Assembly: GCF_000745475.1 (NCBI RefSeq)
Contig: NZ_JQJJ01000013.1
Span: 310,001 to 374,000 of the forward strand
Length of the DNA: 64,000 nucleotides
Direction of reading: 5' to 3'
Origin: Allobosea sp. UNC402CLCol
GTDB taxonomy: Bacteria; Pseudomonadota; Alphaproteobacteria; Rhizobiales; Beijerinckiaceae
Positions 1-64,000 of this stretch are shown piece after piece (the first letter of the stretch is position 1; each line of letters begins with the position of its first letter). Below the pieces are notes generated by a model. That model had not been told where the DNA came from. It ran no database searches and was given only the letters and a program-made list of their open reading frames with translations. A program made the translations under genes and the position numbers.

Positions 1-323
1 ATCACGGCGATGGTGACGACCAGCATCAGGAGCGTCGCCGGCCGGGCGCTGGCGAGGTGGATGGCGCGGCTGACCGGATCGCCGCTGGCGAGCACGCTCC
101 AGCAGAAGAACAGAACGACCATATAGGTCGAGGGATGGATCTTGGTTGCGGCCGAGCCGGCGAGGCCGTCGTAATTGTAGCCGACGAGCCAGAGCATGCC
201 ACCGGAGATGCAGAACAGCACGAGCACCGTGGCGACGAGGCCGATGCGGCTGATCCTGTCGAGCCGGGCCCAGCCCGGTGCCGCCCGCAGCCCGGCGGCA
301 CGCATGAGGAGATTTTGTTGCAT
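1..323 (-). CDS. O-antigen ligase-like polysaccharide membrane protein (N-terminal part, cut by window edge)
   Basis: The reverse strand carries an open frame from ATG at 323 (MQQNLLMRAAG) that runs off the window with no stop, so only about 107 N-terminal residues are visible. They contain two hydrophobic segments, roughly residues 28-47 (IGLVATVLVLFCISGGML) and 61-77 (TYMVVLFFCWSVLAS), and a third begins at the edge, consistent with a polytopic inner-membrane protein. A second ATG at codon 7 could be the true start. The next gene upstream, 41 bp away on the same strand, is a Wzz/GumC-type chain-length protein. The O-antigen ligase or exopolysaccharide polymerase assignment rests on this context and the hydrophobic pattern, not on a visible signature motif. 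Confidence 0.5.
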   Translation of the reverse strand, partial: MQQNLLMRAAGLRAAPGWARLDRISRIGLVATVLVLFCISGGMLWLVGYNYDGLAGSAATKIHPSTYMVVLFFCWSVLASGDPVSRAIHLASARPATLLMLVVTIAV

Positions 324-364
324 TTTCTTCACGCGAACCGGTGTCCACTTCGCTTGAAAATGCT

Positions 365-2503
365 CTAGCCGCGCCCGCCGGGATCGACGAGGATCGTGGC
401 CGTGATCGAGCGGCCCATGATGCGCGCGGCCTCCATGGCCTGGACGATGTCCTGCTGGCGCGTGCCGTAGAGGCGTGCGACCAGCACGATCTCCTCGACC
501 ATGCCGACGAGCGGAGCGATCCTGACATTGCGGCCGAGCGCGCCGCCATCCATCACGACGAGGTCGAAATGCCGGCTGGCATCGGCGAGCATCCGCGCCG
601 CGAAGGTCCGGCCGACATGCTTCTGCGGCGGGGCCTTGCGGCGCCCGCCGGACATCATCGCGACATCCTTGCTGGCGCCAAAATGGATCGATGACTCCAG
701 GCTGCTTTCGCCGCGCAGCAGGTCCATCAGGCCGAGGCCGGTTTCCTCTGGCTCCTTTTCCAAATCGGCATCGATCAGCAGGACGCGCTCGCCCTGCCCG
801 AGGGCTGCTTCGGCAAGCTGGTCCGTCACACGCTCGCGATCGACAGCGTCGCTTTCGACCGAGGTCAGGAGCAGGCTGCGCGCCGCAGCGGCAGCCGCTT
901 CCGACGTATTGAACAGTCTGAGCAGGGCAAGCCCGGCCTCGCCATCGGGCCCGGACGGCGCGGGCGGCACCTTGCGCAGGCGCCAGCGCTGCTTCGCGGC
1001 GGGCTTGCCGGGGCGCAGCACGGCTATGACCGGCGCGCCCACCAGCGCCTCGGCCTGGGCGCGGGAGATGAGATGGGGCGCGGCATATTCGCGAATCAAG
1101 GCCAGGCCTGCGCCAAGTCCGAGCCCGAGCATTCCGGCTGCGGCGACGAGCGGCAGGGTCGGCGGCCAGCTCGCCTGCTGCGGCGCCTGGGCGCGGCTGA
1201 TGATACGGGCATTGGTGGTGTCGAGATTGGCCTGCTCGCGCGTTTCCTGCGCGCGCAGCAGGAAATTGGCATAGACGGTGCGGGCAGCCTCCAGGTCGCG
1301 CTGAAGATCGCGCAGCCGGACCGAAGCCTGGTCCGCTCCCTGTGTCTGCTGTGTCAGGGCTTCCAGCTTGCTGACGAGGAGCTTCTCGTTGCCCTGCGCG
1401 CGCTCGTAATCGGTGCGGACGGATTGTTCGACGCGGGTGATCTCGGTCGCGATCATCCGGCGGATGGTGACGAGCTGGCTCTGGGCCGCCCCGATCGAGG
1501 GGTGGCGCGGGCCAAGCTGGCTCTGCAGGTCTGCACCGCGCAGGACGAGCGCCGCCTCCTGCTCGCGCAGTTTGGCGATGACGGGTGACTGGATGGCCTC
1601 GGTCGAGTTGCCGGCGAGGCTGCCGCCACGGTGCTGCTGGGCGATCTGCTCGACCTGGGACTTGAGCGCAGCCGTCCGGGCCTGCGCCGCCGAAAGCTGA
1701 TTGCTGATTTCGCCGAGTTGCTGGTCGCTGATCAACCGGCCTGAGGAGGCGACGAGATTGTTTTCCGCACGGTAGCGTTCGACGGCGTTCTCGGCCTTCT
1801 CGACGCGCTTGCGCTGTTCGGCGAGCCGGGCAGTCAGGGAGTCGGCTGCCTCGGTGGCCGCCTTGCTGCGGGCGTCAGCCTGGTCGGCGAGATAGGCTTC
1901 GGCGATGGCATTGGCGAGCTTCGCGGATTTCTCCGCGTCCTTCGTCGTCACGACGACGTCGACGACGAAGACCTTGTCGGCGCGCCGCACCGAGAACTTG
2001 CGGCGCAGGTTGGCGAGCGCCCGCGCCTCCGCGGGCGTCAGGCTGCCATCGGCGTTCGGCGGGTCGGCCGCGACCCGGCCGAGCAGACGCGACAGCAGGC
2101 CCTGGCCGTTGAACTCGCTGTCCTCGGCGAGCTTGGTCGTGCGGATCGCGCGCATCAGCACGCTGGTGGACTGGATGACGCTGGCCTGGCTCTCGACCTG
2201 CGCAAGCCCGCCATCCGGCGAGACGGAGCTCGGATTGACGTCGTTGCTGACGACGTTGCGGTCGCGCGGGTCGATCAGGAGCTGGGCTGATGCCGTGTAG
2301 AGGGGCGAAGTCACGACGCCATAGGCCAGTGTCAGGCCTGCGAGCAGGCCGGCAATGGCCAGAATCATGAAACGGCGGTGCCAGAGGATGCGCCAGAGCT
2401 CGGAGATCTCGACAGCGCCATCCTGACGCCGGCGATAAGCCTCCCGAGGAGCCGGCTGCACCGCTTCCTCCTGCCGATGATCGGTCGCAGCCAGGCTGGC
2501 CAT
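365..2503 (-). CDS. Wzz/GumC-family polysaccharide chain-length protein with degenerate BY-kinase domain
   Basis: This 712-residue protein follows the polysaccharide co-polymerase plan: a cytoplasmic N-terminus, a membrane segment near residues 45-64, a long periplasmic part with coiled-coil regions (for example AEQRKRVEKAENAVERY), a second membrane segment near 448-470, and a cytoplasmic ATPase-like domain to the end. In the ATPase domain the Walker A' segment (VLLIDADL, about residue 576) and a Walker B-like strand (LVVMDGG, about 648) are present. The usual P-loop GxxGxGK[ST] is replaced by TSVESDAVDRERVTD (about 545-560), and there is no C-terminal tyrosine cluster. It therefore probably controls chain length or export without autokinase activity. 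It lies beside an O-antigen ligase-like gene and opposite a GINT1-like gene. Confidence 0.85.
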   Translation of the reverse strand: MASLAATDHRQEEAVQPAPREAYRRRQDGAVEISELWRILWHRRFMILAIAGLLAGLTLAYGVVTSPLYTASAQLLIDPRDRNVVSNDVNPSSVSPDGGLAQVESQASVIQSTSVLMRAIRTTKLAEDSEFNGQGLLSRLLGRVAADPPNADGSLTPAEARALANLRRKFSVRRADKVFVVDVVVTTKDAEKSAKLANAIAEAYLADQADARSKAATEAADSLTARLAEQRKRVEKAENAVERYRAENNLVASSGRLISDQQLGEISNQLSAAQARTAALKSQVEQIAQQHRGGSLAGNSTEAIQSPVIAKLREQEAALVLRGADLQSQLGPRHPSIGAAQSQLVTIRRMIATEITRVEQSVRTDYERAQGNEKLLVSKLEALTQQTQGADQASVRLRDLQRDLEAARTVYANFLLRAQETREQANLDTTNARIISRAQAPQQASWPPTLPLVAAAGMLGLGLGAGLALIREYAAPHLISRAQAEALVGAPVIAVLRPGKPAAKQRWRLRKVPPAPSGPDGEAGLALLRLFNTSEAAAAAARSLLLTSVESDAVDRERVTDQLAEAALGQGERVLLIDADLEKEPEETGLGLMDLLRGESSLESSIHFGASKDVAMMSGGRRKAPPQKHVGRTFAARMLADASRHFDLVVMDGGALGRNVRIAPLVGMVEEIVLVARLYGTRQQDIVQAMEAARIMGRSITATILVDPGGRG

Positions 2504-2697
2504 TCCTCTACTCTACCAACACAACAACGCCGGCACCGCGGCCTTTCCCGATCGCGATACCGCTGGGGACAATGGCATCGAGTCCTTAACAAGCCCCGCT
2601 CTACCCCCGCGCCACTGCGCCGGCAGGGCTAACGAAATCGAAATCCCGACATGGCAGGCTACCCTCCGCTCGCGGGCCGCCTGGTGCACGCAGCCGC

Positions 2698-4224
2698 GTG
2701 GGATGGGGCATGCGACTGAGGTTGACTATCGGTGCTTCGCCGTTGCGGCGATGGCATCTCCTGCTGATCGATCGCCTGCGGAGCCTTCCGGGCCTCGACC
2801 TGTCGCTTTGCCTGCCGGAGAGAGCTCCTGTCGACCGGAGCGGGCTCGGCCCTCTGTTTCGCGTCGAGGGCCTGCTCCATGGCTTGCGCCCCGACAGCCT
2901 GTTCGCCGTGGCTGAGCCCGGCGATGCGGCCGTTCCGATCAGCCGGCAGGCCGGCCCCGTCGATCTGGTTCTCGATCTCGGGGACGGGAGCGCGGCGGAA
3001 GTCGGGCGGCGCTGGAGCCTGCATTTCGACGGCAAGGCGGGAGAAGATGCTCTGGTCGCCGCCCTGCTCGGCGGCGGGCTTCCCCTCGTCGAGCTCAGGG
3101 AAAGCGGCGATGTCGTCGCCGCGGGCCGGCCGGGCTCTGAAAACGGTCGCATCCTCCTGGCGAAGCTGGACGATATCCTTGCCCGGATCGTGACGCTGAT
3201 CCTCGCGGCCATGGCCGGCGGGCGATTGCGCGTTCCGGTTCTGCCTGCGACCGAGACGGGGCCGCCGACGACGCCCGCCGGCATCGCGAAGACGGTCGTC
3301 AAGGCCGGGATCGGGAAGGCAATCGAGCTGGTCTACCGGACGGGCTTCCACGCGCCGCATTGGCGGGTCGGCTGGCGCAAGCTCCACGGGCCTGACCTGT
3401 TCACCCTGCAGCGGCATCCGGATAGCGGCTGGACCGACCTGCCGGATGACGGCACCCGCTTCTATGCCGACCCCTTTCCGATCCTGCACAAGGGCAAGCT
3501 CACGCTCTTCGTCGAGGATTTCGCCCATGCGGCCGGCAAGGGCATCATCTCGGCGGTGGAATTCGGGTCGGACGGACCGCTGGGCCGGCCCGAACCCGTG
3601 TTCGAGCAGCCGGGCCACCTGTCCTATCCGTTCGTCTTCGCCCGCGACGGCGAGGTCTGGATGATCCCGGAAAGCTGCAGCGCGGCGCGGGTCGATCTCT
3701 TCCGCGCCACGGCTTTTCCGGGTGGCTGGGTGAAGGAGGCGACCCTGATCGAGGGGGTGGTCGCGAGCGACGCCACCCTCATCGAGCAGGACGGGCGGTG
3801 GTGGCTGTTCGCGACGGTGCGCGACGGCGGCGGCTCGTTCTCGGACGCGCTGCACCTGTGGTCGGCGCCGGATTTCCGCGGGCCGTGGAAGCCGCATCCG
3901 CGCAACCCCGTGCTGATCGACATCGCCTCGGCTCGGCCTGCGGGGCGGATGGTGCTGCGCGACGGGCAGTTGCTGCGGCCGGTGCAGGATTGCCGTCAGG
4001 GGTACGGCAAGGCGCTCGGCATCGCCCGCGTGACCCAGCTCGACGACACGGGTTTCGCGCAGGAGGTCGAGACCATTCTGGAGGCGGGAGGGCCGCTCTG
4101 GCCCGGCCGCCGCCTGCACAGCCTGAACAGCGCAGGGGGATTCGAGTTTATCGATGGCTCGGCGATGGTTCGGCGGAATCCCCTGGCGCGCCGGCAGCCG
4201 CCGGGCGCGAGCGCCAGTTCCTGA
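2698..4224 (+). CDS. GINT1-like (glucosamine inositolphosphorylceramide transferase N-domain family) protein
   Basis: This 508-residue soluble protein has two parts. The first 200 residues or so look like a Rossmann/formyltransferase-type fold (MRLRLTIGASPLRRWHLLLIDRL). From about residue 220 there is a beta-propeller resembling GH43-like enzymes and the N-domain of plant GINT1, with blade motifs such as FYADPFPI, LSYPFVF, WMIPES, SDATLIEQDGRWWLF and LHLWSAPDFRGPW. GINT1 glycosylates sphingolipids in plants, and bacterial homologues often sit in surface-polysaccharide loci, as here; the bacterial reaction is not known to me. The start is GTG at 2698 or, equally plausible, ATG at 2710. The 3' end overlaps the convergent acyltransferase gene by 77 bp. 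Confidence 0.7.
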   Translation: MGWGMRLRLTIGASPLRRWHLLLIDRLRSLPGLDLSLCLPERAPVDRSGLGPLFRVEGLLHGLRPDSLFAVAEPGDAAVPISRQAGPVDLVLDLGDGSAAEVGRRWSLHFDGKAGEDALVAALLGGGLPLVELRESGDVVAAGRPGSENGRILLAKLDDILARIVTLILAAMAGGRLRVPVLPATETGPPTTPAGIAKTVVKAGIGKAIELVYRTGFHAPHWRVGWRKLHGPDLFTLQRHPDSGWTDLPDDGTRFYADPFPILHKGKLTLFVEDFAHAAGKGIISAVEFGSDGPLGRPEPVFEQPGHLSYPFVFARDGEVWMIPESCSAARVDLFRATAFPGGWVKEATLIEGVVASDATLIEQDGRWWLFATVRDGGGSFSDALHLWSAPDFRGPWKPHPRNPVLIDIASARPAGRMVLRDGQLLRPVQDCRQGYGKALGIARVTQLDDTGFAQEVETILEAGGPLWPGRRLHSLNSAGGFEFIDGSAMVRRNPLARRQPPGASASS

Positions 4225-5311
4225 TAGCGTGGCCGGCGCTGTCGGCGAGCATCGCCAGCCGGCCCACCACCGTGCGCGCGCCCGTCACCGATTCCAGCGT
4301 CGCGGATTCCGTCGCGAAGCGCCGCTTGAAATCCTCGCCGCCGCACATGAAGTCGACCATCTCCAGCCCCTGGTCGATCGACCACTGGATGTAATCCATC
4401 ATCAGGACCATGCCGGGCGAGGCACGCTCGAATTCCGGGTCGTAGGTGGTGATGAAGGCCATCATCCGCCGGCGCTGGACGACATTGATCGAGACGGCGA
4501 CGATCGCGCCGGCCAGTTCGAGCACGAAGACATGGAGGATGCCGAGGCGCCGCATCACGTCGACCAGCGCCGCGAGCGCAGGCGCGCCCTCGTCGAACAG
4601 GTCGGAGGCGCGGCCATGCCGCTCCAGCCATTTGCGCTTGAGCGCGGCGACACGGGTGAGCACCGGCTCCAACGGCTCGTCGGGTCCCATCAGGCGGAAG
4701 CGGAGCTCGCCGCCTTCCTCCATGAATTTGCGGCCGCGCCGGTAATTCTGCCGAGTCTTCTTCGACTGAGTCTCGAACCAGTCCCCGCCACGCTGCCAGG
4801 GCCCCGCCACGCGATAGCTGATCTCGCTGCGGTGGTTCGGGCGCAAGGTGCCGGCCGTGAGGTCCTGCGCGATGATACTCCGGATCTCGGCGTCGGGCAG
4901 GAGCCGGTTGAGGTAGAGCATGTCGAAGCCGCCAGCCGCGGCGATCTCCCACCACAGGGCGCTGACGGCATCGCGGTTCCGGTCAGGCGCCAGGAGCGCA
5001 TCGCCATAGTCGCTATGTTCCTTGGCGGCCCATTCGAGCACGGTGACGCCGCGGCGGCGGATCGTGGCGAAGGGCAGGGCAGCTTCGAGCGCGGCGCCGT
5101 TCCAGACCAGCCCGATCAGCAGGTCGCGATCGTCGCGGCGCGTCGCGGTGCGCCACCAGGCGTCGATCCAGGCATGGCTCTGGAAGACGAGCCCATCGGC
5201 GCGCCGCCACAGGTCGTTCCAGGCCGGCGCGAGTGCCGCGAGCCGCTCGTAGGAGGTGACGATCTCCAGTTCGCGGCCGGCTGCTGCGGGAACTCGCGTC
5301 GGGCCGGTCAC
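4148..5311 (-). CDS. CelD/FemAB-type GNAT acyltransferase
   Basis: A 387-residue protein of the GNAT_6 (CelD/BcsL, FemAB-like) family. The N-terminal half contains VFQSHAWIDAWW and LPFATIRRRGVTVLEW. The C-terminal half has the typical SKKTRQNYRRGRK segment followed by the acetyl-CoA-fold strands around LHVFVLELAGAIVAVSINVV and the MDYIQWSIDQGLEMVDFMCGGEDFKR ending characteristic of this family. I chose GTG at 5311 because it overlaps the TGA stop of the upstream hydroxylase gene in a GTGA junction, implying translational coupling. The longer open frame upstream is antisense to hydroxylase coding sequence. Relatives act in exopolysaccharide or cell-surface acylation; the substrate here is unknown. 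Confidence 0.8.
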   Translation of the reverse strand: MTGPTRVPAAAGRELEIVTSYERLAALAPAWNDLWRRADGLVFQSHAWIDAWWRTATRRDDRDLLIGLVWNGAALEAALPFATIRRRGVTVLEWAAKEHSDYGDALLAPDRNRDAVSALWWEIAAAGGFDMLYLNRLLPDAEIRSIIAQDLTAGTLRPNHRSEISYRVAGPWQRGGDWFETQSKKTRQNYRRGRKFMEEGGELRFRLMGPDEPLEPVLTRVAALKRKWLERHGRASDLFDEGAPALAALVDVMRRLGILHVFVLELAGAIVAVSINVVQRRRMMAFITTYDPEFERASPGMVLMMDYIQWSIDQGLEMVDFMCGGEDFKRRFATESATLESVTGARTVVGRLAMLADSAGHAIRNWRSRPAAAGAPGDSAEPSPSHR

Positions 5312-6330
5312 GACTGGGTTTCCTCGATCTCCTGGGCCGTCTGGCGGGCCGCGCGGGGGCGCAGGCGCAGCTTGATCTGGCGCCACATCCGCTTCAGCGG
5401 CATGAGATAAAGGCCCGAAAGCGACTGGTAGTCGCGGACATTGCGCTCCATCAGCCCGAACTTGAAGTCCTCGTCCGGCTTCGGCACGCAGAGCGTCCCG
5501 AAGAAGCGATCCCAGAACGAGAAGAGCAGGCCGAAATTCTTGTCGTAGTGGCGCGGGTCGACGCTGTGGTGCAACTGGTGCCAGTGCGGGCAGAGCACGA
5601 CATTGTTGAGCGGCCCGAACGAAATCTTGAAATGCGTGTGCCTGACGAAATCCATCATCAGGATATTGCGCATCACATAGACGTTGATGCCGAAGACGGT
5701 GAGCTCGACGAGGTTGAGCGAGACAAGCGACCAGATGCCGAAGCAGATGCCGGGAATGACCCCGTCCCAGGCGCGGTTCATCAGTTCGTCCAGCGGATGG
5801 ACGCGGTCCTTGGTGATGCCGACCATGACCTCGGCGGAGTGATGGACCTTGTGCAGCTCCCACAGGATCGGGAAGCGATGCTGCGCGACATGGTACAGGT
5901 AATAGGAGATGTCGTAGGCGAGCAGCATCGTCACGGTGAAGATCACCGTGGTGAGCGGGCCGGCCGGGCCGGGGATAAGGGGCGGATCGATGTGGAAGAG
6001 CGTCGCCAGCACCCGGTTGGTCGCATAGCCGACCGCGACGACGAAGGTGATCCCCGCCGGCAGCATCAGGAAGGGCATGATCGCCTTGCGCGTGACCCAG
6101 AACAGCAGGTCCGCCTTCGCCGAAGGATGCATGATGATCTCATGCGGGAACACGAAATCGAAGAACTCGCGGAAGCTGCGCTCCTTCGTCGTCCTGAGAT
6201 AGGCGACCAGCGCGCTGACGAGCGCCGTCAGCAGGAGCATTCCGGTCGCGATCAGGCTCGTCGCCGAGATCTTGTCGAGGATCTTGCCGACGAAGTCGGT
6301 CATTTGCGCAAACATCGGCATCTCAATCAT
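5308..6330 (-). CDS. Fatty acid hydroxylase / sterol desaturase family membrane protein
   Basis: This 340-residue integral membrane protein belongs to the diiron fatty-acid hydroxylase superfamily. The histidine clusters expected for the diiron site are visible: HVAQHRFP with HKVHHSAE in the middle (about residues 150-175) and HWHQLHHSVDPRHYDKNFG near 250-270. Several hydrophobic segments precede them (for example LIATGMLLLTALVSALVAYL and IMPFLMLPAGITFVVAV). Members oxidise lipid acyl chains or sterol-like substrates at the cytoplasmic membrane. It is the first gene of a two-gene unit with the downstream acyltransferase (GTGA overlap), which suggests joint modification of an envelope lipid or lipid-linked glycan. 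The native substrate cannot be read from the sequence. Confidence 0.85.
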   Translation of the reverse strand: MIEMPMFAQMTDFVGKILDKISATSLIATGMLLLTALVSALVAYLRTTKERSFREFFDFVFPHEIIMHPSAKADLLFWVTRKAIMPFLMLPAGITFVVAVGYATNRVLATLFHIDPPLIPGPAGPLTTVIFTVTMLLAYDISYYLYHVAQHRFPILWELHKVHHSAEVMVGITKDRVHPLDELMNRAWDGVIPGICFGIWSLVSLNLVELTVFGINVYVMRNILMMDFVRHTHFKISFGPLNNVVLCPHWHQLHHSVDPRHYDKNFGLLFSFWDRFFGTLCVPKPDEDFKFGLMERNVRDYQSLSGLYLMPLKRMWRQIKLRLRPRAARQTAQEIEETQS

Positions 6331-6452
6331 CGATGCGGGGCCACATCTTTGGCACGCAGGTGATTAAGGCTTCGGCCGATGCGATGAAAGACCGTTGCTC
6401 AGGGTTAAGCCATTTCTGGTTAAGCCCGGGCGACCGCACTCGCAGAATAAAG
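6331..6452. promoter_or_regulatory. Promoter region of the hydroxylase operon with a 9-nt direct repeat
   Basis: The segment upstream of the hydroxylase start holds two exact copies of GGTTAAGCC at 6403-6411 and 6418-6426, spaced 15 nt start to start. A related TTAAGGC lies at 6364-6370. TTAA pairs are reminiscent of the alphaproteobacterial cell-cycle regulator CtrA, but the 11-nt spacing between the TTAA cores does not match its usual 7-nt gap, so the regulator is left open. No gene is seen here. Confidence 0.35.
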
Positions 6453-6478
6453 AGGCGGCCCTGCGGCCGCCTTTTAAA
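6453..6478. terminator. Bidirectional hairpin terminator
   Basis: A perfect 8-bp stem, AGGCGGCC (6453-6460) with GGCCGCCT (6465-6472) and a CTGC loop, is followed on the plus strand by TTTTAAAA. On the minus strand it is preceded by an A-tract and followed by TCTTTATT. It lies downstream of the RND pump gene, in the minus-strand direction, and upstream of the hydroxylase promoter. It therefore most likely ends the efflux operon transcript. Confidence 0.7.
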
Positions 6479-6482
6479 ATCT

Positions 6483-6600
6483 GCACAGCCTCACCTTGAG
6501 TGAGACGAATTCCGCACAGGCTCAGCTTAAGTGAGATAGGCCTTGAGCTTCTATGAGATTTGGGGCGGGGATAGCCGTCTCCAGGCTCATTTTGAATGAG
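6483..6600. repeat. Cluster of three (perhaps four) 15-nt palindromic repeats
   Basis: Three copies of CTCAnnTTrArTGAG occur at 6490-6504 (CTCACCTTGAGTGAG), 6521-6535 (CTCAGCTTAAGTGAG) and 6586-6600 (CTCATTTTGAATGAG). A degenerate copy lies at 6543-6557 (TTGAGCTTCTATGAG). The first two are also preceded by GCACAGC and GCACAGG, so the repeated unit is about 23 nt. Start-to-start spacings are 31, 22 and 43 nt, close to whole helical turns, which suits cooperative binding of a dimeric regulator. They lie between the 3' end of the RND pump gene and the terminator. I could not assign a regulator. Confidence 0.6.
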
Positions 6601-6670
6601 ATCTTACAGTAGGCGCGCCGGGCGCCAGGCAAGACGCACGCCAGAGCGAATTGTCGCTTGTCTCGCATGG

Positions 6671-9600
6671 TTACTCAGCCGCGTGCGCATAGGCGAGTGG
6701 CGAAGTCTCGGCGCTCGGCCCGGCCTCGACCTCATGGGCGGTCGCGACCGTCGGCTTGATCCGGAACCACGCAGCATAAAGCGCCGGCAGGAAGAGCAGG
6801 ATCAGCACCGTCCCGACCGCCGTGCCGCCGATAAGCGTATAGGCCATCGAACCCCAGAAGACGGAGTGGGTCAGCGGGATAAAGGCCAGGACCGCGGCGA
6901 GCGCCGTCAGGATGACCGGCCGCGTGCGCTGAACCGTCGCTTCGATGACGGCATGATAGTCGTCCAGACCCGCGATCTGGTTCTCCTTGATCTGGTCGGT
7001 CAGGATCAAGGTGTTGCGCATCAGGATGCCCGCCAGCCCGATGAGGCCCAGGATCGCGTTGAAGCCGAAGGGCTGGTTGAAGGCCAGCAGCGTCGGCACC
7101 ACGCCGATCAGGCCGAGCGGGGCGGTGAACAGCACCATCGTCATCATCGAGAACGACCGCACCTGGACCATGACGACGATCAGGGTCACGGCGATCATCA
7201 GCGGAAAAATCTTGCCGAGAGCATCGTTCGCCTTGGCTGCCTCCTCGATCGAGCCGCCCATGTCGATGCGATAGCCGGCCGGCAGCGCGTCGATCAGCGG
7301 CTGGAGCGCGGCCCGCACCTGCTTGGAGACCTCCGGAGGCTGCGTCGCCTCGTTAACTTCCGAGCGGATCGTGATCGTCGGCATCCGATCGCGCCGCTTC
7401 AGCACCGGCTCCTCGTAGCGGATCTCGGAGTGTCCGATCTGGTCGAGGGGGATCTGCCGCCCGTCCCGACTCATCAGGGAGAAGTCGGCGAGACGCGTCG
7501 GGTCGAGACGTTCGGCGCCGGCGCTGCGGGCGATGACCGGCACGTTGCGGATGTCTTCCCGGACCTGCGTGACCGGCACCCCGCTCAGCAGAAACTGGAG
7601 CTGCTGGCCGACCTGCGCCGGCGACAGGCCGATCAGGTTGAGGCGGTCCTGGTCCGGCACGAAGCGCAGGACCGGCGTGCGGTTGCCCCAGTCGCGGTTG
7701 GCTTCCCGAACATCGGGGATGCCCCGCATGACCTGCAGGGCCTGTTCGGAGATCTTGTAGAGTTCAGCCGGGTCGGGACCGACGATGCGGAACTCGACGG
7801 GGAATACCGAGGGAGGCCCGAAGACGAATTGCGTGGCGCGGACATAGGCCTCGGGCGCGAGCCCGTTCGAGATCTCCTCTCGCAGCCGAAGCTTGAGCTC
7901 TTCACGCGCATGGGCGTCCGGCGTCAGCACGACGATCTTGGCGAAAGCCGGATCCGGCAGCTCCGGCGAAAGCGCGAGGAAGAAGCGCGGCGCGCCCTGA
8001 CCGACATAGCTGGTGACGATCTTGGCTTCGGGCTGCCGTTCGAGCCAGCGCTCGACCTTTTGGACTGCGGCGGTCGTGGTCTCGATGCTGCTGCCTTCCG
8101 GCAGGCGGATTTCGACGAGCACCTCGGGCCGGTCGGAGGTGGGGAAGAACTGCTGCTTCAGCCCGCCCATGCCGACGCCGGAGAGAGCGAAGGCGATGCC
8201 GACGATCGCGCAGGTCAGGAACTTGTGGTCGACCGCGAAGGTGATGAGCCGCCGCAGACGCCGATAGTTCGGCGTGTCGTAGATCCCGTGCGTACCGCCT
8301 TCGATCGGCTTGATCTCCGGCAGCATCTTGACGCCGAGATAGGGCGTGAACACCACCGCCACGATCCAGGACACGATCAGCGCAAAGCCGACCACCCAGA
8401 AGATGTTGCCGGCGTATTCGCCGGCCGTGGAAGAGGCGAAGCCGACGGGCAGGAAGCCGGCGATCGTCACCAGCGTGCCCGAGAGCATGGGCGCGGCAGT
8501 ATGGCTCCAGGCATAGGCGGCCGCCTTGATGCGGTCCATGCCCTCTTCCATCTTCACGACCATGACCTCGATGGCGATGATGGCGTCGTCGACGAGGAGG
8601 CCGAGCGCCAGGATCAGCGCGCCGAGCGTGATCCGGTCGAAGAACCGGCCGGTCTCCAGCATGATGAAGAAGACGGCCGCGAGCGTGATGGGGATCGCCG
8701 CTGCAACCACGATCCCGACGCGCCAGCCGAGGCTGAGCAGGCTGACGAGCAGCACCACGCCGAGCGCCATCGCGAACTTCATCATGAATTCGTCGACGGA
8801 CGCGGCGATGTTGACCGCCTGGTCCGTTACCTTTTCGAGCGACATGCCGAGCGGCAATGTCCGGCCGATCGCGGCGGTCTTGTTCTCGAGATCCTTCCCG
8901 AGCGTCAGCCCGTTCCAGCCGTCCTGCATCACTGCGGCGAGCATGAGACTGGGCTCGCCCTGATGCCGGATGATGAAGCTCGGCGGGTCCTCGTAGCCGC
9001 GGCGGACATCGGCGATGTCGGACAGCTTGAGGGTCCGGCCTCCGGCGACGATCGGCGTGTCGGCGATGGCCTGGACGCCCTCATAGGCACCGTCGACCCG
9101 GATGAAGACGCGCGGGCCCTTGGTGTCGACCGAGCCCGCCGCCGTGACCGTATTCTGACGCTGCAGGGCGGTGACGATGTCCTGGGCGGAAACGCCCAGC
9201 GTCGCGAGCTTCGCATAGGAAAACTCGACGAAGATCTGCTGGGGGCGCTCGCCAAGGATGTTGACCTTCTTGACGCCGGGAACGTGCAGGAGATCCTGCC
9301 GAATGGTTTCGGCTTGCCGCGCCAGCTCCCGCATGGGCAGACCCTGCGCCTTCAGCGCATAGAGCGCGAAGCTGACGTCGGAATACTCGTCGTTGACGAA
9401 GGGACCGAGCACGCCGGGCGGCAGGTTGCGCGCCTCGTCGGCGAGCTTCTTCCTCGCCTGATAGAACTCCTCCTGCACCTTGGAAGGCGGCGTGGCGTCC
9501 TTCAGGTTGACCGTGAGGTAGGCATAGCCCGGTCGTGTCGTCGTCTCGACGCGGTCGTACCAGGCGAGCTCCTGCAGCCGCTTCTCCAGCGGCTCGGCGA

Positions 9601-9793
9601 CGAGGTCCTGCATCTCGCGGGCCGTCGCGCCAGGCCAGACGGAGGTGACCGTCAGCGTCTTGATGGTGAAGCTCGGATCCTCGGCACGTCCGAGCTTGAC
9701 GAAGGCGTAGGCGCCGGCCGCGACGAGCAGGAGGATCGTGAAGAGGGTGACGGCGCGTTCGCGGACCGCGATGGCCGAGAGATTGAAGCTCAT
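6671..9793 (-). CDS. RND (HAE1/AcrB-like) efflux transporter permease subunit
   Basis: This 1040-residue protein has the size and duplicated architecture of AcrB-type proton-driven multidrug exporters: an N-terminal membrane helix (AVTLFTILLLVAAGAYAFV), a large periplasmic porter and docking domain, five or six helices including LALGLLVDDAIIAIEV with the paired aspartates of the proton relay, then a second periplasmic domain and a second helix bundle (GLIGLAGILMRNTLILTDQI). The start ATG overlaps the stop of the adaptor gene in an ATGA junction, so the two are translationally coupled. No TolC-like outer-membrane component is present nearby. The divergent TetR gene and its operator indicate substrate-inducible expression. 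Confidence 0.95.
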   Translation of the reverse strand: MSFNLSAIAVRERAVTLFTILLLVAAGAYAFVKLGRAEDPSFTIKTLTVTSVWPGATAREMQDLVAEPLEKRLQELAWYDRVETTTRPGYAYLTVNLKDATPPSKVQEEFYQARKKLADEARNLPPGVLGPFVNDEYSDVSFALYALKAQGLPMRELARQAETIRQDLLHVPGVKKVNILGERPQQIFVEFSYAKLATLGVSAQDIVTALQRQNTVTAAGSVDTKGPRVFIRVDGAYEGVQAIADTPIVAGGRTLKLSDIADVRRGYEDPPSFIIRHQGEPSLMLAAVMQDGWNGLTLGKDLENKTAAIGRTLPLGMSLEKVTDQAVNIAASVDEFMMKFAMALGVVLLVSLLSLGWRVGIVVAAAIPITLAAVFFIMLETGRFFDRITLGALILALGLLVDDAIIAIEVMVVKMEEGMDRIKAAAYAWSHTAAPMLSGTLVTIAGFLPVGFASSTAGEYAGNIFWVVGFALIVSWIVAVVFTPYLGVKMLPEIKPIEGGTHGIYDTPNYRRLRRLITFAVDHKFLTCAIVGIAFALSGVGMGGLKQQFFPTSDRPEVLVEIRLPEGSSIETTTAAVQKVERWLERQPEAKIVTSYVGQGAPRFFLALSPELPDPAFAKIVVLTPDAHAREELKLRLREEISNGLAPEAYVRATQFVFGPPSVFPVEFRIVGPDPAELYKISEQALQVMRGIPDVREANRDWGNRTPVLRFVPDQDRLNLIGLSPAQVGQQLQFLLSGVPVTQVREDIRNVPVIARSAGAERLDPTRLADFSLMSRDGRQIPLDQIGHSEIRYEEPVLKRRDRMPTITIRSEVNEATQPPEVSKQVRAALQPLIDALPAGYRIDMGGSIEEAAKANDALGKIFPLMIAVTLIVVMVQVRSFSMMTMVLFTAPLGLIGVVPTLLAFNQPFGFNAILGLIGLAGILMRNTLILTDQIKENQIAGLDDYHAVIEATVQRTRPVILTALAAVLAFIPLTHSVFWGSMAYTLIGGTAVGTVLILLFLPALYAAWFRIKPTVATAHEVEAGPSAETSPLAYAHAAE

Positions 9794-10914
9794 CGCGAGG
9801 CCGCCTTGACGTTCGAGGAAGTCCGGACCGGCTGGCCTTCGCGCAGGAGATGCGCCCCGAGCGACACGATCTGGCGGCCGGCCTGCAGCCCCGAGACGAC
9901 CGCCGTTTCGCTTGTGACGCGAACGAGACGCACGGGTTGGAACGTCACGGCGGAGCCCGCATCGTCGAGAAGCCAGACGCCGGTCTTCTGTCCGTCGTCG
10001 AGAACTGCTCCGAGCGGAATCTCCGTCTCGGCGTCAGTCGCTATATCGGACAAGCGGACCGTAACGGTCGCGCCCAAAGGCGCCAGCGCAGCCTCGCTTT
10101 CGAGGACGTAGCGAGCCTCATAGGTCCGGGTCTGCGGATCGGCCGAGTCGGATAGCTGGCGCAGAGTGGCGCGGAAGCTGCGCCCCGCGACGCCGTAGAG
10201 CGTCGCCTGCGCGGCGGAGCCGATCGGGGGCCTGACCGTTTCGGGCAGGACCACCAACGCCTCTCGCGGACCCGTCTGCGCGAGCCGGGCGACCACCTGC
10301 CCTGCCGCGACGACCTGCCCGGGCTCCGCCAGGGTCTCGACGATGATCCCGTCCGCGTCGGCGACCAGTACGGCATAGTTGAGTTCGTTTTCCGCGACAT
10401 TCGCCTCAGCTTCTGCCGCGGCGGCCTGGGCCTTGGCGGTGTCGAGCGCGGCCTTCGCCTGCTCGTAGCGCTGGGGGCTGGCGGCGAACCCGTTCTTCAC
10501 GAGCACCGCGTAGCGCGCCTCGTCGGCCGTCGCCTGCGTCAGCACGGCCCGGGCGGCGATGGCCGCGTTGCGCTTGGCGGTGAGCGCCAACCGCAGATCG
10601 GTCTCGTCAACCCGCAGCAGCGGCTGTCCCGCCTTCACGGACTGGCCGATATTGACCAGCCGTTCGACGACCTTGCCCGGGACGCGAAAGCCGAGATTGC
10701 TCTGGACGCGTGCCGCAATGACGCCCGTAAAGCGCCGGTCGGCGCCTGTGACCGGGCTTGCCGTCGACACGCGCACGATCGGCGGTTCCTGCCGGGAGTC
10801 GACAGCCGCCAAAGGAGCGGCTTTGTGCCCGATCAGCATAACGGCGCCCCCGATCCCGGCGGCGACCACGATGCCCCCGACTGCGAGCAGGGCGAACCGG
10901 GATTTCCTTGTCAT
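9790..10914 (-). CDS. RND efflux periplasmic adaptor (membrane fusion) subunit
   Basis: A 374-residue membrane-fusion protein of the HlyD/AcrA type. It opens with a single membrane anchor (FALLAVGGIVVAAGIGGAVML). It then shows split lipoyl-domain halves (NIGQSVKAGQPLLRVDETDL and AEPGQVVAAGQVVARLAQTG) around an alpha-hairpin rich in Ala and Lys, then a beta-barrel domain, ending with LRQGQPVRTSS-like residues. I start it at ATG 10914 (MTRKSRF). A start at 10944 would put ten extra residues across the TetR operator half-site and is less likely. It is the first gene of the efflux operon and links the pump to an unlinked outer-membrane channel. Confidence 0.9.
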   Translation of the reverse strand: MTRKSRFALLAVGGIVVAAGIGGAVMLIGHKAAPLAAVDSRQEPPIVRVSTASPVTGADRRFTGVIAARVQSNLGFRVPGKVVERLVNIGQSVKAGQPLLRVDETDLRLALTAKRNAAIAARAVLTQATADEARYAVLVKNGFAASPQRYEQAKAALDTAKAQAAAAEAEANVAENELNYAVLVADADGIIVETLAEPGQVVAAGQVVARLAQTGPREALVVLPETVRPPIGSAAQATLYGVAGRSFRATLRQLSDSADPQTRTYEARYVLESEAALAPLGATVTVRLSDIATDAETEIPLGAVLDDGQKTGVWLLDDAGSAVTFQPVRLVRVTSETAVVSGLQAGRQIVSLGAHLLREGQPVRTSSNVKAASR

Positions 10915-10927
10915 GATGCTTACCAAA

Positions 10928-10976
10928 TAGATTGCGTCCGACATCTATGGCGGTTATAGAGTGTGAACGCAATCTA
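10928..10976. promoter_or_regulatory. Candidate TetR operator between the divergent efflux operon and regulator
   Basis: The 79-bp intergenic gap between the two start codons contains a perfect inverted repeat, TAGATTGCGT (10928-10937) and ACGCAATCTA (10967-10976), with 29 nt between the arms. Read outward, both arms continue similarly (TAGATTGCGTCC and TAGATTGCGTTC), so they may be two separate binding sites, one overlapping each divergent promoter. The arrangement is typical of TetR repressors that control both themselves and an adjacent pump. Confidence 0.75.
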
Positions 10977-10993
10977 ATTTTTTGGAGCACGGC

Positions 10994-11575
10994 ATGCGGG
11001 TCTCCCGAGAGCAAGCGGCACAGAACAGGGAGCGGGTGATCGAGACGGCGAGCCGGCTCTTTCGCGAGCACGGCTTCGACGGCATTGGCCTCAAGGACCT
11101 GATGGCCGGAGCCGGCCTGACGCAGGGCGGCTTCTACAAGCAGTTCGCCTCGAAGGATGAATTGACAGCGCTGGCATCGCGGCGAGCGATCGCCAGTTCG
11201 GCCGAGCGCTGGTCGTCCGCAGCCGCCTCTCGCCCGGGAGACCCGCTCTCGGCCGTGGCGGAGTTCTACCTCAGCCCGGAGCACGTCGCGGAGCGCGCCG
11301 AAGGATGCGCGTTCGTCGCGCTCGCATCCGACGCGGCCCGGCAGGGCCCGGAGGTGAAGGCCGAGTTCGAAGCCGGCATCCGCGCGAACCTCGACATGAT
11401 CGCAAGCCTGTCCGGTGAGGAGAACAGCGATGCGCTTCTGGCAAAACTGTCGATGATGGTCGGTGCGGTCCTGCTGTCGAGGACGGTCAACGACGAAACG
11501 CTGGCGCGCCGGATCCTGAACGCAGCCGGCTCCCAGTTTGACGGCCATACGAAAACGACCAAAGACGCGCAGTAA
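10994..11575 (+). CDS. TetR/AcrR family transcriptional regulator
   Basis: A 193-residue TetR repressor. The DNA-binding domain is residues 1-50 (RVIETASRLFREHGFDGIGLKDLMAGAGLTQGGFYKQFASKDEL), with the usual helix-turn-helix and the GxFYxxFxSKxxL signature. The rest is a helical ligand-binding domain containing a Cys-Ala-Phe motif (EGCAFVALASDA), common in the clade of TetR regulators with C-terminal domain YxaF/DhaS-like. I use ATG 10994, which has GGAG at 10984-10987 as ribosome binding site, rather than the TTG at 10982. It is divergent from the RND operon and presumably represses it and itself through the inverted repeat between them. Confidence 0.9.
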   Translation: MRVSREQAAQNRERVIETASRLFREHGFDGIGLKDLMAGAGLTQGGFYKQFASKDELTALASRRAIASSAERWSSAAASRPGDPLSAVAEFYLSPEHVAERAEGCAFVALASDAARQGPEVKAEFEAGIRANLDMIASLSGEENSDALLAKLSMMVGAVLLSRTVNDETLARRILNAAGSQFDGHTKTTKDAQ

Positions 11576-12113
11576 GCGCAGCAGAAACCGCGCTCAACGG
11601 ACCGCATCGGGCCTCAATCCGCTTCGATCCGAGGTCCACGTCGTCAGTGGCCCCATCGTCCTGCTTCCCGCGGATCCAGCCGCCCTCGGCACGCTGGCGG
11701 GCCTGCCAGTCCGCCATGCCGCGCCAGGTACCGTGCGACTTCGCCACCACCGGTATAGCAGATATCGCCGAACGGTTTTCCCAATCGGACGGCGTACATG
11801 GGGTGTCGGTGTGGAGCAGAAGCGATTGATCCTCGATGCGGATCGCTCGTAAGATTGCAACCGGATACAGCATAGACCGCAAGGACTATGCCGACGCCTC
11901 CGGTCGGCCGGGGCATCGGCAAAAGCAGAGCTGCTTTTTCGACACTGGTCGGGCTCGGTTTGCAGATCTTCCGTCGACTCGGGCTGAATTATCGCACACA
12001 GGCAGCGGTCAAATCGGCAATCTCATGAGGCCACTCCACAAATATTCGCTCGATGGAGACGATGGCCTCTTGCCATGCGGGGCCACGAACAGCCGCATCT
12101 GAAAGGCAGCGTC
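11576..12113. other. 538-bp gap without a recognisable gene
   Basis: Several short open frames exist on both strands here, the longest being 131 codons on the minus strand, but none has a convincing ribosome binding site, recognisable motif or normal composition. The third-position GC bias seen in neighbouring genes appears lost. The segment may hold a decayed gene and, at its right end, the promoter of the TIM-barrel/cupin gene. I see no repeat or stem-loop of note. Confidence 0.5.
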
Positions 12114-13109
12114 ATGGGACTTCGCTTCATCTTCATGCTGACGCGCAACGACCGCACGGTCGAGGACGCCGCGCAGCAGCTGCAGACTGCGCTCAGCCTC
12201 GGCGTCCGCCATATCGGCTTCAAGGATATCGGTCTCCCGATCTCGCAGCTCAAGGCACTGAACGCTGCGATCAAGGCGGGGGGAGCGACCTCCTATCTCG
12301 AGGTCGTCTCGCTCGACCGCGACAGCGAGACCGCATCGGCCAGGGCCGCCCTCGACATCGGTGTCGACATGCTGCTCGGCGGCACCCACGCCGAGGATGT
12401 GCTGCCGATCATTGCAGGCTCGTCGATCCAATACTGCCCCTTCCCTGGGCGCATCGTCGGCCACCCAAGCGTGCTGGAAGGCAGCATCGAGGAGATCGTC
12501 GACAGCGCGAGGTCGCTCGCCGCGCGCGACGGCGTGCATGGGCTCGATCTCCTCGCCTATCGCTCCAAGGGCGACGTTCCAGCCCTGATGATGGCGGTCT
12601 GTAAGGCGGTCTCGAAGCCGGTCTACATCGCCGGATCGATTGACACGCCCGAGCGCATCGCCATCGTGAAGGAGGCTGGTGCAGCCGGCTTCACCATCGG
12701 CACTGCCGCTCTTGACGGCAAGTACCCCGCCGGCAGCAAGAGCGTGCCCGACCAGCTCTCCGCCATCATCCGCGACGTCGCGCGGCTGAACAACCATCTC
12801 TCGCCGTTCAGCAAGAACAACCTCGCCGCCTCCTTCGCGGGGTTGCCGACCTCCGGCGAGGCCGTCGTCCCCGGCCGCATCAACGGAATGGCGATCAAGC
12901 TCGTCCGCATCGAGTCCCCCTCGGCCTGGCGCTTCGAGCTGAACGACGACAAGCTCGTCTTCGTGCACAGGGGCACCCTGCTCATGGAGTTCCGCGATCG
13001 CGAGGAAACCGTGCGCGAAGGCGAGTTCATCGTAATTCCGCACGGCGTCGAGCATCGGCCGGCTGCGTCCGCGGGCTCCTGCGAGGCCGTGGTCATCGCG
13101 CCGGCTTGA
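12114..13109 (+). CDS. TIM-barrel / cupin two-domain fusion protein of unknown function
   Basis: This 331-residue protein joins two folds. Residues 1 to about 235 look like a phosphate-binding TIM barrel: strand-rich RFIFMLTR, HIGFKDIGLP, DIGVDMLLGGTHAEDVLPII, VHGLDLLAYRSKGDVP, KPVYIAGSIDTPERIAIVKEAGAAGFTIGTAALDG. The last part, IAGSI followed by GFTIGTA, resembles the phosphate-gripping loops of HisA/HisF-type barrels. Residues from about 255 form a cupin with VFVHRGTLLMEF and the second motif IPHGVEHRP. ATG 12114 is preferred to ATG 12075, as GAAAGG lies 7 nt upstream. It faces the aldo/keto reductase gene of the neighbouring catabolic operon. The reaction is unknown; the cupin may be a metal site or a regulatory domain. 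Confidence 0.7.
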   Translation: MGLRFIFMLTRNDRTVEDAAQQLQTALSLGVRHIGFKDIGLPISQLKALNAAIKAGGATSYLEVVSLDRDSETASARAALDIGVDMLLGGTHAEDVLPIIAGSSIQYCPFPGRIVGHPSVLEGSIEEIVDSARSLAARDGVHGLDLLAYRSKGDVPALMMAVCKAVSKPVYIAGSIDTPERIAIVKEAGAAGFTIGTAALDGKYPAGSKSVPDQLSAIIRDVARLNNHLSPFSKNNLAASFAGLPTSGEAVVPGRINGMAIKLVRIESPSAWRFELNDDKLVFVHRGTLLMEFRDREETVREGEFIVIPHGVEHRPAASAGSCEAVVIAPA

Positions 13110-13200
13110 GGCCCGCCGAGGCGTTGGACGACCGCGATTGGCATACCCGCCTCGCGGAGGTCGCTTTTATGATCGCGTGACCGAAGGCGCGGTCCTTGAC

Positions 13201-14187
13201 CTAAGCGAAACCCGAAAGCTCATGGGCGATATAGGGCTCCTCCAGGGCGGCGATCTCCGTTTCGGAGAGCCTCAAAGGCAGCGCCGCCAGCGCATCGTCG
13301 AGCTGCGCCATCTTGGTGGCACCGATCAGAGGCGCCGTGACGCCGTTCTTGTGCAGCAGCCAGGCCAGCGCGATCTGGGCGCGCGGAACCCCGCGCTGTT
13401 CTGCGATGTCCCCCACCCGGTCGACCACGGCGCGGTCGGCGCTCTTTGACTTGTCGTAAAAGCCCTTGCCGACCTCATCGGCCGCGGCACGCGCCGTCGC
13501 CGGCTCGTCCTGCCAGGGCCGCGTCAGCCGGCCGCGCGCCAGCGGCGACCACGGCACCACGCCGATGCCCTCGGAACGGCAGAGCGGCAGCATCTCGCGC
13601 TCCTCCTCGCGGTAGAGGAGGTTCAGATGGTTCTGCATCGAAACGAACGGCGCCCAGCCATGCTGGCGCTGCAAGCCCAACGCCTTCATGAATTGCCAGG
13701 CATGCATGGAGGACGCGCCGAGATAGCGCGCCTTGCCCGCCTTTACGACGTCGCTCAGCGCCTCCAGCGTCTCCTCGATCGGCGTCTCATAATCCCAGCG
13801 ATGGATCTGGTAGAGATCGACATAGTCGGTGCCGAGGCGCTTCAGGCTGGCGTCGATCTCGGAGAAGATCGCCTTGCGCGATAGGCCCTGGCCGTTCGCG
13901 TCGGGACGCATCCGGCCATAGACCTTGGTGGCGATGACGACCGCCTCACGCGTCGTGAAGTCGCGGATGGCGCGGCCGAGCACCTCCTCGCTGGCGCCGT
14001 CCGAATAGACATTCGCCGTGTCGAAGAAGTTGATGCCGGCTTCCAGCGCCTTGCGGATGAAGGGGCGCCCCTCCTCCTCACCCATCACCCAGCTATGATT
14101 GCCGCGGGTCGGGTCGCCATAGCTCATGCAGCCCAGGGCGATGCGCGATACTTTGAGGCCGCTGCGGCCGAGATTGCGATAGTCCAT
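13201..14187 (-). CDS. Aldo/keto reductase
   Basis: A 328-residue NADPH-dependent aldo/keto reductase of the YajO/Tas-like group. The catalytic tetrad is visible: Asp and Tyr in FFDTANVYSDGASEE, Lys in VIATKVYGR and His in LYQIHRWDYETP. The cofactor-binding C-terminal segment (GVVPWSPLARGRLTRPW and the final IGATKMAQLDDAL) is intact. It lies 29 bp downstream of the CoA-transferase gene and is probably the last gene of the operon that starts with the AroE paralogue near 20195. It would interconvert a carbonyl and an alcohol in that pathway. Confidence 0.9.
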   Translation of the reverse strand: MDYRNLGRSGLKVSRIALGCMSYGDPTRGNHSWVMGEEEGRPFIRKALEAGINFFDTANVYSDGASEEVLGRAIRDFTTREAVVIATKVYGRMRPDANGQGLSRKAIFSEIDASLKRLGTDYVDLYQIHRWDYETPIEETLEALSDVVKAGKARYLGASSMHAWQFMKALGLQRQHGWAPFVSMQNHLNLLYREEEREMLPLCRSEGIGVVPWSPLARGRLTRPWQDEPATARAAADEVGKGFYDKSKSADRAVVDRVGDIAEQRGVPRAQIALAWLLHKNGVTAPLIGATKMAQLDDALAALPLRLSETEIAALEEPYIAHELSGFA

Positions 14188-14216
14188 GATGTCCTCGGAA
14201 CGGATCGAAGGCCGGT

Positions 14217-15746
14217 TCAGTCGGTGAAGATCGCGCTGTCCATGAGCTGCGGATCGCGGGGAATGAGCGGCATGAAGTCCATCCGCTCGAGGATGTCGCG
14301 GCGGATATCGACGCCGGGCGCGACTTCGCTCAGGACGAGCCCCTCGTTTTCGAGGTTGAAGACAGCCCGCTCCGTCACGAACACCGCCTTGTGGCCGCGC
14401 TTCAGCGCCTGTTTGCCGGAATAGGTGATCTGCTCGACCTTGCCGACAAGCTTTCGCACATGGCCGTGCTGTGCAATCGTCAGCTTGCCGTCGCCGAGCT
14501 GAAGCTTGCTGCCCTTGGTATCGAAGGTTCCGCAGAACACGACCTTCTTCGCGTTCTGCGCGATGTCCATGAAGCCGCCGGGCCCGACCGTCAGCCCGCC
14601 GAGCTTGGAGACGTTGACGTCACCCGCCTCGTCGAGCTCGCCGAAGCCGAGGAAGGCCGTGTCGAGCCCGCCGCCGGCATAGAAGTCGAACTGCGAGGGG
14701 CCGTCGATCATGGCCGAGGCGCTGCGCGCGAAGCCGAAGAGCAGGCCCACGAGCAGCGAGCCGCCATAGGTGCCGTGCTCTATCGTCTGGTAGTAGCGCC
14801 CGACTTCGCCGCGCTCCGCCACCATCTTGGCGACGCCCTCGCCGATGCCGACGCCGAAATTGATGACGTCGCCCTCGGTCAATTCCTGGTAGGCGCGCCG
14901 GGCGATCAGCGAACGAATGTTGAGCGGCTCAGGCGGATCGAGCGGGGTGGGCCCGCGGCGCTCGCCGGAGATCAGCGGATCATAGGGCAGGTCGTAGCTC
15001 ATGCGCTGGTCGGGATCGACCACCACCGCGTCGACGATGGCGCCGGGAACCCGGACCGACCGCGCCGGCAGCGAGTTGACGTCGACGGCCGTGCGGACCT
15101 GCGCGATGACGATGCCACCGGAATTATGCGCCGCGAGGGCAGCCGCATAGACATCGACATTCGCGGCCTCCTGATCGAGGCTGATATTGCCGTCGGCATC
15201 GCCGAAGGAGCCGCGGATGATCGCAACATTGATCGGGAAGGATTTGTACCAGAGCAGCTCCTGCCCGCCGAGATTGACGACCTCGACCAGATCCTCCTTG
15301 GCCGAGGCGTTCATCTTGCCGCCCTGGTGCCGCGGATCGACGAAGGTGCCGAGGCCAACATGGGTGAACAGGCCCGGCCGCTGCCCGCCGATCTCGCGAT
15401 AGAGCTGCATCACGCAGCCGCTCGGCAGGACATAGGCCTCGATCTTTTCGTCGCGCGCCATCTCCTGCATCTTCGGCGACCAGACCCAGTGGCCGCCGAT
15501 GACGCGCTTGACCAAGCCCTCATGCGCGAAGTGGTTCATCCCCTCGCTCTTCTTGTCACCGATCCCGAGCGCATGGAGCACGGTGAGCTGGCGCGGATAG
15601 CCGGTCGAGAGGAAGCGGCGCGAGACCGCGCGGAAGGTATGCGTCGCCTCCATCAGGCCGCCGCCGCCGCCGACCAGCGCGACGGTGTCGCCATCCTTGA
15701 TCAGCCCGACGGCCTGATCGGCGCTCATGAACTTGTTGCGGGCCAT
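14217..15746 (-). CDS. Acyl-CoA:carboxylate CoA-transferase (YdiF / propionate CoA-transferase family)
   Basis: This 509-residue enzyme is a family I CoA-transferase with alpha and beta halves fused in one chain, as in E. coli YdiF and propionate CoA-transferase. The N-terminal half carries DGDTVALVGGGGGLMEATHTF and the C-terminal half FGVGIGEGVAKMVAERG. The catalytic glutamate is most likely Glu323 in TIEHGTYGG. It moves CoA between a donor such as acetyl-CoA and a carboxylic acid. The ATG shares one base with the stop of the upstream MaoC gene (TGATG), so both are co-translated. In this operon it would activate the pathway acid before or after hydration by MaoC. Confidence 0.9.
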   Translation of the reverse strand: MARNKFMSADQAVGLIKDGDTVALVGGGGGLMEATHTFRAVSRRFLSTGYPRQLTVLHALGIGDKKSEGMNHFAHEGLVKRVIGGHWVWSPKMQEMARDEKIEAYVLPSGCVMQLYREIGGQRPGLFTHVGLGTFVDPRHQGGKMNASAKEDLVEVVNLGGQELLWYKSFPINVAIIRGSFGDADGNISLDQEAANVDVYAAALAAHNSGGIVIAQVRTAVDVNSLPARSVRVPGAIVDAVVVDPDQRMSYDLPYDPLISGERRGPTPLDPPEPLNIRSLIARRAYQELTEGDVINFGVGIGEGVAKMVAERGEVGRYYQTIEHGTYGGSLLVGLLFGFARSASAMIDGPSQFDFYAGGGLDTAFLGFGELDEAGDVNVSKLGGLTVGPGGFMDIAQNAKKVVFCGTFDTKGSKLQLGDGKLTIAQHGHVRKLVGKVEQITYSGKQALKRGHKAVFVTERAVFNLENEGLVLSEVAPGVDIRRDILERMDFMPLIPRDPQLMDSAIFTD

Positions 15747-16213
15747 CAGTTGGCCTCCGCCTGGCCTGCGTCAGGCTTGCGCGGCACCATCAGCCGGTGC
15801 TCGCCCTCCTGCACCACCTCGCCATGCTGGTTGAGGAGCGCGATGGCGATGGTCAGGATACCCATGTCGCTGCGGCTCTTCGGAATGCGCATATCGGCGA
15901 CGCGGAACTTCACCTGCAAGGTGTCGCCGATCCGGATCGGCTTCTTGAAGTTCCAGCTCCAGCCGAGCGCGATGCCGTCATGGAAGAAGCCGGACTGCAC
16001 CTTCATGCCGTCGGTCAGCGACAAGCCCATCAGCCCATGGGCGATGCGTCCGCCGAACACCGTCGACTGGGCATAAACCTCGTCCATATGGATCGGCGAG
16101 AAGTCGCCGGCGACGCCGGCATAGGCCAGGACATGGCCCTCGGTGACGGTGACGCGCGGCGTCAGGCGTTCGTCGCCGATCTGGATCTCTTCGTAGAACT
16201 TGCCCGGAAGCAT
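15746..16213 (-). CDS. MaoC-like enoyl-CoA hydratase / dehydratase
   Basis: A 155-residue single-hotdog MaoC protein. The hydratase-2 motif is preserved: YAGVAGDFSPIHMDE, with the catalytic Asp and His, followed by GRIAHGLMGLSL. Such proteins add water to trans-2-enoyl-CoA or remove it from hydroxyacyl-CoA. It lies 60 bp downstream of the ABC ATPase gene and overlaps the CoA-transferase start by one base. The pairing of a CoA-transferase with a hydratase suggests that the imported compound is degraded as a CoA thioester. Confidence 0.9.
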   Translation of the reverse strand: MLPGKFYEEIQIGDERLTPRVTVTEGHVLAYAGVAGDFSPIHMDEVYAQSTVFGGRIAHGLMGLSLTDGMKVQSGFFHDGIALGWSWNFKKPIRIGDTLQVKFRVADMRIPKSRSDMGILTIAIALLNQHGEVVQEGEHRLMVPRKPDAGQAEAN

Positions 16214-16273
16214 GATGGGTCCCTTTGGAAAACGTCTGCGGCGATGGGCGCTGCCCGCGCGGCTTGCGATGCG

Positions 16274-17065
16274 TCAGTGCAGGAGCTGCCCGAGGAAGGC
16301 TTGCGTCCGGGGATTCTGCGGGTTCGCGAAGAAGGGCTCAGGCTTGCCCATCTCGACGATCTGTCCGGCATCCATGAAGATCACGCGGTCGGCGACCTTG
16401 CGGGCGAAGCCCATCTCGTGGGTGACGCAGAGCATCGTCATGCCGTCCTCGGCGAGGCCGACCATGGTGTCGAGCACCTCCTTGACCATCTCGGGGTCGA
16501 GCGCCGAGGTCGGCTCGTCGAACAGCATGATCTTCGGCGTCATGCAGAGCGCGCGGGCAATCGCGACGCGCTGCTGCTGGCCTCCGGAGAGCTGGGCGGG
16601 ATATTTCAGCGCCTGGTCGGCGATCCGCACGCGGGCGAGAAAGCGCATCGCCAGCTCCTGCGCCTCCTTCTTCCGTGTGCCGCGCACCTTCATCGGCGCC
16701 AGCATGCAGTTCTCCATCACCGTGAGATGGGGAAAGAGGTTGAACTGCTGGAACACCATGCCGACTTCGGCGCGCACGGTGTCGATGTTCTTCTGCCCGG
16801 CGCCGAGATCGTATCCGTCGACGACGAGGCGTCCTTCCTGATAGCGCTCGAGGCTGTTGACGCAGCGGATCAGCGTCGATTTGCCGGAGCCCGACGGCCC
16901 GCAGATGACGATCCGCTCACCGCGCGCAACGGTCAGCGCGATGTCCTGCAGGACCTGGAAGGTGCCGAACCATTTCCGCAGGCCCGCGATCTCGATGATC
17001 GGGGCGTCGGCGGATGCGCTCGCGCGGCTTCGTTGATCGGGATTGACTGACATGGTCTTGCTCAT
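16274..17065 (-). CDS. Polar amino acid-type ABC transporter ATP-binding protein
   Basis: A GlnQ/HisP-like ATPase of about 263 residues. All nucleotide-binding motifs are intact: Walker [11 protein letters not shown]-loop [14 protein letters not shown], signature [15 protein letters not shown], Walker [15 protein letters not shown] and the switch His in CVTHEMG. I start it at ATG 17065 (MSKTMSVNP); ATG 17053 is an alternative, and the longer frame would extend into the binding-protein gene. It is the fourth ABC component gene in order after two permeases and a binding protein. It energises uptake of the solute consumed by the downstream enzymes. Confidence 0.9.
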
Positions 17066-17106
17066 TCCGGAGAGTGGCGGGCGGCGGGGACGCCGCCCGC
17101 GCGCGG

Positions 17107-17952
17107 TCACTGCACCATCGAAACCGGGAGCGCGGCTTCGCCCTCGCCCGTCTTCGGCATCTCGGCGAGCTCACCACCGATCCACTTCTTGTAGAGCGCC
17201 GGCAACTCGCCGCTCGCCAGCTTCCGGGCGACGAAATCGCTGAGATAATCGGCCCATTCGCGCGAGCCGGGCCGTACCGCGAAGGCGTTATAGGCGCGCG
17301 CCACGATGAACTTCTGCTCGAACTTGCCGGGACCGGCCACCTGGGCGATGTTCGGAACCTGGGTCGCGGCGCCACCGATCATGTCGACCTGTCCCGCGAT
17401 CAGCGCCTGCACGGTCGCAGCGTCGTCGTCGAAGCGCTGGATGGTGGCACCCGCCGGCGCCGCCTTGGTGATGGCGATGTCCTGCGGCGTGCCGCGCGGA
17501 ACACCGACCCGGACGCCTTTCAGATCGTTCCAGCCTTTGATGTTGGCCGAGGCCTTGCCGATATAGATCGTGTCGTTGGTGGTGTAGGGCCGCGAGAACA
17601 GCACGACCTTCTGCCGGTCGGCGAAGATGCCCATCACCGCCGCCAGCACGTCGACCTGCCCGGTCAGCAGCGCGGCGACGCGGTTGCTCGACGTGACCGG
17701 CGTGACCTCGGCCTTCACGCCGAGATCCTTCGCCAGCATCTCGCCGAGCTCGATGTCGAAGCCCGTCAGCTTGCCGGAAGCATCACTGAAGCCCCAGGGC
17801 ACCTGGGAGACCTGCGAGCCGATCTTGAGCACGCCGCCCTTCTTGATCGACTCCACCGTCTGCGCCGCAGCGGCTCCGGCCATCGCGGATGCGGCTGCCA
17901 GCACGATGGCCGAAGCCAGCGCCGTACGCCGGAACGTCTGAATCCAGTTCAT
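17107..17952 (-). CDS. ABC transporter substrate-binding protein, polar amino acid family
   Basis: A 281-residue periplasmic binding protein of SBP family 3. It begins with a Sec signal peptide (residues 1 to about 30, [22 protein letters not shown]). The mature part shows the family pattern: [51 protein letters not shown] and [16 protein letters not shown]. Family 3 proteins usually bind amino acids or their derivatives. The enzymes encoded alongside (CoA-transferase, hydratase, AroE paralogue) point instead to an organic acid or an amino-acid-derived acid. A 37-bp gap separates it from the upstream permease gene. Confidence 0.9.
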
Positions 17953-17989
17953 GGGTGTTTCCTCCGGTTGATGTTGTTTTCAGGGGTCG

Positions 17990-18640
17990 TCAGGTCTTCA
18001 CGGCGAAGCGCTTCTCGAGGCGCATGCTCAGGCGTGAAAGCGGGAAGCAGAGGACGAAGTAGACGATCGCCGCGCAGCCATAGGCGAGCAGCGGCTTGTA
18101 GGTCGCGCTGGCGATGATCTGGGCGGCGCGGGACAATTCGACGAAGCCGATGATCGCGGCGAGCGAAGTGCCCTTGATGAGCTGCACCATGAAGCCGACG
18201 GTCGGCGCGACGGAGATCCGCATCGCCTGCGGCAGCACGACGTTGCGCATGCGGGAGGCATAGCTCAGGCCCAGAGCATAGGCGGCCTCGGTCTGCCCGC
18301 GTGGCACGGCCTGGATGCTGCCGCGCCAGATCTCTCCGAGGAAGGCGCTGGCATGCAGCGTGAAGCCGATGGCGACGGCGATCCAGGGGTTCACCTTGTA
18401 GCCGAGCACCGGCAACCCGTAGAACACGAGGAAGAGCTGCATCAGCAGCGGCGTTCCCTGGAAGAAATCGATATAGAAGCCGGCGCAGCGCTGCAGCCAT
18501 GTCCGTTCCGAAGTGCGCATCAGCGCGACCGCGAGCCCGACGACACCGCCGCCGACGAAGGCGATCAGGGAGAGAAGGATCGTCGCCTGCACACCCGAGA
18601 GGATGGCGAGCGCTTCCGGCAGACCGAATTGCCTGATCAT
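17990..18640 (-). CDS. ABC transporter permease, polar amino acid family
   Basis: A 216-residue HisM/GlnP-type permease with about five hydrophobic segments (for example AILSGVQATILLSLIAFVGGGVVGLAVALM and YGCAAIVYFVLCFPLS). The EAA loop that contacts the ATPase is TEAAYALGLSYASRMRNVVLPQA. FYIDFFQGTPLLMQLFLVFYGLP is the typical hairpin of this family. It lies 7 bp after the partner permease gene. The two presumably form a heterodimer in the inner membrane. Confidence 0.9.
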   Translation of the reverse strand: MIRQFGLPEALAILSGVQATILLSLIAFVGGGVVGLAVALMRTSERTWLQRCAGFYIDFFQGTPLLMQLFLVFYGLPVLGYKVNPWIAVAIGFTLHASAFLGEIWRGSIQAVPRGQTEAAYALGLSYASRMRNVVLPQAMRISVAPTVGFMVQLIKGTSLAAIIGFVELSRAAQIIASATYKPLLAYGCAAIVYFVLCFPLSRLSMRLEKRFAVKT

Positions 18641-18647
18641 GGCGCCC

Positions 18648-19316
18648 TCACTTCACCGGATAGGAGAAATAGACGCGGTCGATCAGCTTGAACAAAGTCG
18701 CGAAGCCGAACGACATCGTCAGGTAGAGGATCGTCGCGACGATGTAGATCTCGAAGCTGCGGAAGGTCAGCGTATCGATCGACTGGGCGATCGAGGTCAG
18801 CTCCTCCGCCGAGATCGAGGAGACGATGCTGGTCGTCAGCAGCGTCAGCACGAACTGGCCGGACAGAGCCGGGAAGATGATCCGCAGCGCCGGCTTCAGG
18901 ACGATGTGGCGGAAGATCTGCAGCGGCTTGAGGCCGAGCGCCGTGCCGGCCTCGTACTGGCCGCGCGCGATCGCGTCGATGCCGCCGCGGATGACCTCCG
19001 CCGAGAAGGCCCCGCAGTTGAGGCTCAGCGCCAGGATGGCGGCGCTCCAGGGCTGGAAGCTGATGCCGAGCGCCGGCAGGCCGAAGAAGATGAAGAAGAC
19101 CTGCACCAGGAACGGCGTGTTCCGGATGATCTCGACATAGGTGCCGGCCGCGATCCGTGCCGTCGTGAACCGGCTTCGCTTGGCAAGCGCCGTCAGGATG
19201 CCGATCGTAAGCCCGGCCGAGATCGAGATCGCCGAGAGCAGGATCGTCAGCCAGCAGCCGCGCAGCAGCTGCTCCCAGTAGGGAAGCAGGACCGAGAAAT
19301 CGAACTGATACGTCAA
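18648..19316 (-). CDS. ABC transporter permease, polar amino acid family
   Basis: A 222-residue permease related to the next gene. It shows the family start (WEQLLRGCWLTILLSAISISAGLTIGIL), the VEIIRNTPFLVQVFFIFFGLPALG hairpin and the EAA motif YEAGTALGLKPLQIFRHIVLKPAL. It is the first transporter gene of the operon, 42 bp downstream of the AroE paralogue. Together with its partner it would form the translocation channel. Confidence 0.9.
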   Translation of the reverse strand: MTYQFDFSVLLPYWEQLLRGCWLTILLSAISISAGLTIGILTALAKRSRFTTARIAAGTYVEIIRNTPFLVQVFFIFFGLPALGISFQPWSAAILALSLNCGAFSAEVIRGGIDAIARGQYEAGTALGLKPLQIFRHIVLKPALRIIFPALSGQFVLTLLTTSIVSSISAEELTSIAQSIDTLTFRSFEIYIVATILYLTMSFGFATLFKLIDRVYFSYPVK

Positions 19317-19358
19317 GGTTTCCTCCAGGCGCCCCGGTCTTTCGCCGGGGTCGGTGTC

Positions 19359-20195
19359 TCAGGGGATGCGGAAGAACTCCCGGTAGAGGGGAATCTGCTC
19401 GTTCAGCATCGGAAGTCCGGGATGCGTTCGCAGGCCGCGCGCAGCAGCCTCGCGCAGCAGCCGCGTCTGCGCCGGCTTCATGATGATGTCGGCGACGATG
19501 GCTTCGGCGCGCAGGCCATCCAGCGCGAAGGGCAGCGGATCATCCTCGCGCAAACCCAGCGGCGTGGCGTTCACCACCACGTCGCTCGCCGGATCGAGAG
19601 AGCTTGCGGCCCGCGCAAGACCCGGCCAGCGCTCGCCAAGACGGCCCGCGAGCGCTTCTGCCCGCACCGGATCGATATCGACGACCGACACTGTCGATGC
19701 CCCCGCCTGCAGGACCGCGGCGGCGATCGCGACGCCCGCCCCTCCCGCGCCGACGAGGGTGAGGCGCTTGCCCGCGATGGCGTGGCCGGCGCCGAGAAGA
19801 CCCCGCACAAAGCCCGCACCGTCGAAATTGTCGCCAGACCAACTGCCGTCTGCCTCGCGCCGCATCGCATTGACGGACCCCGCCAGCCGCGCGGCCTCGC
19901 TGAGCCGATCCGCGTGACGGCAGACCGCGAGCTTGTGCGGCACCGTGACGAGGAAGCCGTCGAGATTGCCGATCCGCTTCAGGCCTTCGACGACGGCAGC
20001 CAGATCGCCGGGCGACACCTCCACCGGAATCAGTGCGGCATCCACGCCACGCTCGCGGAAGAGCCGGTTCATCATGGCCGGCGCCATGACCTGCGCCACC
20101 GGGTCGCCGAGCACGGCGAAGAGGCGCGTGCGACCGGTGATCGACTCCACGGCTGGAGCATCGCGCTTGTCGTTGACGAAGGAGGCTACCGCCAC
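19359..20195 (-). CDS. Shikimate dehydrogenase (AroE) paralogue with altered substrate site
   Basis: A 278-residue AroE-superfamily oxidoreductase. The catalytic residues of E. coli AroE are recognisable: Lys88 in VTVPHK (K65), Asn109 in GSVNAM (N86) and Asp125 in GDNFDG (D102). A Rossmann motif VGAGGAGVAIAAA follows. The two serines that hold the shikimate carboxylate (S14 and S16 of E. coli) are replaced by Val36 and Ala38 in DPVAQVMAP, and the active-site Thr beside the Asp is Phe124. This is therefore probably not biosynthetic AroE but a dehydrogenase for another hydroxy compound. It is the first gene of a minus-strand catabolic operon facing two IclR genes. Confidence 0.85.
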   Translation of the reverse strand: MAVASFVNDKRDAPAVESITGRTRLFAVLGDPVAQVMAPAMMNRLFRERGVDAALIPVEVSPGDLAAVVEGLKRIGNLDGFLVTVPHKLAVCRHADRLSEAARLAGSVNAMRREADGSWSGDNFDGAGFVRGLLGAGHAIAGKRLTLVGAGGAGVAIAAAVLQAGASTVSVVDIDPVRAEALAGRLGERWPGLARAASSLDPASDVVVNATPLGLREDDPLPFALDGLRAEAIVADIIMKPAQTRLLREAAARGLRTHPGLPMLNEQIPLYREFFRIP

Positions 20196-20313
20196 GGATC
20201 GGGCCCGTTCGATAAAGTGGAACTGGTTCCATAAATATCATAGTTCCACTGCGGTCAAGAGAAGTGACACTGCGTTCCAATTTGAATAAGCTTCCAATTG
20301 GAATGGAGGTGCC
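20196..20313. promoter_or_regulatory. Divergent promoter region with two IclR-type palindromes
   Basis: The 118-bp gap between the AroE paralogue and the first iclR gene contains TGGAACTGGTTCCA (20218-20231), which fits the TGGAA-N-TTCCA pattern common for IclR family operators. It also contains the perfect palindrome TTCCAATTGGAA (20292-20303), which overlaps the ribosome-binding region of the first iclR gene. A further GTTCCACT at 20243-20250 mirrors AGTGGAAC at 20216-20223. One site would control the catabolic operon and the other the regulator itself. Confidence 0.7.
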
Positions 20314-21087
20314 ATGGATCGGGCGATCGCGATAATCGAGATGCTGTCGCGCCACGCCGGCGGCCTGCCGCTGATGGCGATCGCCGACGCATTGGCGATC
20401 CCCCGCAGTGCGACGCATAGGCTGCTCGCCGATCTCAAGGACGAAGGCTATGTCCGCCAGGAGTTCGAGGGCGGGGCCTATCGGCTGACGGCCAAGATCG
20501 TCGCGCTCGGCTTCAGCCACCTGGCTTCCGCCGGGGTGACCACCCGGATCCAGCCGCTTCTCGACCAACTCGCCGACAAGACCGGCGAGCTGGTGACGCT
20601 GGCCGTGATCCACGACGAGAAACTGATCCGCGTCGCGAAGGCGCAAGGTGCGCGGCGCGGGCTGCTCTACAACCCCGATGAAGGCGCCGAGGTCTATCTG
20701 GCCGCGACCTCGAACGGCCATGCCTGGTTGTCCTGCCTGGACGAGGACGAGGCGCTGCAATTGGCGGCCCGGCAGGGCCTGAAGCGCGAGGGATACGGCC
20801 CCAATGCGCCGCGGACGATGCGCGAGCTGCTGGGTTTCGTCGAGACCGCGCGGGAACTGGGCTACGCCAAGATCTTCGAGACCTACGAGCCAGGAACCGC
20901 GGCCATCGCCGTCGCGGCTTTCAGCGAGCGCTCGAAACGCCCGATCGGCACGATCAGCGTTGCCGGCCCCGTCATCCGCATGACGAGCGAAGCGATGGAT
21001 CGCATCCTGCCGCCGCTGCGCGAAACGGCGGAGGCGATCGCCAAGGCCAGCGAGGAACTGCCCTTGTTCCCCGGGACGGCGCACTGA
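20314..21087 (+). CDS. IclR family transcriptional regulator (first of tandem pair)
   Basis: A 257-residue IclR protein. The N-terminal winged helix-turn-helix covers residues 1-60 (IIEMLSRHAGGLPLMAIADALAIPRSATHRLLADLKDEGYV). The GAF-like effector domain includes ELVTLAVIHDEKLIRVAK, GAEVYLAATSNGHAWL and the closing GTISVAGPVIRMT. The ATG at 20314 follows GGAGG at 20305-20309. Only one base separates its stop from the next iclR start, so the two are co-translated. It probably represses the divergent catabolic operon until an intermediate is bound. Confidence 0.9.
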   Translation: MDRAIAIIEMLSRHAGGLPLMAIADALAIPRSATHRLLADLKDEGYVRQEFEGGAYRLTAKIVALGFSHLASAGVTTRIQPLLDQLADKTGELVTLAVIHDEKLIRVAKAQGARRGLLYNPDEGAEVYLAATSNGHAWLSCLDEDEALQLAARQGLKREGYGPNAPRTMRELLGFVETARELGYAKIFETYEPGTAAIAVAAFSERSKRPIGTISVAGPVIRMTSEAMDRILPPLRETAEAIAKASEELPLFPGTAH

Positions 21088-21088
21088 C

Positions 21089-21862
21089 ATGTCCAGTCGA
21101 ATCCGGGCTCTCGGCATGCTTGAAACATTGGCGCAGTATCCGAACGGCCTTGCCCCGCGCGAACTGGCGCAACTGCTGAAGATTCCACAGGCCGCAGCCG
21201 AGCGGACGGTTCAGGGGCTCGTCGAAGGCGGCTTCGTCTTCCGCTCGCCCGATGGCGCGGTGCGCCTCAGCGTCAAGCTCGCGGCGCTGGGGCTCGCCTA
21301 TCTCGGAACCAGCGGCATCACCGACCTCGTCCAGCCCATTCTCGACGACCTCGCCAAGCGAACGGGGGAATTGGTGAGGCTCGCGGTCGTCGAAAGCGAC
21401 CATCTGACCTGGGTCGCCAAATCCCAGAGCGCGCAAAGCGGACTGTTCTACGTCCCCCATACCGAGACCGAAGTCTATCTTGCCGCCACCGCGAACGGGC
21501 AGGCCTGGCTCGCGAGCCTCGACGATGCGCAGCTGCGGATGGTGGTCGAAAGACAAGGCTTGCATCGACCGGATCTGGGGCCCAACGCGCCGCGCACGAT
21601 CGATCAGCTGCTCGAGCAGATCGAGCAGACGCGCAGGCTCGGCTACGCCTGCGTGACCGAGGCCTACGAGGTCGGCACATCAGCCATGGCCACCGCGATC
21701 CGCAAGCGCGGCGTCGGGCATCCGGTCGGAACGATCAGCGTAGCAGGCCCGACGATCCGGATGACCCGGGAACGGATGGCCGAGATTGCCCCCTGGCTGC
21801 AGGCGAGCGCCAACGAACTCGGCGCGGCGGCGGCTTCATCACCCTTGTTCAGTCTTCATTAG
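21089..21862 (+). CDS. IclR family transcriptional regulator (second of tandem pair)
   Basis: A second IclR protein, also 257 residues. It shares long identities with its neighbour, including EVYLAAT, LGYA, GPNAPRT and GTISVAGP.IRMT, so the pair looks like an old tandem duplication. The HTH region differs more (GLAPRELAQLLKIPQAAAERTVQGLVEGGFVF) and is less canonical. Its recognition helix may therefore read another site, or it may work as a heterodimer partner. It lacks a promoter of its own because only one base separates it from the first gene. Confidence 0.9.
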   Translation: MSSRIRALGMLETLAQYPNGLAPRELAQLLKIPQAAAERTVQGLVEGGFVFRSPDGAVRLSVKLAALGLAYLGTSGITDLVQPILDDLAKRTGELVRLAVVESDHLTWVAKSQSAQSGLFYVPHTETEVYLAATANGQAWLASLDDAQLRMVVERQGLHRPDLGPNAPRTIDQLLEQIEQTRRLGYACVTEAYEVGTSAMATAIRKRGVGHPVGTISVAGPTIRMTRERMAEIAPWLQASANELGAAAASSPLFSLH

Positions 21863-21920
21863 CTGGCCCTGATCGGGCCACGCTCGTAGCCGGCCGATCG
21901 CCGGCGTCCTCCTCGACGGG

Positions 21921-22805
21921 TCAGCCTTGATCCTGTGTGCTGGCCGCGCCCGGCCCTCGCGCCAAGGGCGGCTTCGGCGCCGGTTGCACGCGGGCTTTTC
22001 CCTTCAGCAGATCCCAGCTGTTCTGCTGGCTGACGCTGCGCTTGAGATAGGCGATGGCCGCCGCCGCTTCCGCCGGGCTCTGGTCCTGGCGAGCGAGCGT
22101 CTCCGCCTCGCCGAAGCGGCCCTGCAGCCCGAGGACGAGAACCAGATTCTGGCGGACGCGCACATCGGCCGCGGGCGTAGCCGCCGCCTCGCGCAGGACG
22201 CGCTCCGCCTCCGGCAGGTTCCGCGACAGCGCCAGCGAGAGGCCGAGATTGGACATCACCGTCGGCTCGTTCGGCACGAGCTTCAATGCGGTCTGGTAGA
22301 GCTGCTGCGCCCGGTCGTGCTCGCCGAGCTGGTCGGCGACGGTGCCCTGGGCCGAGAGGATGCGCCAATCCGGCCGCTCCGGCGAATGCGCGCGGGAGAG
22401 CACTTCGTCGGCCTCGCGCAGGCGGCCATTGTCGGCGAGCGAACGGCCATAGGCCCCGAGCAGTTCGCGATCGTCCTGATGCACGAGCACCGCGTTCTGG
22501 AGAACGGCGAGGGCCTGTGCATGTTGTTCGGAGGCGCGCAAGGCACGGGCATAGTAGAACGCCGCGTCACGGTCCTTCGGATTGGCGTCGTAGCGCCTGG
22601 CCCAGCTATCGCGCTCGGCCTGCCAGTCGGAGGCCGTGCGCGGCTGAGCCGGCTGGCTGCGGCCGATCGAGCCGGTGATGTCGCCGGGGCCGCCGCGGCT
22701 CTGGCAGCCGGCGAGCGCCAGCGCCGCAAGGCCAACGGCGAAACCGAGACCGGCACGCCGGCGACGCGGGAACGGAGGGCGGGAAGCGGGCTGTGTTTGC
22801 GACAT
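21921..22805 (-). CDS. TPR lipoprotein, TadD-like
   Basis: A 294-residue protein with an arginine-rich start, a hydrophobic segment and a lipobox (LALAGC at about residues 29-34), so it is probably an outer-membrane-directed lipoprotein. It then has TPR-type helical repeats: RDAAFYYARALRASEQHAQALAVLQNAV, ELLGAYGRSLADNGRLREADEVLSRA and PTVMSNLGLSLALSRNLPEAERVLREA. The order and length match TadD of the Flp/Tad pilus assembly system. No other tad gene is in the window, so this is the stand-alone form. It is convergent with the second iclR gene. Confidence 0.8.
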   Translation of the reverse strand: MSQTQPASRPPFPRRRRAGLGFAVGLAALALAGCQSRGGPGDITGSIGRSQPAQPRTASDWQAERDSWARRYDANPKDRDAAFYYARALRASEQHAQALAVLQNAVLVHQDDRELLGAYGRSLADNGRLREADEVLSRAHSPERPDWRILSAQGTVADQLGEHDRAQQLYQTALKLVPNEPTVMSNLGLSLALSRNLPEAERVLREAAATPAADVRVRQNLVLVLGLQGRFGEAETLARQDQSPAEAAAAIAYLKRSVSQQNSWDLLKGKARVQPAPKPPLARGPGAASTQDQG

Positions 22806-22927
22806 GGGCCGGATAGCCTCGCGGACTTACGTCCTGATGGGTTCGTCTGGTCGCTCCGGTGATAAAGCGTTAACCCTAATGCATTGTTAACCAGCCGCTC
22901 CCACCGCCCCGAAACCGGTTCCCGCCC

Positions 22928-24310
22928 GTGCACAGCCTCCTGACCTCCGCCGCCGCCGCCGCGATCCCCGTTCATGCCGTTTCCGCGCCGGGCTGGCCCG
23001 ATCTTCAGGAACGCCTGACATCCGAGCAGCGCAGCTTCACGCTGGCGCAGGGCTTCACGGCGCGGACGGGGCAGCATTGCTTCCTGCCGGATGCCCAAGG
23101 GCGGCTCGCCGCCGTGCTGCTCGGCCTCGACAGGCCGGGCCGCAACCGCGATCCCTTCGCGCCCGCGCGGCTGGCGGCGCAATTGCCGGCGGGGGACTAT
23201 GCGCTCGCGGGAGAGATCGACGATCCCGACCTGGCCACGCTCGGCTGGCTGCTGCAGGGCTACCGTTTCGACCGCTACCGCAAGCCTGCGCCGGCGAAGG
23301 CCCGGCTCGTCCTGCCCGCGGGCGTGGACGGGGCGGAGATCAGCCTGATCGCGGAATCGGCGATGCTGGCGCGCGACCTCGTCAACACGCCGGCCAACGA
23401 CATGGGCCCCGACGAGATCGAGGCGGCGATCCAGGTGCTCGCGGCCGAATGCGGCGCGAGCGTCATCAGCATCGCCGGCGACGAGTTGATCGCCGAGAAC
23501 CTGCCGATGATCCATGCGGTCGGCCGGGCCTCGCCACGGGCGCCGCGCCTCATCGATCTGGTCTGGGGCGATCCGGCCCATCCGAAGGTCACGCTCGTCG
23601 GCAAGGGCGTCGCCTTCGACACCGGCGGGCTCGACATCAAGCCCGCGGCCGCCATGCTGCTGATGAAGAAGGATATGGGCGGCGCGGCGGCCGCGATCGC
23701 CGCCGCCCGGATGATCATGCTGGCGAAGCTGCCGGTGCGCCTGCGATTGCTGGTGCCGGCGGTCGAGAACGCGATCTCCGGCTCGGCCTTTCGCCCCGGC
23801 GATATCCTGCCGAGCCGCAAGGGCCTCACCGTCGAGATCGGCAACACCGATGCGGAGGGGCGGCTGATCCTCGCCGATGCACTGGCGCTCGCCGACGAGG
23901 AGGCGCCGGAGCTGCTGATCGACTTTGCCACGCTGACCGGCGCGGCCCGCACGGCGCTGGGGCCGGAATTGCCGCCCTTCTACACGCATGACGAAGGGCT
24001 CGCCGCCGAGATCGCGCGGATCGGCCTCGCGGTGAACGATCCGGTCTGGCGACTGCCGCTCTGGGCTCCCTATGACCGCATGCTCGATTCCAAGATCGCC
24101 GATGTGAACCATGTTTCGAGCGGCGGCATGGCCGGCTCCATCACGGCGGCGCTCTTCCTCAACCGCTTCGTCGAACGCACGCAGTCCTACGCCCATTTCG
24201 ACATCTATGGCTGGAACCCCACAACCAAACCAGGCCGCCCGGAAGGCGGCGAATGCCAGGCGGCGCGATTGAGCTATGCGCTGGCGAAGCAACTCTACCC
24301 GGCCGGTTAA
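22928..24310 (+). CDS. Leucyl aminopeptidase family (M17) metallopeptidase
   Basis: This 460-residue enzyme belongs to peptidase family M17. The metal- and catalysis-related motifs are preserved: VGKGVAFDTGGLDIKP with the active-site Lys, MKKDMGGAAA, and NTDAEGRLILADAL with the active-site Arg. The variable N-terminal domain is shorter than that of PepA, as in the PepB-like alphaproteobacterial form. It removes N-terminal residues from peptides in the cytoplasm. The start is GTG at 22928, without a strong Shine-Dalgarno, so it could lie slightly further downstream. Confidence 0.9.
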   Translation: MHSLLTSAAAAAIPVHAVSAPGWPDLQERLTSEQRSFTLAQGFTARTGQHCFLPDAQGRLAAVLLGLDRPGRNRDPFAPARLAAQLPAGDYALAGEIDDPDLATLGWLLQGYRFDRYRKPAPAKARLVLPAGVDGAEISLIAESAMLARDLVNTPANDMGPDEIEAAIQVLAAECGASVISIAGDELIAENLPMIHAVGRASPRAPRLIDLVWGDPAHPKVTLVGKGVAFDTGGLDIKPAAAMLLMKKDMGGAAAAIAAARMIMLAKLPVRLRLLVPAVENAISGSAFRPGDILPSRKGLTVEIGNTDAEGRLILADALALADEEAPELLIDFATLTGAARTALGPELPPFYTHDEGLAAEIARIGLAVNDPVWRLPLWAPYDRMLDSKIADVNHVSSGGMAGSITAALFLNRFVERTQSYAHFDIYGWNPTTKPGRPEGGECQAARLSYALAKQLYPAG

Positions 24311-24357
24311 GGCTGATCGGCGAAGCCGATTGCGCCTTTCCTCCTGCAGGATAATGA

Positions 24358-24369
24358 TACGGGTCCGTA
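24358..24369. promoter_or_regulatory. Palindrome upstream of the small MarR gene
   Basis: TACGG (24358-24362) and CCGTA (24365-24369) form a short inverted repeat separated by two bases, 21 bp before the marR start. Its position suits an autoregulatory operator, but the arms are short. Confidence 0.35.
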
Positions 24370-24390
24370 ACGATCTGGAACCCCGTCCAC

Positions 24391-24744
24391 ATGCCGTTGG
24401 AGATCAGGCCCTCGCAGGCACTCAGGCTCTGGCGGCAGGTGCATCTCGATCTGGTGCGGGACGGGCAGGCCGATCTCTCGGCCCGCCAGACCGCGATCCT
24501 GCTCACGGTCTATCTCGAATTGCCGCCGCATACGGTCAGGGGGCTGGCGAGGCAGCTCGGCGTGACCAAGCCGGTCATCACCCGCGCGCTCGACACGCTC
24601 GGCAAGCTCGGCCTGCTCACCCGCAAGCGCGACGAGGAAGACCGGCGCAATGTCGTGATCCAGCGCACCGTCGCAGGGGCGCTGGCCGTGGAGCGGCTGG
24701 GAGACCTCGTCACCGAGCATGCGAAGGAGATCGGGGCGAGTTGA
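24391..24744 (+). CDS. MarR family winged-helix regulator
   Basis: A 117-residue MarR-type regulator consisting of the winged-helix core: LSARQTAILLTVYLELPPHTVRGLARQLGVTKPVITRALDTLGKLGLLTRKRDEEDRRNVVIQRT, with the DxRR wing motif (DEEDRRN). The dimerisation helices are short, so the protein is smaller than typical MarR (about 140-150 residues). It lies 51 bp upstream of an NlpC/P60 hydrolase gene on the same strand and may be co-transcribed with it. A similar MarR-NlpC pairing occurs in other Hyphomicrobiales, from memory. Confidence 0.8.
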   Translation: MPLEIRPSQALRLWRQVHLDLVRDGQADLSARQTAILLTVYLELPPHTVRGLARQLGVTKPVITRALDTLGKLGLLTRKRDEEDRRNVVIQRTVAGALAVERLGDLVTEHAKEIGAS

Positions 24745-24795
24745 GACCTCCTCCCCACAATGACGATCTCGTCCGACATGCTCTAGGGTGCCGCC

Positions 24796-25653
24796 ATGAC
24801 CGTGATTCTCGACCGTCGCATCACCGCCTTCCGCCCCGATCTCGCCGCCAGCCATCTGCGCGGGCAGGTCAAGGCGCCGGCCTTCGCCGAGCCGCAGCCG
24901 ATGCGCGTGGTCGCAGCCTCCGCGCCGCTGCGGCGCGAACCGCGACCGGACGCGGCCCTCGATACCGAAGCGCTCGCGGGCGAGCTGGTGCAGGTCTATG
25001 AGCGTTATGAAGGCTGGGCCTGGGTTCAGCTCGCAGGCGATGGCTATGTCGGCTATCTGCCGGATGATTGCCTGCGAGCCGATGCTCCGGCTCCGACGCA
25101 TCGCGTCAGCGCGCTCAGGACCTTCGTCTATCCCGGTCCCTCGATCAAATTGCCGCCGCTCGCGGTGCTCTCGCTCAACGCCGCCGTCACGGTGGCAGGA
25201 GAAACGGGCGATTTCGCTGTCCTCAGCGATGGCGGCCATGTCTTCCTGAAGCATCTCGCCACGCTCGACCGCTTCGAGCCCGATTACGCTGGGGTCGCCG
25301 AGCGTTTCCTCGGCGTGCCCTATCTCTGGGGCGGCAAGACCAGCCTCGGGCTCGACTGCTCCGGGCTGACGCAGCTTGCGCTCGCAGCCGCCGGCATCGC
25401 CGCGCCGCGCGATTCCGACATGCAGGAGGCCGGGCTCGGCACGGCCGTCGCCTTCGACGAGAGCCTCTCCGGGCTCAAACGCGGCGACCTGGTCTTCTGG
25501 AAGGGCCATGTCGGCATCCTGACCGCTCCCGACACGCTGCTGCACGCTAATGGCTATACGATGGACGTGCATCGCGAGCCGCTGCGCGAGGCGCGCGACC
25601 GCATCCGCGACAAGAGCTTCGGCGCGATCACCAGCATCAAGCGGCTGGGATAG
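24796..25653 (+). CDS. NlpC/P60 family cell-wall peptidase with SH3-like domains
   Basis: A 285-residue protein with two bacterial SH3-like regions (about residues 30-95, VVAASAPLRREPRPDAALDTEALAGE and WVQLAGDGYVGYLPDDCL, then 100-150). A C-terminal NlpC/P60 domain starts near residue 165. The catalytic Cys is in LDCSGLTQLAL, and His in KGHVGILT follows about 55 residues later. It cleaves peptide bonds in murein stem peptides. There is no signal peptide, so it probably acts on recycled cell-wall peptides in the cytoplasm or is exported by another route. Its stop is 4 bp from the convergent mutS stop. Confidence 0.9.
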   Translation: MTVILDRRITAFRPDLAASHLRGQVKAPAFAEPQPMRVVAASAPLRREPRPDAALDTEALAGELVQVYERYEGWAWVQLAGDGYVGYLPDDCLRADAPAPTHRVSALRTFVYPGPSIKLPPLAVLSLNAAVTVAGETGDFAVLSDGGHVFLKHLATLDRFEPDYAGVAERFLGVPYLWGGKTSLGLDCSGLTQLALAAAGIAAPRDSDMQEAGLGTAVAFDESLSGLKRGDLVFWKGHVGILTAPDTLLHANGYTMDVHREPLREARDRIRDKSFGAITSIKRLG

Positions 25654-25657
25654 AGCT

Positions 25658-28384
25658 TCAGGCCAGCCCCTTCAGCCGATAGAGCGCTTCCAGCGCCTCG
25701 CGCGGGGTCATCTCGTCCGGCTCGATCCCCGCCAGCTCCTCGCGCAAGCCGTCGGGCTGATCTTCCGTGACCACGGCCGTCGGGCGCCGGAGCGGCGCGG
25801 CGAAGAGCGGGAGGTCGTCGACCAGCGAAGCGACCGGCTTCTCACGCTCGGTCTTCTCCAGCTCGCCGAGAATGGCGCGGGCGCGCTCGACCACCGCCGG
25901 CGGCAGGCCGGCGAGCTTGGCGACCTGGATGCCGTAGGAGCGATCGGCCGCGCCCGGCACAACCTCATGCAGGAAGACGACCTCGCCCTTCCATTCGGTG
26001 ACGCGCACGGTCGCGTTGGCGACGCGGTCGAGCCGGTCTCCCAATGCCGTCAGCTCGTGATAATGCGTCGCGAACAGGCTGCGGCAGCGATTGACCTCAT
26101 GCAGATGCTCGATCGCCGCCCAGGCGATGGAGAGGCCGTCGAAGGTCGCGGTGCCCCGCCCGATCTCGTCGAGGATGACGAGCGCGCGCGGACCGGCCTG
26201 ATTCAGGATCGCGGCGGTCTCGACCATCTCGACCATGAAGGTCGAACGGCCACGCGCCAGATCGTCGGCGGCGCCGACGCGCGAGAACAGACGGTCGACG
26301 ATGCCGATATGGGCTTTTGCCGCCGGCACGAAGGAGCCCATCTGCGCGAGAACCGCGATCAGGGCGTTCTGGCGCAGGAAGGTCGACTTACCGGCCATAT
26401 TCGGACCGGTGATCAGGCAGATGCGCCCGCCAGTCACCTCGGTGCCGGGCGGTGACAATTCGGTATCGTTGGCGACAAAGGGCTTTCCGTCGCGCTTCAG
26501 CGCGGCTTCGACCACCGGATGGCGGCCGCGCTCGATGGAGAAGGCCGCGCCCGCATCGACGATGGGTCGGCTCCAGCCCTTGCGGGCGGCGAGATCGGCC
26601 AGCGCCGCGACGACGTCGAGCGCCGCCAGCGCCAGGGCGGCGGCCTTGATCGGCTCGGCCTGGGCGAGAACGGCTTCGCTGAGCGCCGCAAAGATCGCGA
26701 GTTCGAGCTTCAGCGCGCGGTCGGCGGCGGAAGCGATCTTGGCTTCGAGCTCGCCGAGCTCGACCGAAGAGAAGCGCATCGCGTCGGACATGGTCTGGCG
26801 ATGCACGAAGGTCGCGCGCCAGGGATCGCGCAGGAACTCCTCGCCGGCCGCCTGCGGCACCTCGACGAAATAGCCGAGCATCGCGTTGTGCTTGATGCGC
26901 AGGGTGCGGCAGCCGGTCTCTGTGGCGTAGCGCGCCTGGAGCTGGGCGATGACCTTGCGCGAATCGACCTGCAGCAGGCGCAATTCGTCCAGCGCCGCAT
27001 CGTAGCCCTCGCGCACGAAGCGGCCGTCGCGGCGGTTGAGCGGTAGCTCCTCGGCAAGCGCCTCGGTCAGACGCAGGGGCAGATCGGGGTCGGTCTCGCC
27101 GAGCGCCCGGATGGCGCGCGCGAGTTCGTCCGGCAGGTCGCCGCGGCGAAGGAGCAGGGCCGCGACGTCGCGCGCCGCGGTCAGGCCGCCCCCGAGCGCG
27201 GCCAGATCGCGCGGACCGCCCCGGTCGAGCGAGAGCCGCGCCAGCGCGCGCGCCACATCCGGCACCTTTTCCAAAGCCCGCCGCAGATCCTCGCGCAACG
27301 CGCCATCCGCGACCAGCAGCTCCACGGCGTCATGGCGCGCGGCGATCGCGTCCTGCTCGGTCAACGGTCCGGCGAGCCATTCGGCCAGCAGGCGGGCGCC
27401 ACCCGGCGTCACGGTGCGGTCGATCGCGGCGAGCAGGCTGCCCTGGCGCTCGCCGCCCAAAGTGCGGGTCAGCTCCAGATTGGCGCGGGTCGCCGCGTCG
27501 ATCAGCATCGTCGCCGAGCCGGAATCGCGCACCGGGGCGGAGAGCGGCGGGCGGGCACCGAGCTGGGTGCGCTCGACATAGGCCAAGGCCGCGCCGGCGG
27601 CCGCGATCTCGGCACGACTGAAGCTGCCGAAGGCGTCGAGCGTCGCGACGCCGAAGAATTCCTTGAGGCGGCGCTCGGCGGAAGCCGCATCGAGCCCGTC
27701 CCGGGCAAGCGGCGTCACCGGCACTGCGATCTCGCGCCAGAACTCCTTCAGCTCGGGATCGTCATGGATCGCATCGGGGCAGACGATCTCGCGCGGCTCC
27801 AGACGCGAGAACTCGATGGAGAGCCGGTCCTGCGGCGTCTCCATCACGGTGAAGCGGCCGGTCGAGATGTCGATGGCGGCGACGCCGTAGAGGGCGGCGG
27901 CCTCGCCGGTCTTGCGGCGCGCCACGGCAACGAACAGGCTGGCACGGCCGGGCTCGAGCAGGCGCTCCTCGGTGATGGTGCCGGGCGTGACGAGGCGCAC
28001 GACATCGCGCTTCACCACCGATTTGTTGCCGCGCTTCCTGGCTTCGGCCGGATCCTCGGTCTGCTCGCAGACGGCGACGCGATGGCCGGCGGCGATCAGC
28101 CGCTGGAGATAGTCGTCGGCGCGGTCCACGGGGACGCCGCACATCGGGATGTCGTCGCCCTGGTGCTTGCCGCGCTTGGTCAGGACGATGCCGAGCGTGC
28201 GCGAGGCAATTTCCGCGTCCCGGAAGAACAATTCGTAGAAATCGCCCATCCGGTAGAACAGCAGGCAGTCCGGATTCGCGGCCTTGATCTCGACATACTG
28301 CGCCATCATCGGCGTGACGCGCTCGGGCGCAGCCTCGGCCGGGGCGGCGGAACGGGTGGCTTCGCTGGGAGGGCTGTGACGCAT
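25658..28384 (-). CDS. mutS: DNA mismatch repair protein MutS
   Basis: A 908-residue MutS. The mismatch-recognition domain contains the Phe-x-Glu wedge in [12 protein letters not shown]. The connector, lever and clamp domains follow. The ATPase domain has the P-loop [13 protein letters not shown] near residue 660, then [32 protein letters not shown] and ATHYHEL. The extra C-terminal tail ([12 protein letters not shown]) matches the beta-clamp and tetramerisation region of full-length MutS. The protein finds base mismatches after replication and recruits MutL. It stands alone between divergent and convergent neighbours. Confidence 0.97.
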
Positions 28385-28444
28385 GGGCCGCGCAAGCTAG
28401 CAAAATGCGCGGCCAAGGCCATCCGTTAGGACGGCTTTCAACAA

Positions 28445-30313
28445 TTGAAAGCAGGGTGGCTCCATCGTTTCCGGCGGAAGGCCGCCCGCTTGCTGATCAA
28501 TCTCGTCCAGAGCCTGTTCTTCCTGCTGTTCGCCGGGCTGGTGCTGACAGTGATCGCTCCCTGGTTCGCCGGGCGGAGCTGGCTGCGCTCCTGCGTCGTC
28601 GGCCTGCTCTTCGCGGGCGGCGCGCTGGTCAGCATGGCCAACCCGGTCACGCTCCAGCCGGGGCTGGTGGTCGATTCGCGCAACACCTTCGCCATTCTGG
28701 CAGGCCCGATTGGCGGCCCATGGGCCTCGGTGCTGACCGCAGTGCCCCTCGTCATCGCGCGCTACCTGACGGGCGGCGTCGGCGTCACCACCGGCATCAG
28801 CGGCATCGTGATGCGCATGCTGATCGGCATCGCCTTCGCGATCTGGCTGGCACGGCGCAGGCGCCCGCTGATGGCGCGCGACCTGATCCTGCTATGTTCG
28901 CTCGATGCCGTCTGCCTGCTCGCCTCCGTGCCCCTCATCCCGGGCGAGGCGGGAGAGCGCTTCCTGCGCGAGGCCGTGCCGGCCATGATCCTGGTCAGCA
29001 CGGTCGGCATCATCCTCACCGGCATCGTCGTCATCCACGACAATGATCGCCGCGAAACCGCCTATCGGCTGCGGACGCTGATCCGGCGCGCGCCCGGCAC
29101 GCTCTACCAGTGCATCCTGAAGCCGGACGGCCGGCTGTTCTATCAGTTCGCCTCCTTTGCCATCGACAAGGCCCTCGGCATCACGCGGGAGGAGGTCGAA
29201 CGCGATCCGGAGGTCTGGCTCGGCAAGATGTTCGCCGAGGACCGCGCCCGCTTCGACGGCCAGCGCCGCGAGGACATGACCGATGACGGGGTCTGGCGCT
29301 TCGAGGGGCGCTATCACGCCCCCGATGGCGGCACGGTCTGGCTGCGCAGCGAATCGACGCGCCGCCGACTCCCCGACGGAACCTATGTCTGGGACGGCAT
29401 CCTGCTCGACGTCACCGCCGAGAAGACGCTGGTGACGCGCCGCGACGAGATCGAAGCGCTGCGCCGGACCGCGCTCGACGAGCTCGCCGGCGACCTCGAA
29501 CGCACGGTCGGCAGGGCGCTGGGCGATGTCAGCGAGGCGATCCACGACATGCATCAGGCCGCCGGCCAGATGGTCGACAGCGCCAACAAGACCACCCACC
29601 GCGCCGACGGCGTGACGCAGGAGGCGGGCACGGCCTCCCTGCGCGTCGGCAGCGTGGCGCGGGCGGCCGAGGAGATCGAGGCCTCGATCCGCGAACTGAC
29701 CCGCCAGACCGGCCATGCCGACGAGACGGTGCGCGCCGCCGCCAGCTATGTCCGCAGCACGCGCCAGGACGTGGCCGGCCTCGCGGAAGCCGCCGACAAG
29801 GTCCGCGCCGTGCTCGACTTCATCGAGGAGATCGCGGCCCGCACCAATCTGCTCGCGCTCAACGCCACGATCGAGGCGGCCCGTGCCGGAGCGGCCGGTC
29901 GCGGCTTCGCGGTGGTCGCAAGCGAGGTGAAGACGCTGGCCGAGCAGACGCAGAAGGCGACGCGCGACATCGCCGCGACGCTGGGCGAGATCCGCCACGC
30001 CGCCGCCACGACCTTCGAAGCCGTGGTCCATATCCAGGATACGATGACGACGATCGAGGAAACCTCCGGCGCCATCGCCAGCGTGGTCAATCGCCAGGCC
30101 GACATCGCGACCGGCATCGCGGCCGACGCCCAGGCCGTCGCCGCGAGCGCGAACACCGTCAGCGCCAATATCGGCGCCGTGGGAACCGAGGCGCGCGTTA
30201 CGGGCGACGCCGCCATCCGGGTCGCCGCCGCCGCGCGCAAGGTCGACGAGCAGACCGAGGCGCTCGACCGCTATGTCGGCGAATTCGCGCGGCGCGTCCG
30301 CAGCAGGCTCTGA
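28445..30313 (+). CDS. 5TMR-PAS-MCP chemoreceptor-like signalling protein
   Basis: A 622-residue protein. Residues 1 to about 205 contain at least five membrane segments of the 5TMR-LYT type (marked by the [21 protein letters not shown] and [20 protein letters not shown] segments). A PAS domain lies near 215-330 ([19 protein letters not shown] to [12 protein letters not shown]). From about 335 there is an MCP signalling domain with the conserved hairpin tip [22 protein letters not shown] near residue 460. No HAMP domain and no C-terminal receptor-methylation pentapeptide are visible. The start is uncertain: TTG at 28445 has only a weak AGGA upstream. Confidence 0.8.
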
Positions 30314-30435
30314 CCCCTCCGCGATTTTATCCATTCCGGCATGGGTATTGTCGAACGGCGCTGCTTGTGGTGCGGCGGCGCGCTGCCCTATGGTCTCGGC
30401 CCCCGAGGAAACGCTCAAGAACAAAGACGCCTTTC

Positions 30436-32718
30436 ATGACCGACCGACCGACGAAGCGCTCACGCCCGACCTTCACCGACCAGGAGGCGCTGCTGTTCCA
30501 CTCGCAAGGGCGGCCCGGCAAGCTCGAAATCGTTCCCACCAAGCCGATGGCGACGCAGCGCGACCTCTCGCTCGCCTATTCGCCGGGCGTGGCCGTGCCG
30601 GTGCTGGCGATCGCGGAAGACCCGTCGCGCGCCTATGACTACACGACCCGCTCGAACCTCGTCGCGGTGATCTCGAACGGCACGGCCATCCTCGGCCTCG
30701 GCAATCTCGGGGCGCTCGCCTCGAAGCCGGTGATGGAGGGCAAATCCGTCCTGTTCAAGCGCTTCGCCGATGTCGACTCGATCGATCTCGAGGTCGATAC
30801 CGAGGATCCGGACAAGTTCATCGACGCGGTGCGCTATCTCGGCCCCTCCTTCGGCGGCATCAATCTCGAGGACATCAAGGCCCCCGAGTGCTTCATCATC
30901 GAGCAGCGCCTGCGCGAATTGATGGACATCCCGGTCTTCCATGACGACCAGCACGGCACCGCGATCATCGCCGCCGCCGGCCTGATCAACGCGCTCGACC
31001 TGACCGGGCGCGACATCACCTCGGCGAAGCTCGTGATCAACGGCGCGGGCGCTGCCGCCATCGCCTGCATCGAGCTCCTGAAGGCGATGGGCTTCAAGCC
31101 CGACAACGTCATCCTCTGCGACACCAAGGGCGTGATCTATCAGGGCCGCACCGAGGGCATGAACCAGTGGAAATCGGCCCATGCCGCCGTCACCGACCGG
31201 CGCACGCTGGCGCAGGCGATGGAGGGGGCGGACGCCTTCTTCGGCCTGTCGCAGAAGGGCGCGGTGACGCCGGAGATGGTCGCCTCGATGGCGCCGAACC
31301 CGATCATCTTCGCCATGGCCAACCCCGATCCGGAAATCACGCCGGAGGAGGTCCATGCCATCCGCGACGACGCGATCATGGCGACAGGCCGCTCGGACTA
31401 TCCCAATCAGGTCAACAATGTCCTCGGCTTCCCCTTCATCTTCCGGGGCGCGCTCGACGTGCGCGCCACCACCATCAACATGGAGATGAAGATCGCCGCC
31501 GCCGAGTCGCTGGCGGCGCTCGCCCGCGAGGACGTGCCCGACGAGGTCGCCGCCGCCTATCAGGGCACCCGCCCGCGCTACGGCAAGGATTACATCATCC
31601 CGGTGCCGTTCGATCCGCGGCTGATCCATGTCGTGCCGATGGCGGTCGCGAAGGCCGCGATGGATTCCGGCGTCGCCGGCAAGCCGATCGTCGACACCAA
31701 GGCCTACAAGGCCCAGCTCTCGGCCCGTCGCGACCCGATCGCGGGCACGCTGAACGGCATCTTCGAGCGTGTCCGGCGCTATCCGAAACGCGTGGTCTTC
31801 GCCGAGGGCGAGGAGGAGCAGGTCATCCGCGCCGCCGCCTCCTTCGTCAATCAGGGGCTCGGCCAGGCTATCCTGGTCGGCCGCGACGAGCGCATCTACG
31901 AGACGGCGACCTTCCTCGGCGTCGATCTCGAAGGCAAGGGCATCGAGGTCCAGAATGCGCGGCTCTCGCACCGCAATTCGGCCTATGCGCAATATCTTTA
32001 CGAGCGTCTGCAGCGCGAAGGCTATCTCTTCCGCGACTGCCAGCGCCTGATCAATCAGGACCGCAACCATTTCGCCGCCGCGATGGTAGCGCTCGGGGAT
32101 GCCGATGCGATGGTGACGGGCGTGACCCGGAACTATTCGATCGCGCTCGACGAGGTCCGCCGCGTCATCGACGAGAAACCCGGCCATCGGCTGATCGGCG
32201 TCTCGGTGGTGATCTCGCGCGAGCGCACCGTGCTCGTCGCCGACACCGCGATCACCGAGATGCCGACGGCGCAGGAGCTGGCCGAGATCGCGATCGAGGC
32301 CGCCGGCGTCGGCCGGCGGCTCGGCTACGAGCCTCGGGTCGCGATGCTCGCCTTCTCGACCTTCGGCCATCCGGCCGGCGAACGCTCCGAGAAGGTGCGC
32401 GAGGCCGTGAAGATCCTCGACGGCCAGCGCGTCGATTTCGAATATGACGGCGAAATGGCCGCCGATGTCGCGCTCAACCGCGAGATCATGAGCCAGTATC
32501 CGTTCTGCCGCCTCTCCGGGCCGGCGAATGTGCTGGTGATGCCGGCCTTCCACTCCGCCTCGATCTCGACCAAGCTGCTGCAGGAGCTCGGCGGGGCGAC
32601 TGTGATCGGCCCGCTGATCGTCGGCCTCGACAAGCCGGTGCAGATCGTGCCGCTCGGCGCCAAGGATTCCGACATCGTCAACATGGCCGCGCTCGCCGCC
32701 TTCAATATCGGCGGCTGA
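30436..32718 (+). CDS. maeB: NADP-dependent malic enzyme with phosphotransacetylase domain (MaeB type)
   Basis: A 760-residue MaeB-type enzyme. Residues 1 to about 430 are the malic domain, with [19 protein letters not shown], the NAD(P) loop [16 protein letters not shown] and [15 protein letters not shown]. From about 448 ([17 protein letters not shown]) a phosphotransacetylase-like domain extends to the end; in MaeB it is regulatory and catalytically inactive. The enzyme decarboxylates malate to pyruvate and yields NADPH. I start it at ATG 30436 (MTDRPTKR), the family start; the longer frame adds residues without homology. A long hairpin at 32726-32757 follows it. Confidence 0.93.
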
Positions 32719-32725
32719 GGCCCAA

Positions 32726-32757
32726 CGCATGGGGCGGGCCGGCGCCCGCCTCATGCG
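32726..32757 (+). terminator. Long GC-rich hairpin after the malic enzyme gene
   Basis: A 14-bp stem with one wobble pair, formed by 32726-32739 and 32744-32757 around a 4-nt loop, begins 8 nt after the maeB stop. There is no clear U-tract behind it. It may stabilise the mRNA 3' end or terminate with help rather than act as a textbook intrinsic terminator. Confidence 0.5.
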
Positions 32758-32888
32758 CTCCATTCGCTTCGACGGCTTGTGCATCGCCGTCGAAGCGCTA
32801 TGTCTCGGGCCGGGACGCCATCGGCGACCTCGCTTCCGCAACCGCGCCGCCTTCCCCGCCGGCGGCGCGCAACCGACCAAGAGAGCGT

Positions 32889-33863
32889 ATGTCCTTCGGC
32901 CCGCATGAGCCAGGAATGCACCTGCGCAGGCGCAGCCGCTGGTGGTGGCTCGGGCCGCTGGCGAGCATCCTGATCTTCGGCGCCTCGCTCGCGGTTCTCT
33001 GGCACATCATCGGCCAGATGAATCCGGGCGATCTCGCCGCGGCCTTCTCCAACGCCAGCCCGCGCCAGCTCGGCCTCGCCGCCTGTTTCACGGCGCTGAG
33101 CTATCTGCTGCTCACCGGCTACGACGCCCTGGCGCTGCGCCGGCTGGGCTTGTCGATCCCCTACCGAACCACCGCGCTGGCCTCCTTCACCAGCTACTCG
33201 GTGTCCTTCACGCTCGGCTTCCCGATCGTGACCGGCGGCACGGTGCGCTACTGGATCTATGCGCCCAAGGGCGTGCGCGCCTCGGAAGTCGCGAGCCTGA
33301 CCGTGATCGCAGGGCTCACCTTCTGGCTCGGCCTCGGCGCCATCCTCAGCGTCAGCCTGTTCTATTCGGCCGATTCGGTCGCGATGCTGGCGCGCACCTC
33401 GCCGCTTGTCGTCCAGGCGGTGGGCGGGCTGATCTCGGCCGGCATCCTCGGCTATCTCGTCTGGGTCGCGACCGATGAGCGGACGCTGCGGGTCAAGGGC
33501 TGGAACCTGCACCTGCCCGGCCTCGGCACGACGCTCGGCCAGATGGCGCTCGGCGCCAGCGAGGTCTGCGCCGCCGCCGCCGTGCTCTTCGTGCTGCTGC
33601 CGGGCGGCTACAATCTCGACTACCCGACCTTCCTCGCCGCCTATATCTTCGGCTGCCTGATCGGCATCGCCAGCCATTCGCCGGGCGGGCTGGGCGTGTT
33701 CGAGGCGACGATGCTCGTCGCGCTCAACCGGTTGCCCTTCGAATATGTGCTGGGCGCGCTCTTGCTGTTCCGGGTGATCTACTACCTGCTGCCCTTCATC
33801 CTCGCGCTGGTGCTGCTGGCGCTCAACGAGATGATCCGCCGCATCCGGCGCCGCGAGCGCTGA
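32889..33863 (+). CDS. LPG synthase-like / UPF0104 family integral membrane protein
   Basis: This 324-residue membrane protein has about eight hydrophobic segments. It carries the pattern of the lysylphosphatidylglycerol-synthase membrane domain and YbhN: RLGLSIPYRTTALASFTSYSVSFTLGFPIVTGGTVRYWIY, TVIAGLTFWLGLGAIL and SHSPGGLGVFEATMLVAL. There is no C-terminal aminoacyl-transferase domain, so it would act as the flippase-like half only. A role in lipid or undecaprenyl-linked transport is likely but unproven. It lies 170 bp after maeB and ends 3 bp from the convergent next gene. Confidence 0.85.
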   Translation: MSFGPHEPGMHLRRRSRWWWLGPLASILIFGASLAVLWHIIGQMNPGDLAAAFSNASPRQLGLAACFTALSYLLLTGYDALALRRLGLSIPYRTTALASFTSYSVSFTLGFPIVTGGTVRYWIYAPKGVRASEVASLTVIAGLTFWLGLGAILSVSLFYSADSVAMLARTSPLVVQAVGGLISAGILGYLVWVATDERTLRVKGWNLHLPGLGTTLGQMALGASEVCAAAAVLFVLLPGGYNLDYPTFLAAYIFGCLIGIASHSPGGLGVFEATMLVALNRLPFEYVLGALLLFRVIYYLLPFILALVLLALNEMIRRIRRRER

Positions 33864-33866
33864 GAT

Positions 33867-34616
33867 CTATTTCATCGCGATGATGATCAGCATGAAGGCC
33901 AGAATCAGCAGGAGCTGCTTGAGGCTCCAGTTGATGCGGCGGAGCTGGTCGGCGCTGTCATCCAGATGGGGGTCCTCCGACTCGGCGTGATCGAGCGGAG
34001 CCGTCGGTTCCGATCCGGCCGGATCAGGCGCCTCGGCCGCGGCGGCCTGGCACCACTCGATGCTTTCGATGAAGCCACGGGCGGGCGCGCTGCCCTGCCC
34101 ATCCGCCGCCGGCCCCAGATACCAGTCGACCGGCTGCCCCGCCGGGGTGTCGCGGTCCTCCTCGCGAATCCAGAGGCTGGTCGTCGCCTCCAGCGAGAGC
34201 TCCTGCGCGAGGCCGCTCAAGATGTCGGCTTTCAGGGCCTCGAAGACGGAGGGCGCGAGAAAGCCCTCGGCGAAAGGCTCGGCCTCGCCGTTCTCGTCGC
34301 GATAGCCGAGCAGCAGCAGGAGCCGCGCCGCCTCGCTCGAGGTCGCAAGCGGTCGCAGCGTCAGGCGCAGCCGGCCCGCCGCTCCATCCAGCCCGGCTCG
34401 GCGCAGCGCGCCCCCGACGATCCGCGCCTCCGCCTCGAGCCGCTGCACATCCTCGAGCCGCCCGTCGCGGCTGGCATAGCCACGGATGACGCGCAGCGCC
34501 GCTGCATCGAGCCGGAAACGGCGCGCCGCACCCTGCTGATACCGATGCGGCAGCCCGTCGATCGTCATCCATCCATCGCTGACGGAGACGCTGGGTATTG
34601 GCTGTGATTCGTTCAT
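33867..34616 (-). CDS. Hypothetical protein with a C-terminal membrane anchor
   Basis: A 249-residue protein I do not recognise. The N-terminal two-thirds are globular and acidic (SVSDGWMTIDGLPHRYQQGAARRFRLDAAALRVIRG...). A low-complexity acidic linker follows (SEPTAPLDHAESEDPHLDD), and the protein ends in a single hydrophobic segment LLLILAFMLIIIAMK with no residues beyond it. This makes it look like a tail-anchored inner-membrane protein with its bulk in the cytoplasm. It is divergent from the GST gene. No function can be inferred. Confidence 0.65.
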   Translation of the reverse strand: MNESQPIPSVSVSDGWMTIDGLPHRYQQGAARRFRLDAAALRVIRGYASRDGRLEDVQRLEAEARIVGGALRRAGLDGAAGRLRLTLRPLATSSEAARLLLLLGYRDENGEAEPFAEGFLAPSVFEALKADILSGLAQELSLEATTSLWIREEDRDTPAGQPVDWYLGPAADGQGSAPARGFIESIEWCQAAAAEAPDPAGSEPTAPLDHAESEDPHLDDSADQLRRINWSLKQLLLILAFMLIIIAMK

Positions 34617-34668
34617 GCTCCCGCCCTGCTTCGCGCGCAGACTAACAGTTCGGCACCGGCGCGTCAGG

Positions 34669-34692
34669 CACGCTCCTGACAGGAGCGTGTCA
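34669..34692. promoter_or_regulatory. Overlapping palindromes between the divergent GST and tail-anchored protein genes
   Basis: CACGCTCCT (34669-34677) and AGGAGCGTG (34681-34689) form a perfect 9-bp inverted repeat with a GAC spacer. An overlapping second symmetry, TGACA-N6-TGTCA, lies at 34677-34692. It sits 44 bp before the GST start and 52 bp before the other gene, a suitable place for a regulator that controls both. Confidence 0.55.
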
Positions 34693-34736
34693 CTATCGCA
34701 GGATAGAAGCCGCGCGATCTCTCAGGAGCGGAACCC

Positions 34737-35372
34737 ATGTCCGACGAACTCGTGCTCTACACCAACCCGATGTCGCGCGGCCGGATCGCGCGCTGGATGA
34801 TGGAGGAGCTCGGCCAGCCCTACCGTGCCGAGATCGTCGGCTTCGGCGGGCCGATGAAGGGCGCCGCCTACAAGGCGATCAATCCGATGGGCAAGGTGCC
34901 GGCCCTGGTGCACGGCGCGACGGTCGTCACCGAATGCGCCGCGATCTGCGCCTATCTCGCCGACGCCTTCCCGCAGGCGGGGCTTGCGCCCGCGCCCGGC
35001 GACCATCGGCGCGGACCGTATTACCGCTGGATGTTCTTCGCCGCCGGGCCGGTCGAGGCTGCCGTGACCAACAAGGCCTTCGGGCTGGAAGCTCCGCCCG
35101 AACGGGCAAGATCGGTCGGTTACGGCACCTATGCCGATGCGATGGACACGCTCGAATACGCGGTCTCGCAAAGCGAATATATCGCTGGCGACCGCTTCAG
35201 CGCGGCGGATGTCTATGTCGGCTCGCAGGTCCTGTGGGGGTTGCAGTTCGGCACGATGGAGAAGCGCCCCGCCTTCGAAGCCTATGGCGCGCGGCTCGCC
35301 GCACGGCCGGCGGCCCTGCGGGCCAAGCAGATCGACGACGAGCTGATGGCGCAGATGCAGAAGGCCGGATGA
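34737..35372 (+). CDS. Glutathione S-transferase family protein
   Basis: A 211-residue GST. The N-terminal thioredoxin-like domain begins with ELVLYTNPMSRGRIARWMMEELG, where Ser11 or Arg13-like residues in NPMSRGR take the place of the usual catalytic Ser/Cys region. NPMGKVPAL and VVTECAAICAYLADAFP follow, with the cis-Pro (VPAL) and the glutathione gamma-Glu-binding Glu. The C-terminal helical domain contains FSAADVYVGSQVLWGL. It conjugates glutathione to electrophiles in the cytoplasm. A palindromic site lies in front of it and a hairpin behind it. Confidence 0.9.
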   Translation: MSDELVLYTNPMSRGRIARWMMEELGQPYRAEIVGFGGPMKGAAYKAINPMGKVPALVHGATVVTECAAICAYLADAFPQAGLAPAPGDHRRGPYYRWMFFAAGPVEAAVTNKAFGLEAPPERARSVGYGTYADAMDTLEYAVSQSEYIAGDRFSAADVYVGSQVLWGLQFGTMEKRPAFEAYGARLAARPAALRAKQIDDELMAQMQKAG

Positions 35373-35450
35373 CGCCCGGCCTCGCGCCCAGCGCATGGCG
35401 CGCCGCCGACATCGCGGGTTGCCGCGTCTTGCCGGCCGATTTACACGGTG

Positions 35451-35475
35451 AAGGCAAGCTGGGCAGCTTGCCTTT
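35451..35475 (+). terminator. Hairpin between the GST and MFS genes
   Basis: A perfect 10-bp stem, AAGGCAAGCT (35451-35460) and AGCTTGCCTT (35465-35474), encloses the loop GGGC. The T-run after it is short. It lies 78 nt after the GST stop and 37 nt before the MFS start and probably separates the two transcripts. Confidence 0.55.
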
Positions 35476-35511
35476 GCGCGCCATTTTGCGCGCCTACCTC
35501 GCAGTTTCGCC

Positions 35512-36750
35512 ATGAACGACATGACAGCCATCGTCCGGCCGCGCCACGGCATGGGCTTTTATCCTTTCGTAGGGCTGACCGCCGCGCTGATGGCGACGAA
35601 CGCGCTCGCGATCGATTCCATGCTGCCGGCCCTGCCGGAGATGGCCGAGGCGCTCGGCATCGCCGCGGCCAATCAGCGGCAATGGATCATCACGGCCTAT
35701 CTGCTCGGCTTCGGCGTCTCGCAGATCTTCTACGGCACGATCTCCGACCGCTACGGACGGCGGCCGGTGCTGTTGTTCGGGCTCAGCGTCTATGTGCTGG
35801 CGAGCATCGGCGCGGCCCTGTCCGGCTCCTTCGAAGCGATGATGATCGCCCGGGTGGTGCAGGGCATCGGGGCGGCCGCGACGCGCGTCCTCACCGTCTC
35901 GATCGTGCGCGACTGCTATTCCGGCCGCGACATGGCGCGGGTGATGTCGCTGGCGCTGATCGTCTTCCTGGCCGTGCCGATTCTCGCCCCCTCGATCGGC
36001 CAGGCGATCCTGCTGGTGGCGCCCTGGCGCTGGATCTTCGGCATCCTGACGGCGTTCGGCGCCGCGGTGATGATCTGGGTGATGTTCAAGCTGCCCGAGA
36101 CGCAGCACCCGGAGGACCGCAAGCCGATCGACGTCGCCAATGTCTCGGCCGCCTTCCGCACCACCCTCACGAGCCGCATCGGCGTCGGCTACATGCTGGC
36201 CATGGCCTTCGTGCTCGGTGGGCTGTTCGGCTTCATCAACTCGGCGCAGCAGGTCTTCGTCGACGTCTTCAACGTGCCCCACCTCTTCACGATCGTCTTC
36301 GCGGGGATCGCGCTGTTCATGGCCGCTGCCTCGCTGCTGAACTCGCGCATCGTCGGGCGGCTCGGCATGCGCCGCGTCTCGCATGGCGCGCTGATCGGCT
36401 ACATCCTCTTCACTGGAACCCATGCGCTGGTCGCGCTCTCGGGCCATGAGACGCTGCTGCTGTTCGCGCTCTTCCAGGGCGGCGCCATGTTCTGCTTCGG
36501 CCTGATCGGCCCGAATTTCGGCGCACTCGCCATGGACCCGCTCGGCCATGTCGCCGGCACGGCTTCCTCGGTCCAGGGTTTCGTGACCACGGTGGTCGGC
36601 GCGCTGCTCGGCTTCTATATCGGCCAGCATTTCGACGGCACGGTCGTGCCGATCACGCTCGGCTTCTTCCTGTGCGGGCTGGTCGCGCTCGGCATCGTGC
36701 TGATCGTCGAGAAGGGCCGGCTCTTCCATCCGGCGCCCGGGCGCTCCTGA
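35512..36750 (+). CDS. MFS transporter, Bcr/CflA drug resistance type
   Basis: A 412-residue major facilitator with twelve predicted membrane segments. The family signature between helices 2 and 3 is GTISDRYGRRPVLLFG, and the first helix carries LMATNALAIDSMLPALPEMAEALG, typical of the Bcr/CflA group (ALAxDMYLPALP). RVVQGIGAAATRVLTVSIVRD marks helices 4 and 5. Such proteins export drugs, sulphonamides or cysteine by proton antiport. It stands alone; no regulator is adjacent. Confidence 0.9.
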   Translation: MNDMTAIVRPRHGMGFYPFVGLTAALMATNALAIDSMLPALPEMAEALGIAAANQRQWIITAYLLGFGVSQIFYGTISDRYGRRPVLLFGLSVYVLASIGAALSGSFEAMMIARVVQGIGAAATRVLTVSIVRDCYSGRDMARVMSLALIVFLAVPILAPSIGQAILLVAPWRWIFGILTAFGAAVMIWVMFKLPETQHPEDRKPIDVANVSAAFRTTLTSRIGVGYMLAMAFVLGGLFGFINSAQQVFVDVFNVPHLFTIVFAGIALFMAAASLLNSRIVGRLGMRRVSHGALIGYILFTGTHALVALSGHETLLLFALFQGGAMFCFGLIGPNFGALAMDPLGHVAGTASSVQGFVTTVVGALLGFYIGQHFDGTVVPITLGFFLCGLVALGIVLIVEKGRLFHPAPGRS

Positions 36751-36988
36751 GGCGCCTCCCCTTCGTTCCGCCGCCATAGGCGACGGACAGGCCCGGAATC
36801 CTAGCAATCGAATCCGTGCGATCGAGATTCGCCGTGGCTTGGGAAACGATGCCGCCGCCGCCCGTCTTCCCGTAGTCGTTGGTCGCTAGATCGCCATGCG
36901 CCCTTATCAGGCGCAAACTGGCGATCTATCCTGTTGTTTCAGCGCCGGATGTCTCCGGAAAGCGGATTGCGCTTTCCGGTCCGCCGCT
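36751..36988. repeat. Intergenic region with two strong stem-loops
   Basis: No gene is seen between the MFS and cold-shock genes, which converge. At 36887-36928 a two-tier hairpin forms: the outer arms are TAGATCGCCA and TGGCGATCTA, and the inner arms are GCGCC and GGCGC. At 36955-36979 a second hairpin has arms CCGGAAAGCG and CGCTTTCCGG around GATTG. The second resembles the palindromic GGAAAGCGGATT-type sequences scattered in genomes of this order. The two may act as bidirectional terminators. Confidence 0.6.
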
Positions 36989-37198
36989 TCAGGCTACCTT
37001 CAGATTGACCGCCGAGCTCTTGCCGGTCTTGCGATCGGGCTCGAGATCATAGCTGATCTTCTGCCCCTCGTTCAGACCGCGCAGGCCCGAGCGCTCGACA
37101 GCGCTGATATGAACGAAGATGTCGCCGCCGCCCTGATCAGGGGTGATGAAGCCGTAACCCTTCGTCTCGTTGAACCATTTGACGGTTCCCGTGCTCAC
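36989..37198 (-). CDS. cspA: Cold-shock protein (CspA family)
   Basis: A 69-residue cold-shock-domain protein. The RNA-binding motifs are KGYGFI (RNP1) and DIFVHIS (RNP2), preceded by the conserved [14 protein letters not shown] start. I chose GTG at 37198, giving Met-Ser-Thr-Gly-Thr-Val-Lys-Trp-Phe, because AAGGGA lies about 6 nt upstream and the family begins there. Such proteins bind single-stranded RNA and keep mRNA unfolded, and some are cold-induced. It converges with the MFS gene and diverges from the FAH gene. Confidence 0.95.
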
Positions 37199-37244
37199 GT
37201 GTGTTCCCTTCCTATACGCGTCAGCCGGATCGACCCGGCGCGAC

Positions 37245-37274
37245 ACTGTAGGGGGCATTTCGCCGAGGTTGCAA
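37245..37274 (-). promoter_or_regulatory. Possible promoter of the cold-shock gene
   Basis: On the minus strand TTGCAA (37274-37269) and TACAGT (37250-37245) are 18 nt apart, giving 4 of 6 matches each to the sigma70 -35 and -10 consensus. They lie about 50 nt upstream of the cspA start. The match is modest. Confidence 0.35.
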
Positions 37275-37431
37275 CGACGCGGTGCACAAAACCTTGCCGC
37301 GAGAGCGAAAAGCCCCTCGATCTTTAGGCGCAATGCCTCCCGCGCAGGCCCGTTCCCGGAACGGGAGCCCTTGCGGCAACGCGGCCGCTCCCGCATGAAC
37401 GGCGCGGAGATAATCGAGAGGGAGACATCCG

Positions 37432-38118
37432 ATGAGCAACTATGTGATCGACCCGCCGGCGATCACCGCCGTGCCGGTTGCCGGCGGCGGCTCCTTCCCG
37501 GTCCGCCGCGTCTTCTGCGTCGGGCGCAATTATGCCGAGCACACCCGCGAGATGGGCGGCGACCCCGACCGCGAGGAGCCGTTCTTCTTCACCAAGCCCG
37601 CCGACGCGCTGCTGATCAACGGCGCCGACATGCCCTATCCGACGAAGACCGGGGATCTCCACCACGAGATGGAGCTCGTCGTCGCGATCGGCACCGGCGG
37701 CAAGGACATCCCCGAATCCGAGGCGCTCGCCCATGTCTACGGCTACGCCGCCGGGCTCGACATGACGCGGCGCGACCTGCAGAACGCTGCGAAGAAGACC
37801 GGGCGCCCCTGGGACATGAGCAAGGGCTTCGACCTGTCCGGCCCGGTCGGCGAGATCGTGCCGGCAAGCCAGGCCGGCCATCCCAGCGCCGGCAAGATCG
37901 CGCTCACCGTCAATGGCGTCGTGCGCCAGAGCTCCGATCTCGCCAAGCAGATCTGGAACGTCGAGGAGACGATCGCCTATCTCTCCGGCCTCGTCGAGCT
38001 CAAGCCCGGCGACCTGATCTTCACCGGCACGCCCGAGGGTGTGGCCGCGGTCGCCAAGGGCGACGTGCTCGAAGGCGAGATCGCCGGCGTCGGCACCGTC
38101 CGCACCCGCATCGTCTGA
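37432..38118 (+). CDS. Fumarylacetoacetate hydrolase (FAH) family protein
   Basis: A 228-residue FAH-family enzyme. The signature is visible from [30 protein letters not shown] through [12 protein letters not shown] (metal-binding Glu residues) to [19 protein letters not shown] near the end. A strong GAGAGGGAG ribosome binding site precedes ATG 37432. Family members hydrolyse C-C bonds in 2-keto-dienoates, decarboxylate, or dehydrate 2-keto-3-deoxy sugar acids. The next gene, 26 bp downstream, is a DapA-like aldolase/dehydratase, so a 2-keto-3-deoxy acid catabolic step is likely. Confidence 0.88.
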
Positions 38119-38144
38119 TCACACGCGCAGGACGAGGAACCATC

Positions 38145-39074
38145 ATGCCGCTGACCTCCGACGCCTCGGGCGTCTTCCCGATCGCGCCGACCCCGTTCAA
38201 CCCGGATGGCAGCATCGACTGGGCCTCGGCCGACCGGCTGTTCCAGTTCTATCACGACATCGGCTCGGACGGCGTCACCGTGCTCGGCATCATGGGCGAG
38301 GCGCCCAAGCTCGAGCCGGAGGAATCGGTCGAGCTGGTCAAGCGTTGCGTCGCCAGGATGGGCGGCAAGCCGATCATCGTCGGCGTCTCGGCACCGGGCT
38401 TCGCGGCAATGCGCTCGCTCGCCCGGCAGGTGATGGATCTCGGCGCCGGCGGCGTGATGATCGCCCCGCCGCCTTCTCTGCGCACCGACGACCAGATCAC
38501 CGGCTATTACGCGCAGGCCGTCGAGGCGATCGGGACCGACATCCCCTTCGTCATCCAGGACTATCCGCTGACGCTCTCGGTGGTGATGACGCCGGCGGTG
38601 ATCCGCAAGATCGTCATGGACAATCCCTCCTGCGTGATGCTGAAGCACGAGGACTGGCCGGGGCTGGAGAAGATCTCGACGCTGCGCAAATTCCAGAAAG
38701 AGGGATCGCTGCGGCCGATCTCGATCGTGACCGGCAATGGCGGCCTCTTCCTCGATTTCGAGATGGAGCGCGGCGCCGATGGCGCCAATACCGGCTATGC
38801 CTTCCCGGAATTGCTGATCGACGTGGTCAGGCTGCAGAAGGCCGGCCAGCGCGATGCGGCGCATGACATCTTCGACCTGCACCTGCCGCTGATGCGCTAC
38901 GAGCAGCAGCAGGGCGTCGGCCTGGCCGTGCGCAAATATGTGATGGCCAAGCGCGGCATCCTGGCCCATGACGCCCAGCGCAAGCCGGGCTCCGCCTTGA
39001 GCGCAGCGGCAAAGGCCGAGGTCGACTATCTGCTGGCCCGGATCGCCAAGCACGACCCGCGCGCGAAGATCTGA
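38145..39074 (+). CDS. Dihydrodipicolinate synthase family (DapA-like) lyase
   Basis: A 309-residue class I lyase of the DapA/NanA superfamily. FPIAPTPFNPDGSIDWASADRLFQF opens the barrel, VTVLGIMGEAPKL is the GxxGE-type loop, and the Schiff-base lysine is in CVMLKHEDWPG (about residue 166), with the partner Tyr in IQDYPLTLS. It is unlikely to be the biosynthetic DapA because the length and motif context differ and it is paired with an FAH-family gene. A role as aldolase or dehydratase for a keto-deoxy acid is more probable. The start is ATG 38145, where the family begins. Confidence 0.85.
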   Translation: MPLTSDASGVFPIAPTPFNPDGSIDWASADRLFQFYHDIGSDGVTVLGIMGEAPKLEPEESVELVKRCVARMGGKPIIVGVSAPGFAAMRSLARQVMDLGAGGVMIAPPPSLRTDDQITGYYAQAVEAIGTDIPFVIQDYPLTLSVVMTPAVIRKIVMDNPSCVMLKHEDWPGLEKISTLRKFQKEGSLRPISIVTGNGGLFLDFEMERGADGANTGYAFPELLIDVVRLQKAGQRDAAHDIFDLHLPLMRYEQQQGVGLAVRKYVMAKRGILAHDAQRKPGSALSAAAKAEVDYLLARIAKHDPRAKI

Positions 39075-39126
39075 GACGACAGCGTCATTCTCGGGCGCCG
39101 CGCCGCGGCGACCCGAGACTCTCGTC

Positions 39127-39161
39127 GGGGAGATGCCCGGATCGAGCCCGGGCATCTCCCC
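39127..39161. terminator. Strong palindromic hairpin between convergent genes
   Basis: GGGGAGATGCCCGG (39127-39140) and CCGGGCATCTCCCC (39148-39161) pair perfectly over 14 bp around a 7-nt loop. It lies between the stops of the DapA-like and PCuAC genes and would serve both directions. The sequence resembles the dispersed CCGGGxTCAAGCCCGG hairpins elsewhere in the window. Confidence 0.65.
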
Positions 39162-39172
39162 TGAAGCTTGAC

Positions 39173-39652
39173 TCAGTGCCCCTTGTGCTCGCCCTCGCCG
39201 CCCTTGGCGGCGATCGAATCCACCTTGAACTCGACATCGACCGTGCCGGCCTTCTCGAAGGTCAGCGAACCCTTCATCATCTCGCCCTGCTTCAGCGGCT
39301 GCTTCAGCTCCATGAACATGATGTGGTAGCCGCCGGGCTTGAACTCGACCTTGCCGCCGGCCGGCACCTCGATGCCGTTCTCCAGCGGGCGCATGGTCAT
39401 GATGCCGTCCTTGGTCGCCATCTCGTGCATTTCGGCGCGCGCGGCGAAGGGAACCGCGATCGAGACCAGCCGGTCCGGCGTCGTCCCGGTATTTTCGAGG
39501 GTGAGGTAGCCGCCGCCGACCTTGGCGCCAGCCGGCGTGGCACGCGACCAGGGATGGCCGATCTTGAGCGGCCCGACCTTGAAGTCATGGGCGGAGGCGA
39601 AACCGGCCGAGAGCGCCAGCATGGCGGCGGCGAGGGAAAGCGAGAGCTTCAT
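39173..39652 (-). CDS. Copper chaperone PCu(A)C
   Basis: A periplasmic protein of about 159 residues. A Sec signal peptide covers residues 1 to about 21 (MKLSLSLAAAMLALSAGFASA). The PCuAC copper site is complete: His and Met in EMHEMATKDGIMTMRP, and the later GGYHIMFMEL. The C-terminus is His-rich (EGEHKGH). I start it at ATG 39652, since the signal peptide begins there. The family carries Cu(I) to the CuA centre of cytochrome oxidase. A DUF2946-like gene follows upstream on the same strand, and both may respond to copper. Confidence 0.92.
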   Translation of the reverse strand: MKLSLSLAAAMLALSAGFASAHDFKVGPLKIGHPWSRATPAGAKVGGGYLTLENTGTTPDRLVSIAVPFAARAEMHEMATKDGIMTMRPLENGIEVPAGGKVEFKPGGYHIMFMELKQPLKQGEMMKGSLTFEKAGTVDVEFKVDSIAAKGGEGEHKGH

Positions 39653-39744
39653 CGGAATGGTCCTGCGGAACGGCGGCCGGCGCGACAGCGCTTTCGGCGG
39701 CACTTCGGCATCAAAGGGAATCACGAAAAGAAAAGACGTGCCGC

Positions 39745-40128
39745 TCAGATGGCAGGCGGCGCACGCGACGGCGGCAGGCCGGTCGCGGCGACGGAGAGCT
39801 GACCCTCATCCCATTGCCGCGAAAGCACCTGACGGACACCCGGGCGCGCAACGAGAAGCGTCGCGAGCACGGGAGGGGCGCCGAGAACGGGATTATGCGG
39901 ACAGCCCTTGCAATGGGCGAGATCGCCGAGCGGCGCCGCGGGGATCTCCGAACGGCCATCCGGCGCCGGCACGCCCGAGCAGAGCAGAACGCCGCCGGGC
40001 AGCCCTAACGCGACGGAAGGCGTCGGCGCCAGAGCGAGCGCCAGCACCGTCAGCGCATAGGCGGCAGCGAACCACGCCCCGAGAACGGAGCGGCGCAGCC
40101 GTTGGAAAAGGTGGGCACGGGCCGGCAT
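39745..40128 (-). CDS. DUF2946-like hypothetical protein
   Basis: A small protein of about 127 residues, with a basic start (MPARAHLFQRLRRS), a hydrophobic segment WFAAAYALTVLALALAP, then a Cys-containing stretch with CSGVP and HCKGCPHNP. This is the arrangement of DUF2946 proteins, which are often linked to copper handling. A further in-frame ATG lies at 40170. It lies 92 bp upstream of the PCuAC gene on the same strand. The assignment is tentative because the motif is short. Confidence 0.55.
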   Translation of the reverse strand: MPARAHLFQRLRRSVLGAWFAAAYALTVLALALAPTPSVALGLPGGVLLCSGVPAPDGRSEIPAAPLGDLAHCKGCPHNPVLGAPPVLATLLVARPGVRQVLSRQWDEGQLSVAATGLPPSRAPPAI

Positions 40129-40408
40129 GCGGCATCCATGGCGCCCGTTCGAGGTTGTGGTCAAGCCCACCTCTTGCCGCAGCGCGCCTGCCCCGGCAGC
40201 GTTCGCCCTCTCGTCGCGGAGAAGATTATTCTCCGACGGCTCGTTTCTTTAAAAGAACGGAGCGATTGACAAACAGGACTTCCTGAACCAGATTGACGGT
40301 GCTTCCGGCGTGCCGGGAGCCGCGGAGATTTGAGCAGCAGCTTGCGCCGCGTCACCAAACGCTAAAGCGCCACGACTGGGTCGTGGGCTCCAGACCGAGG
40401 AGACTGAC
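40129..40408. promoter_or_regulatory. Promoter and leader region of the methionine importer operon
   Basis: No gene is seen. There is a hairpin with arms CGGAGAA (40217-40223) and TTCTCCG (40229-40235), the palindrome TTCTTTAAAAGAA (40245-40257) and a candidate -35 TTGACA (40266-40271) whose -10 is poor (CAGATT). Further on, CCACGAC (40370-40376) and GTCGTGG (40380-40386) form a perfect 7-bp hairpin, directly followed by CTCC (40388-40391), which could pair with the GGAG (40399-40402) of the leader ORF ribosome binding site. Confidence 0.5.
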
Positions 40409-40477
40409 ATGACCGACGCGAACGACCTCCGGAACCGACCGCGCTTCCGTTCCCCGCTCTGCCGCTGTCGACGCTGA
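40409..40477 (+). CDS. 22-residue leader peptide ORF upstream of metNIQ
   Basis: ATG 40409 has a strong AGGAG ribosome binding site (40398-40402) with 6-nt spacing. The encoded 22 residues end in Pro-Leu-Cys-Arg-Cys-Arg-Arg and stop at TGA 40475-40477. The peptide is rich in Arg and holds two Cys codons three from the end, a composition suited to ribosome stalling when cysteine or arginine is scarce. It precedes two small genes and the methionine importer, a sulphur amino-acid operon. The role as a regulatory leader is an inference from position and composition. Confidence 0.55.
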   Translation: MTDANDLRNRPRFRSPLCRCRR

Positions 40478-40550
40478 GACCATCGGGCGCCTCAAGCCCC
40501 TTCGTTCCATCGTCACCTTCAACGCCGCAACGCGGCCCGAGAGCAGAGCC

Positions 40551-40802
40551 ATGTCCCTTCCATTGCCATCCGCCGGCCGGCACAGCCCGGCCCAGCAAGC
40601 CTATGTCATCGAGGTCGGCGAGACGCAGGCCGGCCTCGTCAACCGGCGCGCCGATGAGCGCTTCTTCACCTTCATCGCGGCGAGCGCCGCCTTCCGCGCC
40701 CTCGACGGCCACCGCTTCGCCACCCCCGGCGCCGCGGAACTGGCCGCGCGCATGCTGGCCGGGCCCCGCCGGGGTACGCCGGCCCTCCGCCTGGCGTCGT
40801 AA
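40551..40802 (+). CDS. Small conserved-looking protein in the met operon
   Basis: A protein of 83 residues with no motif I recognise. Composition and codon use look coding: AYVIEVGETQAGLVNRRADERFFTFIAASAAFRALDGHRF, then an Ala/Arg-rich tail. The start ATG 40551 has only a weak GAGAG upstream. It lies between the leader ORF and a 53-residue ORF, all in the direction of metNIQ. Function unknown; it may be a soluble cytoplasmic protein. Confidence 0.6.
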   Translation: MSLPLPSAGRHSPAQQAYVIEVGETQAGLVNRRADERFFTFIAASAAFRALDGHRFATPGAAELAARMLAGPRRGTPALRLAS

Positions 40803-40807
40803 CGGCC

Positions 40808-40969
40808 ATGCGGATTGTCTTCTCCCTGTGGCAGGCGCTCAGTGCCTGGTTCCGCCGGGCGGTTCCGGAAACGGGGCCGGCCGGCAATGAGGATCAGCGT
40901 TGCTCGGTGCAGGCCGTGACGCTGGAACAGCTCGGCATCAGCCACTGGTCCTGCCATCCGCATTTCTGA
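40808..40969 (+). CDS. Small 53-residue protein directly before metN
   Basis: An open frame from ATG 40808 to TGA 40967-40969 encodes 53 residues: a hydrophobic or amphipathic start (MRIVFSLWQALSAWFRRAV) and a C-terminal part with two Cys and paired His (WSCHPHF at the end). It starts 5 bp after the previous small gene and ends 4 bp before metN, a spacing expected of co-translated genes. No family is recognised. Confidence 0.55.
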   Translation: MRIVFSLWQALSAWFRRAVPETGPAGNEDQRCSVQAVTLEQLGISHWSCHPHF

Positions 40970-40973
40970 GGAC

Positions 40974-42083
40974 ATGATGAACGCCCCCGTCAAACCCGAT
41001 GCTCTGGGCATCGGCGCACGGCCTTTTGCCGTTCCCGATCCGATCATCCGTTTCGAGCAGGTCGGCAAGACCTATGCCGGCCGCAGCCGGCAGCAGGCCG
41101 TGGCCGCATTGTCGGGCATCGACCTCACCGTGCCGGCCGGCGCCATCGTCGGCGTCATCGGCCGCTCCGGCGCCGGCAAATCGACACTGATCCGGCTCGT
41201 CAACGGGCTGGAGCGCGCCACCGCCGGCCGGATCCTGATCGAGGGCGAGGATGTGACCGCGCTGAACGAGGCCGGATGGCGTCGCCGCCGGCGCGAGATC
41301 GGCATGATCTTCCAGCACTTCAACCTGCTGTCCTCGCGCACGGTGTTCGACAATGTCGCCCTGCCGCTGGAGATCGCCGGCACGCCGAAGGCGACCATCG
41401 CCAGCAAGGTCGAGAAGCTGCTGGCGCTGGTTGGGCTCGCCGACAAGAGCGGGCGCTACCCGGCCGAGCTCTCCGGCGGGCAGAAGCAGCGCGTCGGCAT
41501 TGCCCGCGCGCTCGCGACCGACCCGAAGCTGCTGCTCTGCGACGAGGCGACCTCGGCGCTCGATCCCGAGACGACGCAATCGATCCTCGCGCTGCTGCGG
41601 CAGGTCAATCGCGAGCTCGGCATCACCATCCTGCTGATCACCCACGAGATCCCGGTGATCAAGGAAATCTGCGACCGCGTCGCGGTGATCGAGGGCGGCC
41701 GGATCGTCGAGGAGGGCGAGACCTTCGCCGTCTTCACCAACCCGCAGCATCCGACGACGGCGCGCTTCGTCGAGGCCGTCACCGGCGTCGAGGTTCCCGC
41801 CCATCTCGCGGATCGCATCCGGCCGGAGGCCCGTCCCGGCTCCGAGATCGTGCTGCGCATCACCTTCACCGGCGAGAACGCCACCGCCCCCGTCATCAGC
41901 CGGCTGAGCTCGGTGGTCGGGGTTGACGTCAACATCCTGGCCGGGCGGATCGACGCCATCGCCGGCAAGCCTTTCGGCAGCCTGCTCGTCTCGGTGCCGT
42001 CGCGCATCCCGGAGAGCGAGGCCGTGCTCGGCGCGCTCCGGAATCTCGGTCTCAAGGCGGAGGTGATCGGCCATGTCTCCTGA
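40974..42083 (+). CDS. metN: Methionine ABC transporter ATP-binding protein
   Basis: A 369-residue MetN. The nucleotide-binding motifs are Walker A GRSGAGKST, Q-loop MIFQHFNLLSSRTV, signature LSGGQKQRVGIARAL, Walker B LLLCDEATSALDPE and switch LLITHEIP. The C-terminal ACT-like NIL domain, which binds L-methionine and inhibits transport in E. coli MetNI, is present (LRITFTGENATAPVISRLSSVVGVDVNILAGRID). The start ATG 40974 is shared with a second ATG. It overlaps the metI start by 11 nt and powers import of D- or L-methionine. Confidence 0.95.
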   Translation: MMNAPVKPDALGIGARPFAVPDPIIRFEQVGKTYAGRSRQQAVAALSGIDLTVPAGAIVGVIGRSGAGKSTLIRLVNGLERATAGRILIEGEDVTALNEAGWRRRRREIGMIFQHFNLLSSRTVFDNVALPLEIAGTPKATIASKVEKLLALVGLADKSGRYPAELSGGQKQRVGIARALATDPKLLLCDEATSALDPETTQSILALLRQVNRELGITILLITHEIPVIKEICDRVAVIEGGRIVEEGETFAVFTNPQHPTTARFVEAVTGVEVPAHLADRIRPEARPGSEIVLRITFTGENATAPVISRLSSVVGVDVNILAGRIDAIAGKPFGSLLVSVPSRIPESEAVLGALRNLGLKAEVIGHVS

Positions 42084-42738
42084 AATCCTGCGCCTGATCG
42101 GGCAGGCGACGCTCGACACGCTGAGCATGGTCGCCGTCGCCGCCGGCATCGGCACGCTGCTCGGCCTGCCGCTCGGCGTCTTCCTCGCCACCAGCAAGCG
42201 CGGCGAGCTCTTCGCGGCGCCGGCCCTCAACGCCGCGCTCGGCGTGCTGGTCAACGCCACGCGCTCGACGCCCTTCATCATCCTCGTGGTCGCGATCATC
42301 CCGTTCACGCGGCTGATCGCCGGCACCTCGATCGGCACCACGGCGGCGATCGTGCCGCTGACGGTCGCATCCGTGCCCTTCATCGCGCGGTTGATCGAAG
42401 GCGCGGTGCGCGAGGTCGACCAGGGGCTGGTCGAGGCGGCGCGCGCCATGGGGGCGACGCCCCTCCAGATCGTCAGAAAGGTGCTGGTGCCGGAGGCGCT
42501 GCCCGCCATCGTGCTCGGCCTGACGCTGGCCATCGTCAGCCTGATCGGCTTCTCGGCCATGGTCGGCGCGGTCGGCGGCGGCGGGCTCGGCGATCTCGGC
42601 ATCCGCTACGGCTACCAGCGCTTCATGCCCGAGGTGATGGCGACCGTCGTCGCCGTGCTCATCGTCCTCGTCCAGTTCGTGCAGAGCTTCGGCGACCGCC
42701 TGGCGCGCCGCCTCAACAAGCGCCTGCGCCAGGGCTGA
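42073..42738 (+). CDS. metI: Methionine ABC transporter permease
   Basis: A 221-residue MetI with five predicted membrane segments (LDTLSMVAVAAGIGTLLGLPLGVFLA at the start). The coupling EAA motif is VEAARAMGATPLQIVRKVLVPEALP. Segment NATRSTPFIILVVAIIPFTRLIAG is the family signature of methionine permeases. It pairs as a homodimer with MetN. Its start overlaps metN by 11 nt. Confidence 0.95.
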   Translation: MSPEILRLIGQATLDTLSMVAVAAGIGTLLGLPLGVFLATSKRGELFAAPALNAALGVLVNATRSTPFIILVVAIIPFTRLIAGTSIGTTAAIVPLTVASVPFIARLIEGAVREVDQGLVEAARAMGATPLQIVRKVLVPEALPAIVLGLTLAIVSLIGFSAMVGAVGGGGLGDLGIRYGYQRFMPEVMATVVAVLIVLVQFVQSFGDRLARRLNKRLRQG

Positions 42739-42793
42739 TCACCGCCAAGCCTGATTCCAGCCATCCCGTCTTCCATCCAAAGGACCATCGACC

Positions 42794-43597
42794 ATGACGA
42801 TCTCCCTCACCCGCCGCCTCACGCTCGCCGCCGGCCTCGCTTTGGCGCTCGGCCCAGCCGTGCCCGCGCTCGCCCAGCAGAATCAGGTCGTCCGCATCGG
42901 CGTCTCGCCCGGCCCCCATGCCGAGATCCTGGAGAAGGTGAAGCCGCTGCTGGCCAAGCAGGGCGTCGAGCTCAAGATCATCGAGTTCTCCGACTACGTC
43001 GTGCCGAACCAGGCGCTCGACGCCGGCGAGCTGGAGGCCAATTCCTTCCAGAACCAGCCCTATCTCGACAATCAGGTGAAGGATCGCGGCTTCAAGATCG
43101 AGACGGTCGGGCTGACGGTGAACTTCCCGCTCGGCATCTACTCGTCGAAATACAAGAGCTGGAGCGAGGTGCCGGACGGCGCGAGCGTCGCGATCCAGAA
43201 CGACCCGACCAATGGCGGCCGCTCGCTGCTGCTGCTGCAGGACAAGGGCATCATCAAGCTGAAGGACGGCGTCGGCTTCAAGCCGACCGTCGCCGACATC
43301 ACCGCCAATCCGAAGAAGCTCAAGATCATCGAGATCGAGGCCGCCCAGACGCCGCGCTCGCTCGATGACGTCGCCGCCGCCGCGATCAACACCAACTACG
43401 CCGTCGACGCCAAGATCGACCCGGCCTCCGCCATCCTGCGCGAGGACGCCAAGGGTCCCTATGTCAACGTCATCGCCGTGCGCAGCGCCGACAAGGACAA
43501 GCCCTGGGTCAAGACCCTGCTCGGCGCCTACCACACGCCCGAGATCAAGGCTTTCGTCGCCGAGCGCTTCAAGGGCGCCGTCCTCGCCGGCTGGTAA
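42794..43597 (+). CDS. metQ: Methionine ABC transporter substrate-binding protein
   Basis: A 267-residue MetQ/NlpA-family protein. A signal peptide of about 28 residues (LTLAAGLALALGPAVPALAQ) precedes the mature part. There is no lipobox, so it is soluble in the periplasm. Family motifs are GVSPGPHAEILEKVKPLLAKQG, YVVPNQALDAGELEANSFQNQPYLDNQ, IYSSKYKSWSEVPDGASVAIQNDPTNGGRSLLLLQ and the closing INTNYA. It captures methionine. A clear terminator follows at 43641-43670. Confidence 0.95.
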   Translation: MTISLTRRLTLAAGLALALGPAVPALAQQNQVVRIGVSPGPHAEILEKVKPLLAKQGVELKIIEFSDYVVPNQALDAGELEANSFQNQPYLDNQVKDRGFKIETVGLTVNFPLGIYSSKYKSWSEVPDGASVAIQNDPTNGGRSLLLLQDKGIIKLKDGVGFKPTVADITANPKKLKIIEIEAAQTPRSLDDVAAAAINTNYAVDAKIDPASAILREDAKGPYVNVIAVRSADKDKPWVKTLLGAYHTPEIKAFVAERFKGAVLAGW

Positions 43598-43640
43598 CCC
43601 TCTCCTCCCACCTGGCTTTTCGATCATCAGCCAGGCACCT

Positions 43641-43670
43641 GCCCGGATGCTCACGCATCCGGGCTTTTTT
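43641..43670 (+). terminator. Rho-independent terminator of the metNIQ operon
   Basis: GCCCGGATGC (43641-43650) and GCATCCGGGC (43655-43664) form a perfect 10-bp stem with a TCAC loop, followed by six T residues. It lies 44 nt after the metQ stop. Confidence 0.92.
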
Positions 43671-43680
43671 GTTTCTGGGA

Positions 43681-43914
43681 CCGGAACCGTCTTTCCGGGG
43701 CAAGCCCGCAGCGCTTGAGCCCGGAACCCATGACCACGACCGAATTCGGAAGGACGTCATGCTCGCCCTTGTCGAGCATCCACGTCTTGAACTCCGCCTT
43801 CGCCGAACGGAGACGTGGATAGTCGGGACAAGCCCGACCATGACGCCAGGCATCTCGGTTCTGGGTTCCGGGCTCGGTCCTACGGGCCGCCCCGGAATGA
43901 CGGCGCGGTTCCGG
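43681..43914. repeat. 234-bp nested inverted-repeat (MITE/REP-like) element
   Basis: Four nested pairs of arms run inward: CCGGAACCG (43681-43689) with CGGTTCCGG (43906-43914); TTCCGGGGC (43693-43701) with GCCCCGGAA (43889-43897); GAGCCCGGAACCCA (43717-43730) with TGGGTTCCGGGCTC (43862-43875); and an imperfect arm 43755-43785 with 43813-43845. No open frame of note is inside. No target-site duplication is evident. The inner arm contains the dispersed GGG-A/T-CAAGCCCG hairpin also seen at 49143-49161. It abuts the stop of the phytase-like gene. Confidence 0.75.
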
Positions 43915-43915
43915 C

Positions 43916-46117
43916 TTACCGAGGCAGCGGCCCGAAAACGAAGAACTGGGTCTCGCCGGAGGAATCCTCGACGCCGTCATTGTCGGTCACGACGAAGAGG
44001 TGGCCAGCCTTGTCCACCGCCATGCCCTCGACCTTGTCGAGGCCGTAGCCGCCGGCCTTCATCAGATCCGGCGTCAGGTCACGCAGCAGGGTCTTGGTCA
44101 CGGCCGGGATCTCGCTCGCGCCGATCGCGGCGGGTTTGAGCCCCTTCACCGAGAAGGTCTGGATCGTCTTGAAGGCCTGAGCGCCGAAGGCATTGTCGCG
44201 CTCGAGCACGGCGAAGCGGTCGTCGCCGAGCGCGACGAGCTCGGAGAGGCCCATCCAGTGCCCCTTCGCCGGCTGGCTCAGCGGATAATGCAGCACGCCC
44301 CATTCCTTGGTGGCGGGCTTGTAGGACAGGATCTTGGTCTTGCCCTTCGGATCGTCCTGCCATTCGCGCTGCACGGCGAGCCAGACGGTCTCGTCCCCGC
44401 CAGTACCAGTCACGGCCACGCCCTCGAAGCCGAAGCGCACGGCGTGCTTCGCCAGCGCCTCCGGCAGGCGGATCTCCTCCTCGACCTCGCCCTTGGCCGA
44501 GACGCGCAGGAGCAGGTCAGGCAGAACAGCATCCTTCTTCTCCGGATTGCCCTCGGAAGCGAGCCAGAAGCCGCCGCCCGCGCGCGTCGCGATGCCTTCG
44601 AGATCGTAGGAGGCGGGCTTGCCGTCCTTCGTCACCGTGATCGCGCCGGTGATGCGGGCCGGCTTCGCCGTGGCGTCGATCTCCAGGATGCGCGAGGGCG
44701 TATAGGCGCTGTCGGTGATCGAGAAGAGCTTGCCGGGCTCATCGGCACGGGCCGCAAGGCCGGAGAGGGCACCCCAGCCGATCGGCAGGCCGTTCTCGTT
44801 TTCCGAACGGATGGTCGGATAAGCAGCGACCTGCTCGGCGCGGCGGTAGATCATCACGGCCGAGCGCGCGCCGCCCTTCTCGCCGACATCGGTTTCCGAG
44901 GCCGAGACGAAGAGGTCGCGCTGCGGGATGGCGAGCAGCCCCTCCGGGCCGATGCCGGTCGGCAGCGCCTGCAAATAGCGCGGCGCCTTGCCCGGACCCT
45001 CGTCCTTGTAGACCAGCACCAGCGAGGCGCGCTCCAGCCCGACGAAGATCAGCCGGTCGTTGCCATAGGTCGCGACCTCGATGCCCTCGGGCTCGCTGCC
45101 CTTGGCGGCCGAGCGCCGCTCCGGATAATGGCCCAGCCGCATGGCGAGGTGGTCGACATCCGAGCCGGAGTCGAACTCGATCGTGCCGTCCTTGCGGAAG
45201 ATCGAGAAGCCGCGCGAGCCGCCCTTCCAGTCGCCTTCATTGGCGGTGACGAAGCGGTCATTGTCGATCCAGCGCACGGCGTCGGGCTCGCGCGGCACGT
45301 CCTTCAGCTCCTCGGTGGGGCTGATCTTGCCGTCGCGGGTCTTGTCGATGTTCTTCAGATCGACCGTTCCGGCCGAGAAATGCGTCACCACCTTGCCGGT
45401 CTTGCTGTCGACGATGATGAGGTGATTGTTCTCCTGCAGCGTCACCACGACGAGGCCGTCCTGGTTGACGTCGACGAATTCCGGCTCCGGGTCCGTCGGC
45501 TCGACGGTGGCGAGGCCGGTGAGGTCGACGACCTGGCGCGAGGCGCAGTCGATGGCGCCGTCCTTGATGCCGATCAGCGTCACGTTGCCGGCAGGAAGCT
45601 GCGGCAGGGCGCCCTTGTTGAGCTTCTCGTCGCGCTCGTTCTCGATGGCGATGACGATCTTGCCCTTGTCCTTGGTCAGGGTCACCGAATCCGGCTGGCC
45701 GCCGAGGTCGCATGTCGCCACGACCTGCTTGGTCTTGAGATCGACGGTGGCGAGATGGCCGGCCGGCTCCTTGAAATTGTCGCCGGAGGTGACGACGGCG
45801 ACGAAGGCCTTGTCGCCAAGGACGGTCACCGAGGTCGATTCGCCCTCGAGCGGCACGAAGCCGGCCGGCTTCGGGTTGGCGGGATCGGCGATGTCGATGA
45901 TGCCGAGCGCCTTCTGCTCCGCGTCGGTATAGGCGAGCAGCATGCCGTCCTCGCTGGCGGCGATGATCTCCGAGACGGTCTTCTTGCTGCGATCACGATC
46001 GGCCGGGAGGTTGTCCGGCACCGAGAAGGTCGCGATGCGGTTGAACAGCGGCTCCGCGCCGGCGGTGCCGGCGAGAAGCAACGAAGCGAGAGCCGCGAGG
46101 GCGAGGGGCTGGCGCAT
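43916..46117 (-). CDS. Esterase-like activity of phytase family secreted protein
   Basis: A 733-residue exported protein. A signal peptide covers about residues 1-21 (LALAALASLLLAGTAGA). The first part, up to about residue 370, is a beta-propeller with repeated strands such as TVSEIIAASEDGMLLAYTDAEQKALGIIDIADPANPKP and GHLATVDLKTKQVVATCDLGGQPDSVTLTKDKGKI. The C-terminal half matches the esterase-like phytase domain (GWGALSGLAARADEPGKLFSITDSAY, SYDLEGIATRAGGGFWLASEG, VEGMAVDKAGHLFVVTDND). It probably hydrolyses phosphate esters or acts as a calcium-binding hydrolase in the periplasm; the substrate is open. Confidence 0.85.
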   Translation of the reverse strand: MRQPLALAALASLLLAGTAGAEPLFNRIATFSVPDNLPADRDRSKKTVSEIIAASEDGMLLAYTDAEQKALGIIDIADPANPKPAGFVPLEGESTSVTVLGDKAFVAVVTSGDNFKEPAGHLATVDLKTKQVVATCDLGGQPDSVTLTKDKGKIVIAIENERDEKLNKGALPQLPAGNVTLIGIKDGAIDCASRQVVDLTGLATVEPTDPEPEFVDVNQDGLVVVTLQENNHLIIVDSKTGKVVTHFSAGTVDLKNIDKTRDGKISPTEELKDVPREPDAVRWIDNDRFVTANEGDWKGGSRGFSIFRKDGTIEFDSGSDVDHLAMRLGHYPERRSAAKGSEPEGIEVATYGNDRLIFVGLERASLVLVYKDEGPGKAPRYLQALPTGIGPEGLLAIPQRDLFVSASETDVGEKGGARSAVMIYRRAEQVAAYPTIRSENENGLPIGWGALSGLAARADEPGKLFSITDSAYTPSRILEIDATAKPARITGAITVTKDGKPASYDLEGIATRAGGGFWLASEGNPEKKDAVLPDLLLRVSAKGEVEEEIRLPEALAKHAVRFGFEGVAVTGTGGDETVWLAVQREWQDDPKGKTKILSYKPATKEWGVLHYPLSQPAKGHWMGLSELVALGDDRFAVLERDNAFGAQAFKTIQTFSVKGLKPAAIGASEIPAVTKTLLRDLTPDLMKAGGYGLDKVEGMAVDKAGHLFVVTDNDGVEDSSGETQFFVFGPLPR

Positions 46118-46187
46118 GGGTCGGGTCCGCTGGCTGAAGGAGAAACCCGTCGGCTAGAGAGCCTATGCGACAGCCACGTGACAGTCC

Positions 46188-46604
46188 TCAGGCCGGAATC
46201 ATCGGGGCTGGAGCCTCAGTGGAACGCTTCAGGCCGACGACCTCCAGCTCCGTCACGACCGCCACGGCAAGCGCCTGCCCCAGGACGAAGGCGATGCCGA
46301 GCGAAGACGGCGCGAACCAGCCCATGAGCAGGATCAGGACGCTGTCGGTGATCCAGAGCAGATTGACCGCCACGACGAGATAGACCGCCCGGCGCGGCAG
46401 CGTCTCGCGGCTGGCGAACAAGGCGAGCAGGGCCGCGCAGGGCAAGAGGACCAGCCCCGCACCGCGCAGGAAGCCCGGCGGAAAGCCAAGCGGGCCGGCA
46501 AGCGCGCCGGCGGCGCCGGCGAGCACGAGGCCCATGCCGGCACATGCGGCGGCATCGAGGGCCAGGGCGTTGCGCAGGAAGCGCGAGGAGCGGATCGTCG
46601 ACAT
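46188..46604 (-). CDS. Small four-helix membrane protein of unknown function
   Basis: A 138-residue protein with about four membrane segments: ALDAAACAGMGLVLAGAAGALAG, AGLVLLPCAALLALFA, VYLVVAVNLLWITDSVLILLMGW and LGIAFVLGQALAVAVVTELEV. No motif is recognised beyond hydrophobicity. It is divergent from an XRE regulator gene (127 bp apart), which may control it. Confidence 0.7.
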   Translation of the reverse strand: MSTIRSSRFLRNALALDAAACAGMGLVLAGAAGALAGPLGFPPGFLRGAGLVLLPCAALLALFASRETLPRRAVYLVVAVNLLWITDSVLILLMGWFAPSSLGIAFVLGQALAVAVVTELEVVGLKRSTEAPAPMIPA

Positions 46605-46731
46605 GGCAGTCTCCTTCTCGTCTGGGGCCGAATGCCCGTTGCGATGGGGGGGATGCTGGCGCCATCGCGTCGGCCCGTCGATTAAGCGGGAGGTAATTGG
46701 AACCGGCCGGCCGCCCGGCTAGCTTGTTGGC

Positions 46732-47553
46732 ATGACGACACATCACGCTCCGCCCATCGGCTCGCTGCTGCGCGACTGGCGCCAGCTTCGCCGCTTCAGC
46801 CAACTCGATCTCGCGCTGGAAGCCGAGATCTCCCAGAAGCATCTGAGTTTCATCGAAAGCGGCCGCGCCCGGCCAAGCCGCGAGATGGTGCTGCTGCTGG
46901 CTGAACACCTCACTGTCCCGCTGCGCGAGCGCAACGCCCTGCTGCTGGCGGCCGGCTATGCCCCGGTCTACCGCGAGCGGTCGCTGGAGGATCCTTCCTT
47001 GCAGGCCGCCCGCACGGCGATCGACCTCATCCTGAAAGGCCACGAGCCCTATCCGGCGCTCGCGGTCGACCGGCACTGGAGCCTGCTCGCCGCCAACAAC
47101 GCCGTGGCCGGCTTCCTCGGCCTTGTCGCGGAGGCGGAGCTGCTGAAGCCGCCCATCAATGTCCTCAGGCTTTCGCTGCATCCGGGCGGGCTCGCAGCCT
47201 TCATCGTCAACTTCGCGGAATGGAAGGGGCATCTGCTCGCAAGGCTGCGCCAGCAGGTCCGGGCGACGGCGGATACGCAACTCGGCGCCTTGCTCACCGA
47301 GCTCTCGGCCTATCCCGATCCGAAAGGCTCTGCGCCGCCCCAGCACGATGCGGGCACCGAGCCCGCCATCGCCGTGCCGCTCAAGCTCAGGCTCGGCGAC
47401 GCCACGCTGTCGCTGATCTCGACGACCACAGTGTTCGGCACGCCGGTCGACGTGACCCTATCGGAGCTTGCCCTGGAAACCTTCTTCCCGGCCGACCCGG
47501 CGACCGCCGAGGCCTTGCGCGTGCTGGCGGCGACGGGCGCGGGACGCGCTTGA
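46732..47553 (+). CDS. XRE-family regulator with MmyB-like ligand domain
   Basis: A 273-residue regulator. The N-terminal helix-turn-helix is residues 8-62 (IGSLLRDWRQLRRFSQLDLALEAEISQKHLSFIESGRARPSREMVLLLAEHL). From about residue 100 there is the MmyB-like PAS fold found in antibiotic and fatty-acid regulators: YPALAVDRHWSLLAANNAVAGFLG, PPINVLRLSLHPGGLA and a final FGTPVDVTLSELALETFFPAD. The start ATG at 46732 is close to the family start. The target is probably the divergent membrane protein gene. Confidence 0.9.
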   Translation: MTTHHAPPIGSLLRDWRQLRRFSQLDLALEAEISQKHLSFIESGRARPSREMVLLLAEHLTVPLRERNALLLAAGYAPVYRERSLEDPSLQAARTAIDLILKGHEPYPALAVDRHWSLLAANNAVAGFLGLVAEAELLKPPINVLRLSLHPGGLAAFIVNFAEWKGHLLARLRQQVRATADTQLGALLTELSAYPDPKGSAPPQHDAGTEPAIAVPLKLRLGDATLSLISTTTVFGTPVDVTLSELALETFFPADPATAEALRVLAATGAGRA

Positions 47554-47639
47554 GAACCGGACCGGAACCTTTCGCGGCAAGCTCGGTTGCCTATGCGAAG
47601 GCCGCGCGAGCGGCATCGACATCGAAAGGATCCCACGCC

Positions 47640-47831
47640 ATGGGCAGCACGACCGACAAGATCAAGGGCCTGGCCAACGAGGCCGCCGGCAACATCAAGC
47701 AGGCCGCCGGCAAGGCGGTGAACAAGCCGGAATGGGAAGCCGAGGGCAAGGCCCAGGAGCTCAAGGGCGAGGCCCAGCAGGCGATCGGCAAGGGCAAGGA
47801 CGCGATCAAGAAGGTCGTCGACAAGGCTTGA
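47640..47831 (+). CDS. CsbD family stress-response protein
   Basis: A 63-residue CsbD-like protein: MGSTTDKIKGLANEAAGNIKQAAGKAVNKPEWEAEGKAQELKG..., with the family pattern of Gly-Lys-Ala-Lys repeats (AGKAVNKPEWEAEGKAQELKGEAQQAIGKGKDAIKKV). It is predicted to be unfolded or helical and soluble. In Bacillus the founding member is under sigma B; here it may be stress-induced. A strong terminator follows it. Confidence 0.93.
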   Translation: MGSTTDKIKGLANEAAGNIKQAAGKAVNKPEWEAEGKAQELKGEAQQAIGKGKDAIKKVVDKA

Positions 47832-47852
47832 GGCGCAAGCCCGCAGAAACGG

Positions 47853-47882
47853 AAAGGGCCGCCCTCGGGGCGGCCCTTTTTC
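47853..47882 (+). terminator. Rho-independent terminator after csbD
   Basis: GGGCCGCCC (47856-47864) pairs with GGGCGGCCC (47868-47876) around TCG; AAA before and TTTTT after extend the stem and supply the U-tract. On the opposite strand it would also terminate transcription from dnaJ. Confidence 0.9.
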
Positions 47883-47902
47883 TTGCTTTGCTCCGGCGCG
47901 GC

Positions 47903-49033
47903 TCAGGCCGTGCCGCCGAGCCCGCCGAGGAAATCCTTGACCCGGCCGAAGAAGCCGGCGGTCTCCGGATGGTTGTTGTGCGAGCTCTCGCGCTCGAACT
48001 CCTCGAGCAGTTCGCGCTGGCGCGCCGTCAGCTTCTGCGGGGTCTCGATCACGACCTGGATGTAGAGATCGCCGACCTCGCGCGAGCGCAGCACGCTCAT
48101 GCCCTTGCCCTTGAGGCGGAACTGCTTGCCGGTCTGCGTGCCCTCCGGGACCTTCACCCGGGCCTGCTCGCCAGACAGCGTCGGCACCTCGATCTCGCCG
48201 CCGAGCGCGGCCGAGACCAGGCCGATCGGCACGCGGCAGAACAGATCAGCACCGTCGCGCTGGAAGATCGCGTGCGGCTTGATCGACAGGAAGATGTAGA
48301 GATCGCCCGCAGGGCCGCCGCGCAGGCCGGCCTCGCCCTCGCCGGCCAAGCGAATGCGCGTGCCGTCCTCGACGCCGGCGGGGATGTTGACCGAAAGCGT
48401 GCGCTCCCGCGTGACCCGGCCCGAGCCCTGGCAATTCTTGCAAGGGTCGTCGATGACCTCGCCCCGGCCATTGCAGGTCGGGCATGTCCGCTCGACCGAG
48501 AAGAAGCCTTGATTGGCGCGCACGCGGCCATGGCCGCCGCAGGTCGGGCACTGACGCGACTTCGAGCCGGGCTTGGCGCCGCTGCCGGTGCAGGCCTCGC
48601 AGGAAACCGAGGTCGGCACGCGGATCGAGGCGTTCTTGCCGGTGAAGGCGTCCTCCAGCCCGATCTCGAGGTTGTAACGCAGATCGGCGCCACGCTCGCG
48701 GGCATTGGCTCCCCGCGGCCCGCCGCGACGGGCGTCGCCGAAGAAGGAATCGAAGATATCCGACATGAAGTCGGAAAAATCGGCCCCGCCGGCGGCTCCG
48801 CCGCCATTCTCGAAAGCCTGATGGCCGAAGCGGTCATAGGCTGCGCGCTTCTGGCCGTCGGAGAGGACCTGATAGGCCTCGTTGATTTCCTTGAACTTGA
48901 TCTCGGCTTCATGGTCGCCGGGATTCTTGTCCGGATGATGCTGCATCGCGAGCTTGCGGAAGGAGCCCTTGAGCTCGACATCCGTCACGGTCCGGCTGAC
49001 GCCGAGGATCTCGTAGTAATCGCGCTTCGACAT
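47903..49033 (-). CDS. dnaJ: Molecular chaperone DnaJ
   Basis: A 376-residue type I DnaJ. The J domain covers residues 1-70, with the HPD motif in [10 protein letters not shown] Gly/Phe region follows ([14 protein letters not shown]). Four zinc-finger repeats of the CxxCxGxG type are visible: [24 protein letters not shown] and CKNCQGSG. The C-terminal substrate-binding domain ends the protein. It delivers unfolded clients to DnaK. It is encoded downstream of dnaK on the same strand, separated by 154 bp that contain a palindromic repeat. Confidence 0.97.
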
Positions 49034-49138
49034 CGAAACGTTCTGTCCCTGTGGTCCCGACGCAAGACGGCCGGACTCGAAAGCCCGGCCATCCGCGCGT
49101 CAAGCGTCGTCAGTTGGCCTCAACGCCATTCCCGAACG

Positions 49139-49168
49139 TGGTGGCCGGGTCAAGCCCGGCCATGACGT
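49139..49168. repeat. Dispersed palindromic repeat between dnaK and dnaJ
   Basis: GGCCGGG (49143-49149) and CCCGGCC (49155-49161) form a perfect 7-bp hairpin. The flanks (GTGG before, ATGACG after) match the inner arm of the element at 43813-43845, so the two are copies of one family. It may act as a weak terminator or as an mRNA stabiliser between dnaK and dnaJ. Confidence 0.6.
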
Positions 49169-49187
49169 CGTCATCCCGAGCGCGCGG

Positions 49188-51101
<1,914 letters not shown>

Positions 51102-51437
51102 GGATGGGATCCCTTTCGACTGAGCAGATCGCCGACCTGCGACGCGTTCACGCCGCCTGCCGGCCCATGGACCGGCTCGCACCCGCTTCAGCGGCGAACG
51201 ACCCGGCATTCCACGTTTGACGGTGGTGAAACCGCCCCTTGGGCGCGTATATAGTGAGGGTGTTCCCGCCCTTGCAAGACAGGCGAGCCGATTAAGAATC
51301 GGGGATTACACATTCCCGAGTATGCGGCGGGACTTGCCCTAACGTTATCTTTGCGGCGCTTTCCCGGCCGAGTGTGGCCTTTGCGTCCTTGCGCACGCCA
51401 AAAGCACGGCTCATTCAAAAGGGCCGTTTGGCTTGAC
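51102..51437. other. Divergent intergenic region dnaK / LprI-like gene
   Basis: This 336-bp region holds the dnaK leader and promoter and the unmarked promoter of the plus-strand gene. No further gene is supported. Confidence 0.6.
51249..51278 (-). promoter_or_regulatory. Heat-shock (sigma32-like) promoter of dnaK
   Basis: On the minus strand CTTGCAA (51278-51272) is followed after 17 nt by CTATAT (51254-51249), matching the CTTG-N17-CTATAT form of alphaproteobacterial RpoH promoters. It lies about 150 nt before the dnaK ATG, leaving a long leader. No CIRCE inverted repeat is seen, so control is probably by RpoH alone. Confidence 0.7.
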
Positions 51438-52331
51438 ATGAACCCGATGAAAGCACGCAAGCGCATCGTCCTCGGCCTCGCAGCGCTGCTTCAGGCAGCC
51501 GCCGGCACCGCCGCATGGGCGCAGCCGCTGCAACTGCCGGGCGCCCAGCCCTTCAACGCTCCGGGAACCCACCAGGCCGCTCCGCCGGCGGCGGGCGCGC
51601 CTGCGGCGCCGCGCCAGCAGAGCCTGCCGGCCCTCAAGATCGCGGGCGAGGAGGCGATCCTCGGCAAGACCCTGCATCTGAACGGCCACCATGGTACCGC
51701 CGTCTTCGAGAAGCTCGGCGGCGGCTACGGGCTGAAGCTCAATCTCGACGGCTATCAGGCCGCCAATCTGGTCGAACCCTGCGCCGTTTCCTTCGGCGAT
51801 GCGCCCCTTCCCGTCACCCCCCTTGGCAAGCCGGCGGGCCTGCCGCGCTACAGGCTGGAGGCGCCGATCTGCCCGATCGTCTTCGACGTGCTCGACGGCG
51901 CCCTGCTGGTGACGGAGCCAGCCGCGCCCTGCATCGTCGAAGCCGCGCAATGCCGGATCGATCCACGGGGGCTCTGGGGGCCGGATCAGGGTGTCGTCGC
52001 GAGCCAGGCCAAGGCGATCGAACGTGCGCGCGGCGCGGCCGAGCGCGCACTGCGCGACGGCTACCGGACGCTGACGGCGAAGGCGAACGCGGTCGACCAG
52101 CGGACGCTTGCCCGTGAGCAGGCCGGCTTCTCGGGCGAGCGCGAGATGATCTGCCGCGATTTCCAGCGCGAGGGCCAATACGGCTTCTGCGCCGCGCGGG
52201 TCACGGAGGCGCGCGCGGCCGAGCTGCGGGCGAGGCTCGGGCTCGGCACCGAGCCGAAGCAGGCGGCCAAGCCGAAACCGCGCCCGGCGGCACCGAAGCC
52301 CGCGCCGCTCCCGCTTACGCCCACGCAGTAG
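51438..52331 (+). CDS. Secreted protein with an LprI-like (DUF1311) C-terminal region
   Basis: A 297-residue exported protein. The signal peptide covers about residues 1-31 (RIVLGLAALLQAAAGTAAWAQ). A Pro/Ala-rich linker follows, then a globular middle with paired cysteines (EPCAVSFGD, APICPIVFD). The C-terminal part, from about residue 215, resembles LprI-type lysozyme-inhibitor domains (ALRDGYRTLTAKANAVDQRTLAREQAGF, then MICRDF and FCAARVTEARAAEL). It ends in a Lys/Pro-rich tail. I use ATG 51438; the longer frame has no ribosome binding site. Function uncertain. Confidence 0.65.
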   Translation: MNPMKARKRIVLGLAALLQAAAGTAAWAQPLQLPGAQPFNAPGTHQAAPPAAGAPAAPRQQSLPALKIAGEEAILGKTLHLNGHHGTAVFEKLGGGYGLKLNLDGYQAANLVEPCAVSFGDAPLPVTPLGKPAGLPRYRLEAPICPIVFDVLDGALLVTEPAAPCIVEAAQCRIDPRGLWGPDQGVVASQAKAIERARGAAERALRDGYRTLTAKANAVDQRTLAREQAGFSGEREMICRDFQREGQYGFCAARVTEARAAELRARLGLGTEPKQAAKPKPRPAAPKPAPLPLTPTQ

Positions 52332-52419
52332 CGATTTCTCGGTCCGCGACAGCCGGCGGGTTATTCCGGCCGCCCGAAGGCCGCAACGCGAGCCGCGTCG
52401 CGACCTCCGGAGGCTCTGT

Positions 52420-54474
<2,055 letters not shown>

Positions 54475-54558
54475 AACGATTCCAAGGTTAGGGCTTCGAC
54501 CGGGGAGACGCAACCGGCAAAGGAAAGCCGGCACGCAGGGGCCGGCATGCAAAAAACG

Positions 54559-54756
54559 TCAGGCCGTGCGATCGACCTGCAGGCCCTGGCCTGCGGGGAG
54601 GACGGCCTTCGCCTGCTCAGCGCCCTGCTCGAGCATGGCGACCACGCCGCGCTCGGCCTCGGCATTCTGCCGCAGCATCTCGGTGCCGAGGGCCTGCTGC
54701 GTCGAGGCTGACTGCATCGAGACGAGGCTTTGGGCGATGGCGGCAACGTCACTCAT
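54559..54756 (-). CDS. YjfB-like putative motility protein
   Basis: A 65-residue protein of the YjfB family (MSDVAAIAQSLVSMQSASTQQALGTEMLRQNAEAERGVVAMLEQ...). It is amphipathic and lacks a signal peptide. I use ATG 54756. The family is named after flagellar-associated B. subtilis YjfB; the function is unknown. It stands between thiC and a small secreted protein gene. Confidence 0.75.
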   Translation of the reverse strand: MSDVAAIAQSLVSMQSASTQQALGTEMLRQNAEAERGVVAMLEQGAEQAKAVLPAGQGLQVDRTA

Positions 54757-54801
54757 GCGGCGATGCTTAGGCCGCAAGCGTTGAACAATCCTGAACGCCT
54801 C

Positions 54802-55083
54802 TCAGGGCGCAATGATCGAAGGCACGCCGCGCGGCATCGGCAGATCGCGATTGGCCTCCTGCGCCGCGCGTCCGTCCTGCGCCACGCGCCCGTATTGATG
54901 GAACAGCCCTCGCTCCTCGGACCGCAAGCGGGAAACCTCCCCCGGTTGCGGGGCGATCGGCACGCCGGGCGCCCGCTGCTTGACCGCAGGGCTGGGCGAC
55001 GAGGTGCTCTGGGCCTGCGCGGCCGGCGCCAGAAGTGATCCGGCCAGAACCAGACATGCCAGCATCAAGGAGAGCTTCTTCAT
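54802..55083 (-). CDS. Small secreted protein of unknown function
   Basis: A 93-residue protein with a clear signal peptide of about 24 residues (MKKLSLMLACLVLAGSLLAPAAQAQ). The remaining about 70 residues are Pro-, Ser- and Arg-rich without a recognised motif (PAVKQRAPGVPIAPQPGEVSRLRSEERGLFHQYGRVAQDGRA). It presumably resides in the periplasm. Confidence 0.65.
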   Translation of the reverse strand: MKKLSLMLACLVLAGSLLAPAAQAQSTSSPSPAVKQRAPGVPIAPQPGEVSRLRSEERGLFHQYGRVAQDGRAAQEANRDLPMPRGVPSIIAP

Positions 55084-55224
55084 GGCTTCATCTCCCTTCG
55101 GACTACTCCTCCGGAAGATAGAACTGGCGAAACGAAGCAGCGGTTCCTTGCTTCCGACGAAGAGCGGGGCTGCACTTTGTGCAGCCCCGCTCTGTGCGAT
55201 AGCGGCGTTTCGACGCCGCGCCGA

Positions 55225-57459
55225 TCAGCGACTCTGGCCCGTCAGCAGCGGCGTGATGCGCCTAAGCGTGACGCGCCGGTTCTCGCGCGAGGCAGCTTGC
55301 GTCTGCACCTTCAGATACTGCTCGCCATAGCCCTGGGTCGTCAGGTTCTCGGGCGGGATCTGGAAGTCGCGCGTCAGGATCTCGGCGACGGACTGGGCCC
55401 GGCGGTCGGAGAGCGAGAGGTTGTCGATGTCGGAACCCACGGCATCGGTATGGCCCTCGACGAGGAAGACCTCGTTCGGCGAGCCCTGCAGCACACGCCG
55501 CACCGAATCCGCGATCACCGCGAGGCGCTGCGCCTGGTCGGCCGTGACCTGCCAGGAGCCCGTCTCGAAGTTGATCGTGTCGATATCGACGCTGCGCATG
55601 CGGGCACGCAGGTCGGGCGAGTAGCGGACCTCGTCCAGCGTGTAGCGACGCGGGATCGCGGCGATCGGCGGGGCCATGATCGTCTCGTAGATCAGGCTCT
55701 CATCGGCCTGGTCCGCATTGACGATATAGCGCTCGCGCGGGATCGGCAGCGGCGGCGGGGGCAGCACCACGACATCGTCGGCAAAGCGCCCCGGACGGTC
55801 CCGCAGCGTGTTGTCGATGATGATCACCTCGCGATCGTCGCGGCCGATGCGGCTGCGGCGGATCAGCCGGCCCTCCTCGTCGGTGACGGTGACGATGCGC
55901 GTTCCGTCGGGCCGCTCGAAGACGGTGCGCGTCTCGCCGTCGCGGCGCTCGGCGCGGCCCTGCCAGCCGAGATCCCGGAAGCGCTGGTCCTCGTCGCGGC
56001 GGATGATGGCGCGGCCGTCATCGTCGCGGATGATCGTGCGGCCGGGTTCACGGATGATGGTGAGGTCACCTTCGCGCTGCTCCTGCCGTTCCCTGCGGAT
56101 GTCATCGAAGCGCTCGGCGCCCTGGGTCGCCATGATACCGCCGATGACGCCGGCCCCGAGGCCGATCGCCCCGGCGACGCCGGGCGAAATGCCGCCGCGA
56201 CGCCCCTCGCGCTGGGGCGGCTGACCGGGAAGTTGGCCGGGAAGACCTGCCGGCGGCTGCCCCTGCACGGCGCCAGGTGCAGGCGGGGCGACGCCGGGAC
56301 GGCCGGGCGCGGCGGCACCGGGCGCAGCTCCGGGCGGCACAGCCGGGTTCGGCTGGCCCTGAACCGGGGCCGCAGCAGGAGGAACCGCACCCGGTTGAGC
56401 CGGGGTCGAGGGCTGGCCGGGAACGGCGGGCGGAATCGGCGGCACGGGCCGCTGATCGGGGCGGATGCCGGGCTGGGTTGCGCCGGGCGTAGCGGCGTTC
56501 GGCTGTGTCGGCGCTCCCAGAGGCGGCAGGGGACGCTGCGTCGGCTGCGCGCCGGGTTGCGGCGCAGGCGCAATCGCGCCGGGGGCAGCCGGACGCTGAT
56601 CCGGCCTGAGGCCGGGCTGGGGCGCGCCCGGCGTCGCCGCGTTGGGCTGGGCCGGAGCCGTCGGCGCGGGCGGAGGCACGGGCCGCTGCACGGGCGCTCC
56701 CGGCGGCGGCAGGGGTCGCTGTGAGGGCTGCGCGCCGGATTGCGGGGTGGATGGGATCGCACCGGGCGCAGCCGGGCGCTGATCCGGCCTGAGGCCGGGC
56801 TGGGGCGCACCGGGCGAAGCCGCGTTGGGCTGAGCCGGAGCCGTCGGTGCCGCGGGAGGCACGGGTCGCTGGGTCGGCTGAGCGCCGGTCTGCGGCGCAG
56901 GCGGAACGGCCGGACGCTGCACCGGGGGCACGCCGGGCTGTGCTGCCGGCGGCGGCACGGGCGCAGGCCGCGACGGCGCAGGCGCGGCAGGCGGCGCGAG
57001 GCGTTCCTGAGGAGCCGGCGCAGCGCTCGGCGGCGCCGGGCGCTCGGGCCGGGGCTGCAGGGCCGGCGGCGCAGGCCGTGGCTGGCTCTGCGGCGGAGGC
57101 GGCGGGGCGGTCCGCTCGGCCGGTGCCGGCGCGGCAGGCATGGGCGGGCGGGGCGCTGCGGGGGCGCGCTCGCCGGGAGGTTGTCCCGGCTGTCCCGGGC
57201 GGCCGGGCTGGCCGGGTTGACCGCCCGCTCCGGCACGCCCCGGCTGGCCGCCGGCTCCTGGATGCCCCGGCTGACCGGGTTGGCCGGGCTGGCCTCCTCC
57301 GGGGCCGGGCTGGCGCTCACGCTGGCCGCGGCCACGATCGTCGTCGCCTCCCGGCGCCTGGGCGAGCTGGACGCCCAACGGCGCGAAGGCCTGCCCCGCC
57401 TGGGAGAGGATAAGGGCCGGCAGGACCGTTCCGACCAGCAGCAAGCGTTTCGTGCGCAT
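55225..57459 (-). CDS. OmpA family protein with a long Pro/Gln/Gly-rich repeat region
   Basis: A protein of about 744 residues. It has a signal peptide (MRTKRLLLVGTVLPALILSQAGQAFA), then about 350 residues of low-complexity sequence rich in Pro, Gln, Gly and Ala. A short hydrophobic stretch follows (GGISPGVAGAIGLGAGVIGGIMA), then a region with RTIIRDDDGRAIIRRDEDQRF, and a C-terminal OmpA peptidoglycan-binding domain (INFETGSW, LVEGHTDAVGSDIDNLSLSDRRAQSVAEIL). The domain anchors the outer membrane to peptidoglycan. I prefer ATG 57459; ATG 57474 is possible. The proline-rich part probably spans the periplasm or reaches the surface. Confidence 0.85.
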   Translation of the reverse strand: MRTKRLLLVGTVLPALILSQAGQAFAPLGVQLAQAPGGDDDRGRGQRERQPGPGGGQPGQPGQPGHPGAGGQPGRAGAGGQPGQPGRPGQPGQPPGERAPAAPRPPMPAAPAPAERTAPPPPPQSQPRPAPPALQPRPERPAPPSAAPAPQERLAPPAAPAPSRPAPVPPPAAQPGVPPVQRPAVPPAPQTGAQPTQRPVPPAAPTAPAQPNAASPGAPQPGLRPDQRPAAPGAIPSTPQSGAQPSQRPLPPPGAPVQRPVPPPAPTAPAQPNAATPGAPQPGLRPDQRPAAPGAIAPAPQPGAQPTQRPLPPLGAPTQPNAATPGATQPGIRPDQRPVPPIPPAVPGQPSTPAQPGAVPPAAAPVQGQPNPAVPPGAAPGAAAPGRPGVAPPAPGAVQGQPPAGLPGQLPGQPPQREGRRGGISPGVAGAIGLGAGVIGGIMATQGAERFDDIRRERQEQREGDLTIIREPGRTIIRDDDGRAIIRRDEDQRFRDLGWQGRAERRDGETRTVFERPDGTRIVTVTDEEGRLIRRSRIGRDDREVIIIDNTLRDRPGRFADDVVVLPPPPLPIPRERYIVNADQADESLIYETIMAPPIAAIPRRYTLDEVRYSPDLRARMRSVDIDTINFETGSWQVTADQAQRLAVIADSVRRVLQGSPNEVFLVEGHTDAVGSDIDNLSLSDRRAQSVAEILTRDFQIPPENLTTQGYGEQYLKVQTQAASRENRRVTLRRITPLLTGQSR
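56420..56890 (-). repeat. Tandem Pro-rich repeat inside the OmpA-family gene
   Basis: Units containing APTAPAQPNAA[ST]PGA, then QPGLRPDQRPAAPGAI and a GAQP[ST]QR segment recur at least twice nearly identically, with a third shorter version (GIRPDQRPVPP). The DNA is similarly repeated. Unit length is about 60 codons. Confidence 0.75.
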
Positions 57460-57570
57460 CGCGATTCCCGTCATTCGTTCAACCTGCGCGGTATCAGGGC
57501 CCTTGCGGCCTGAACCGGCGATGAAGCGAAAACGGCGGGAATCGGGCAGCGGTTCCACCGCCCGAGCGGG

Positions 57571-58476
57571 TCAGATGCCGGCCTCGTCCTTCACATAGGC
57601 CGCGATCTCGGCATGGGTCGCGAACCAGCAATCGCCCTTGGCCTTGGCGAGGCGAACCAGCTCCTCGAGGATCCAGAAGCGCGAGCGGTAGGTGATGACA
57701 TGCGGGTGCATGGTCAGCAGGAAGAGCCCGCCCTCGGCATAGGCGCCCTCGAATTCGCGGCGGAAGATGTCGAAGACCGCTTCCGGCGGCGTATAGGGTC
57801 GGAGCGCCTGGAAGCGGTTCATGCTGAGATAGGGCGCGTCGTCGCGGATCCACTCGACGGGCAGTTCGACGATGCCGGTCGGCTCGCCCTTCTCGACGAT
57901 CTCATAGGGGTCGTCATCGGCGAAGAGCGAGGAATCGTAGAGCAGGCCGAGCTCGCGCTCGATCGAGAGCGTCACGTCGGAAAAGTCCCAGGACGGCGTG
58001 CGCATGCCCACCGGGCGGACGCCGGTGACCTTCTCCAGCGTATCGGCCGAGCGCAGGTGCAGTTCGCGCTCGTGGGCGGGCGGAACCGCCGTATTGACCT
58101 CGTGAATCCAGCCGTGGAGGCCGATCTCATGGCCCTCGCCGATGATGCGGCGCTGCTCTTCCGGGTAGAGCAAGGCGGTGACGGCGGGCACGAAGAAGCT
58201 CGCCTTGATGTCCTGACGCTTCAGCAGATCGAGGATCTTCGGCACGCCGACACGGTTGCCGTACTGGCCCCAGGAAAGCCGCCCGACCGACTTGCCGCCG
58301 TCGCGCAGTTCGTTGGTCTCGTGGTCGACGTCGAAGGAGAGCGCGACCGCGCAGCGGGCGCCGTTCTTCCACTTCGCGGGCTTCAGATTCCGGCCGGCGC
58401 GAACCTGCTCGACCTTGCCGCGCCAGACCTCTTCCGGCCATTGCCAGGGCAGGAGTTCTTCGGACTGGCTCGTCAT
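57571..58476 (-). CDS. Polysaccharide deacetylase family protein, PuuE/allantoinase-like
   Basis: A 301-residue NodB-fold hydrolase. The motifs are ALSFDVDHETNELRDG (metal-binding Asp pair), the His-containing GLHGWIHEVN, and GMRTPSWDFSD. The sequence resembles the PuuE-type and cyclic imidase members more than chitooligosaccharide deacetylases, since there is no signal peptide. Those members open cyclic amide or imide rings. It is the last gene of a minus-strand operon, 11 bp after the ATPase gene, in which the first gene encodes a creatininase-family amidohydrolase. Confidence 0.85.
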   Translation of the reverse strand: MTSQSEELLPWQWPEEVWRGKVEQVRAGRNLKPAKWKNGARCAVALSFDVDHETNELRDGGKSVGRLSWGQYGNRVGVPKILDLLKRQDIKASFFVPAVTALLYPEEQRRIIGEGHEIGLHGWIHEVNTAVPPAHERELHLRSADTLEKVTGVRPVGMRTPSWDFSDVTLSIERELGLLYDSSLFADDDPYEIVEKGEPTGIVELPVEWIRDDAPYLSMNRFQALRPYTPPEAVFDIFRREFEGAYAEGGLFLLTMHPHVITYRSRFWILEELVRLAKAKGDCWFATHAEIAAYVKDEAGI

Positions 58477-58487
58477 GGTCGCTCTCC

Positions 58488-60200
58488 TCAGGTCGTCACG
58501 GCGCCCGGTAATACCGGCACGGCGGCGAGCAGGCGCTTGGTGTAGTCGTGCTGCGGATGGTCGTAGACCTCGCCCGCCGGGCCGCTCTCGACGATCTTGC
58601 CGCGATACATGATCGCGACGCGGTCGCAGAGATGGCGGACGACCGAGAGGTCATGCGAGATGAAGATCAGCGTGAGATCGAGCTCCTGCCGCAGGCGGAT
58701 CAGCAGGTTGATGATCTGCGCCTGAATGGAGACGTCGAGCGAGGCGACCGGCTCGTCGCAGACCACGACATCGGGCTGCATGGCGAGCGCGCGGGCAATG
58801 GCGACGCGCTGGCGCTGGCCGCCGGAGAACTGGTGCGGGTAGCGGTCCGCGAAATCGGGGTTGAGCCCGACCGCCGCCAGCCATTGCCGGACGTAAGTCT
58901 TCGCCTCGCCGCTTTTGATGAGGCCGTGCGCCAGCGGACCTTCCGCGATGCTGTCACCCACCCTCATGCGGGGGTTAAGCGAGGCGAAGGGGTCCTGGAA
59001 GATCGTCTGGACGCGCGTCGTGACCTTGTGCGGATGGTCGCCCGCGCTCATCACCGGCGCATCGTCGATGCGCACGAAACCACTGTCCGGCGCATAGATG
59101 CCGGCCGCGACGCGTCCGAGCGTCGATTTGCCCGAGCCGGATTCGCCGACGAGACCGAGCGCCTCGCCGCGCTTCAGCACCAGCGTGACGTCGTCGACGG
59201 CCTGCACAGCGGCCGGTGCCTTCGACAGGCCGGCCTTCTGCGCGAGCTTGCGGAACAGGCCGGGCGTCTGGGCAAAGCGCTTGGCGACATGCTCGATGCG
59301 GACGTAATGCACGGCGTCGCCGGTTTGCGGCGCGGTCTCCTTCGCGACACGTGGCGGCGGAGCAGCCTCCGCGCCGGCGCCGCCAGCCAGCAGCGTTCCG
59401 GGCTCGGAGCGGGAGGGCAGCGCATCGAGCAAGCCCCGCGTATAAGGATGCTGCGGATGGGTCAGGACATCGAGCGTCGGCCCGGCCTCGACGATCTTGC
59501 CGTAGCGCATGACGCAGACATGGTCGGCGAGCGAGGCGACGACGGCGAGGTCGTGGCTGATCCAGATCAGCGCCGTGCCGAGCTCGGCGACGAGCTCCTT
59601 CATCTCGACGAGAATCTCGGCCTGGACGGAGACATCGAGCGCGGTCGTCGGCTCGTCGCAGATGATCAGCTTCGGCCGATGCAACAGGGCAATCGCGATG
59701 GCAACGCGCTGGCGCATGCCGCCCGAGAACTGGTGCGGGTAGAAATCGACCTTGCTCTCGGGGTCGGGAATGCGGACCTGCGCCAAGGCTGCGACGGCGC
59801 GGCGGCGGGCCTCGGCGCCGGAGACCGTTTCATGCGCTTCCAGTGCGAGCCTGATCTGCGTGCCGATGGTCAGCATCGGGTTCAGCGTCATCATCGGGTC
59901 CTGGAAGACCATCGAGATCTGCTTGCCGCGGATTTTTCGCAGTTCCGCCGAAGGCAAGCCGACGAGTTCGCGCTCCTCCAGCTTCACCGACGAGCCGGTT
60001 TCAACGCGGCCAGGCGCGTCGATCAGCCCGATGATCGAGAAGCCGGTGATGCTCTTGCCCGAGCCGGACTCGCCGACGAGCCCCATCACCTCGCCGCGCT
60101 TCAGCGCAAAGGAGACGCCGTCGACGGCCTTCACCACGCCGTTGCGGGTGTGGAAATGGGTGGCGAGGTCGGTGACCTGAAGGAGAGGCGCGTCGCTCAT
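58488..60200 (-). CDS. Fused DppD-DppF type peptide ABC transporter ATPase
   Basis: A 570-residue protein with two complete ATPase domains. The first has Walker A GESGSGKSIT near residue 40 and signature FSGGMRQRVAIAIAL. The second has Walker [12 protein letters not shown] near residue 357 and signature [16 protein letters not shown] linker near residue 290 (AGAEAAPPPRVAKETAPQTG) joins them. Such fusions replace DppD and DppF in peptide, nickel or glutathione importers. It starts at ATG 60200 in an ATGA overlap with the upstream permease and precedes the deacetylase gene by 11 bp. Confidence 0.93.
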   Translation of the reverse strand: MSDAPLLQVTDLATHFHTRNGVVKAVDGVSFALKRGEVMGLVGESGSGKSITGFSIIGLIDAPGRVETGSSVKLEERELVGLPSAELRKIRGKQISMVFQDPMMTLNPMLTIGTQIRLALEAHETVSGAEARRRAVAALAQVRIPDPESKVDFYPHQFSGGMRQRVAIAIALLHRPKLIICDEPTTALDVSVQAEILVEMKELVAELGTALIWISHDLAVVASLADHVCVMRYGKIVEAGPTLDVLTHPQHPYTRGLLDALPSRSEPGTLLAGGAGAEAAPPPRVAKETAPQTGDAVHYVRIEHVAKRFAQTPGLFRKLAQKAGLSKAPAAVQAVDDVTLVLKRGEALGLVGESGSGKSTLGRVAAGIYAPDSGFVRIDDAPVMSAGDHPHKVTTRVQTIFQDPFASLNPRMRVGDSIAEGPLAHGLIKSGEAKTYVRQWLAAVGLNPDFADRYPHQFSGGQRQRVAIARALAMQPDVVVCDEPVASLDVSIQAQIINLLIRLRQELDLTLIFISHDLSVVRHLCDRVAIMYRGKIVESGPAGEVYDHPQHDYTKRLLAAVPVLPGAVTT

Positions 60201-61075
60201 CGCTTCAGCCTCGGATTGACCTGGTCGCGGATGCGGTCGCCGACGAGATTGATCGCAACGATCAGCACGATGAGCGCGATGCCGGGATAGATCGAGATCC
60301 AATAGCGGCCGGACAGCATGTACTGGAAGCCGTTCGAGATCAGCATGCCAAGCGAGGGCTCCGTCACCGGCAGGCCGACGCCGAGGAAGGAGAGCGTCGC
60401 CTCCAGCGCGATGGCATTGGCCACTTGCACGGTCGCGACGACGATCAAGGGCGGCAGGCAGTTCGGGAAGATATGGCGCAGCACCACGCGCCAGCCGGGC
60501 AGGGGCGTCGAGAGCACCGCCTCGACATAGTCCTTGCCGCGCTCGGCCGAGGCCGCGCCATGGGCGGTGCGGGCGAAATAGGCGTATTGCGCGCAGGCCA
60601 GCGCCGCGATGAGCTGGAGCTTGCCCTGGCCCAGCAGCGCCGAAAGCACGAGCGCCAGCAGGATCGCCGGGAAGGCGAGCTGCAGGTCGATGACGCGCAT
60701 GATGAAGGCTTCCCAGCGCCCGCCGATATAGGCCGCGCCGATGCCGAGCGCGACGCCGAGCGTGAAGGCGAGCGCGCCCGCCACCAGCCCCATCTCCAGC
60801 GAGATCCGCAGGCCGTAGAGGATGGCCGAGAGGAGATCGCGCCCCTGCGCATCCGTGCCGAGCCAATGGGTATAGCCGCCCTCGCCGACGAAACCCGGCG
60901 GACGGCGCGCATCGGAAAGCGAGAGATTGGCGAGGTCGTAAGGGTCCTGCGGCGCGACGAGCGGTGCCAGCAAGGCGATGCCGATCATCAGCACGACCAC
61001 GGCGAGCGCCACGACCGCGACCTTGCTCTCGCGGAACTCGGCCCAGAAGCGGGCTGCTGGAGAAGCATCGGTCAT
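60197..61075 (-). CDS. Peptide-type ABC transporter permease (DppC-like)
   Basis: A 292-residue permease with an N-terminal helix (VALAVVVLMIGIALLAPLVAPQDPYD), then the DppC signature THWLGTDAQGRDLLSAILYGLRISL and the coupling loop AERGKDYVEAVLSTPLPGWRVVLRHIFPN. About six membrane segments are predicted. It forms a heterodimer with the DppB-like partner. Both ends overlap neighbouring genes by four bases (ATGA). Confidence 0.93.
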   Translation of the reverse strand: MTDASPAARFWAEFRESKVAVVALAVVVLMIGIALLAPLVAPQDPYDLANLSLSDARRPPGFVGEGGYTHWLGTDAQGRDLLSAILYGLRISLEMGLVAGALAFTLGVALGIGAAYIGGRWEAFIMRVIDLQLAFPAILLALVLSALLGQGKLQLIAALACAQYAYFARTAHGAASAERGKDYVEAVLSTPLPGWRVVLRHIFPNCLPPLIVVATVQVANAIALEATLSFLGVGLPVTEPSLGMLISNGFQYMLSGRYWISIYPGIALIVLIVAINLVGDRIRDQVNPRLKR

Positions 61076-62046
61076 CGCGCGCCCCCCTTCCTGAGTCGCG
61101 GATCGAGCCCGACATAGGCGAGGTCGACGAGGAAGTTGATGGTGATGAAGACGAAGGCGACGAGCATGAGATAGGCGACCATCACCGGCCGGTCGAGCGA
61201 CTGGATCGAATCGATGATCAGCTTGCCGATGCCCGGCCAGGAGAAGATCGTCTCGGTGACAACGGCGAAAGCCAGAGTCGAGCCGAATTCGAGGCCGAAG
61301 ACGGTGACCAGCGGGATCGCGATCAGCCGCAGCACATGGCGGCGCAGCACGGTCCACTCGGACAAGCCGGCTGCTCGGGCGAATTTCACGGTGTCGGAGA
61401 GCATGGTCTCGCGCGTTCCGGCCCGGGCGAGGCGCGTCATCAGGGCGAGCTTGAAGAGGGCGAGGTTCAGCGCCGGCAGCAGGAGGTGGCTCAAGCCGTT
61501 CAAGGTGAGGAAGCTCCACTCGACGCCGAAGACGGAAACGGTATCGCCGCGCCCGCCGGCCGGCAGCCATTGCAGTTCGACGGCGAAGGCCATGATCAGC
61601 ACGAGGCCGATCCAGAAGGTCGGCACCGAGAAGCCGAGGATCGAGACCGTCATGATTAGCCGGGAGGCGAAGCTGTCTGGTCTGTAGCCCGCATAGATGC
61701 CGGCGGGGATGCCGATCAGCGCCGCGCCGCAGACCGCAGCCAGCGTCAGTTCCAGCGTCGCCGGCAGGCGCGACAGGATGAGATCCATCACCGGCATGCC
61801 GAAGACAAAGGAGCGGCCGAAATCGCCGTGCAGCACGCGGCCGAGGAAGGTGAGGTACTGCTCCCAAAGCGGCCGGTCGAGCCCGTAATGCGCGATGGTC
61901 TGGAGCCGGAGCTCCTGGCTGACATCGGGGCCGATCAGGACATCGATGGGATTGCCGATCGCGTAGACGCCGACGAAGACCAGCACCGACATGACGAGCA
62001 TGACGACGAGGGCCTGAGCCAGGCGGGAGGCGATGTGGCCTAGCAT
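61072..62046 (-). CDS. Peptide-type ABC transporter permease (DppB-like)
   Basis: A 324-residue permease. The N-terminal region (LGHIASRLAQALVVMLVMSVLVFVGVYAIGNPID) and the loop LLPALNLALFKLALMTRLARAGTRETML are those of DppB. FSWPGIGKLIIDSIQSLDRPVMVAYLMLVAFVFITINFLVDLAYVGLDPRLR closes it. I use ATG 62046 (MLGHIAS); the longer frame adds Arg-rich residues without homology. It follows the creatininase-family gene by 22 bp. Confidence 0.93.
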   Translation of the reverse strand: MLGHIASRLAQALVVMLVMSVLVFVGVYAIGNPIDVLIGPDVSQELRLQTIAHYGLDRPLWEQYLTFLGRVLHGDFGRSFVFGMPVMDLILSRLPATLELTLAAVCGAALIGIPAGIYAGYRPDSFASRLIMTVSILGFSVPTFWIGLVLIMAFAVELQWLPAGGRGDTVSVFGVEWSFLTLNGLSHLLLPALNLALFKLALMTRLARAGTRETMLSDTVKFARAAGLSEWTVLRRHVLRLIAIPLVTVFGLEFGSTLAFAVVTETIFSWPGIGKLIIDSIQSLDRPVMVAYLMLVAFVFITINFLVDLAYVGLDPRLRKGGAR

Positions 62047-62068
62047 CCGTGAAGCCTTCGGCGCGACG

Positions 62069-62770
62069 TCACGGCCAGTTCTCCACCATCGCTGCACGGG
62101 TCTCCTCGACGCCGACCTGCCAGAGCTCCAGCATTTCCTCGTCCGGCCGCTGGTAAAGGCCGTGGAAATTGCCGTCTCCGAGGATCTCGCGCCGCTTCGC
62201 CGGGCTGGCGGCCTGATATTCGGCGGCGTTGAAGGGCGGCTTCAGCGTATCGGGCATGGCCACGCCCGCAAGCCGCGTCCAGGGGAAGTTCTCCATCCAG
62301 GAGGCGTGCGAGGCGGCCGGGTCGACCGCCTTGACCGCCGCCTGGAATTGCGGCGCCGCCCACCAATTATGCAGGCGGATGCTCGCATCCGGGTGACGAT
62401 CGAGCCATTCGGTGGCGAAGTTCTGGGCCGGCGAATTGCCGCCATGGCCGTTGACCAGCACGATCCGGCGAAAGCCCGAGCGGTAGAAGCCGTCGAAGAT
62501 GTCGCCCAGCAGGACCGCATAAGTGCTCAGCTTCAGCGAGATGCTGCCGGGGAAATCCAAGAATCCCGGCGTCAGGCCATAGGCGAGCACGGGAAAGACG
62601 GGAATGCCGAGCGGCTCGGCCGCCTCCTGTGCCACGCGCTCGGACAGGATCACATCGGTCGCGAGGCTGAGATAGGCGTGCTGCTCGACGCTGCCGAGGG
62701 GCAGGACGCAGCGATCGTCGCGGCGCGCCTGCGCCTCGATCTGCATCCAGTTCATCTCGGCAACCAGCAC
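62069..62770 (-). CDS. Creatininase family amidohydrolase
   Basis: A 233-residue member of the creatininase family. The metal ligands are in LPLGSVEQHAYLSLATD (Glu, His, Asp), and the RIVLVNGHGGNSPAQN segment supplies the second His and the family hallmark. Members open cyclic amides such as creatinine or act on N-formyl compounds. GTG 62770 has AAGGA upstream with proper spacing and is chosen over ATG 62755. It is the first gene of the operon with a peptide-type importer and a PuuE-like deacetylase. The true substrate is probably a cyclic or N-substituted amide. Confidence 0.9.
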   Translation of the reverse strand: MLVAEMNWMQIEAQARRDDRCVLPLGSVEQHAYLSLATDVILSERVAQEAAEPLGIPVFPVLAYGLTPGFLDFPGSISLKLSTYAVLLGDIFDGFYRSGFRRIVLVNGHGGNSPAQNFATEWLDRHPDASIRLHNWWAAPQFQAAVKAVDPAASHASWMENFPWTRLAGVAMPDTLKPPFNAAEYQAASPAKRREILGDGNFHGLYQRPDEEMLELWQVGVEETRAAMVENWP

Positions 62771-62881
62771 GGTGCGTTCCTTGCTTGGGTCATTGGAGCG
62801 ACGGACAAACTACTAATGCGATAGACTAAATGGATTGCGATGGCGCGATCCCGGCACTACCCTTGACTCCGTCCCAAGATA

Positions 62882-62913
62882 CGGTCAAGTTCCATCTGGA
62901 ACTAATTTGACCG
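62882..62913. promoter_or_regulatory. Strong MarR-type operator before the marR gene
   Basis: An inner palindrome, GTTCCA (62889-62894) and TGGAAC (62897-62902), is flanked by CGGTCAA (62882-62888) and TTGACCG (62907-62913), so a 32-bp site with four matching arms lies 15 bp before the marR ATG. It would let MarR repress itself and the divergent operon. Confidence 0.7.
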
Positions 62914-62927
62914 AAGAGACAGCCGTC

Positions 62928-63458
62928 ATGAGCCGCTCTCCGAGCCCCCTTTCGCCTGTCGATCCCGCACGCGAAGCGGCGCTGGGCGCGCTCGATCCCT
63001 TGATCGTGACCAAGCTCTGGGAAAACCCCTGCTGGCTGTCCTTCCGGCTGAACTTCGTCGCCTTCCGCTTCAACGACCCGGTCTATCGCTGGATCGAGAC
63101 CCGCTACGGCCTGGTCCGGCCGGATTTCGTCGCGCTCTATGCGGTCGGCCTCAAGGAGGGCGTGGCGGCGAAGAACATCGTCGCCTCGGCCGGCCTGCCG
63201 AAGAACACGCTCTCGCGCGCGATCCAGAAGCTGCTGCAGCGGCGCCTCCTGAAGCGCGAGAGCGACCCGGCCGATCTGCGCAGCTACGTGCTGCATCTGA
63301 CGCCGGCCGGGCGCAAGATCTTCGACGAGACCATGCCGCTGATGGTGGAGCAGCAGCAGGCCATGCTCGCCTGCCTCAGCTCCGAAGAGCAGCGCCAGCT
63401 CCGCACGCTGATGGACAAGCTCGTCATCGCCTCGCCCGACTGGCCGCAAGAACTCTAG
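62928..63458 (+). CDS. MarR family regulator of the adjacent importer operon
   Basis: A 176-residue winged-helix regulator: LSFRLNFVAFRFNDPVYRWIETRYGLVRPDFVALYAVGLKEGVAAKNIVASAGLPKNTLSRAIQKLLQRRLLKRESDPADLRSYVLHLT, with the wing motif DPADLRS. I use ATG 62928 (MSRSPSPL), since a strong operator lies immediately upstream and the longer frame would read through it. Divergent from the creatininase-family operon and directly upstream of the binding protein gene, it is placed to sense the imported compound. Confidence 0.88.
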   Translation: MSRSPSPLSPVDPAREAALGALDPLIVTKLWENPCWLSFRLNFVAFRFNDPVYRWIETRYGLVRPDFVALYAVGLKEGVAAKNIVASAGLPKNTLSRAIQKLLQRRLLKRESDPADLRSYVLHLTPAGRKIFDETMPLMVEQQQAMLACLSSEEQRQLRTLMDKLVIASPDWPQEL

Positions 63459-63487
63459 ACGACATCAACGCCAACAACAGGGGATCC

Positions 63488-64000
63488 ATGATGAATCTGG
63501 CACGCAGCTTTCGTCTCGCCGCCTTCGCCGCCCTGCTCGGCGCCACCGTCTCGACCGGCGCGCTGGCCCAGACGCTGACGATCGGCGTCCGCGCCGGCCC
63601 GGAATCGATCGACCCGCACTTCACCGCGACCGGCACCCATGCCGAGGCCCTGAAGCAGGTCTTCGACACGCTGATCTGGTCGGGCGACAAGCTCCAGCTC
63701 GAACCGCGGCTCGCCACGAGCTGGAAGGCGATCGAGCCCAATGTCTGGGAGTTCAAGCTGCGGCCCGGCGTCAAGTTCCATGACGGCTCGGACTTCACGG
63801 CGGAGGACGTGAAGTTCTCGATCGAGCGCATTCCGGTCGTCGCCGGCCCGAACCCGACGACGATCTATGTCCGCCGCGTCAAGGAGGTGAAGATCGTCGA
63901 TCCGCTGACGGTGCAGGTCGTCACCGACGGGCCCGCGCCGAACCTGCCGAACGACTTCATCCGCCTCTTCATCGTCTCGCACAAAGCGGCCGCCGGCCTG
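63488..64000 (+). CDS. Peptide-type ABC transporter substrate-binding protein (N-terminal part, cut by window edge)
   Basis: The first about 171 residues of a DppA/OppA-type (SBP family 5) protein. A signal peptide covers about residues 1-28 (MNLARSFRLAAFAALLGATVSTGALAQ). The mature start LTIGVRAGPESIDPHFTATGTHAEALKQVFDTL and FKLRPGVKFHDGSDFTAEDVKFSIER are family landmarks. ATG 63488 follows AGGGG. The frame is open to 64000, so the rest lies outside the window. It captures the solute for the permeases and fused ATPase encoded on the opposite strand. Confidence 0.93.
   Translation, partial: MMNLARSFRLAAFAALLGATVSTGALAQTLTIGVRAGPESIDPHFTATGTHAEALKQVFDTLIWSGDKLQLEPRLATSWKAIEPNVWEFKLRPGVKFHDGSDFTAEDVKFSIERIPVVAGPNPTTIYVRRVKEVKIVDPLTVQVVTDGPAPNLPNDFIRLFIVSHKAAAGL

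Follow-up and report, generated by a model that had tools for sequence, protein, structure and literature searches.

A shikimate dehydrogenase family protein without the AroE substrate clamp belongs to the RifI class and heads a catabolic-looking operon in Allobosea

When a protein keeps the catalytic residues of an enzyme family and loses those that hold the substrate, what does it act on? The question is raised by an open reading frame in a stretch of 64,000 nucleotides from Allobosea sp. UNC402CLCol (the window; contig NZ_JQJJ01000013.1, positions 310,001 to 374,000), whose product a sequence-only reading had taken for an AroE paralogue lacking both shikimate-binding serines and acting on a different, perhaps uncharged or bulkier, hydroxy compound. 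By fold and by its Lys/Asp dyad (K88, D125) the window protein is a member of the shikimate dehydrogenase family. The substrate domain of the family, PF08501, matches it with 69.2 bits (cut-off 27) and the nucleotide-binding domain, PF01488, with 20.8 bits, below its cut-off of 24.3. A fold search with an AlphaFold2 model (mean pLDDT 87.2, built from a seven-sequence alignment) listed 50 matches, all of them from this family, with Z from 25.7 to 32.1.

Residues were numbered by a MAFFT alignment against E. coli AroE and YdiB (from NC_000913) and further relatives. Every residue that the sequence-only reading had named is correct in this alignment: V36 and A38 occupy the positions of S14 and S16, F124 stands in place of T101 just before the catalytic Asp, and K65, N86 and D102 persist as K88, N109 and D125. 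The changes extend beyond those already noted, to N59 (L82) and Y215 (M239), and also to H13 (Q35), while P17, T61, N100 and Q244 are retained as P39, T84, N123 and Q267. No replacement serine for S14 or S16 was found at these positions in the sequence alignment of the window protein. S14, S16 and Y215 hold the carboxylate in AroE and are called the clamp here. At residues 173-175 the window protein has DID, an NAD-type cofactor motif. According to excerpts of PMC7752791 this motif is correlated with a preference for NADH/NAD+, which fits a catabolic oxidation.

Identity with canonical AroE or YdiB is ruled out by scores, by residues (V36, A38, M239) and by the tree described below: the best equivalog scores 175.3 bits (cut-off 252), and TIGR00507 scores 143.1 (cut-off 200.2). 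YdiB, the E. coli quinate/shikimate dehydrogenase, resembles the window protein in fold, in dyad and in the position of its gene near that of the YdiF CoA transferase, but it keeps both serines, T101 and Y215, and the two proteins are 27% identical. The best match in both sequence and fold is PDB 4k28 (E 5e-43; Z 32.1, rmsd 2.3, 258 residues), presumably RifI2 of Pseudomonas putida (the record names a shikimate dehydrogenase family protein), although fold ranks within one unit of Z are tied, as with 3tnl (31.4 vs 32.1). Ael1 (3pwz), with an E of 3e-20 and a Z of 27.9 that places it 26th among the 50 matches listed, was rejected as a close relative. With about 35-37% identity to the window protein, 4k28 has V at S14, V at N59 and T at Y215; it differs in keeping the second serine (QVKSP), in having V rather than F before the catalytic Asp, and in having DPS rather than DID. 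RifI2 is said to be NAD+-specific and to have low activity on shikimate.

Relatives were drawn from plasmid records, genome contigs and further genomes, and all were found by their similarity to the window protein; an exact-pattern protein scan of the genome contigs gave nine loci, four of them (L017-L020) distant. The alignment holds 108 sequences, after removal of one with fewer than 200 aligned residues (L116), a duplicate copy of the window protein and two exact duplicates. An IQ-TREE tree was built from 56 of the 108, thinned at 58% identity with 22 retained by choice, and several of its inner nodes are weakly supported (21-54). In this tree a superclade that contains the window protein and 4k28 stands apart from AroE and YdiB with a UFBoot of 100. 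Within it the window clade and the RifI proteins of AHBA clusters, the latter with two actinomycete relatives, are sister groups (UFBoot 80), and window, RifI and a Rhodococcus sequence (L010) group together with 98. The window protein is therefore of the RifI class by tree grouping. Its identity to the dehydrogenases of AHBA-type clusters is 51-56%, and it shows the RifI-class motif, defined from the present alignment and not from a paper, of having no Ser at S14, no Asn at N59 and no Tyr at Y215. Orthologues with at least 61% identity occur in five of the 25 genomes of the window genus, the window genome counted, and Bosea robiniae (L013) and another genome of the window genus (G022) have identical dehydrogenases. 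A member of the sister clade (L079) has ABC and luciferase-like genes nearby, none of which names a substrate.

The RifI proteins of AHBA clusters share with the window protein V at S14, F at T101, M at Y215 and the lack of Asn at N59. One of them, on a Streptomyces plasmid (L022), also lacks the second serine (QVQAP), while another (L080, QVRSP) keeps it. The gene order at L022 is rifG-H-I-K-L-M-N, names that we assigned from gene order and family, beside a polyketide synthase and an arylamine N-acetyltransferase; the Pfam families there are DHQ synthase, class II DAHP synthase, DegT aminotransferase, Gfo/Idh oxidoreductase, ROK and type II DHQ dehydratase, and L080 has the same AHBA gene set. 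RifI in the strict sense, that is, in an AHBA cluster with rifG, rifH and rifK, was rejected for the window protein, whose gene has IclR, ABC, MaoC, CoA transferase and aldo/keto reductase neighbours: RifI belongs to actinomycete antibiotic clusters, whereas the window gene is at the head of a catabolic-looking ABC/MaoC/CoA-transferase operon.

The residue observation is explained by membership in this known class. In the superclade we counted 88 sequences, 44 placed by the tree itself and 44 assigned through the tree sequence to which they are most identical, which describe the relatives of the window protein and not the whole family. None of the 88 has Ser at S14, Asn at N59 or Tyr at Y215; both serines are missing in 61, the other 27 having Ser at S16, and Phe occupies the T101 position in 67. 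Throughout the alignment K65 and D102 are kept (108/108), as is N86 (107/108). Judged by these aligned residues, clamp loss is a trait of the class and not an accident of the window protein. The superclade has gained R112 (72/88), R113 (62/88) and N77 (84/88), which are candidates for substrate contact, and we know of no substrate-bound structure of the RifI class. A clear structural question is whether the class binds a carboxylate-bearing substrate in the absence of the serine/tyrosine clamp.

Does the loss of both serines point to an uncharged substrate? Plant quinate dehydrogenases keep the first serine, and unlike the window protein they are fused to a DHQ dehydratase domain without activity. 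Those of the EcQDHa type resemble the window protein in lacking the second serine (Ser338Gly) and in having the DID motif, and Ser338Gly improves their quinate dehydrogenase activity, the substrate being a carboxylic acid (both from excerpts of PMC7752791). RifI, an aminoshikimate dehydrogenase, is reported to reduce aminodehydroshikimate, also a carboxylic acid (PMC8788734, in part). Within the superclade, a subclade with Phe at S14 (n = 28) lacks the second serine as well in 25 sequences, and 24 of its 28 genes have DHQ dehydratase, QuiC, HPPD-type or related markers within 9 kb, in strains that are related and not independent; as a rough control, such markers occurred at none of 40 regions fetched around CoA transferases. 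Among the 61 sequences lacking both serines, 30 have a marker nearby, 30 do not, and one, the window protein, was left unscored. These context labels come from best blastp matches (E 1e-8) against 44 reference proteins picked by hand from annotated loci, so that genes beyond the set carry no label, and the labels MFS, SDR, ABC ATPase and AKR are loose. A Klebsiella relative adjoins an MFS transporter and a QuiC-family protein (NF042435, 775 bits, below the cut-off of 1200).

Since relatives that act on acids, or are linked to them, have the same losses, the lack of both serines is no pointer to an uncharged substrate. The proposal of a different substrate thus survives in part: the enzyme probably acts on something other than plain shikimate, because the curated AroE cut-offs are missed and the protein falls in the RifI superclade, but the step from serine loss to an uncharged compound is not supported, the relatives with the same losses including RifI and enzymes linked to DHQ dehydratase or QuiC. 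A polyol or keto sugar as substrate would agree with the more hydrophobic pocket of the window protein (V36, A38, L82, F124, M239) and has a solved precedent in 5-ketofructose reductase (7cok), the second-best PDB match by sequence, which acts on an uncharged sugar and lacks both serines, with Asn and Thr in their places. However, 7cok has retained N59 and T101 and does not group with the RifI superclade, and according to excerpts of PMC7954740 a Clostridium protein resembling a 5-ketofructose reductase is inactive on 5-ketofructose, so that similarity does not carry this activity. The nearest relatives of the window protein are moreover linked to acid substrates, the CoA transferase and MaoC genes of its operon point to acids, and paralogues of its solute-binding protein adjoin DHQ dehydratases. 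An uncharged substrate is thus unlikely for the window enzyme, and we give a polyol or keto sugar only a slim chance.

The features around the gene are collected in Table 1. Two IclR regulators, the ABC transporter, MaoC, CoA transferase and aldo/keto reductase genes are present in all eight loci of the window clade (the window, L006, L012, L013, L014, L077, L078 and, in Shinella, L008), the Shinella locus having the same set in another order, plus a Zn-alcohol dehydrogenase. A GGAA-N4-TTCC palindrome lies upstream of the dehydrogenase gene in all seven Bosea-type intergenic regions, and Shinella has a similar one between an IclR gene and the next gene; this conservation fits IclR control of the operon. 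In the seven Bosea-type loci the dehydrogenase gene is the first after the IclR pair, and in Shinella it lies inside the cluster. Such a conserved position speaks against the idea that the gene is a relic or that its product moonlights and has no dehydrogenase activity, as do the intact frame and the retained dyad and nucleotide-binding-loop glycines; the altered substrate-binding residues would be in keeping with it, and we consider it highly improbable. Beside the operon, at 12075-13109 (+), is a gene for a 344-residue protein with a weak C-terminal cupin match (26.5 bits; cut-off 27.2) and, under the limits applied, no other match to Pfam or NCBIfam.

Table 1. Features around the dehydrogenase gene, with their positions in the window
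Feature	Position	Strand	Families and remarks
RifI-class shikimate dehydrogenase family protein	19359..20195	-	278 aa, GTG start
Imperfect palindrome TGGAACTGGTTCCA upstream of the dehydrogenase gene	20218..20231		possible IclR-type operator
IclR-family regulator 1, divergent	20314..21087	+	PF01614 and PF09339
IclR-family regulator 2	21089..21862	+	PF01614 and PF09339
Polar-amino-acid-type ABC permease	18648..19316	-	PF00528; conserved operon
Polar-amino-acid-type ABC permease	17990..18640	-	PF00528; conserved operon
Family 3 solute-binding protein	17107..17952	-	PF00497
ABC ATPase	16274..17110	-	PF00005
MaoC-type hydratase/dehydratase	15746..16213	-	PF01575; PDB relatives include enoyl-CoA hydratases and PaaZ
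Class I CoA transferase, YdiF type	14217..15746	-	PF01144; 2ahu YdiF E 3e-133, residues 5-509 of 509
Aldo/keto reductase, last gene of the conserved block	13201..14187	-	PF00248

The company of a CoA transferase and a MaoC protein brings up another possibility, namely that the substrate is a CoA thioester: the CoA transferase would mask the carboxylate, MaoC would hydrate or dehydrate a ring acyl-CoA and the dehydrogenase would oxidise a ring hydroxyl, in which case clamp loss would be a direct adaptation. Beyond the eight window-clade loci, all of which have both genes, CoA transferase and MaoC genes are also found near eight superclade members outside that clade (L072, L081, L088, L090, L092, L093, L100 and L103), several of which are close relatives, L072 having supplied reference proteins. 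Support of the same kind comes from E. coli, where ydiB, aroD and the gene for the YdiF CoA transferase stand in a row (NC_000913, 1773789-1777182), a row that echoes the dehydrogenase/CoA-transferase pairing of the window operon. On the other hand, RifI and enzymes linked to QuiC or DHQ dehydratase have lost these residues too and lack such CoA genes, the classical pocket of the family is small, and the association is weak in reverse: an AroE-like gene was found in only three of 40 regions around CoA transferases (L157, L169, L175). These 40 were taken from 71 listed CoA-transferase places (59 of 199 genomes) with 38-52% similarity, all but three at most 48% alike; the window and G873, both with an AroE-like gene, were left aside, and 39 regions are centred, one (L190) ending before its CoA transferase. 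A tight coupling of CoA transferase and AroE-like genes as a general rule is accordingly not claimed, and we rate a thioester substrate as rather unlikely. The window genome has a second YdiF-type CoA transferase (41-42%) near another polar-amino-acid-type ABC transporter, at about 223-243 kb of contig C11, and no AroE-like gene was found in that region. Neither publications combining 'shikimate dehydrogenase', 'MaoC' and 'CoA transferase' nor any on aminoquinate turned up in a literature search that covered few subscription journals.

Further clues to the substrate come from other genes. Two of the eight window-clade loci (L013 and L014) have a QuiC-like gene on the same strand, 61 and 63 bp beyond the aldo/keto reductase gene, its 3' end lying outside the stretches read; at the other six no such gene was found in the stretch seen, and the window genome has a 91% identical copy on another contig. 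No gene near the window operon was labelled as a DHQ or DHS dehydratase. The solute-binding protein of the operon has 36 other matches in its own genome, and the two best (E 2e-54 and 7e-54) both have genes for type II DHQ dehydratases no more than 3 kb away, of which the genome has only three, all at these two places; were ranks random, the chance of both top paralogues being so linked would be 1 in 630. It may be that one of the three dehydratases serves biosynthesis. The best PDB matches of the binding protein (amino-acid binders, ancestral reconstructions and proteins of the cyclohexadienyl dehydratase type) are at superfamily level and name no ligand.

Contig C13 of the same genome, at about 156-198 kb, has three more RifI-class genes (L110, L111, L198) in a stretch of 18 kb. 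One of these shares its operon with two type II DHQ dehydratase genes and an ABC transporter resembling that of the window, and a QuiC-like gene follows at 195.9 kb; the region looks like a hydroaromatic catabolic island. With these three genes in the genome, one accompanied by DHQ dehydratases, the acid handled by the window enzyme may be a variant one, namely an amino-, deoxy- or CoA-bound analogue. As to the first of these, an aminoshikimate- or aminoquinate-like substrate, with an operon that degrades such acids of actinomycete origin, is suggested by RifI, the closest characterised relative, being an aminoshikimate dehydrogenase and by the transporter being of the polar amino acid type. 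Nevertheless, the same transporter type serves DHQ dehydratase-linked operons, no aminotransferase or deaminase family was found among the ten proteins scanned, and the sister grouping with RifI has a support of only 80; an amino-hydroaromatic acid in particular therefore appears improbable to us.

The explanation that we consider probable, taken as a whole, is that of an NAD+-dependent catabolic hydroaromatic-acid dehydrogenase of the RifI class, supplied by the import system of its own operon. It is built on what was observed of class membership, residue correspondences, operon conservation and the families of the neighbouring genes. The linked polar-amino-acid-type ABC transporter, under IclR control, would bring in a hydroaromatic carboxylic acid, quinate- or shikimate-like and possibly amino- or deoxy-substituted, and the K88/D125 dyad, probably with NAD+, would oxidise a ring hydroxyl. 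The keto product would then be handed on to the CoA transferase, MaoC and aldo/keto reductase, and some strains would also use a QuiC-like 3-dehydroshikimate dehydratase. The serine/tyrosine clamp of AroE may have been given up early in the class in favour of another binding mode. The use of NAD, the substrate class, the direction, the regulation, the order of steps and a single early clamp loss are what we infer here, and an altered hydroaromatic acid is our best guess for the substrate.

Points against this explanation are that free-acid routes for quinate and shikimate need neither a CoA transferase nor MaoC, that the window operon has no dehydratase of the DHQ or DHS kind, and that six of the eight clade loci show no QuiC-like gene in the stretch seen. 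One may also consider a new CoA-linked route for hydroaromatic acids, made up of the ABC transporter, the YdiF-type transferase, MaoC and the RifI-class dehydrogenase, together with a RifI superclade that grips the C1 carboxylate or thioester by another clamp, perhaps R112/R113 or N77, after a single exchange. This we hold to be doubtful; if true, a single clamp exchange would have opened the family to new substrates.

Many of the plasmid records examined give proteins of the RifI superclade the name 'shikimate dehydrogenase', which may mislead given that none of the 88 has the full AroE substrate clamp. Gene contexts divide the superclade into groups by partner enzymes, each suggesting a substrate class. 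The Klebsiella relative (L011) is on a record labelled as a plasmid (NZ_CP079608.1), in which chromosomal-looking genes (pykF, sufE and that of the major outer membrane lipoprotein) surround the RifI-class gene, possibly reflecting an assembly or labelling problem. In a separate group of the superclade, with the motif HV(K/Q/L)(T/A)P (L074, L089, L105, L106, L107, L109, L117, L119 and L131), a GMC oxidoreductase is encoded within 9 kb in all nine cases, an SDR in eight and a thiamine-diphosphate enzyme in four, a context that is an unnamed catabolic cluster.
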